Origin: an uncultured Collinsella sp.
GTDB lineage: Bacteria > Actinomycetota > Coriobacteriia > Coriobacteriales > Coriobacteriaceae
Reading direction: 5' to 3'
Length of the DNA: 27,672 nt
Assembly (NCBI GenBank): GCA_902388545.1
Contig: CABMPS010000003.1
Coordinates: 1-27,672, forward strand
Positions 1-27,672 of this stretch are shown piece by piece. A program made the position numbers and the translations under genes. How positions within the stretch are numbered: the first letter of the stretch is position 1; every line of letters begins with the position of its first letter. Below the pieces are notes generated by a model, which saw nothing but the letters and a program-made list of their open reading frames with translations, made no database searches and was not told where the DNA came from.

Positions 1-59
1 GCCATATCTTCCGGGCGCGTGACGCGGCGCCCCCTTTGCGTTGGCGTGTCGCCTAAGCT

Positions 60-1634
60 TTACAGCTGATACAGCGTGGTGAACTTGTCCTGCAGGTAGC
101 TGCAGTAGTAGCGGGCATCGAACGCCATGCCGCAGGCGCCCTTGATGAGCTCCGGCGCGTCCTTGGCGCGGCCCCACTGCCAAATGCGCTCACCCAGCCA
201 GGCGCGGACGGGCGCCAGGTCGCCGCTCGCACAGGCGCCGTTAAGGTCGACACCGTCGCGGCACATGGCCGGCACAAACATGGCGTCGTAGGCGCTACCC
301 AGCGCATAGGTGGGGAAGTAGCCAAACGAGCCGCCGCTCCAGTGCGTATCCTGCAGGCAGCCGTGCGTGTCGTCGGGAACGGGAATGCCCAGGTACTCGT
401 TCATAAAGCGGTTCCAAAGCGCGGGGATGTCCTTGGCCGTGGCCTCGCTGGCAAACAGCATGCGTTCAATCTCGTAGCGCACCATAATATGCAGCGGATA
501 GGTGAGCTCGTCGGCCTCGGTGCGGATCAGCGACGGCTGCGCAATGTTCACGGCGCGGTAGAGCGTGTCCTCGTCCACGTCGCTGTAGGCCTCGGGCGCG
601 TGACGGCGCAGCACCTGCAGCAGCGGTCCCATAAAGGCGCGGCTGCGGCCCACGGTGTTCTCAAAGAAGCGGCTCTGGCTCTCGTGGATGCCCATGGAGG
701 TGCCGCCCTCCAGGCACGTGCGCGCATAGGCGGGATTGACGCCTAGCTCGTAGGCGGCGTGTCCTGCCTCGTGGATGATGCTGTAGACGTTGGAGATGCA
801 GTCGTCCTCGTAGATGTGCGTTGCGATGCGTGCGTCGCCCACCGAGAAGCCCTCGCTAAACGGATGCTCGGTAAAGGCGAGCGTGGTGTCGTCCAGGTCC
901 AGGCCGACGAGCTTCATAAGGTCAAAGCTCATGGCGCGCTGGGCGGCCTCAGGCACGCGGGCCTGCAAAAAGTCGGCAGCGGGCTGCTGGCCGCGCTCGC
1001 CAATGGCATGCACGAGCGGTACGACCGTGGCCTTGACCTCGTCGCAAAACGCGTCGAAGTTCTTGGCGGAAAGGCCACGCTCGTACTGGTCGAGCCAAAC
1101 ATCGTATGGGTCGCGCTTGGGGTCCATGAGCTCGGCCTGATGCTTAAGTTGGGCGACGATTCTATCTACATAGGGCTCAAAGCTCGCCCAGTCATTGGCC
1201 GTCTTGGCCTTGTGCCACACGGCGTCGGCCTCGCAGGTGAGCCTGGTCCAGGCCTCAGCCTCCTCGGTGGGAATGACGCTTGCCTCACGCTGGTCGCGGC
1301 CGAGCACGCGGATCTCGTCGAGCAGCTGCGGGTCGTCTACATGTCCGCCCGCGACGGTCTCTCGTGCCAGCGAGCGCACAAGTTCGACAGACTTTTTGCT
1401 GGTCAGCAGCTTGTGATGCTCGCCAGCAAGGGTGCCCATAGCATCGGCGCGGGCCGCGGCGCCGTTGGCGGGGGCAATGGTCGCGCCGTCAAACTCGGCA
1501 ATCTTGAGCAGGTACTCACGAGTCCACAGCTTGCCTTCGAGCTTGCGGAATTTTTTGACGGCCTTATCGACCTTCATGCCTTTGGATGTCTTGCCCGCTG
1601 CGGGCTTGGCCATCTTATCCTTGTTCTTTCCCAT
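60..1634 (-). CDS. M32 family metallocarboxypeptidase
   Basis: Zn-dependent carboxypeptidase of family M32 (thermostable carboxypeptidase 1/Taq type), which removes C-terminal residues from peptides in the cytoplasm. The 524-residue length fits the family. Visible landmarks are HEAGH at residues 288-292 (two His zinc ligands and the catalytic Glu), the third ligand Glu318 in GIHESQSRF, and HPFSEGFSVGDARIATH just upstream, which matches the conserved H-P-F and D-x-R-x-T blocks. The first ~30 residues are a Lys-rich extension (MGKNKDKMAKPAAGK...). There is no signal peptide or membrane segment. The ATG at 1634 is preceded on the minus strand by an AAGGAT ribosome site about 5 nt away. The gene stands alone and is divergent from pheST. 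The family call is secure; the physiological substrate is unknown. Confidence 0.93.
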   Translation of the reverse strand: MGKNKDKMAKPAAGKTSKGMKVDKAVKKFRKLEGKLWTREYLLKIAEFDGATIAPANGAAARADAMGTLAGEHHKLLTSKKSVELVRSLARETVAGGHVDDPQLLDEIRVLGRDQREASVIPTEEAEAWTRLTCEADAVWHKAKTANDWASFEPYVDRIVAQLKHQAELMDPKRDPYDVWLDQYERGLSAKNFDAFCDEVKATVVPLVHAIGERGQQPAADFLQARVPEAAQRAMSFDLMKLVGLDLDDTTLAFTEHPFSEGFSVGDARIATHIYEDDCISNVYSIIHEAGHAAYELGVNPAYARTCLEGGTSMGIHESQSRFFENTVGRSRAFMGPLLQVLRRHAPEAYSDVDEDTLYRAVNIAQPSLIRTEADELTYPLHIMVRYEIERMLFASEATAKDIPALWNRFMNEYLGIPVPDDTHGCLQDTHWSGGSFGYFPTYALGSAYDAMFVPAMCRDGVDLNGACASGDLAPVRAWLGERIWQWGRAKDAPELIKGACGMAFDARYYCSYLQDKFTTLYQL

Positions 1635-1755
1635 ACCATATCCTTGATCTCGCAGGTTGCCCGTCGCACGCGGCGGCGCGGCCAGTTTGCACAGCTACCT
1701 GCCTTGTACCCAGCACGAACAAAACGGAACGCGGCGATATGCTCGCAGAATGTGT

Positions 1756-1761
1756 TATCCT
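1756..1761 (+). promoter_or_regulatory. Candidate -10 box for the pheST leader
   Basis: TATCCT lies about 10 nt before the predicted T-box RNA. I could not identify a convincing -35 hexamer 16-18 bp upstream, so this is a weak call based on position and the -10 match alone. Confidence 0.3.
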
Positions 1762-1770
1762 GTAGCCCAA

Positions 1771-2053
1771 TGCGTTGACGGAGAGGGTTTTGCCCGCCGC
1801 GTCGCCGGCAAGAGAGGGAAGGCCATGGGCTGCAAGCCTTCCTGCGGTGGCAAGGGCCAAGCGTTCACTCCCGAGCAGCGACCTCAACGGGCGCGCGGCC
1901 AGCGGCGGCGAAGCCCCAGTAGGGAAGCCGTGAGCCTCGCGATAAGGGGCGCAGAGTGGGCACGGCGGGCCAGACATCCGCCGGGTCAAACAAGGTGGTA
2001 CCGCGGAATTCAACCGTCCTTGGGCAATGCACATGCCCGAGGACGGTTTTTTT
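1771..2053 (+). promoter_or_regulatory. T-box leader of pheST (Phe specifier)
   Basis: Transcription-attenuating T-box that senses uncharged tRNA-Phe. The T-box core GGTGGTACCGCGG is at 1994-2006 and matches the consensus. The base opposite the tRNA discriminator (the N of UGGN) is T1999, so the expected partner is A73. Stem I can be drawn: GGAG 1780-1783 with CTCC 1868-1871, TTGCCCGCCGC near 1789 with GCGGTGGCAA ending near 1855, and a distal hairpin from GAAGGC to GCCTTC. The specifier UUC (Phe) is at 1864-1866, just inside the basal helix. The leader ends in a strong intrinsic terminator and pheS follows, so specifier and gene agree. The 5' boundary is approximate. Confidence 0.9.
2012..2053 (+). 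terminator. T-box terminator hairpin
   Basis: A 15-bp stem (2012-2026 with 2034-2048, one G-T pair) with loop ATGCACA is followed by a seven-T run at 2047-2053. It lies immediately after the T-box core, whose bases would form the competing antiterminator when uncharged tRNA-Phe binds. Confidence 0.9.
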
Positions 2054-2139
2054 ATTACCGAACCGGGCCGCGTTTTCGCAACGTCAGACGGCGGCAGCCG
2101 CCTCGGCAAACGGAGAGCGCGAGAGACGAAAGGGAAGAC

Positions 2140-3216
2140 ATGAGTCTGATTGATGATCTGGTCAAACTCGAGGAAGAGGCCAAGGAGCTCGTCGCAGGCG
2201 CCGACGACGCAGCCAAGCTCGAGGCTGCGCGCGTTGAGCTGCTCGGCCGCAAGGGCCGCATCACCGGCCTGATGCGCATGATGGGCAAGCTCGCCCCCGA
2301 GGATCGTCCCGTGATGGGCAAGCGCGCCAACGAGATGCGCCAGCTGATCGAGGGCATGCTCGACGAGCGCAACACCGAGATGAAGGCCACCGCCCTCAAG
2401 CGCGCACTCGAGCACGACGCCGTCGACATCACGCTGCCGGGCATCCGTCCGCAGATCGGCCACCAGCACCTGATCAAGCAGATCATCGAGGAGGCCGAGG
2501 ACATCTTCTGCGGCATCGGCTACACCGTCGAGTCCGGTCCCATGGTCGACACCTCCTACTACAACTTCACCGCGCTCAACGCCCCCATGGATCACCCGAG
2601 CCGCTCGGCCCGCGATACCTTCTACGTGGTCGACAATAACCCCGGCAGCGTCGCGCACCCCGAGGCCCACGCCCACGGCGAGTCCGACGTGCTGCTGCGC
2701 ACCCAGACCTCGGGCGTGCAGATCCACACCATGGAGTCGCAAAAGCCGCCCATCTACATGATTTGCCCGGGCACCGTCTACCGTCCCGACACGGCCGATG
2801 CCTGCCACCTTCCGCAGTTCAACCAGATCGAGGGTCTGGTCGTCGACGAGGGCATTACCTTTGGCGACCTTAAGGGCACGCTCGACTACTTTGTTAAGTG
2901 CATGTTTGGCGAGGACCGCAAGACGCGCTATCGCCCGCACTTCTTCCCCTTCACCGAGCCCAGCTGCGAGGTGGACGTGAGCTGCCACGTGTGCGGCGGC
3001 AAGGGCTGCAACTTCTGCAAGCACAGCGGCTGGATCGAGATTCTGGGCTGCGGCATGGTCGACCCCAACGTTCTTATCAACTGTGGCATCGACCCCGAGA
3101 AGTATACCGGCTTCGCCTTTGGCATTGGCGCCGAGCGCGTCGCGGCCCTGCGCTACGACCTGCCCGACCTCAGAACGCTCATGACGGGCGATATGCGCTT
3201 CTTAAATCAGTTCTAG
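2140..3216 (+). CDS. pheS: Phenylalanyl-tRNA synthetase, alpha subunit
   Basis: Catalytic subunit of the (alphabeta)2 class II enzyme that charges tRNA-Phe. It has 358 residues. The N-terminal ~85 residues are a charged coiled coil that contacts tRNA. Class II blocks follow: HPSRSARDTFY, LLRTQTSGVQIHTME, GTVYRPDTADACHLPQFNQ, and motif 3 FGIGAERVAALRY near the C terminus. A Cys-rich insert (CHVCGGKGCNFCK) precedes GWIEILGCGMVDP, as in many bacterial PheS. The reading frame is open back to 1657 through the T-box leader, but the real start is ATG 2140: homology begins there and it lies downstream of the terminator, with GGGAAG at 2132-2137, though that spacing is short. It is co-transcribed with pheT and controlled by the T-box. 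Confidence 0.96.
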   Translation: MSLIDDLVKLEEEAKELVAGADDAAKLEAARVELLGRKGRITGLMRMMGKLAPEDRPVMGKRANEMRQLIEGMLDERNTEMKATALKRALEHDAVDITLPGIRPQIGHQHLIKQIIEEAEDIFCGIGYTVESGPMVDTSYYNFTALNAPMDHPSRSARDTFYVVDNNPGSVAHPEAHAHGESDVLLRTQTSGVQIHTMESQKPPIYMICPGTVYRPDTADACHLPQFNQIEGLVVDEGITFGDLKGTLDYFVKCMFGEDRKTRYRPHFFPFTEPSCEVDVSCHVCGGKGCNFCKHSGWIEILGCGMVDPNVLINCGIDPEKYTGFAFGIGAERVAALRYDLPDLRTLMTGDMRFLNQF

Positions 3217-3222
3217 GCCCGG

Positions 3223-3323
3223 CGGCTTTCCCAAGCACCGCACCTTGCCTTTCAATCGTCGGTTGCGTACCTAAGTACGCGGCCCTCCTCTTTCAAGGCA
3301 ATCTGCGGCACTTGGAAAACCCG
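3223..3323. repeat. Long imperfect palindrome between pheS and pheT
   Basis: The arms 3223-3255 and 3291-3323 match as inverted repeats at about 24 of 33 positions (blocks CCGCA/TGCGG, TTGCCTT/AAGGCAA, CCAAG/CTTGG). Between them is a perfect inner hairpin, GCGTAC-CTAA-GTACGC (3265-3280), which extends to 10 bp with G-U pairs. There is no T tract, so it does not look like a standard terminator. It fills nearly all of the 159-nt pheS-pheT gap. It may be a dispersed REP/BIME-like element or an RNA processing or attenuation structure inside the operon. Confidence 0.75.
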
Positions 3324-3375
3324 TCTCCGTTGCAGTTTTGGCTCAAAGCCGCATTTATGAAAGGAGACCAGTTAG

Positions 3376-5829
3376 ATGCGCGTTTCTTACGACTGGCTCA
3401 AGACCATGATCGATATTCCGGAGGATCCTAAGACCCTTTCGGACGAATATATCCGTACCGGCACCGAGGTCGAGGCGATCGACACCGTGGGCGAGTCCTT
3501 CGACCATGTAGTGACCGCCAAGGTGCTCACCAAGACCCCGCACCCCGATAGCGACCATATGTATGTGTGCTCGGTCGACGTGGGTGACAAGAACCTCGAC
3601 GCTGACGGCAATCCCGCTCCGCTGCAGATCGTCTGCGGTGCGCAGAACTTCGAGGCCGGCGACCACATCGTCACGGCCATGATCGGCGCAGTTCTGCCCG
3701 GCGACGTCAAGATCAAGAAGAGCAAGCTTCGCGGCGTCGTGTCCATGGGCATGAACTGCTCCGCACGCGAGCTCGGCCTGGGCGGCGACCACTCTGGCAT
3801 TATGATCCTGCCCGAGGATACGCCCTGCGGCATGCCGTTTGCCGAGTATGTGGGCTCGAGTGATACTGTGCTCGACTGCGAGATCACGCCCAACCGCCCC
3901 GACTGCCTGTCCATGATCGGCATGGCCCGCGAGACCGGCGCCATTTTCGATCGCGATTTCCACGTTGAGCTGCCCGCCATCAAGGCGGAGACTGGCCGCG
4001 CGACCGACGACGAGCTTTCCGTCGAGATTGCCGACGAGGGCCTGTGCGACCGCTATGTCGCCCGCATCGTGCGCAACGTGAAGGTCGGCCCGTCGCCCGA
4101 CTGGATGGTCAAGCGCCTTAACGCCCTGGGCGTGCGTCCGCACAACAACATCGTCGACATCACCAACTACGTGATGATGCTCACCGGTCAGCCGCTGCAC
4201 GCCTTTGACCTGGACACCTTTGCCGAGCGCGATGGCCACCGTCGCGTGGTGGTTCGCGCCGCCCAGCAGGATGAGAAATTCACGACGCTCGATGGCGAAG
4301 AGCGCGTGCTCGACGCCGGCATGGGCCTTATCACCGACGGCGAGCGCCCCGTGGCGTTGGCCGGCGTTATGGGCGGCATGGATTCCGAGATCGAGGACGA
4401 CACCGTCGACGTGATGGTCGAGAGCGCTTGCTTCAACGCCGGTCGCACCTCGCACACCAGCCGCGATCTGTCGCTGATCTCCGACGCCTCCATTCGCTTT
4501 GAGCGCCAGGTTGACGAGACTGGCTGCGTGGATGTCGCCAACGTTACCTGCGCGCTCATCGAGGAGATCGCCGGCGGCGAGGTTGCTCCCGGCTATGTCG
4601 ATGTTTTCCCCGCGCCCAAGACCATCGACAGCATTAAGCTGCGCCTGGCCCGCGTGCATGCCATCTGCGGTGCCGACATCGAGCCCGACTTTATCGAGCG
4701 TTCGCTTACCCGTCTGGGCTGCACCGTCGAGCGCGACGGCGAGGACTTTATGGTTACCCCGCCGAGCTTCCGTCCCGACCTGCCGCGCGAGATTGACCTG
4801 ATCGAGGAGGTCCTGCGCCTATGGGGCATGGGCCGTGTGACGGCGACCATCCCGGCTGCCAAGAACCACATCGGCGGCCTGACCCGCGAGCAGAAGCTCA
4901 CCCGCAAGGTCGGCGAGATCCTGCGCGCCTGCGGCCTCAACGAGACCACGACCTTTGGCTTTGCCGCCCCGGGCGACCTGGAGAAGATCGGTATGTCCAC
5001 CGAGGGCCGCGGCTGCCCCGTGGTTCTCATGAACCCGCTGGTGGCCGAGCAGACCGAGATGCGCCGCTCGCTGCTGCCGGGTCTGCTGCAGTCTGTGGCC
5101 TACAACGAGGCCCACGGCACGCCTAACGTGCATCTGTACGAGGTCGGCAGCCTGTTCCACGGTCGCGAGAACGCCAGCCTGCCCAAGGAGACCAAGTCCG
5201 TGGCGGGTGTGCTCTCGGGTCAGTGGAGCGAGCAGTCTTGGAACATGAAGTACCGCAAGCTACGTTTCTTCTTTGGCAAGGGCATTGTCGAGGAGCTGCT
5301 CGCCCAGCTGCGCATCGAGAAGGTCCGCTTCCGTCCCGTCGAGGGCGAGGGCTATGCCTTTTTGCAGCCGGGCCGTGCGGCTGAGGTTCTGTCCGGCGGC
5401 ACCGTGCTGGGCTGGGTCGGCGAGATTCACCCCGAGGCGCGCGAGGCTATGGGCATTGACGAGGTTGTCGTTGCCTTTGAGCTCGATCTGGACAAGCTGA
5501 TCAAGGGCGCCCGCAATCAGGAGAACTACCGTGAGTTCTCGCAGTACCCGGCCGTTGAGCACGACCTTGCTATCGTGGTCGACAACACTGTGACCTGCGA
5601 GGATCTTGAGCGTCGTATTACGAGTGCCGGCGGCAAGCTGCTCGAGGGCGTGCGCCTGTTCGATGTCTACCGCGATCCGGTTCGCATCGGCAAGGGCAAG
5701 AAGTCCATGGCCTTCGCACTTACGTATCGCTCTGATGACCACACGCTCACCAGCGAAGAGGTCGAGAAGGCGCACCAGAAGATTGTCACCAAGGTGTGCA
5801 AGGGCGTAAACGGCGAGGTCCGCGGCTAG
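3376..5829 (+). CDS. pheT: Phenylalanyl-tRNA synthetase, beta subunit
   Basis: Non-catalytic partner of PheS that carries tRNA-binding and editing functions; 817 residues, normal for the family. An N-terminal OB-fold tRNA-binding domain (about residues 40-155; HPDSDHMYVCSVDVG and IVCGAQNF) is followed by the B3/B4 editing region (about 210-390; ETGAIFDRDF and GVMGGMDSEI), the B5 domain (about 400-480; GCTVERDGEDFMVTPPSFRPDL), the core (RSLLPGLLQSVAYN) and a C-terminal FDX-ACB anticodon-binding domain (YPAVEHDLAIVVD to the end). The start is ATG 3376 after AAAGGAGA at 3360-3367. The unusually long 159-nt gap from pheS holds a palindrome. Confidence 0.96.
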   Translation: MRVSYDWLKTMIDIPEDPKTLSDEYIRTGTEVEAIDTVGESFDHVVTAKVLTKTPHPDSDHMYVCSVDVGDKNLDADGNPAPLQIVCGAQNFEAGDHIVTAMIGAVLPGDVKIKKSKLRGVVSMGMNCSARELGLGGDHSGIMILPEDTPCGMPFAEYVGSSDTVLDCEITPNRPDCLSMIGMARETGAIFDRDFHVELPAIKAETGRATDDELSVEIADEGLCDRYVARIVRNVKVGPSPDWMVKRLNALGVRPHNNIVDITNYVMMLTGQPLHAFDLDTFAERDGHRRVVVRAAQQDEKFTTLDGEERVLDAGMGLITDGERPVALAGVMGGMDSEIEDDTVDVMVESACFNAGRTSHTSRDLSLISDASIRFERQVDETGCVDVANVTCALIEEIAGGEVAPGYVDVFPAPKTIDSIKLRLARVHAICGADIEPDFIERSLTRLGCTVERDGEDFMVTPPSFRPDLPREIDLIEEVLRLWGMGRVTATIPAAKNHIGGLTREQKLTRKVGEILRACGLNETTTFGFAAPGDLEKIGMSTEGRGCPVVLMNPLVAEQTEMRRSLLPGLLQSVAYNEAHGTPNVHLYEVGSLFHGRENASLPKETKSVAGVLSGQWSEQSWNMKYRKLRFFFGKGIVEELLAQLRIEKVRFRPVEGEGYAFLQPGRAAEVLSGGTVLGWVGEIHPEAREAMGIDEVVVAFELDLDKLIKGARNQENYREFSQYPAVEHDLAIVVDNTVTCEDLERRITSAGGKLLEGVRLFDVYRDPVRIGKGKKSMAFALTYRSDDHTLTSEEVEKAHQKIVTKVCKGVNGEVRG

Positions 5830-5940
5830 GATTTGCGATGGGAGTGTAGGGCCTGATGGCGGTTGCTGTGGCCTCTGCGTGACCGCGGTGTTCGGAATAA
5901 GGCACCGTTGACCCTGCATATATGACACGCGCATTACATA

Positions 5941-5974
5941 ACGGCGTGCTGCTTTTGTGGCGGCGCGCCGTTTT
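5941..5974 (+). terminator. Terminator after pheST
   Basis: A 9-bp stem, 5941-5949 (ACGGCGTGC) with 5963-5971 (one G-T pair), is followed by TTTT at 5971-5974. The 13-nt loop is fairly large and the T run short, so strength is probably moderate. It overlaps the candidate -35 of the next operon. Confidence 0.6.
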
Positions 5975-5982
5975 GCTATTAT
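5955..5982 (+). promoter_or_regulatory. Candidate promoter of the cbiMQO operon
   Basis: TTGTGG (5955-5960), 16 bp, TATTAT (5977-5982). The predicted start near 5989 places a 28-bp palindrome right after the start site, and the first gene begins about 90 nt downstream. Confidence 0.5.
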
Positions 5983-5992
5983 AGCCTGCGGC

Positions 5993-6020
5993 GTGTTACG
6001 AATCATCTAGCTCGTAACAC
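5993..6020 (+). promoter_or_regulatory. 28-bp operator-like palindrome before cbiM
   Basis: Perfect 9-bp inverted repeat GTGTTACGA (5993-6001) and TCGTAACAC (6012-6020) with a 10-nt centre, located just after the predicted transcription start of a metal-uptake operon. The 28-bp overall span with outer half-sites 16 bp apart is the geometry of the known E. coli NikR operator, although the bases differ. It could instead act as a 5' RNA hairpin. No T run follows, so it is not a terminator. Confidence 0.6.
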
Positions 6021-6077
6021 TGATGAAATGGTTCAAGCGGCGCTGCAATCCCATGTGCCGGCAACCGGGAGGCGTAT

Positions 6078-7163
6078 ATGCACATTCCAGATAACTACCT
6101 GTCCCCGCAGACCGATGCCGTTATGGCGGTGGCGATGGTGCCCGTATGGGTTCACTGCATCAAGAAAGTGCGCGCCACGCTCGATCGCGAGCATATGGCC
6201 TTTCTGGGTATTTGCGCTGCGTTCTCCTTTTTGCTCATGATGTTCAACGTGCCGCTGCCCGGCGGCACCACTGGTCACGCTGTTGGTGGCGCGCTCATCA
6301 CGCTGCTGCTGGGCCCCGAGGCTGCTGCCATTGCAGTCTCGGTTGCACTCGCGCTGCAGGCGCTGCTGTTTGGCGACGGCGGCGTTCTGTCGTTTGGCGC
6401 CAACTGCTTTAACATGGCCTTTGTGCTGCCGTTTACCGCTGCTATCGTGTTCCGTGCGCTCAACAGCCGTCTGCACGACAAGAGCTGGGGCACCTCGGTT
6501 TCGGCCATCGTGAGCGGCTGGGTCGGCCTGTGCCTGGCGGCCCTGTGCGCGGCAATCGAGTTTGGTATTCAGCCGATGCTCTTCACCAACGCTTCGGGCG
6601 CTCCGCTGTACTGCCCCTTCCCGCTGTCCGTGGCTATTCCTGCCATGTTGATCCCGCATATGCTGGTTGCCGGCGTGGTCGAGGGCGTGGCGACGGCCGC
6701 CATCTATGGTTTCATTAAGAAGACGGCGCCGAGCGTTATCGTCGGGCCCGAGGCCGTCGATGGCCAGCTTGCTGCCGAGAGCGCTGCCGCTAAGAAGACC
6801 TCGCTGGTCCCCACGCTCATTCTGGTCGCCGTGCTTGTCGTGGCTACGCCGCTCGGCTTGCTCGCCACCGGTGACGCCTGGGGTGAGTGGGACGCCGAGG
6901 GCGCCGCGACCGCCGTTCAGGAGGCTGGCGACGACAGCCTGCAGGCTTCGGTCGGCCTCGATACCCCGACCTTTGCCGACGCCCTGCCCACGGGCGATTA
7001 TCTGCAGGCCTATTCCGAGGAGCAGGGTCTTGGCTTTGCCGGCCAGGCTGCCATGTATATCCTCTCGGGCGTGATTGGCGTGGCGGTGCTGACCATCGCA
7101 TTCCGCCTGGTCTCGCTGACGGTCAAGGAAAGCGGTGCTCATGGCAATAGCCGAGCTGCCTAG
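6078..7163 (+). CDS. cbiM: ECF cobalt/nickel transporter substrate-binding subunit CbiM/NikM with fused N-like tail
   Basis: Membrane S component of an energy-coupling-factor importer for Co2+ or Ni2+. The diagnostic N terminus MHIPDNYLS (His2 is a metal ligand after Met1) and the block FNVPLPGGTTGHAVGGA followed by LLFGDGGVLSFGANCFNMA are both present. Residues 1-215 form the multi-helix CbiM domain. After a hydrophilic linker, a C-terminal part (about 245-350) with ATPLGLLATGDAWGEW and a final membrane helix resembles the CbiN/NikN-like segment found fused in NikMN/CbiMN proteins, which would explain why no separate cbiN exists here. ATG 6078 follows GGGAGG at 6067-6072. The metal (Co or Ni) cannot be decided from sequence alone. 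Confidence 0.92.
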   Translation: MHIPDNYLSPQTDAVMAVAMVPVWVHCIKKVRATLDREHMAFLGICAAFSFLLMMFNVPLPGGTTGHAVGGALITLLLGPEAAAIAVSVALALQALLFGDGGVLSFGANCFNMAFVLPFTAAIVFRALNSRLHDKSWGTSVSAIVSGWVGLCLAALCAAIEFGIQPMLFTNASGAPLYCPFPLSVAIPAMLIPHMLVAGVVEGVATAAIYGFIKKTAPSVIVGPEAVDGQLAAESAAAKKTSLVPTLILVAVLVVATPLGLLATGDAWGEWDAEGAATAVQEAGDDSLQASVGLDTPTFADALPTGDYLQAYSEEQGLGFAGQAAMYILSGVIGVAVLTIAFRLVSLTVKESGAHGNSRAA

Positions 7164-7977
7164 CTGGCTTACGGTCGAGCAGCGTTACGAGCCCGCGGGG
7201 GCTCGACATCGTGTGATGCAAAAGAATGTCCTGCACCTGGCGAGCCTGCTTGAGCGGGTTCGCCTGGGTGGAGGCGCACACGAGGGCGGGTCGATGGTCG
7301 ACCGCGCCCTTTCTTGCGTTTCGGCGCCGGTACGCCTGGTGGGGATGTTCGTCTGCGTTCTGTGCGTGTACCTGACACAGAGCCCGCTGTACCTCATGTT
7401 GATGGCGGCTATCGCGCTGGTGCTCGTTGCCGTGCGCCCCCTACGCGGGCTGCGGGCAACCTTTGTGCCGGCACTTGGCGCTGCGGGGCTCGCGGTGGTT
7501 TTGGCACTACCTGCCCTGCTGCTGGGCGCGTCTGCCACGGGCGCCATGCTCAAGATTGCGCTCAAGACGTTCATTAATGTGTCGCTTGTGCTGGGCGTTT
7601 CATGGACGCTTACCTGGAGCCGCATGTCGGCGGCGCTCAAAATGTTGCACCTGCCCGACGAGGTCATCTTTACTTTCGATATGGCGCTCAAGCATATCGA
7701 GGTGCTGGGACGCACGGCGCACGATCTGTGCGAATCGGTCATGCTGCGCAGCGCCGGTTCCGCGCCTGCGGGTTTTTCGCGCACCGACTCGCTGGCGGGT
7801 ATCATGGGCATGACGTTTATCAAGGCGATGGAATGTAGCCACGCGATGGACGAGGCTATGCTTTGCCGCGGCTTTGCCGGTGCGTATCCGGCGCCCGTGC
7901 GCGCCGCGTTTGGCTGGCGCGATGCGGTCTATGCGGCCGGCGTGGCACTGCTGGCAGTGTTGTGCGCCGTGCTGTAG
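7141..7977 (+). CDS. cbiQ: ECF transporter transmembrane (T) component CbiQ
   Basis: Conserved T component that couples the CbiM S component to the CbiO ATPase. It has 278 residues, with hydrophobic segments clustered from about residue 60 to 145 and a last one at the C terminus (AVYAAGVALLAVLCAVL). The cytoplasmic coupling region has the expected A-R-G-like blocks: VMLRSAGSA and MLCRGFAGAYP. I chose ATG 7141 because AAGGAA at 7125-7130 is about 10 nt upstream; an in-frame GTG at 7135 would be too close to that site. It overlaps the end of cbiM by 23 nt, which implies translational coupling. Confidence 0.9.
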   Translation: MAIAELPSWLTVEQRYEPAGARHRVMQKNVLHLASLLERVRLGGGAHEGGSMVDRALSCVSAPVRLVGMFVCVLCVYLTQSPLYLMLMAAIALVLVAVRPLRGLRATFVPALGAAGLAVVLALPALLLGASATGAMLKIALKTFINVSLVLGVSWTLTWSRMSAALKMLHLPDEVIFTFDMALKHIEVLGRTAHDLCESVMLRSAGSAPAGFSRTDSLAGIMGMTFIKAMECSHAMDEAMLCRGFAGAYPAPVRAAFGWRDAVYAAGVALLAVLCAVL

Positions 7978-8023
7978 GCGCTGCTGGTTCTTGCTGGGGA
8001 TGCAAATAGGGAAGGGCGACGTT

Positions 8024-8791
8024 TTGACGATCGATATGAATAGTGCGGCGGGCACGAACGGTGCGGGCGGCGAGGCCGCGCCGCTCATCGAGCTGCGCAA
8101 CGTGGTGTTCTCATATACGGGGCATACGGTGGTCGACGGCGTTTCGCTGCAGGTCGATCGTGGTGAACTCGTTGCCCTGCTTGGTCCTAACGGTTGTGGC
8201 AAGACGACGATCATGCGCCTTATTAACGGCCTTGAGCTCACGGACGCGGGTGCGTACCTGTTCGATGGGCGCGTGGTCGATGCGGCATATCTCAAGGATT
8301 CCGCAGCCGCTCAGCGTTTTCATCAGCGCGTGGGCTTTGTGTTCCAGAATGCCGACGCCCAGCTGTTCTGTGCCACGGTGGGCGAGGAAGTTGCTTTTGG
8401 TCCCGCGCAGATGGGGCTGCCGACAGACGAGCTCGAGCGCCGCGTCCGCGATGCCATGGAGCTGTTCCAGGTTGCCGATCTGGTCGATGCCTCGCCCTAT
8501 CAGCTTTCGGGCGGGCAAAAGAAGCGCGTTGCGCTGGCGGCAGTCGTATCGATGAACCCCGATATCCTAGTGCTCGATGAGCCCACCAATGGGCTCGATG
8601 AGGATTCGTGCGACATCGTAGTCAACTTTTTGCTGGCCTACGTTGCTGCCGGTAAGACGGTTTTGATGAGTACGCACCATCAAGATTTGGTGCGCCGCTT
8701 GGGGGCCCGTGCCATCTATATCGATCGATATCACCATGTGGTCGAGGCGCCTTCGCCGTCGTATGGAACCGAGAGCGGTGCTGCGGAATAG
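8024..8791 (+). CDS. cbiO: ECF transporter ATP-binding subunit CbiO
   Basis: ABC ATPase that powers the Co/Ni importer. The full motif set is present: Walker A GPNGCGKTT, Q-loop VFQNADAQLF, signature LSGGQKKR, Walker B ILVLDEPTNGLDE and the switch His in STHHQD. About 255 residues. The start is uncertain: TTG 8024 has an AGGGAAGGG-like ribosome site 8-15 nt upstream and is preferred; ATG 8036 has no site at the right distance, and ATG 8000 has only a poor one. It follows cbiQ by 46 nt. A homodimer of this single ATPase is expected, because no second EcfA gene is nearby. Confidence 0.92.
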   Translation: MTIDMNSAAGTNGAGGEAAPLIELRNVVFSYTGHTVVDGVSLQVDRGELVALLGPNGCGKTTIMRLINGLELTDAGAYLFDGRVVDAAYLKDSAAAQRFHQRVGFVFQNADAQLFCATVGEEVAFGPAQMGLPTDELERRVRDAMELFQVADLVDASPYQLSGGQKKRVALAAVVSMNPDILVLDEPTNGLDEDSCDIVVNFLLAYVAAGKTVLMSTHHQDLVRRLGARAIYIDRYHHVVEAPSPSYGTESGAAE

Positions 8792-8811
8792 TTGCTGCGT
8801 AGAGGATGCGT

Positions 8812-8829
8812 AGCCGCCCGCGCGGCTTT
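8812..8829 (+). terminator. Weak terminator-like hairpin after cbiO
   Basis: AGCCGC-CCGC-GCGGCT perfect 6-bp hairpin (8812-8827) followed by only TTT. Position fits the end of the operon but the T run is too short for a confident call. Confidence 0.35.
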
Positions 8830-8871
8830 GCCGTGATGGTATAGTTATCCAGGTTTTTTATGGGGGTGGCT

Positions 8872-9720
8872 ATGCCAAGCTGGAACATTCATATCGCTCA
8901 AACGGAGCGCTTGCTGACACGTGCTAGCGTGCTTGCCGATAGCGTGCGCGACCGCAATGCCTTTTTGTTTGGCTGCGTGGTTCCGGACATTTTTGTGGGC
9001 TATATGGTTCCCGGCATTGCCGATCCCATCCCGTACCGCATTACGCACTTTGCCAAGCCCGAGCCTATCCCTAAGCCTCGTGAGCATGAGTTCTGGGATA
9101 CCTATGTGGCACCGTTGCTTAAAAGTTTGCCCACCGGTGCTCCGGCCGCGGCGACCTCGATTATCGAGGAACGCGAGCGACTGAATCGCGTGCACTATCC
9201 CCAGCGCTACAGGGATGCCGAGCCGGTTGTCGGTCCCGGCGCCTGTGAGTTCTCGCTTGCGTCCGAAGATGTGGCGCAGTCGTTGCTCGATTTAACGCTG
9301 GGCGTCTGGTCGCATCTGGTGGCCGATACCGTATGGAATACGCGCGTGAATCAGTACCTGGAGGCGCACGGCGGCAAGCCGTGCGAGGAATTCCGCATTA
9401 AAAAGCAGGGCGATTTTGACTGGTTTGGCAAGACGCTGGGCATCGTTTCCATTCCGCGTGCGACCGATCGCCTCTATACCGCTGCGACGCGTTTTGGGCA
9501 GTATCCCATCCATAAAGAATATGTGCTCAAGACTATCGGCGTCATGCACGAGATTGTACGCGAAAACCCCGGCGAGCCCGATCATCCGCCGTATCGCCTG
9601 CTAACCGAGGAGTTTTTCGATGCAACGTTTACCGAGGTCATCGAGCTGACCGAGGCGGGATTTGCGGCTCGCGTTGCTGCTTCTGACGTTCCCGCAGTCC
9701 CCCTGATCGCTAGCTGCTAG
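8872..9720 (+). CDS. Zinc-dependent phospholipase C-like family protein
   Basis: Resembles the Zn_dep_PLPC family (PF00882): an N-terminal W-N-I-H-I block (MPSWNIHIAQTERLL), then FLFGCVVPDIFVGYMV with the conserved G-x-V-x-P-D, and later GVWSHLVADTVWN with a conserved His and Asp that would complete a metal site. About 282 residues. No signal peptide is visible, so it is probably cytoplasmic and may not act on phospholipids; the family name comes from secreted enzymes. ATG 8872 is preferred because family N termini usually begin M-P-x-W and a G-rich site lies at 8862-8869; an ATG at 8860 in the same frame is the alternative. Its stop overlaps the convergent neighbour by 4 nt. Confidence 0.7.
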   Translation: MPSWNIHIAQTERLLTRASVLADSVRDRNAFLFGCVVPDIFVGYMVPGIADPIPYRITHFAKPEPIPKPREHEFWDTYVAPLLKSLPTGAPAAATSIIEERERLNRVHYPQRYRDAEPVVGPGACEFSLASEDVAQSLLDLTLGVWSHLVADTVWNTRVNQYLEAHGGKPCEEFRIKKQGDFDWFGKTLGIVSIPRATDRLYTAATRFGQYPIHKEYVLKTIGVMHEIVRENPGEPDHPPYRLLTEEFFDATFTEVIELTEAGFAARVAASDVPAVPLIASC

Positions 9721-10790
9721 CCGGCCGGCTTGACAGTGAATAGCTCAACCCAATCGACAAATAGCTCTTGCCGCAGGGTATCTTCGGCAGTACGCTCCTG
9801 TTTGGTCTTTGGGGTGTAGGGAAGCCCAGCCTTTTTATGGATGAGCTCGGTTATGTGGTCGAAGCTTTTCTTATCCTTAATCTGGTCATAGGTGATTTGG
9901 ATGACGTCGTAGCCCATGCTCGTGAGTGCGGTGGCACGTTCGGCATCGGAGAGGCTCGCGGCTTCGCTGTCGTGGGCTAAGCGGCCTTGACATTCCAGAA
10001 TGACGCCCATGCTGTCGGTGGCGCTTTCGATGAGGATATCGGCGTAACAGCAGGTTTTGTTATACAGCGAACGTGCAGCTTCGCTGAGCGGGATGCGCGC
10101 GTTATTGGTGATGTCGATGCCCAAGCCGCCCTCGTCGCGGGGGAGCGAGATGAGTATGGACGTCTGGACTTCGAAGGGCGAGGCGGTCTGCCCCGTCATG
10201 TGCTCGGCCGCCCAACGCAGTTGTTTGACGCCGCGCAGGCCTGCGGCTTGCTTGGCGAACGCGGCGATATCCGTTGCGGTAAGAAGCGGCGTGCGCTTCC
10301 ACAAGTTGGTGTCATTGCCCTTGGTGTCGTTAACTCGCTCCCAGCCGCAGTTGGGCGGAATGAGCTTAAGCGAAATAGCTTCATCGAGTTGTTGTCGCGT
10401 TCGCTCGCAGGGCTTAAACACTGCAAAGGAGCCGCACATCTCGTAGCAAGCCATGAGTAACTGGCTGCGTGAGACCTGCGTGGCAAGGCTGAGCAGCGTG
10501 AACTCCGGTGAAGTGACATCAAACCCATGCTCAGTCTGCCTAAACGACCCAGGAGGCGGCTCTTGGGTCAGGAGGTGCGATTTAAACAGGCTTCGCGACC
10601 CGGATTGTGCCCGAGTGAATACAAGCCTGTGAAGCGGTGTGTGAAGCAGGTCTTTTACAACTGCATGACTTCCGAGGCCGCAACATCTGCGATCCATATT
10701 GCCAAGGCTAATGGCGGGGTAAAGGCCTAATACCTGCGGCGGGATACGGTGATAGTAAAAAGCGGATTGACCGCATAGCGTCAGGTCCAT
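9717..10790 (-). CDS. PD-(D/E)XK endonuclease-like protein (DUF559/VSR-like C terminus)
   Basis: 357 residues with no membrane segment. The N-terminal two-thirds has FDVTSPEFTLLSLA, similar to the linker seen in actinobacterial AbiEi/DUF559 proteins. The C-terminal domain looks like a restriction-endonuclease fold: SPFE (Glu207), CCYADILIE (Asp251) and VILECQGRLAH (Glu266, with Gln268 where Lys is classical), followed by ATALTSMGYDVIQITYDQI, typical of DUF559 (R-x-x-x-L-x-x-x-G-Y-x-V-I-x-I-T). The frame is open to 10910, but ATG 10790 has a perfect GGAGGATATC site. Base composition is visibly less GC-rich than neighbours, consistent with an accessory gene. The function is not known; it could be a defence or repair nuclease, or a catalytically reduced DNA-binding protein. 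Confidence 0.65.
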   Translation of the reverse strand: MDLTLCGQSAFYYHRIPPQVLGLYPAISLGNMDRRCCGLGSHAVVKDLLHTPLHRLVFTRAQSGSRSLFKSHLLTQEPPPGSFRQTEHGFDVTSPEFTLLSLATQVSRSQLLMACYEMCGSFAVFKPCERTRQQLDEAISLKLIPPNCGWERVNDTKGNDTNLWKRTPLLTATDIAAFAKQAAGLRGVKQLRWAAEHMTGQTASPFEVQTSILISLPRDEGGLGIDITNNARIPLSEAARSLYNKTCCYADILIESATDSMGVILECQGRLAHDSEAASLSDAERATALTSMGYDVIQITYDQIKDKKSFDHITELIHKKAGLPYTPKTKQERTAEDTLRQELFVDWVELFTVKPAG

Positions 10791-10843
10791 GATATCCTCC
10801 TGGTCGAAATGTGCTTTTGGACCGTGCGATGCCAGCGTCAATC

Positions 10844-10968
10844 CGGAAGTATGCGGCAAAATCTGAATCCTATGAGCAGACCTGGCTTTTAAGGCCAGTT
10901 TATCAGGCATTTTGTTGCGAAAAAACAGGGCGTGCTCGGGGGTCTCAGAATTTGCCGCATACTTCCGA
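10844..10968. repeat. 125-bp inverted-repeat element (MITE/REP-like)
   Basis: Two 23-nt arms, 10844-10866 and 10946-10968, are inverted copies with 22 of 23 matches (core GGAAGTATGCGGCAAA / TTTGCCGCATACTTCC). They enclose 79 nt that contain a smaller hairpin, CTGGC-N7-GCCAG (10882-10898). No transposase is encoded between the arms. It sits in the 422-nt spacer between the endonuclease-like gene and pyk. It is either a non-autonomous mobile element or a large bidirectional hairpin. Confidence 0.75.
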
Positions 10969-10988
10969 AAACCAGGTCGATCTGGCTC

Positions 10989-11008
10989 CTGCTAAAACGA
11001 TTTAGCAG
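10989..11008. repeat. Perfect 8-bp hairpin in pyk downstream spacer
   Basis: CTGCTAAA-ACGA-TTTAGCAG. It lies next to the 125-bp inverted repeat and close to a second short palindrome, CCAG-GTCGAT-CTGG (10972-10985). Role unknown. The rest of the 10791-11148 spacer shows no gene I can support. Confidence 0.5.
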
Positions 11009-11148
11009 CGTCGGGTAAGGTGTGGTTTCGCCATCGGGCGAACATTTCCGCAGCAAGAAAGTTCATTTTTAGGGCTTGGAGGGGCGATTTGGACTCATTT
11101 GGTAAAGAAATGAGTGCGTGTCATGCTGTGCAGTGGGCACTGGCACAG

Positions 11149-11185
11149 AAAAAGGGCCCGGAAGGCGAAGCCTTCCGGGCCCTTT
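11149..11185 (-). terminator. Intrinsic terminator of pyk
   Basis: 16-bp perfect stem (11151-11166 with 11170-11185) closing a tight UUC/UUCG-type loop when read on the minus strand, followed by TTTTT on that strand (AAAAA at 11149-11153). It is about 30 nt past the pyk stop. Confidence 0.93.
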
Positions 11186-11212
11186 GCAATGCAGTGTGCT
11201 TGCAAGTGTGAT

Positions 11213-12673
11213 TTAGCGCACCTGAGCGACGTAAGCGACGTTGGTCGAGGAGACCTTGTCCTCGAGCTGGACGCTCATGCGGGGATCGCCGGCGGTGGCG
11301 ACGGTCAAATCGCCGGCCTCGACGTAGCCGAGCTCCTTAGCGGTCTCGATCGCCTTGACGATCGTGCCGTTGACGGTGCCCTGGGTAATCTCGGCCTGAT
11401 GCGGGATAACGCCCCAGTACATGATCATCTGCTGGACGGCCCACTCGTGGCGGGAGAACGCGCAGATCGGCATGTTGGGACGGAAGTGCGAGATCAGGCG
11501 AGCGGTACGACCGGTGGTCGTCGGCACGGTGATGCACTTGGCGCCAACGGTGGTAGCCATGTTCACAGCGGACATACCCACAACGTTGTTGACGACGCGG
11601 GTGCCGTGAGCATCGGCCGGAACCTCGAGCGGAGCGTGGGCCGGGAGGTACTTCTCGGTCTCGAGAGCAATGCTGGCCTGCATCTTAACGGCCTCGACCG
11701 GGTACTTACCGGCAGCGGACTCGCCAGAGAGCATAACGGCGTCGGTGCCGTCGTAGATGGCGTTAGCAACGTCGGCAACCTCGGCGCGCGTCGGGCGCGG
11801 GTTCTGCTGCATGGAGTCGAGCATCTGCGTAGCAGTGATGACGGGCTTGTAGGCCGCGTTGCACTTGGCGATGATTTCCTTCTGGATGTGGGGAACGAGC
11901 TCGGGCTTGATCTCGATGCCCAGGTCGCCACGGGCGACCATGATGCCGTCGGAAGCCTCGAGGATCTCGTCGAAGTTCTCGACGCCCAGGGCGCACTCGA
12001 TCTTCGGGAAGATCGTCACGTGCTCGCCGCCGTTCTCGCGGCAAAGCTTGCGGATGCCACGGACGGACTCGCCGTCACGGATGAAGGAAGCGGCGATGTA
12101 GTCGATGTTCTCGGTCAGGCCAAAGAGGATGTCCTGACGATCGCGCTCGGTGATGGCGGGCAGCGAGATGTTGACGTTGGGCATGTTGACGCCCTTGCGC
12201 TCGCCGATCAGGCCGTCATTCTTGACGACGCAGGTCATGTCCTGGCCGTCGACGGACTCGACCTCGAGGGCAACCAGGCCGTCATCGATCAGGATGAGGG
12301 AGCCCTTCTCGACCTCGGAGGGCAGAGCCAGGTAGTCGAGGGAGATGTGCTCAGCGGTGCCGTGGAAATCCTCGGACGTGGGCTGAGCGGTGACGACGAT
12401 CTTGTCGCCGGTCTTGACGGCAACCTTCTTGCCGTCGACCAGAAGGCCGGTGCGGACCTCGGGGCCCTTGGTATCGAGCAGGATGCCGACGGGCAGACCG
12501 AGCTCCTTGGAAATACGACGGACGCGCTCGATGCGACCGTGGTGCTCGTCGTAGGATCCGTGCGAGAAGTTAAAACGGGCGACGTTCATGCCCGCCTTGA
12601 TCATCTCGCGGATGGTCTCGTCGCTATCGCAGGCGGGACCCATGGTGCATACAATCTTGGTGCGCTTGTACAT
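11213..12673 (-). CDS. pyk: Pyruvate kinase
   Basis: Converts PEP and ADP to pyruvate and ATP in glycolysis. 486 residues, the usual size, with no C-terminal PEP-utiliser extension. N-terminal block TKIVCTMGPACDS and MNVARFNFSHG, substrate/metal block ILLDTKGPEVRTG, the catalytic-Lys region FPKIECALGVENFDEI, then IMVARGDLGIEI and the signature ITATQMLDSM, followed by PTRAEVADVANAIYDGTDAVMLSGESAAGKYP. The C-terminal allosteric domain follows. ATG 12673 has GGAGG about 6 nt upstream (minus strand). Transcribed alone between its own promoter and a strong terminator. Confidence 0.97.
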   Translation of the reverse strand: MYKRTKIVCTMGPACDSDETIREMIKAGMNVARFNFSHGSYDEHHGRIERVRRISKELGLPVGILLDTKGPEVRTGLLVDGKKVAVKTGDKIVVTAQPTSEDFHGTAEHISLDYLALPSEVEKGSLILIDDGLVALEVESVDGQDMTCVVKNDGLIGERKGVNMPNVNISLPAITERDRQDILFGLTENIDYIAASFIRDGESVRGIRKLCRENGGEHVTIFPKIECALGVENFDEILEASDGIMVARGDLGIEIKPELVPHIQKEIIAKCNAAYKPVITATQMLDSMQQNPRPTRAEVADVANAIYDGTDAVMLSGESAAGKYPVEAVKMQASIALETEKYLPAHAPLEVPADAHGTRVVNNVVGMSAVNMATTVGAKCITVPTTTGRTARLISHFRPNMPICAFSRHEWAVQQMIMYWGVIPHQAEITQGTVNGTIVKAIETAKELGYVEAGDLTVATAGDPRMSVQLEDKVSSTNVAYVAQVR

Positions 12674-12736
12674 TCAGACCTCCATCTGACATCGTCTTGC
12701 GCTGATAGATAAACCATAAGAAATAAAACTGAAATG

Positions 12737-12742
12737 ATTATA
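12737..12742 (-). promoter_or_regulatory. pyk -10 box with upstream direct repeats
   Basis: Perfect TATAAT on the minus strand, about 65 nt before the pyk ATG. No good -35 is seen at 16-18 bp. Instead, two similar 11-mers lie on the plus strand, GACCGAATACC (12753) and GACCGTATGCC (12774), 21 bp apart, the proximal one overlapping the -35 region. This suggests activator-dependent or otherwise regulated initiation. The rest of 12780-12960 is AT-rich with no gene I can support. Confidence 0.55.
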
Positions 12743-12966
12743 ACGAAATGCCGACCGAATACCCCAAAAAATCGACCGTATGCCGAATTAGAAGTTCATT
12801 TTTTGCGAAAAAACGGTATATGCAAAAACTTTACCAACCGTTCTAACCGCTGCTATCTGGGCGATATTTTAGTTTGGCGACGCACCGAAGAAAAAACGTT
12901 TTATCAATGTTGAGCATCATACGGTCTGCATCGTTGCTTATGGACCATATTTCCAAATGGATTGTT

Positions 12967-12996
12967 TTGGCTAGACGCGTTGCTTTGGGGTACCAT
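12967..12996 (+). promoter_or_regulatory. Candidate promoter of the Ca2+ ATPase gene
   Basis: TTGGCT (12967-12972), 18 bp, TACCAT (12991-12996). The predicted start near 13003 would give a leader of about 110 nt that contains the whole structured RNA described next. Confidence 0.45.
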
Positions 12997-13010
12997 AGCT
13001 CCACTATCAA

Positions 13011-13107
13011 CTGCCGCTCAGCACGGCAGCCTTGATGAGCCCTTGCCCTTCTCCTGGGAATTATGATCGGGCATCAATCTGCTGAGTGGCCCGAATCCCA
13101 GGAGGGG
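13011..13107 (+). promoter_or_regulatory. Structured leader RNA with two consecutive pseudoknots sequestering the ATPase RBS
   Basis: Four exact helices can be drawn. Hairpin 1: CTGCCG (13011-13016) with CGGCAG (13024-13029), whose entire 7-nt loop CTCAGCA is complementary to TGCTGAG at 13080-13086. Hairpin 2: TTGAT-ga-GCCC (13032-13042) with GGGCATCAA (13069-13077), whose loop segment CTCCTGGGA (13051-13059) is complementary to TCCCAGGAG (13096-13104). The last segment contains the Shine-Dalgarno AGGAGGGG of the ATPase gene, 8 nt before its ATG. The order S1-L1-S1'-S2-L2-S2'-L1'-L2' gives two pseudoknots in series. It does not match a riboswitch class I recognise (not yybP-ykoY, M-box, NiCo or fluoride by eye). 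I infer translational control, ligand unknown. Confidence 0.72.
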
Positions 13108-13114
13108 ACTCTAT

Positions 13115-15796
13115 ATGCAAAAGGAATACCTGTCCGCCGCGGCGGAGGTACTCAGCGACCAGGGCGTCGATGAGAACCTCGGCCTAAGCAACGACGAGGC
13201 GTCGTCGCGTCTCGCCAAGACAGGCCCTAACAAGCTCGAGGAAGCCGAAAAGACACCGCTGTGGAAGCGCTTCTTTGAGCAGATGGCAGACCCCATGGTC
13301 ATCATGCTGATCGCGGCCGCGGTTATCAGCGCGCTTACGGGCATGGTCAAGGGCGAGGCGGACTTTGCCGATGTTGCCATCATCATGTTCGTCGTTATCG
13401 TCAACTCGGTGCTGGGCGTGGTCCAGGAAGCCAAGAGCGAGGAGGCCCTCGAGGCCCTGCAGGAGATGAGTGCGGCGCAGTCCAAGGTGCTACGCGACGG
13501 CAAGCTCGTGCACCTGCCGAGCGCCGAGCTCGTGCCCGGCGACGTGATCATGCTCGAGGCGGGCGACTCCGTCCCGGCCGACTGCCGCGTGCTCGAGAGC
13601 GCCACGATGAAGATCGAAGAGGCCGCGCTCACCGGCGAGTCCGTGCCCGTCGAGAAGCATGCCAACGTGATCGAGCTCGCCGCCGGCACCGACGACGTGC
13701 CGCTCGGCGACCGTAAGAACATGTGCTATATGGGCTCCACCGTCGTGTACGGCCGTGGTCGCGCCGTCGTGGTCGGCACCGGCATGAACACCGAGATGGG
13801 CAAGATCGCCGGCGCCCTGGCCGAGGCCAAGGAAGAGCTCACGCCGCTGCAGGTGAAGCTCGCCGAGCTCAGCCGCATCCTCACCATCATGGTGATCGTC
13901 ATCTGCGTCGTCATCTTTGGCGTTGACATCCTCCGCCACGGCGTGGGCAACGTCCTTACCGATCCGACTGCCCTGCTCGACACCTTTATGGTTGCCGTCT
14001 CGCTCGCCGTCGCCGCCATCCCCGAGGGCCTTGTTGCCGTCGTGACCATCGTCCTTTCGCTTGGCGTGACCAAGATGGCCAAGCGCCAGGCGATTATCCG
14101 CAAGCTCTCTGCTGTCGAGACCCTTGGCTGCACACAGACCATCTGCTCCGACAAGACCGGTACCCTTACCCAGAACAAGATGACCGTCGTCAAGCACGAG
14201 CTCGCTGCGCCCAAGGAGAAGTTCCTGGCCGGCATGGCGCTGTGCTCCGATGCTCAGTGGGACGAGGAGCTGGGCGAGGCCGTGGGCGAGCCGACCGAGT
14301 GCGCGCTCGTCAACGACGCCGGCAAGGCTGGCCTCACCGGCCTGACTGCCGAGCATCCGCGCGTGGGCGAGGCCCCGTTCGACTCGGGCCGCAAGATGAT
14401 GTCCGTGATCGTCGAGACCTTGGATGGCGAGTACGAGCAGTACACCAAGGGCGCGCCCGACGTGGTGATCGGCCTGTGCACCCATATCTACGAGGGCGAA
14501 AAGGTCGTCCCGCTGACCGAGGAGCGTCGCGCCGAGCTCGTGGCCGCCAACAAGGCCATGGCCGACGAGGCTCTGCGCGTGCTGGCGCTGGCAAGCCGCA
14601 CCTACACCGAGGTCCCGAGCGACTGCAGCCCCGCTGCGCTCGAGCACGACTTGGTCTTCTGCGGCCTGTCCGGCATGATCGACCCGGTCCGCCCCGAGGT
14701 CGCCGAAGCCATCCGCGAGGCCCACGACGCTGGCATTCGCACCGTCATGATCACGGGCGACCACATCGACACCGCCGTGGCCATCGCCAAGCAGCTGGGC
14801 ATCGTCACCGATCGCAGCCATGCCATCACCGGTGCCGACCTCGATCGCATGAGCGACGAGGAGCTCGACGCGCACATCGAGGACTACGGCGTGTACGCCC
14901 GCGTCCAGCCCGAGCACAAGACCCGCATCGTCGAGGCCTGGAAGTCGCGTGACCAGATCGTGGCCATGACGGGCGATGGCGTCAACGACGCCCCGTCCAT
15001 CAAGCGCGCCGACATCGGCGTGGGCATGGGCATCACCGGCACCGACGTCACCAAGAACGTCGCCGACATGGTACTTGCCGATGACAACTTCGCTACCATC
15101 ATCGGCGCCTGTGAAGAGGGTCGTCGCATCTACGACAACATCCGCAAGGTCATCCAGTTCCTGCTTTCGGCTAACCTTGCCGAGGTGTTCTCGGTGTTTA
15201 TCGCCACGCTCATCGGCTTTACCATCTTCCAGCCGGTGCAGCTGCTGTGGGTGAACCTGGTCACCGACTGTTTCCCCGCGCTCGCGCTGGGCATGGAGGA
15301 TGCCGAGGGCGACATCATGAAGCGCAAGCCGCGCAACGCCAAGGACGGTGTCTTTGCCGGACATATGGGTCTGGACTGTGTGGTCCAGGGCCTAATCATC
15401 ACCGTGCTGGTGCTGGCGAGCTTCTTTGTGGGCGTGTACTTTGACATGGGCTACATCCATATCGCCGATATGATCGCCGGCAATGCCGACGAAGAAGGCG
15501 TGATGATGGCGTTCATCACGCTCAACATGGTCGAGATTTTCCACTGCTTCAATATGCGCAGCCGTCGTGCGTCGCTGTTCACCATGAAAAAGCAGAACAA
15601 GTGGCTGTGGGCTTCCGCCGCGCTGGCACTGGTGCTGACGGTGATCGTAACCGTGCAGCCGACGCTTGCCGAGATGTTCTTTGGCCCCGTGACGCTTGAG
15701 TTCAAGGGCGTTGTCGCTGCCCTGGGCCTGGCCTTCCTGATCATCCCGCTGATGGAGATCTACAAGGCGATCATGCGCGCGGTCGAGAAGGAGTAG
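13115..15796 (+). CDS. P-type Ca2+-transporting ATPase (SERCA/PMCA type)
   Basis: Membrane pump that exports Ca2+ using ATP; 893 residues. Actuator TGES at 173-176, phosphorylation site CSDKTGT (Asp346), nucleotide site KGAPD (445-449), hinge TGDGVNDAP (619-627). Ion-site residues match the P2A type: AIPEGL in TM4 (Glu304), SANLAE in TM5 (Asn687, Glu690), and LLWVNLVTD in TM6 (Asn714, Thr717, Asp718), with NMVEIF in TM8. This set covers both Ca2+ sites of SERCA, so Ca2+ is the likely ion, although bacterial members can also move Mn2+ or Mg2+. ATG 13115 follows AGGAGGGG at 13100-13107, which is buried in the pseudoknot leader. Transcribed alone, with a terminator about 185 nt downstream. Confidence 0.93.
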   Translation: MQKEYLSAAAEVLSDQGVDENLGLSNDEASSRLAKTGPNKLEEAEKTPLWKRFFEQMADPMVIMLIAAAVISALTGMVKGEADFADVAIIMFVVIVNSVLGVVQEAKSEEALEALQEMSAAQSKVLRDGKLVHLPSAELVPGDVIMLEAGDSVPADCRVLESATMKIEEAALTGESVPVEKHANVIELAAGTDDVPLGDRKNMCYMGSTVVYGRGRAVVVGTGMNTEMGKIAGALAEAKEELTPLQVKLAELSRILTIMVIVICVVIFGVDILRHGVGNVLTDPTALLDTFMVAVSLAVAAIPEGLVAVVTIVLSLGVTKMAKRQAIIRKLSAVETLGCTQTICSDKTGTLTQNKMTVVKHELAAPKEKFLAGMALCSDAQWDEELGEAVGEPTECALVNDAGKAGLTGLTAEHPRVGEAPFDSGRKMMSVIVETLDGEYEQYTKGAPDVVIGLCTHIYEGEKVVPLTEERRAELVAANKAMADEALRVLALASRTYTEVPSDCSPAALEHDLVFCGLSGMIDPVRPEVAEAIREAHDAGIRTVMITGDHIDTAVAIAKQLGIVTDRSHAITGADLDRMSDEELDAHIEDYGVYARVQPEHKTRIVEAWKSRDQIVAMTGDGVNDAPSIKRADIGVGMGITGTDVTKNVADMVLADDNFATIIGACEEGRRIYDNIRKVIQFLLSANLAEVFSVFIATLIGFTIFQPVQLLWVNLVTDCFPALALGMEDAEGDIMKRKPRNAKDGVFAGHMGLDCVVQGLIITVLVLASFFVGVYFDMGYIHIADMIAGNADEEGVMMAFITLNMVEIFHCFNMRSRRASLFTMKKQNKWLWASAALALVLTVIVTVQPTLAEMFFGPVTLEFKGVVAALGLAFLIIPLMEIYKAIMRAVEKE

Positions 15797-15819
15797 GTCG
15801 AAAGGCCATCCTTCCCACC

Positions 15820-15910
15820 GGCCCGACCGCCTGCGGGGTTTCTTCCTCGCTGGTCCTCGCGCTTCGCGCTGCGGGATCGCTCGGAAGAAACCCCTCCCGG
15901 CGGGCGGGCC
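15820..15910. repeat. Large GC-rich palindrome downstream of the ATPase gene
   Basis: Nested inverted repeat. Outer arms GGCCCGACCGCC (15820-15831) and GGCGGGCGGGCC (15899-15910) match 11 of 12; inner arms GGGGTTTCTTCC (15835-15846) and GGAAGAAACCCC (15883-15894) are perfect over 12; the 36-nt centre can fold again around GCGC-TT-CGCGC. No T run follows, and a separate true terminator lies 43 nt further on. It looks like a REP/BIME-type element or an mRNA 3' stabiliser. Confidence 0.75.
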
Positions 15911-15952
15911 TTCGGATAACCTCTCGGGACCATTGGCTGAGGGAAAGTTTGT

Positions 15953-15986
15953 GAGCTGGTCGGGCTTTGCCCGGCCAGCTCTTTTT
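15953..15986 (+). terminator. Intrinsic terminator between the ATPase gene and rsgA
   Basis: 13-bp stem (15953-15965 with 15969-15981, one G-T pair), loop TTT, then TTTTT at 15982-15986. It could serve either as the ATPase gene terminator or as an attenuator for rsgA. Confidence 0.9.
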
Positions 15987-15996
15987 GATTTAAAAT
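15967..15996 (+). promoter_or_regulatory. Candidate rsgA promoter
   Basis: TTGCCC (15967-15972), 18 bp, TAAAAT (15991-15996), about 40 nt before the GTG start. The -35 lies inside the preceding terminator hairpin. Confidence 0.4.
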
Positions 15997-16034
15997 ACCT
16001 GCTCAGTTGTGTGGTTTTGTGCTGGGAGGCATCT

Positions 16035-17219
16035 GTGGGCAAGGCTAAGGCTAAGGCGAAGAAAAAGACGACGGGGGCGCGGGCTAAGCGTGATCGTCGT
16101 CGGAAGCTCGCGACCGAACCCCCTGCATCTGCTGAGGAGTTGCTGGCGAGTGTACCGGGGCTTGACGCGCTGCAGGATGTTCCGGCGTTTGATGACCTGC
16201 CGGTCGATGAAGCCCAGCAGGCTGCCTTTGATGATTTCTGCGCACATGCCGAGGAGCCCGAGCAGATGCAGCTTGGCGCTGTGGTGCGCTTGGATCGTGG
16301 GTTTCCGCTGGTGGCGACTGCCGACGATACCTTCCGCGCCGAGCATGCCGTGGGATTTGCCAAGTCGCGCGGTGGGGACGAGGTCCTGCTGCCTGCCGTG
16401 GGCGATCGTGTGGCGGTGCGCCGCGCTCCCGGGCACGATATGGGCGTGATTGAATGCGTACTGCCGCGCCGTACGAGCTTTGAGCGTTGGCGCGGCCGTG
16501 CCCGCGGGGAGCGTCAGGTGCTCTGCTCCAACGTGGATAGCGTGCTAATCGTGCAGGCGCTCGGTGCCGGCGAGGTGCTGCTCGACCGCGTGGCGCGCTC
16601 GCTGGTGTTGGCGCTCGACTGCGATGCCGAACCGGTGGTGGTACTCACCAAAGCTGACCGCTGCGATGCCGAGGAACTCGAGCGCGATCTGGACCGCGTG
16701 CGCCGCCTGGTGGGTCCGGACGTGCGCGTGATCGTGACGTCCTCTGCCGAGGGCCGCGGCCTGGACGAGGTCCGTGCCTGCGTGCCCGCCGGGAGCTGCG
16801 CCATGATTCTGGGCGAGTCGGGTGCCGGCAAGTCGACGCTGCTCAATGCGCTGCTGGGCCACGATACGTTGGCGACCGGCGGTGTGCGCGAACGCGACGA
16901 TCAGGGCCGTCACACTACCGTCGCTCGCGTGATGGTGGCACTGCCGGGCGACGCCGGCGTGATCGCCGATGCCCCGGGCCTGCGCAGCCTGCCGCTCGTG
17001 GGTCACGAGCGGGGTCTGGCGCGCGCTTTCCCCGAGATTGTCGAGGCATCGCGCGCGTGCCGGTTTGGCGATTGCACGCATGTCCATGAGCCGGGCTGCG
17101 CCGTTCGCGAGGCCGAGGACGCCGGGCAGATCGATAGCCTGCGTCTGGAAACGTTCCAAAACCTGGCGTCATCCATGCGCGTGAGCGCTCAAATGCTCGA
17201 TCCCGATGTCCATCTGTAA
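16035..17219 (+). CDS. rsgA: Ribosome small-subunit-dependent GTPase A
   Basis: Circularly permuted GTPase that acts in late 30S maturation. Motif order is permuted as expected: G4 TKAD, then G1 GESGAGKST, then G3-like DAPGLR, with an OB fold before them and a C-terminal zinc motif (CRFGDCTHVHEPGC, Cys-x4-5-Cys-x-His-x5-Cys type). About 394 residues, longer than the usual ~300 because of a Lys/Arg-rich N-terminal extension (GKAKAKAKKKTTGARAKRDRRRK) and an acidic stretch that may contact rRNA. GTG 16035 is chosen because GGGAGG sits at 16024-16029; the frame stays open upstream to 15933 but runs through the terminator. Confidence 0.93.
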   Translation: MGKAKAKAKKKTTGARAKRDRRRKLATEPPASAEELLASVPGLDALQDVPAFDDLPVDEAQQAAFDDFCAHAEEPEQMQLGAVVRLDRGFPLVATADDTFRAEHAVGFAKSRGGDEVLLPAVGDRVAVRRAPGHDMGVIECVLPRRTSFERWRGRARGERQVLCSNVDSVLIVQALGAGEVLLDRVARSLVLALDCDAEPVVVLTKADRCDAEELERDLDRVRRLVGPDVRVIVTSSAEGRGLDEVRACVPAGSCAMILGESGAGKSTLLNALLGHDTLATGGVRERDDQGRHTTVARVMVALPGDAGVIADAPGLRSLPLVGHERGLARAFPEIVEASRACRFGDCTHVHEPGCAVREAEDAGQIDSLRLETFQNLASSMRVSAQMLDPDVHL

Positions 17220-17236
17220 TTGATTTTTCCTATGAC

Positions 17237-17271
17237 AGCCGTCTCCCAACTGTTCGGGAGACGGCTTTTTT
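17237..17271 (+). terminator. Intrinsic terminator of rsgA
   Basis: 11-bp perfect stem AGCCGTCTCCC (17237-17247) with 17256-17266, 8-nt loop, six Ts to 17271, starting 18 nt after the rsgA stop. Confidence 0.95.
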
Positions 17272-17301
17272 GCTGCGGAAAAGCCTCGAAACATGCAGTT
17301 T

Positions 17302-17361
17302 GCTGACGTGCTGACCAAAACCTTGCCACGAGCTTGACGGGCTGGTCAGCTTTTGGTCAGC
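17302..17361 (+). promoter_or_regulatory. Four-copy GCTGAC half-site cluster upstream of the Tad operon
   Basis: GCTGAC (17302), GCTGACC (17310), then inverted GGTCAGC (17344) and GGTCAGC (17355). Two direct copies face two inverted copies across 27 nt. A TTGACA (17369-17374) lies just downstream and could be the operon -35, although the -10 at the right distance (GATTGC, 17392) is poor. The arrangement resembles a regulator-binding cluster; folding as nested RNA or DNA hairpins is also possible. Confidence 0.5.
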
Positions 17362-17471
17362 GATTGGTTTGACATCGAAAACCAAGATTGCGATTGCGCC
17401 GCTTTGCACTCTGACCGCTCAGACAATGGTGGTACGGGCATTCGCCCGGCACTGCCATGAGAGGAGCGGCC

Positions 17472-18131
17472 GTGAACAAGAGCAAGCGCATCGCCATCAG
17501 TCTGGTCGCGGGCGTGCTCGCTGCTCTGCTCTGCATGGTTTACGGCTCGTCGATCCGCTCGCAAGCCGAACAGGTCCAGGCTGAGACCTTGGCCAAGTAC
17601 GGTGGCGATCACGTCGAGGTATGCGTCGCGGCGCGCGATATCGATGTGGGCGAGACCCTCGATGAGACCAATGTCATAACCCAGGAATGGCTGACGAGCC
17701 TGCTGCCGCGTGACGCGGCGACCGAGCTGCGCCAGGTGCGCGGCGACGTGACGACTTCGCGTATTCCCAAAAACGCCGTGATCTGCAATGTCTACACCAA
17801 GGCCGAGAGCCGCAAGCTCGAGGTGCCTAAGGGCAAGGTCGCCGTTTCGGTGGCGGTCGATGCCGAGCACTCGGTCGGCGGTGCTACGGGCGTGGGCAGC
17901 TACGTGGATGTGTATGTGCAAAAAGACAGCGTGACCGATCGGCTGTGCGGCGCGTACGTGATCGATACCAGTGAGGATTCCGGTGCCACGCGCGAGGGCA
18001 AGATCGAATGGGTGACGCTGGCGGCTGACCCCGAAGACGTCAAGGAACTGCTGGGAGCCTCGGGCAAGGGAACGGTCAGCTTGACGATTCCCGCCACGGC
18101 GCGCGGCAAAAAGAGCGGAGGCGACGAGTGA
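17472..18131 (+). CDS. cpaB: Pilus assembly protein CpaB (RcpC) family
   Basis: 219-residue protein with one N-terminal membrane helix (about 7-25, SLVAGVLAALLCMVYG) and a SAF-type domain at about 45-110 (VCVAARDIDVGETLDETNV ... TSRIPKNAVICNV), the hallmark of CpaB/RcpC, followed by a beta-rich region with GVGSYVDVYVQKDS. In diderms it helps assemble the Tad pilus near the secretin; in this monoderm context the role is less clear, possibly at the membrane-wall boundary. GTG 17472 has AGAGGAG at 17459-17465; ATG 17457 in frame would lie upstream of that site. First gene of the Tad operon. Confidence 0.85.
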   Translation: MNKSKRIAISLVAGVLAALLCMVYGSSIRSQAEQVQAETLAKYGGDHVEVCVAARDIDVGETLDETNVITQEWLTSLLPRDAATELRQVRGDVTTSRIPKNAVICNVYTKAESRKLEVPKGKVAVSVAVDAEHSVGGATGVGSYVDVYVQKDSVTDRLCGAYVIDTSEDSGATREGKIEWVTLAADPEDVKELLGASGKGTVSLTIPATARGKKSGGDE

Positions 18132-19780
18132 TGAAGGCGATCTGGCTTGCGTGCTGCGCGTGCAGCGATTACGGGCTGTTGCAGCGGGAAGTCGAGGGCC
18201 GTGATGCGGGTGCACAGGTGCTTCGCGTGGGTGACCTGGACGGGCTGGTTTCCATGGCGCGGGCGTTTCCGTCGCGCCGCGGGGCTGCCATCATCGCGGC
18301 GTCTCTGTTTGATACCGAAGATGTGCGCAAGACTGTTGCGCGCCTGACGGCCGAAGGCCGCGTGAGTCGCGTGGTCGTGTTGATAGAAGCGCTCGATCCG
18401 TCGGATATCGAGGGGCTGTTTCGCGCGGGGGCGACCGAGGTCATCGCTGCACACAGTATATGCGGCAACGGGCGCGCGGGCGAGGGAGCGGTTGATTCCG
18501 ATCGGCGCATGACGATTGAGCCCGATGCTTTTGTTGATAGGGAACCCGGGGCGCCTCGCGCTACAAGAGGCCCGCGTGTTGATGATTATGGAAAAGCGGA
18601 AGCCGAGCATGGTCGGCGCCCCCGGAACCCCCTTGTATACGATGACGCTGGAGGGCCGGCGCAGCATGCTGGCGACTCCCCGGCAGTAGATATGGGATAC
18701 GTGCACGGCGTGAATCTGGCGGATGAACTCGACGAAGTTGAGGGCCTTGCCGGGTGCGGCGAGTTGTCGCTGATGCAGCATGAGCAGATTGCGCAGAACG
18801 AGCCTGCCTCGCAGACCGAACAAGCAGCCATGCCGGCTTGGACGCAGCACGTGGTTGCGGCGGGGGAGACGGGGATGCTGTCACCGACGCCCGCCCCGCC
18901 GCCTCCGATGCCGCCGGCAGACGCTGCCGCTCCGCCGCATCGAGCTCCAGTCATCTGCGCTATTTCGGGTTCGGGCGGTTGCGGCAAGTCGACGATCGTT
19001 GCCACCATGGCACACACATCGTCGCTGTTGGGCTTGCGTGCCGCCGTGCTCGACCTGGACCTGATGTTTGGAAACCTTTACGACTTGTTAGGCGTCGATG
19101 CTCCGCGCGATATGGCGGCACTTATCGAGCCGTCGGCGGCGGGCACGCTCACCGAGCCGGATATCGTAGCCGCTTCGATGCGCGTGGCACCGGGCATTAC
19201 GCTCTGGGGTCCCGTCGCGGCGCCCGAGCAAGCCGAGCTCATGGCGCGTCCGGTGGAGCTACTGCTTGATGTTCTGCGTCGCGAATCCGACGTGGTCTTT
19301 ATCGATACCTCGGTCTTTTGGGGCGACGCCGTGGCGGCTGCGGTGGCGGCGAGCGACCGTTGCCTGGTCGTTGGCGATGCGGCGGTGTCGTCCGCGACAT
19401 CGGCGTCGCGCGTCATCGAACTGGCAGGTCGAGTAGGTGTGCCGCGCACGCGCATGAGCGCCGTGTTCAACCGGTTCGGTGCGCGCGGGGCAGACGAGGA
19501 CGTCGCCATGCGCTTTGAGATTGCCTGTGCGTTGAGCTCCAAGATTCGTATCGCCGATGGCGGGCAGGATCTCGCCGCGCTCATGGCGTTTGGGCGCGCT
19601 GACGAGGCGGTGGGGCAGACCAGCGCTTTTGCGACTAGCATGCGCGAGGCCACGCGCGAGATGCTCGTGGAACTGGGGTGCGCCGTCGGCCCTTGGAGCG
19701 ATATGGTCGCCGACCGTGCAACGCGTACCGAACGCCCGCGTATCCGCCTTCCCTGGTCGCGCGAGGGTGATCAGCGATGA
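18131..19780 (+). CDS. tadZ: TadZ/CpaE-like protein (receiver-like plus MinD/ParA-type ATPase)
   Basis: Predicted polar localisation factor of the Tad machine. Residues 1-110 look like a degenerate receiver domain (GAAIIAASLF, VVVLIEALDPSD), followed by a long ~160-residue low-complexity linker ending in a Pro-rich stretch (about 252-270). A MinD/ParA-type ATPase starts at 272 with GSGGCGKST (280-288) and DLDLMFGN (307-314). The P-loop has Ser where canonical deviant Walker A has the signature Lys (K-G-G-x-G-K), so ATP-dependent dimer behaviour may differ. ATG 18131 overlaps the cpaB stop (TGATG), with GGAGG about 9 nt upstream; GTG 18128 is also possible. It overlaps tadA by 4 nt. Confidence 0.85.
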   Translation: MKAIWLACCACSDYGLLQREVEGRDAGAQVLRVGDLDGLVSMARAFPSRRGAAIIAASLFDTEDVRKTVARLTAEGRVSRVVVLIEALDPSDIEGLFRAGATEVIAAHSICGNGRAGEGAVDSDRRMTIEPDAFVDREPGAPRATRGPRVDDYGKAEAEHGRRPRNPLVYDDAGGPAQHAGDSPAVDMGYVHGVNLADELDEVEGLAGCGELSLMQHEQIAQNEPASQTEQAAMPAWTQHVVAAGETGMLSPTPAPPPPMPPADAAAPPHRAPVICAISGSGGCGKSTIVATMAHTSSLLGLRAAVLDLDLMFGNLYDLLGVDAPRDMAALIEPSAAGTLTEPDIVAASMRVAPGITLWGPVAAPEQAELMARPVELLLDVLRRESDVVFIDTSVFWGDAVAAAVAASDRCLVVGDAAVSSATSASRVIELAGRVGVPRTRMSAVFNRFGARGADEDVAMRFEIACALSSKIRIADGGQDLAALMAFGRADEAVGQTSAFATSMREATREMLVELGCAVGPWSDMVADRATRTERPRIRLPWSREGDQR

Positions 19781-21102
19781 GCCTGCAAACGAGGATTAAG
19801 GCTGCCGGCGCTGCGGCGGCAGCGCCTGTAGATGCGGGGCGTCGCCGCGCGGTGAAACGACGCACCAAGCGCGCCGTGATGGACCGCATGGGTTACGACG
19901 AAGTGGCGCGTATCAGCGCCTATATCGACCCGGCACTTGCCCGCTCGGAATTGCGTCCTGCGGTGGAGGCGGTGCTCAATGTTGAGGAGCCGACCGATCT
20001 CGCGACGCCCGAGCGCGAGACCATCATCGACGAGATTTTGGATGACGTGGTGGGCTTGGGGCCGTTGCAGCCGCTCATCGAGGACGACACCGTTACCGAG
20101 ATCATGATCAACGGCTGCCGCTCGGCTTTCTTTGAACGCGGCGGCGTCTTGTACCCCATCGAGCATGCGTTTGAGGATGATGAGCAGATCCGTGTGCTTA
20201 TCGACCGCATTATCTCGCCACTTGGCCGCCGTATCGACGAGCGCAGCCCCATCGTCAACGCCCGCCTCAAAACGGGCTATCGCGTCAACGCGGTGATTCC
20301 GCCTGTGGCGATTGACGGACCGATTCTCACCATCCGAAAGTTCTCGGACCGTATCTGCTCGCTGGACGAGCTCGTGGGGTTGGGATCGCTGCCGCTTTGG
20401 TATGCGCAGCTGCTGTCGTGTGCGGTGTCGCTGCGACAGGACCTGGCGGTTGCGGGAGGCACGGGATCTGGTAAGACCACCCTGCTCAACGCGTTGTCAT
20501 GTGAGATTTCCACCGGCGAGCGCATCGTGACGATCGAGGACTCTGCCGAGCTCAAGTTTGCGCATCATCCGCACGTGGTGCGCCTAGAGGCGCGCGAGGC
20601 TTCAATTGAGGGCGAGGGCGCGGTGACGATCCGCGACCTGGTGACTAATGCCCTGCGCATGCGCCCCGACCGCATCGTGGTGGGCGAGGTGCGCGGTGCC
20701 GAGTGCTGCGACATGTTGCAGGCCATGAACACGGGCCACGACGGGTCGCTCACCACGCTTCATGCGGGTTCAGAACAGGAGACCGTGGTGCGTCTGACGT
20801 TGCTTGCACGTTATGGCATCGATCTGCCGAGCGAGCTCATCGAGGAGCAGATTGCCATGGCACTCGACGGTATCGTGATGTCCGAGCGCCACGCCGATGG
20901 CAGGCGCTTCGTCTCCTCGTATTCGGGGGTGCGACGTGCCGCATCGGGCGGCGTAGAGCTCGAGCGCTATGTGACGTTCGATGCCGCCGAGCGCACCTGG
21001 ACGCTTGACCGCGAGCCGCCGTTTATCGCAGAAGGCCTGCGGTCGGGGACGCTCACACAAGAGGAGGTGGACGAATGGAGATCACTGTGCCCCTCGTCGT
21101 AG
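19777..21102 (+). CDS. tadA: Tad secretion ATPase TadA/CpaF
   Basis: Hexameric secretion ATPase that powers pilin assembly at the inner face of the membrane. 441 residues. N-terminal all-alpha/beta domain with the family block [12 protein letters not shown], then Walker [10 protein letters not shown] (227-235), Asp box TIEDSAEL, Walker [10 protein letters not shown] (299-307) and His box [11 protein letters not shown] (320-330), all as in CpaF/TadA type II/IV secretion ATPases. ATG 19777 overlaps the tadZ stop (ATGA), and the 3' end overlaps tadB by 28 nt, so translation is coupled along the operon. Confidence 0.95.
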
Positions 21103-22001
21103 GGGGCTTGGCAGGGCTTTCTGTCGCGACGGCGTGCGGGGCGGAACCTCGTGTGCCGCAGGTACCGCCGGCGGAGCTGGCACGTCAGGCGCTCGAGACG
21201 GTGGCAGAGAAGCTGCCGCGTGAGCTGGTGGAAAACGATCTGCTGAAAAAGATCGCCCGTTCGTGGGCATCGCTGGCTCCGGCGCATCGCCTTGGCCTCG
21301 TGATCGAAGATGCTTCGGGACGTTTGGCGTTTCTGCTGCTATCGAGCGGTGTCTGCTGCGTTTTACTAACGATGGTGTCGTTATCGCCCCTCGGATTTGC
21401 CTTGGGACTTGTTGCTCCGTTTGCCGTTGGTGCCGCTCGGGATGGCTTTGAGAGCCGGCGCGAGCAACACGATGCAGAAGAGGCAATGCCCGAGGCGTTT
21501 ACCGCACTTTCCATGTCGCTTGCCTCGGGACATTCGCTGGCCCAGGGCATGCGCTTTGTGGGCGCTCATGCGCAAGAGCCAGTGCATACCGAGTTTTTGC
21601 GGGTGGCGGCGGCGATCGATTGCGGCATCTCGGCGACCGACGCGCTCGATGACTTGCTCGTGCGTATCGACGCCCCCGGTCTTTCGCTTGTGACCTTGGC
21701 GCTTAAGGTGTCTCAGCGCACCGGCGCTCCGCTTGCCGACTTACTGTCCGAGGCGTCGAGCATGGCGGGGGAGCGCATTGAGCTCAAGCGCCGCCTGGAT
21801 GTTAAGACGTCGCAGGCTCGCATGTCTGCGCATATGGTCGCGGCGATGCCGGCGGGCATGTGCGCGGTGTTGGCGCTGCTTTCGGCAGATTTTCGTCGCG
21901 GTCTTGCGACGCCTGCCGGCGCGGGCGCTGTGGTGCTGGGTCTTGCCCTCAACGCCGTTGCCCTGGTGGTTATCCGGCGCATTATGCGGGTGGAGCTATG
22001 A
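21075..22001 (+). CDS. tadB: Tad inner-membrane platform protein TadB (T2SSF domain)
   Basis: 308 residues. An N-terminal hydrophobic stretch, a membrane pair at about 88-125 (FLLLSSGVCCVLLTMV, PLGFALGLVAPFAVG), the cytoplasmic T2SSF domain (about 135-250; EAMPEAFTALSMSLASGHSLAQGM, GAPLADLLSEASSMAGERIELKRRL) and two C-terminal helices (MVAAMPAGMCAVLALL, GAVVLGLALNAVALVVI). It acts with TadC as the polytopic platform engaged by TadA. ATG 21075 has GAGGAGG at 21061-21067. It overlaps both neighbours. Confidence 0.92.
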   Translation: MEITVPLVVGGLAGLSVATACGAEPRVPQVPPAELARQALETVAEKLPRELVENDLLKKIARSWASLAPAHRLGLVIEDASGRLAFLLLSSGVCCVLLTMVSLSPLGFALGLVAPFAVGAARDGFESRREQHDAEEAMPEAFTALSMSLASGHSLAQGMRFVGAHAQEPVHTEFLRVAAAIDCGISATDALDDLLVRIDAPGLSLVTLALKVSQRTGAPLADLLSEASSMAGERIELKRRLDVKTSQARMSAHMVAAMPAGMCAVLALLSADFRRGLATPAGAGAVVLGLALNAVALVVIRRIMRVEL

Positions 22002-22639
22002 GCGCCCCGGTTGCAGTTGCGGCTTGCCTGTGCGCCCTGAGTGTATTTGTCGCGACGGGTTTGGATCGGGCGGATGCACGCAAGATCGCAGGGGCCTGCA
22101 AGCGCGAGGCGGTGCTGGTCGCTGCCGCGGGTCGCTCGGTGGTCGATGCTCTGACCGCGCGAGTGAAGGGCGCGGTTGGAGCGGGCGGCCCGGCGCGAGT
22201 GTCGCTCGGCGAAGTGTCCGAGATGATCGATGTTGTGCGCTTGGGTCTTTCGGCCGGTCTTTCGTTTGATGCGGCGCTTGAGATTTTCTGCGCCAACCGC
22301 CGGTCAGTGCTGGCTCTTCGCCTTGAGCGCGCCTGCATGGCGTGGCAGGTGGGCGTGGGCACGCGTGAGGACGAGTTGTTGGCCGCCGCGCGCGACCTGG
22401 ACGTGCGAGCGCTCGAGACCTTTGCCATCACGGTGGGGCAGGCGCTCGCCCTGGGTGCCCCACTTGCCGAGACACTGGCCGCTCAAAGTCGCGAGATCCG
22501 TGCGGCTCATCGCGCCGCGGTCGAGCGCGAGATCGAGCGTGCGCCCGTCAAGCTGCTGATTCCCACCGGCACGCTCATCTTGCCGGCGTTGATTCTGTCC
22601 ATATTGGGCCCGCTGCTGGGAGCAGGCGGGATGACGTAG
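21998..22639 (+). CDS. tadC: Tad inner-membrane platform protein TadC (T2SSF domain)
   Basis: 213 residues, second platform subunit. The T2SSF block is clear (about 75-180; VSEMIDVVRLGLSAGLSFDAAL, then ALETFAITVGQALALGAPLAETL and AHRAAVEREIERAPVKLLIP), ending in a C-terminal membrane helix (TLILPALILSILGPLLG). It is shorter than many TadC proteins and has only one N-terminal hydrophobic segment. The start ATG 21998 overlaps the tadB stop (ATGA); the frame is open upstream but those codons lie inside tadB. Confidence 0.9.
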   Translation: MSAPVAVAACLCALSVFVATGLDRADARKIAGACKREAVLVAAAGRSVVDALTARVKGAVGAGGPARVSLGEVSEMIDVVRLGLSAGLSFDAALEIFCANRRSVLALRLERACMAWQVGVGTREDELLAAARDLDVRALETFAITVGQALALGAPLAETLAAQSREIRAAHRAAVEREIERAPVKLLIPTGTLILPALILSILGPLLGAGGMT

Positions 22640-22649
22640 GGAGGAATAC

Positions 22650-22883
22650 ATGAACACGATGACTGACGCTGCTGGCAAGGTCCAGGGCTGGGCGTTTTGC
22701 CGGGCGGCACATGTTCGTCAGCGCGCCAAGGAACTATTGCAGGAGGAGAGTGCACAGGGTACCACCGAGTATGCCATCTTGGTCGGCGTGCTCGTGGTGA
22801 TCGCGATTATCGCCATCGTCGCATTTAAGGGCAAGGTCCAAGATCTATGGAACGCTATCAGCGAGGGCATCAACAGCCTGTAG
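22650..22883 (+). CDS. flp: Flp-type major pilin
   Basis: 77 residues. A charged leader (about 1-35) ends at EESAQG, followed by TTEYAILVGVLVVIAIIAIVAF, the typical Flp/Fap class IVb hydrophobic segment with the conserved Glu-Tyr near its start; cleavage by a prepilin peptidase after the Gly is expected. The leader is longer than in many Flp pilins. ATG 22650 has GGGAGGA at 22639-22645. It comes right after tadC. No prepilin peptidase (TadV/CpaA) gene lies in this window, so it must be encoded elsewhere. Confidence 0.9.
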   Translation: MNTMTDAAGKVQGWAFCRAAHVRQRAKELLQEESAQGTTEYAILVGVLVVIAIIAIVAFKGKVQDLWNAISEGINSL

Positions 22884-23410
22884 AGGGCGAGCGCCCCGTC
22901 GGGGTGCTGCTGGTGTTTGCTTGCCTGACCGTGGCGATAGCGGCGGTGCTTTGGGGGCTTAACGCCGCGCGGCAGCAGCGTCCTGGGACCGCCTCCGATT
23001 TGGGCTCAGATTCGGCGGTGGCGTCTCAAAAAGATGAGATGCGAGATGCGGACGATTCGGATGTCGCTGTCACGGCGCAAAACTTTCTGCGGACGCTCGA
23101 CAAGCGGTCTGGCACTGCGACGGATTCGCCTGAGGGCAACGCGATTGCGGTCCGACTTGCATGGTCCGAGGACCGACCGATGACCGAAGCGGCGGCGGAT
23201 ATGCTGCGTGCCTATCGCGAGGTACCCACGGCGCAACTTGCTCTGAGCGGCTATCTCGACATCAAGGGAAACGTGTGGGGCGCCATCGTGCGCGACGGAC
23301 GCGGCTGGGTCGATATGGTGACAATTGCCGCGGATGCTGGCGATGCTTCGTGTCGTCTGCGCGCCGTGCGCCTGAGCCCGCAGGCAACGGACTCAAAGGA
23401 GGGATCGTGA
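22847..23410 (+). CDS. Unknown single-pass membrane protein in the Tad operon
   Basis: 187 residues with one membrane helix at about 18-40 (VGVLLVFACLTVAIAAVLWGL), an acidic linker, and a folded C-terminal part (about 70-180) with QNFLRTLDKRSG and YLDIKGNVWGAIVRDGRGWVDMVTI. I do not recognise a family. It overlaps flp by 37 nt in another frame; ATG 22847 has a GGCAAGG-like site, while an in-frame GTG at 22904 just after the flp stop would cut into the membrane helix. Placed between two pilin-like genes, it is probably a pilus-assembly accessory or minor extracytoplasmic component (inference). Confidence 0.75.
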   Translation: MERYQRGHQQPVEGERPVGVLLVFACLTVAIAAVLWGLNAARQQRPGTASDLGSDSAVASQKDEMRDADDSDVAVTAQNFLRTLDKRSGTATDSPEGNAIAVRLAWSEDRPMTEAAADMLRAYREVPTAQLALSGYLDIKGNVWGAIVRDGRGWVDMVTIAADAGDASCRLRAVRLSPQATDSKEGS

Positions 23411-23411
23411 A

Positions 23412-23630
23412 ATGCATGATGTCCTGCGTGAGGAATCTGCCCAGGCGACGGTCGAATACGCCATCGTCACGGTGGCGCTGTTATCGATCGTGCTGGCGAT
23501 CGCGGGGCTTTGGCGTGCCGGCACCGATGGGCGCTTGGCGGCGCTGGTTGAGCGGGCGGCATCCCATGGCGTTGCCTCGACGTCGGTTATCGACGCCGCT
23601 GCGGCCGCTAAGGACATCGCGTTGTATTGA
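23412..23630 (+). CDS. Second Flp/TadE-like small pilin
   Basis: 72 residues: MHDVLREESAQATVEYAIV followed by a hydrophobic helix (about 17-35) and a short Ala-rich tail. The S-A-Q-x-T-V-E-Y block is the same type as in flp and in the TadE-like genes, so it is probably a minor pilin or pseudopilin processed by the same peptidase. It is shorter than TadE and lacks its long C-terminal domain. ATG 23412 has GGAGGG at 23398-23403. It is separated from the upstream gene by 1 nt. Confidence 0.8.
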   Translation: MHDVLREESAQATVEYAIVTVALLSIVLAIAGLWRAGTDGRLAALVERAASHGVASTSVIDAAAAAKDIALY

Positions 23631-24102
23631 TGCCGCGCGCGAGGACCGGGCGCAGTCTACGGTCGAGGCCGCTTTTTTGCTGCCGACGTTTCTGACACTC
23701 ATCCTTCTCGCGCTGCAACCGGTGTGCCTGCTCTATACGCGCGCGGTCATGGAGTCTGCCGCCGCCGAGACCGCGCGGCTCATGACCACGACGACGGCGG
23801 AGGACGACGATCTTAAGGAGTTCGCCCGCCGCCGACTTGCCGCAGTGCCCAACGTTTCGATCTTTCATGCCGGCGGGCCGTTGTCGTGGGATATCGAGCT
23901 TGGCCGGGCCGGTGCGGGTGGCGTCTCGTCCGTGTCCGTTTCCGGCGAGGTCAAGCCGTTGCCTGTGATCGGTGCGTTTGCGCAGGCTATGGGTGGTACC
24001 GCCGAGGGCGGCTACGTTGAGCTCAAGGTCGATGTCTCGTATCAATCGCGTCCCGAATGGCTGGAGGGAGATTATGATTCGTGGATTGCTGCATGGGATT
24101 AA
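23566..24102 (+). CDS. tadE: TadE-like pseudopilin (start codon unresolved)
   Basis: The mature part is clear: EDRAQSTVEAAFLLPTF then a membrane helix (LILLALQPVCLLY) and a ~110-residue extracytoplasmic domain, typical TadE. The start is odd. No ATG, GTG or TTG in this frame lies between the preceding stop (23630) and the TadE block. The nearest canonical codon is ATG 23566, which overlaps the previous gene by 65 nt, has no clear ribosome site, and would add an unusual Arg/Pro-rich leader. An ATT at 23626, overlapping the preceding stop, has TAAGGA 11 nt upstream and gives an N terminus that aligns well with the neighbouring pilins. I list the longest canonical option; the real start may be 23626. 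Confidence 0.8.
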   Translation: MALPRRRLSTPLRPLRTSRCIDAAREDRAQSTVEAAFLLPTFLTLILLALQPVCLLYTRAVMESAAAETARLMTTTTAEDDDLKEFARRRLAAVPNVSIFHAGGPLSWDIELGRAGAGGVSSVSVSGEVKPLPVIGAFAQAMGGTAEGGYVELKVDVSYQSRPEWLEGDYDSWIAAWD

Positions 24103-26227
24103 GCGTTTCTGGTCTAGACGCGTTTTGACGCACCGTCCGAGCTGCCATCGCAAGCGAGGCGGCTTTATGGGTCGAGCCGGTGTCGATCTGTTTATCGAAG
24201 ACGGCGCCTATACCACGCTTTCTTCTGCCGTGGTCATCCTAGTGGTGCTCACATTGTTGTTTTCGTCGACCGCGGCGATATGGAGCATGTCGCGTGCCGG
24301 GGATACCCAGGTGGCGGCTGATAGTGGCGCGCTGGCGGGTGCCAACGTAGTGTCGTCCTATCACACGGCTGCCACGGTGGTTGATGCGAGCATCTTGAGT
24401 CTGGGGCTGGCGGGGTTTGCCACGATCGGGACGGGCCTGGTCGCCATCCTCATCCCGGGTGCCGAGCCGGTTGCCGGCAATATGGTCGACACCGGGATTG
24501 AGATCATTAAAACGCGCAACAAGTTTGCCAAAAGCGCATCGGAAGGCTTACAGAAAATCGAGACGGCCCTGCCGTATCTGATCGCCGCGCGTGCCACGCA
24601 GGCGGTGTCGGTGCAGGATACCGATAGTGTGACCTATACCGGTACGGCGCTTGCCGTGCCCAGGACATCCGAGTCTGACTTCGCTGCGCTCAAAGGATCA
24701 GAGATCTCGACCGATACCATTAAAGACACATCAGATGATTTAGAGGGTGCGGCCGAGGAGCTGCGGAAGGCTTCTGAGGACACGGCGAAGGCTAAAGAGC
24801 GTGCTTGGCTGGCGGATTGTGGTGGGTCTGACAAGGGCTCGGTCGGCAGCTGTTCTTGCATGTGGGAGCGTGCGAAAAGCCTAACGGATCTCTCCGGTGT
24901 TCAAAATCCGCATTACTCATCGAGCGTTACGTGGGAGCCCCAGGTTGCCCTTGATCGCGCGAAGGACTACTACCATTGGCGTCTGACAAATGAGAAGCCC
25001 CACGGCTCGAGTGTCGAGATGAAGGCAGAGTCTGCGGCGCGTAAGGCGTTTTATACCTATGCGAGCGCGGAGGTCGATCGGGCACATATAACCGAGAACG
25101 GAGACAGGGTTTCCTCCTATATTCCGCTGCTGCCGCGCAACTCTGATGAGGTTCGGGCGACGGAGCTCTATACCGATGCGGTGTGGCCGACGAGCGTGAA
25201 CGATGACAAGGCGTATCTGCATTACGGGACGACCTGCCCTAACTATAAGAAAGGGACGCCGAGCGGATTTGCTTCGGTTGCCGATTACGATGGACAGGAT
25301 AAATGCAGCAAATGCCATTTTGGCGTTTCGTCGCTTGGTGCTGTTGCGGCGCCTTCAACCTCTATCGAAAACGGCTTCGAGTATCACTTTGACAAGTTTA
25401 AAGACGCCCTGGAAGGCTACGTCGAATGCCGCAACAAAGAGCTCGAGCTCGAACGTCAGACCGAAGACGAGACCGACCGTGCGAGCAATGCGTTTGACCA
25501 GGCCATCAAAGCGCTTTCGGGCGAGCGTCCGCGTATCGCCCCACCTGGCCGCAACGGCGTAGTCGCCTTTGCAGTTTCGGGTGATATTGCCAGCCCCGAT
25601 CAACTTAACTCTTCGTTTAACACGGCGGTTGAGCTTGGCAGTCGCGGTGCCATCTCTGCCGCGGTGCTGGCGCCCGATGAGGCGACGGCGCAAAACAACG
25701 TGCTTTCGCGATTTTTCTCGACATTGAAGGAACGCTCGGGTGGCGTTGCCGGCGTACTCGACGGCGTCATGGATGTTTGGGGACGGCTGCTCGTAGGATA
25801 CGGTGATATCCAAGGTTCGGCCGACGAACTTATGGACGAGATGATTAAAGGCCTAGGAGGGGGCAGCGGCGCGTTGGGCTCCATCGCATCATGGCTCGGC
25901 GATACCGTTTCGGCGTCCGTGGCGGCGTTGGGTCTGGAACCGTGCGACTTGCGCCTGCGAAAGCCAGTGCTGACCGATTCCGCCAACGTCATTAAGAGCC
26001 CGGGGTCTGACATTGCCGGTCTCTCTCAAGCGCAAGACAAGCTGCGAAGTATTCCGTTGGGCGTGACCGATCCCAAGGCGCTTTGCGAGGCGTTGGAATA
26101 TCAAGTCGAACGCACCATCAGCGGTACGGTGCTCACACTTGCGGAGATTCCTCTGCCCGGCGGCGGCTCCATCCCGCTTACCGTCGATGTCGCCACGCTG
26201 GTTGGCGCTCTGGGCGGTGGGTCGTAA
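24074..26227 (+). CDS. tadG: Large TadG-like pilus-locus protein
   Basis: 717 residues. A basic N terminus precedes one membrane helix (about 47-72) and the TadG hallmark AGDTQVAADSGALAGAN just after it; the rest is predicted extracytoplasmic. Helical, charged middle regions (about 200-240 and 430-470, possible coiled coils) flank a Cys-containing part with C249, C260, C262, C388 and C411-S-K-C414-H415. The last ~200 residues are Gly/Ser/Ala-rich with amphipathic stretches. ATG 24074 has GGAGGGAG at 24063-24070; it overlaps tadE by 29 nt. Length far exceeds ordinary TadG, so a coriobacterial surface-domain variant is likely. The exact function is not known. Confidence 0.8.
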   Translation: MIRGLLHGIKRFWSRRVLTHRPSCHRKRGGFMGRAGVDLFIEDGAYTTLSSAVVILVVLTLLFSSTAAIWSMSRAGDTQVAADSGALAGANVVSSYHTAATVVDASILSLGLAGFATIGTGLVAILIPGAEPVAGNMVDTGIEIIKTRNKFAKSASEGLQKIETALPYLIAARATQAVSVQDTDSVTYTGTALAVPRTSESDFAALKGSEISTDTIKDTSDDLEGAAEELRKASEDTAKAKERAWLADCGGSDKGSVGSCSCMWERAKSLTDLSGVQNPHYSSSVTWEPQVALDRAKDYYHWRLTNEKPHGSSVEMKAESAARKAFYTYASAEVDRAHITENGDRVSSYIPLLPRNSDEVRATELYTDAVWPTSVNDDKAYLHYGTTCPNYKKGTPSGFASVADYDGQDKCSKCHFGVSSLGAVAAPSTSIENGFEYHFDKFKDALEGYVECRNKELELERQTEDETDRASNAFDQAIKALSGERPRIAPPGRNGVVAFAVSGDIASPDQLNSSFNTAVELGSRGAISAAVLAPDEATAQNNVLSRFFSTLKERSGGVAGVLDGVMDVWGRLLVGYGDIQGSADELMDEMIKGLGGGSGALGSIASWLGDTVSASVAALGLEPCDLRLRKPVLTDSANVIKSPGSDIAGLSQAQDKLRSIPLGVTDPKALCEALEYQVERTISGTVLTLAEIPLPGGGSIPLTVDVATLVGALGGGS

Positions 26228-26703
26228 TGAGTATCCGCATGCGTCTGCGCGAGGAGCGCGCCCAAGCGACGGTGGAGATGGCAGTGGTTACGCCCGTTTT
26301 GCTGGTGCTGGCACTCATCGTATACAACGTCATGATCTTTGCCAGCGCTGTCGCGCGCTTCGACCGCGTGGTGCCCGACATCGTGTTGGCGCACGCCGTG
26401 GCGTCGGAGGGGGAGGGCGACGAAAGCTCTGCCGATGCCTCGGCGACGGTTCAGACTCAAATTCTGAATGCCATGAAAGGCTATGACTTGCAGATCGAAG
26501 TGTCGAGCGAGCAAGGCGCGGAGGCATCGGATGGTGGCCTGCTCTCCCTATCCGGTACGTTTAGGACCTACACCTGCACCATGCACTATGAGCCGTGGCC
26601 GACTTCTCTCAGCATCGCTGGCGTTCCGCTGGGGGCGCCGACAACGTTGTCGCACGAGCGCGCGGTGACGGTCGATCCATGGCGCCCGGGGGTGGTCATG
26701 TGA
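26227..26703 (+). CDS. Second TadE/TadF-like pseudopilin
   Basis: 158 residues: MSIRMRLREERAQATVEMAV followed by a hydrophobic helix (about 20-40, VLLVLALIVYNVMIF) and a ~115-residue extracytoplasmic domain. The A-Q-A-T-V-E-M block is the TadE/F signature. ATG 26227 overlaps the TadG-like stop by one base (TAATG), so translation is coupled. It probably pairs with the upstream TadE-like protein as a minor pseudopilin, in the way TadE and TadF do in other Tad loci. Confidence 0.85.
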   Translation: MSIRMRLREERAQATVEMAVVTPVLLVLALIVYNVMIFASAVARFDRVVPDIVLAHAVASEGEGDESSADASATVQTQILNAMKGYDLQIEVSSEQGAEASDGGLLSLSGTFRTYTCTMHYEPWPTSLSIAGVPLGAPTTLSHERAVTVDPWRPGVVM

Positions 26704-27059
26704 CCGCGGTCTCGTCCTACATCGCCTACGCGCGGGCACTCAACAGGCTGGGTTGGACGCCGGCCGAGTTTGCGGTGGCGGAGTCGTTTGTCGTGCGCCT
26801 GCGCGGCATGCTGGGACGGTGTCCGGTTGCCGCCAACGGCCTGCCGCTCGTCATGGCGTTTCCACGCTGCTCTTCGGTCCACACGTGTTTTATGGCCTAT
26901 CCCATCGACATCGCCTTTATCGATGCACGTGGCTATGTCCTCGTATGCTACGAAAACGTACGTCCCTGGCGTATGTGCTCCTGCCCCGGCGCCTGGGCCG
27001 TACTAGAGCGTCCTTCAATCATTGTTTCGACCCCTGCTCTCCAACGCGTGCCGGCTTAA
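26700..27059 (+). CDS. DUF192 family protein
   Basis: 119 residues. The DUF192 (PF02643) pattern is clear: RLRGMLGR, PLVMAFPRCSSVHTCFM, YPIDIAFIDARGYVL, and NVRPWRMCSCPGAWAVLE. The biochemical role of the family is not established. No signal peptide is seen, whereas many DUF192 proteins are secreted. GTG 26700 overlaps the previous stop (GTGA) and has GGGGGTGG upstream; the longer frame to 26595 lies inside the neighbour. It is the last gene of the Tad operon, and coupling suggests a role in pilus assembly or regulation, but that is inference. No clear terminator follows. Confidence 0.88.
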   Translation: MTAVSSYIAYARALNRLGWTPAEFAVAESFVVRLRGMLGRCPVAANGLPLVMAFPRCSSVHTCFMAYPIDIAFIDARGYVLVCYENVRPWRMCSCPGAWAVLERPSIIVSTPALQRVPA

Positions 27060-27077
27060 GAATTGGCGACAGCGGAC

Positions 27078-27092
27078 TTTCGTCATACGAAA
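27078..27092 (+). promoter_or_regulatory. Operator-like palindrome before the toxin fragment/RHH pair
   Basis: TTTCGT-CAT-ACGAAA, a perfect 6-bp inverted repeat, 6 nt before a candidate -10 (TAAGAT, 27098-27103). The position fits autoregulation by the ribbon-helix-helix protein encoded downstream. Confidence 0.5.
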
Positions 27093-27117
27093 TTGGGTAA
27101 GATGGAGGAGAAGATGC

Positions 27118-27198
27118 ATGGATGTTGAGATCCATCCCAACGCTAAAAAGCACCTGACGGAAGGGGTCGATGATGGGCAAGACGTATACGGCCGCTAA
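27118..27198 (+). pseudogene. Truncated toxin-gene fragment (26 codons)
   Basis: ATG 27118 has an excellent GGAGGAG site (27104-27110) and reads MDVEIHPNAKKHLTEGV, then runs out in the start region of the next gene and stops at 27196-27198. The first ~15 residues resemble the N termini of small toxin-like proteins that I recall being encoded just 5' of ribbon-helix-helix genes of this kind; such proteins are normally about 90 residues. The remainder appears deleted up to the ribosome site of the antitoxin gene. It could instead be a genuine leader peptide. The toxin family is from memory and unchecked. Confidence 0.5.
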
Positions 27199-27457
27199 TG
27201 GTCAGGTTGTAACGGATGAAATGATTGACGCGTGGTGCGAGTCGTACGAGCGCGGAGAGTTTCCGGATGGCGAACACACCGTTGGTGGGATCGTGCATGG
27301 ACGGCCCCCACTCTCAGGTGAGGGGACGGCAACGCTGTCGGTCAAGATTCCTCTGGGAATGAAGGAGGCCATTCGTCGACGGGCGGCTGCCGAGGGGATG
27401 ACTCCAAGTGAGTTTGCCCGTGCGGCTCTGAGCGAAAAACTTCTTGCTGCCGGCTGA
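27173..27457 (+). CDS. Ribbon-helix-helix antitoxin-like protein
   Basis: 94 residues. The C-terminal half has the RHH pattern: a beta strand TATLSVKIPLG, helix MKEAIRRRAAAEG, turn, and helix TPSEFARAALSEKLLAAG. The N-terminal half (YTAANGQVVTDEMIDAWCESYERGEFPDGEH) is acidic and looks like the toxin-binding or family-specific part. The start ATG 27173 follows GGAAGGGG at 27159-27166; ATG 27170 is one codon longer. It overlaps the upstream fragment. Likely DNA-binding antitoxin and autorepressor; its toxin seems truncated, so it may be an orphan. Confidence 0.82.
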   Translation: MGKTYTAANGQVVTDEMIDAWCESYERGEFPDGEHTVGGIVHGRPPLSGEGTATLSVKIPLGMKEAIRRRAAAEGMTPSEFARAALSEKLLAAG

Positions 27458-27481
27458 TGCCTCTGACGTGCCGATTTAAAG

Positions 27482-27522
27482 AACCGAGGCTGTGCTCAAA
27501 AACTTTTTTAAAATTCTCGGTT
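27482..27522 (+). repeat. Inverted repeat between the RHH gene and tRNA-Phe
   Basis: AACCGAG (27482-27488) and CTCGGTT (27516-27522) enclose an AT-rich centre that itself pairs (AAAAA with TTTTTT). The right arm overlaps the -35 of the tRNA promoter. It may be a terminator for the RHH gene, but there is no T run after the stem. Confidence 0.4.
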
Positions 27523-27548
27523 GACCGGAACGCGTCCTTGGTTATACT
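27521..27548 (+). promoter_or_regulatory. tRNA-Phe promoter
   Basis: TTGACC (27521-27526), 16 bp, TATACT (27543-27548), about 33 nt before the mature 5' end. A good housekeeping-type match. Confidence 0.8.
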
Positions 27549-27580
27549 AATCAAGCCTTGAAACAAGGCACACCTCAAAT

Positions 27581-27653
<73 letters not shown>

Positions 27654-27672
27654 CCTTGAATTGACTAGGACC

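Follow-up and report, generated by a model that had tools for sequence, protein, structure and literature searches.

Results

A leader RNA precedes a putative Ca2+-ATPase gene

The window, by which we mean the whole stretch of 27,672 nucleotides that was analysed, carries on its forward strand a gene for a P-type cation ATPase, which is preceded by a leader RNA whose parts are listed below. We infer the 5' end of this leader from a TACCAT hexamer seen by eye at 12992-12997, since scanning for promoters gave no sigma-70 consensus site. A search of 12850-13130 revealed nothing terminator-like, so that control by the leader would probably be exerted at translation.

13115..15796, + strand: P-type cation (Ca2+) ATPase gene, encoding 893 aa
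13003..13117, + strand: leader RNA of the ATPase mRNA through the start codon, with a putative 5' end
13011..13029, + strand: hairpin 1, part of the alternative, SD-hidden fold and present in the MFE structure
13006-13010/13032-13036, + strand: predicted extension of hairpin 1 in the SD-hidden fold
13013..13023, + strand: P1 5' strand, pairing with 13080-13090 (11 bp, one G-U)
13080..13090, + strand: P1 3' strand, the loop-1 pseudoknot partner of the initial annotation, lengthened
13032..13042, + strand: P2 5' strand UUGAUG-AG-CCC, with both-side changes and compensatory events in the outer six pairs
13069..13077, + strand: P2 3' strand GGGCAUCAA, with both-side changes and compensatory events
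13043..13045, + strand: UUG, 5' side of the internal loop and presumed ligand site, within GCCCUUGCC
13059..13068, + strand: AAUUAUGAUC, 3' side of the internal loop and presumed ligand site, within GGAAUUAUGAUCGGG (modal form)
13046..13048, + strand: P3 5' strand
13056..13058, + strand: P3 3' strand, overlapping the anti-Shine-Dalgarno; the two are mutually exclusive
13051..13059, + strand: anti-Shine-Dalgarno CUCCUGGGA, pairing with 13096-13104 in the MFE fold
13096..13104, + strand: Shine-Dalgarno (SD) segment UCCCAGGAG, which holds AGGAG and is sequestered by the anti-SD
13067..13072, + strand: UCGGGC, pairing with GCCCGA (13089-13094) in the SD-hidden fold

The product of 13115-15796 contains all of the Pfam domains Cation_ATPase_N/C, E1-E2_ATPase and Hydrolase, and its nearest solved structures are Ca2+-ATPases of the LMCA1 type (lmo0841 among the names), followed by SERCA and SPCA. 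Motifs of M4, M5, M6 and M8, which we take to be Ca2+ sites I and II of SERCA, recur in 101 ATPase frames, a count in which near-identical genomes each enter singly: PEGL in 100, S(A/S)N(L/I)AEV in 97, NL(V/I)TD in 99 and the M8 E in 96. Judged by sequence, the pump thus keeps SERCA-like Ca2+-site motifs and is a putative Ca2+ transporter. It differs from LMCA1, which in our alignment has A and R at the places of the M5 and M8 glutamates of the Collinsella ATPase. The ATPases of named Collinsella aerofaciens loci are 98-99% identical to the window's pump, which marks the source genome as C. aerofaciens-like. Just 3' of the gene, visual inspection showed an inverted repeat (GGGGUUUCUUCC...GGAAGAAACCCC, 15835-15896) that may be a terminator or else a repeat element.

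The leader and its core are conserved

When 65 genomes of the family were searched by blastn with 13003-13125, the leader turned up in 53. The window and 21 relatives make up a set of 22 close sequences, over which mean identity is 99.9% in the 110-nt leader, compared with 91.7% in the 150 nt upstream and 88.0% at third codon positions of a 900-nt stretch starting one codon ahead of the start codon. When 65 DNA stretches upstream of ATPase loci were read by eye, the core was present in 64 (L130 lacks it). These stretches were drawn from 77 loci fetched by the ATPase and therefore measure the frequency of the RNA among pump loci rather than that of the pump among RNA loci.

The core has the layout GCCCUUGCC - loop - GGAAUUAUGAUCGGG. 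Its 5' strand is exact in 119 of 121 distinct leaders, and its 3' strand takes the modal form in 74/121 and is one change away from it in a further 36/121. The 5' leader holds a conserved, structured and aptamer-like core of the kind by which riboswitches are recognized.

P1 and P2 show compensatory change

The initial annotation had described two hairpins in tandem, each with a loop complementary to a downstream segment. Both hairpins can be read directly from the sequence: hairpin 1 at 13011-13016/13024-13029 (6 bp), and hairpin 2, in which 13069-13075 pairs with 13034-13037 and 13040-13042 while 2 nt (13038-13039) bulge out. The 9-nt segment 13051-13059 is, as stated there, the exact complement of 13096-13104, which contains AGGAG. 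The 7-nt loop 13017-13023 is also an exact complement of 13080-13086, but the helix of which it is part is really one of 11 bp (13013-13023/13080-13090), which we call P1. Inside hairpin 2 lies an inner 3-bp helix that had not been listed, P3 (13046-13048/13056-13058, with a 7-nt loop in the window), and it competes with the SD pairing.

On an alignment of 61 leaders (A1), both-side changes occur at all 11 pairs of P1, with 76.9% of cells paired when a subgroup lacking P1 is included, and at four of seven pairs of P2 (six of nine when P2 is extended). In P3, two of four pairs covary and 97.0% of cells are paired. Hairpin 1 pairs in 62.9% of cells, and by eye many relatives do not have it. We counted compensatory branch events on an ATPase protein tree that covers 59 of the 61 rows, using a phylogenetic null that is lenient in that partners are drawn from all columns, conserved ones included. 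P1 shows 20 events (null mean 2.01) and the outer six pairs of P2 show 18 (null mean 0.59), values that none of 300 nulls reached in either case. The corresponding counts are seven for hairpin 1 (2/300 nulls as high) and two for P3 (11/300), and P3 does not stand clearly above the null because it is too invariant. Covariation across relatives, which the initial annotation had proposed as a test of its four helices, is therefore abundant in P1 and P2, while hairpin 1 is not general.

Two further pairings were considered and rejected. GGCAG/CUGCC as an extension of P2 (columns 24-28/106-110) has two events, with 90/300 nulls as high, and is unsupported as a separate helix. The AUCAA/UUGAU extension of hairpin 1 has 0 compensatory events on A1, and for this reason we treat it as a prediction for the window only.

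P1 was also tested without an alignment, in 65 leaders outside A1 that include close relatives of A1 rows. Between the P1 regions, the longest helix, which in some rows lies off the place of P1, is 7.85 bp with a leader's own strands and 6.72 bp with swapped ones, and 0/2000 permutations did as well. The strands of P1 diverge widely in sequence, for example GCGUCCGGCA/UGCUGGGCGC (L156), UCUAACCG/UGGUUGGA (L175), GCUUGGC/GCCAAGC (L176) and ACUCGAUA/UAUCGAGU (L262). By eye, P1 is missing from L051, L052, L054, L077, L088, L096 and similar leaders, most of which have instead a longer P2 and an extra GC-rich hairpin between the core and the SD.

The RNA occurs with one gene family

Of 396 Coriobacteriia genomes, 161 had a match to a covariance model of the RNA (R1), as did 23 of 396 Actinomycetota genomes; both searches were run with Infernal's stricter filters, which lose weak matches. 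In both searches the matches are confined to two families, and a third family of the same order gave no match with this model. We take the two to be Coriobacteriaceae and Atopobiaceae of the Coriobacteriales, because the named ATPase loci belong to Collinsella, Enorma, Olsenella, Thermophilibacter, Atopobium and other genera. A search of 396 genomes of the phylum for the core pattern gave 22 matches, all in the same two families. Among mobile elements, viral contigs contained no core pattern, and plasmids and phages had no leader match.

The ATPase is present at E <= 1e-200 in 181 of 396 genomes of a same-size draw. All 161 RNA-bearing genomes are among these 181, and the numbers of RNA and ATPase matches agree in 161/161, including seven genomes with two of each; since two ATPase candidates were scored per genome, counts above two could not show. 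The remaining 20/181 ATPase genomes have no detected RNA, and in the eight of these 20 whose upstream regions were read, no intact core was seen by eye. A set of 55 loci had been retrieved through the RNA or excised around its matches. In 54 of them tblastn places the ATPase frame immediately after the core, in the 55th (L182) the frame was seen there by eye, and no other gene was seen under the RNA among the loci read. Since the RNA was seen before one gene family only, gene context gives a single clue to the ligand.

Two mutually exclusive folds are predicted to hide or free the SD

We describe the leader by two folds: one made of P1, P2 and P3 around the almost invariant internal loop, and the other combining hairpin 1 with the 9-bp SD-burying helix. 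P3 and the SD helix exclude each other because both need G13056-13058, and full-length P1 and hairpin 1 do so because both need 13013-13016. The free leader of the window folds at -44.8 kcal/mol (z-score -2.82), and 0/200 shuffles are as stable, which together with the compensatory changes in P1 and P2 bears out the view that the arrangement is more than chance. This MFE structure consists of hairpin 1 with its extension and the pairing of 13051-13059 with 13096-13104, with GAGCCC (13037-13042) paired to bases just past the SD, and P1, P2 and P3 are all absent from it. When P2 and P3 are forced, the window folds at -37.9 kcal/mol and the 11-bp P1 is included.

The four helices of the initial annotation thus represent a superposition of two alternative sets, {P1, hairpin 2} and {hairpin 1, SD helix}. 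Its claim that all four form one double pseudoknot did not hold up, given the bases shared between P3 and the SD helix and between P1 and hairpin 1, and the free MFE, which holds one set; a static double pseudoknot was accordingly not favoured. Its broader claim, a conserved leader RNA able to bury the RBS of a Ca2+-ATPase-like gene, is borne out. Its suggestion of a switch coupling an ion to translation is compatible with the data, which fit two alternative nested folds and hence a switch rather than a double pseudoknot.

To extend this to other leaders, SD exposure was computed for 121 leaders, with transcript 5' ends guessed from TANNAT hexamers and the SD counted as hidden when its mean unpaired probability was below 0.5. 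In the free folds, the SD is predicted to be hidden in 114/121 leaders, with a median exposure of 0.01. With P2 and P3 forced, the median rises to 0.55, and the nearest-neighbour model puts the median energetic cost of this change at 5.6 kcal/mol (quartiles 3.6-7.4). Exposure then exceeds 0.5 in 64/121 leaders and rises by more than 0.2 in 95/121, and a strict change from closed to open is seen in 59/121. It falls in a few leaders (e.g., L088, L111 and L171), and no change is seen in L075, L085, L112 and L128, which belong to the second copies in the C. tanakaei group. The computed exclusion between the expression platform and the aptamer fold is therefore clear in the window, present in many leaders and strict in 59/121. 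With everything upstream of the SD shuffled, mean exposure is 0.328, compared with 0.117 for the real leaders. Taken singly, 108/121 leaders are less exposed than the mean of their own shuffles, and 261/1452 shuffles hide the SD at least as well as the real leaders do.

Pairing between the core and the SD appears to be under selection

CC occupies the position directly 5' of AGGAG in 78 of the 87 leaders with the common UCCUGG core, compared with nine of 148 other putative SDs, the latter being AGGAG sites, taken from the window and the named loci, that are placed like an SD before reading frames 150 codons or longer. This conserved CC is most simply explained as pairing to the P3 3' strand. 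Across the 121 leaders, duplexes between a leader's own core and SD are slightly more stable than swapped ones (-23.85 vs -23.1 kcal/mol), a small gain that 0/5000 permutations matched. In the 34 leaders without UCCUGG, the difference is weak (-21.35 vs -20.57 kcal/mol; 97/5000 permutations). These comparisons and permutations, like the CC count, take the leaders as unrelated, so that kinship stays in them.

Individual leaders illustrate both sides. Compensatory pairs of anti-SD and SD occur as UCCCGGG/CCCGGGA in L038, L040 and L164, and L170, L171 and L182 have a different solution, GAUCGGG(C)/(G)CCCGAUC, a helix of 7-8 bp just 5' of the SD. The own SD pairs worse than most swapped SDs in L047, L048, L093, L102 and L262. 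Altogether, sequence comparison shows P1, P2, the conserved core, the link to the ATPase gene and the extended SD to be features of this leader.

The leader matches no known RNA family searched

The initial annotation could not assign the leader to a known riboswitch class, and Infernal with Rfam agrees: among 4227 families of Rfam 15, cmscan found none at or above its gathering cut-off over the leader, the tRNA-Phe match lying elsewhere in the window. At permissive E-values, apart from the tRNA, there were only weak matches far below the cut-offs. One of the closest known systems is yybP-ykoY (RF00080), a cis-regulatory leader of metal exporters, including P-type ATPases, that is ON when the ion is plentiful; it resembles what we propose for the Collinsella leader both in this logic and in its position before a metal exporter. 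The yybP-ykoY riboswitch binds Mn2+ through a docked architecture of two loops (L1/L3), whereas the Collinsella core has, by eye, one internal loop, and its stem with a 3x10 internal loop is unlike that of yybP-ykoY. RF00080 gave no match in the window or in eight relatives, and it exceeds its cut-off in 0/246 Coriobacteriia genomes. Weaker matches occur in nine of these 246 genomes, none of them in the two families that hold the RNA. Two such sub-cut-off matches, in L271 and L272 from other Coriobacteriia, lie on loci with an ATPase sequence that is 41-44% identical.

The metal-ion riboswitch families Na+-I (DUF1646), Li+ (nhaA), NiCo and M-box gave no match in 12700-13300 at E up to 10. These are likewise ion-sensing leaders, several of them on transporter genes, according to the part of PMC9971707 consulted. 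Riboswitches are named there for Na+, Mg2+, Mn2+, Li+, F-, Ni2+ or Co2+, and the words calcium and Ca2+ are absent from the review text examined. A 2022 review names K+, Ca2+ and Zn2+ as strong candidates for undiscovered riboswitch classes in the portion we consulted (PMC10043782). A search of an open-licence literature collection gave no paper on a calcium riboswitch.

Collinsella-1 RNA (RF01700), which like the present leader comes from Actinobacteria of the human gut, has no match in the window; its table row in the excerpt of PMC2864571 consulted reads 'y n n', the column heads lying outside that excerpt. Word searches in the available portions of PMC11109978, PMC8632094, PMC8040213 and PMC2864571, the supplementary tables of PMC8040213 aside, returned nothing on the leader. 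It may be among the thousands of human-microbiome RNA candidates in those tables, and the motif may be listed in a 2017 study of 224 candidate RNAs.

A metal-ion ON switch is the favoured reading

We propose that the leader is a riboswitch-like RNA controlling the start of translation of a SERCA-like Ca2+-ATPase through two exclusive folds, most likely as an ON switch for Ca2+, and we put the probability of this reading at about 0.62. The two-state behaviour is a computed prediction. Direct ligand binding, the identity of the ligand and the ON direction are what we infer. In the ligand-free state, the extended SD (CCCAGGAG) would be paired to the loop and the 3' strand of P3, and hairpin 1 would tie up the 5' strands of P1 and P2, so that the RBS is hidden and translation low. 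Hairpin 1 and the SD helix would be the stable ligand-free state in the nascent mRNA. A metal ion, most likely Ca2+, would bind the UUG/AAUUAUGAUC loop and stabilize the P2-P3 core (and P1). With the GGG strand held in P3, the anti-SD would be lost, the SD freed and the pump translated, so that the exporter would be made when its own ion is plentiful. The median cost of 5.6 kcal/mol could be supplied by ligand binding together with co-transcriptional folding.

The conserved SERCA-like motifs of the pump favour Ca2+, with Mn2+ as a possible alternative. A riboswitch that senses something other than Ca2+, whether a different ion or a small molecule (Mn2+ being the first choice, ahead of Mg2+, Na+ or a metabolite), is unlikely, although it has several points in its favour: Mn2+ can be exported by bacterial P-type II ATPases that carry a Ca2+-pump annotation, genes of this kind are preceded elsewhere by the Mn2+ class RF00080, and the weak RF00080 matches on L271 and L272 lie on ATPase-holding loci. 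Also on its side is the caution, in the consulted parts of PMC10043782 and PMC9971707, that the specificities of ion riboswitches are easily misassigned. Weighing against it are the Ca2+-site motifs kept by the pump, including the M5 and M8 glutamates, whose assignment we presume, as well as the failure of RF00080 to pass its cut-off in any of the 246 Coriobacteriia genomes and the location of all nine genomes with weaker matches outside the two RNA-holding families.

Control by a protein, another RNA or thermosensing would fit the strong conservation of the core, which could equally mark a protein site, but a near-invariant asymmetric internal loop, covarying helices and an expression platform that uses strands of the core itself form the usual anatomy of a riboswitch, and a thermosensor would need no near-invariant core; we consider this quite unlikely. 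Still less probable is a double pseudoknot that hides the SD with P3 intact, whether constitutive or as a ligand-dependent OFF switch, the picture drawn in the initial annotation. The window's 7-nt P3 loop does contain CUCCU, which could form 5 bp with AGGAG while P3 stays closed. Against this, 55/121 leaders are exactly CCCC-UCCU-GGGG, whose closed 4-nt loop could pair at most in part, 33/121 have no UCCU in the core, and the CC before AGGAG is most simply read as pairing to the P3 3' strand. Chance complementarity deserves almost no weight: 100 nt of GC-rich RNA will often hold short complementary stretches, but the covariation, the phylogenetic null, the alignment-free test and the conservation of the leader all oppose it. 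The ion-responsive ON switch thus remains our preferred reading, and the leader is probably a new riboswitch candidate class acting as a translational ON switch for a metal ion, for which Ca2+ is the most likely.

A bolder form of this proposal, which we rate at somewhat less than even odds, is that the small core (P2, the UUG/AAUUAUGAUC loop and P3) constitutes, in these two families of Coriobacteriales, the first natural class of Ca2+ riboswitch, in which a rise in cytoplasmic Ca2+ would turn the pump on and which would include variant paralogues. If true, a Ca2+ riboswitch could be the first of its kind, and it would show how an RNA discriminates between Ca2+ and Mg2+, which is far more abundant. 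With its length of about 110 nt and its position before a Ca2+-type pump gene, the Collinsella leader makes the question of a Ca2+ riboswitch directly testable.

Divergent ATPase leaders

One genus (g21) has no RNA by eye, and its ATPase leaders in L205, L207, L208 and L209 share a conserved stretch around GGUCGUAUCGUGUAUCC. In several genomes of Collinsella tanakaei/ihumii, a second tandem ATPase lies about 3 kb away and is accompanied by a variant RNA (GCCUC..GAGGCCC, AAUUAAGAUC); the loci of this group are L045, L075, L085, L089, L112, L119 and L128. The variant RNA, with AAUUAAGAUC and a changed P2, may be tuned to another concentration or ion.
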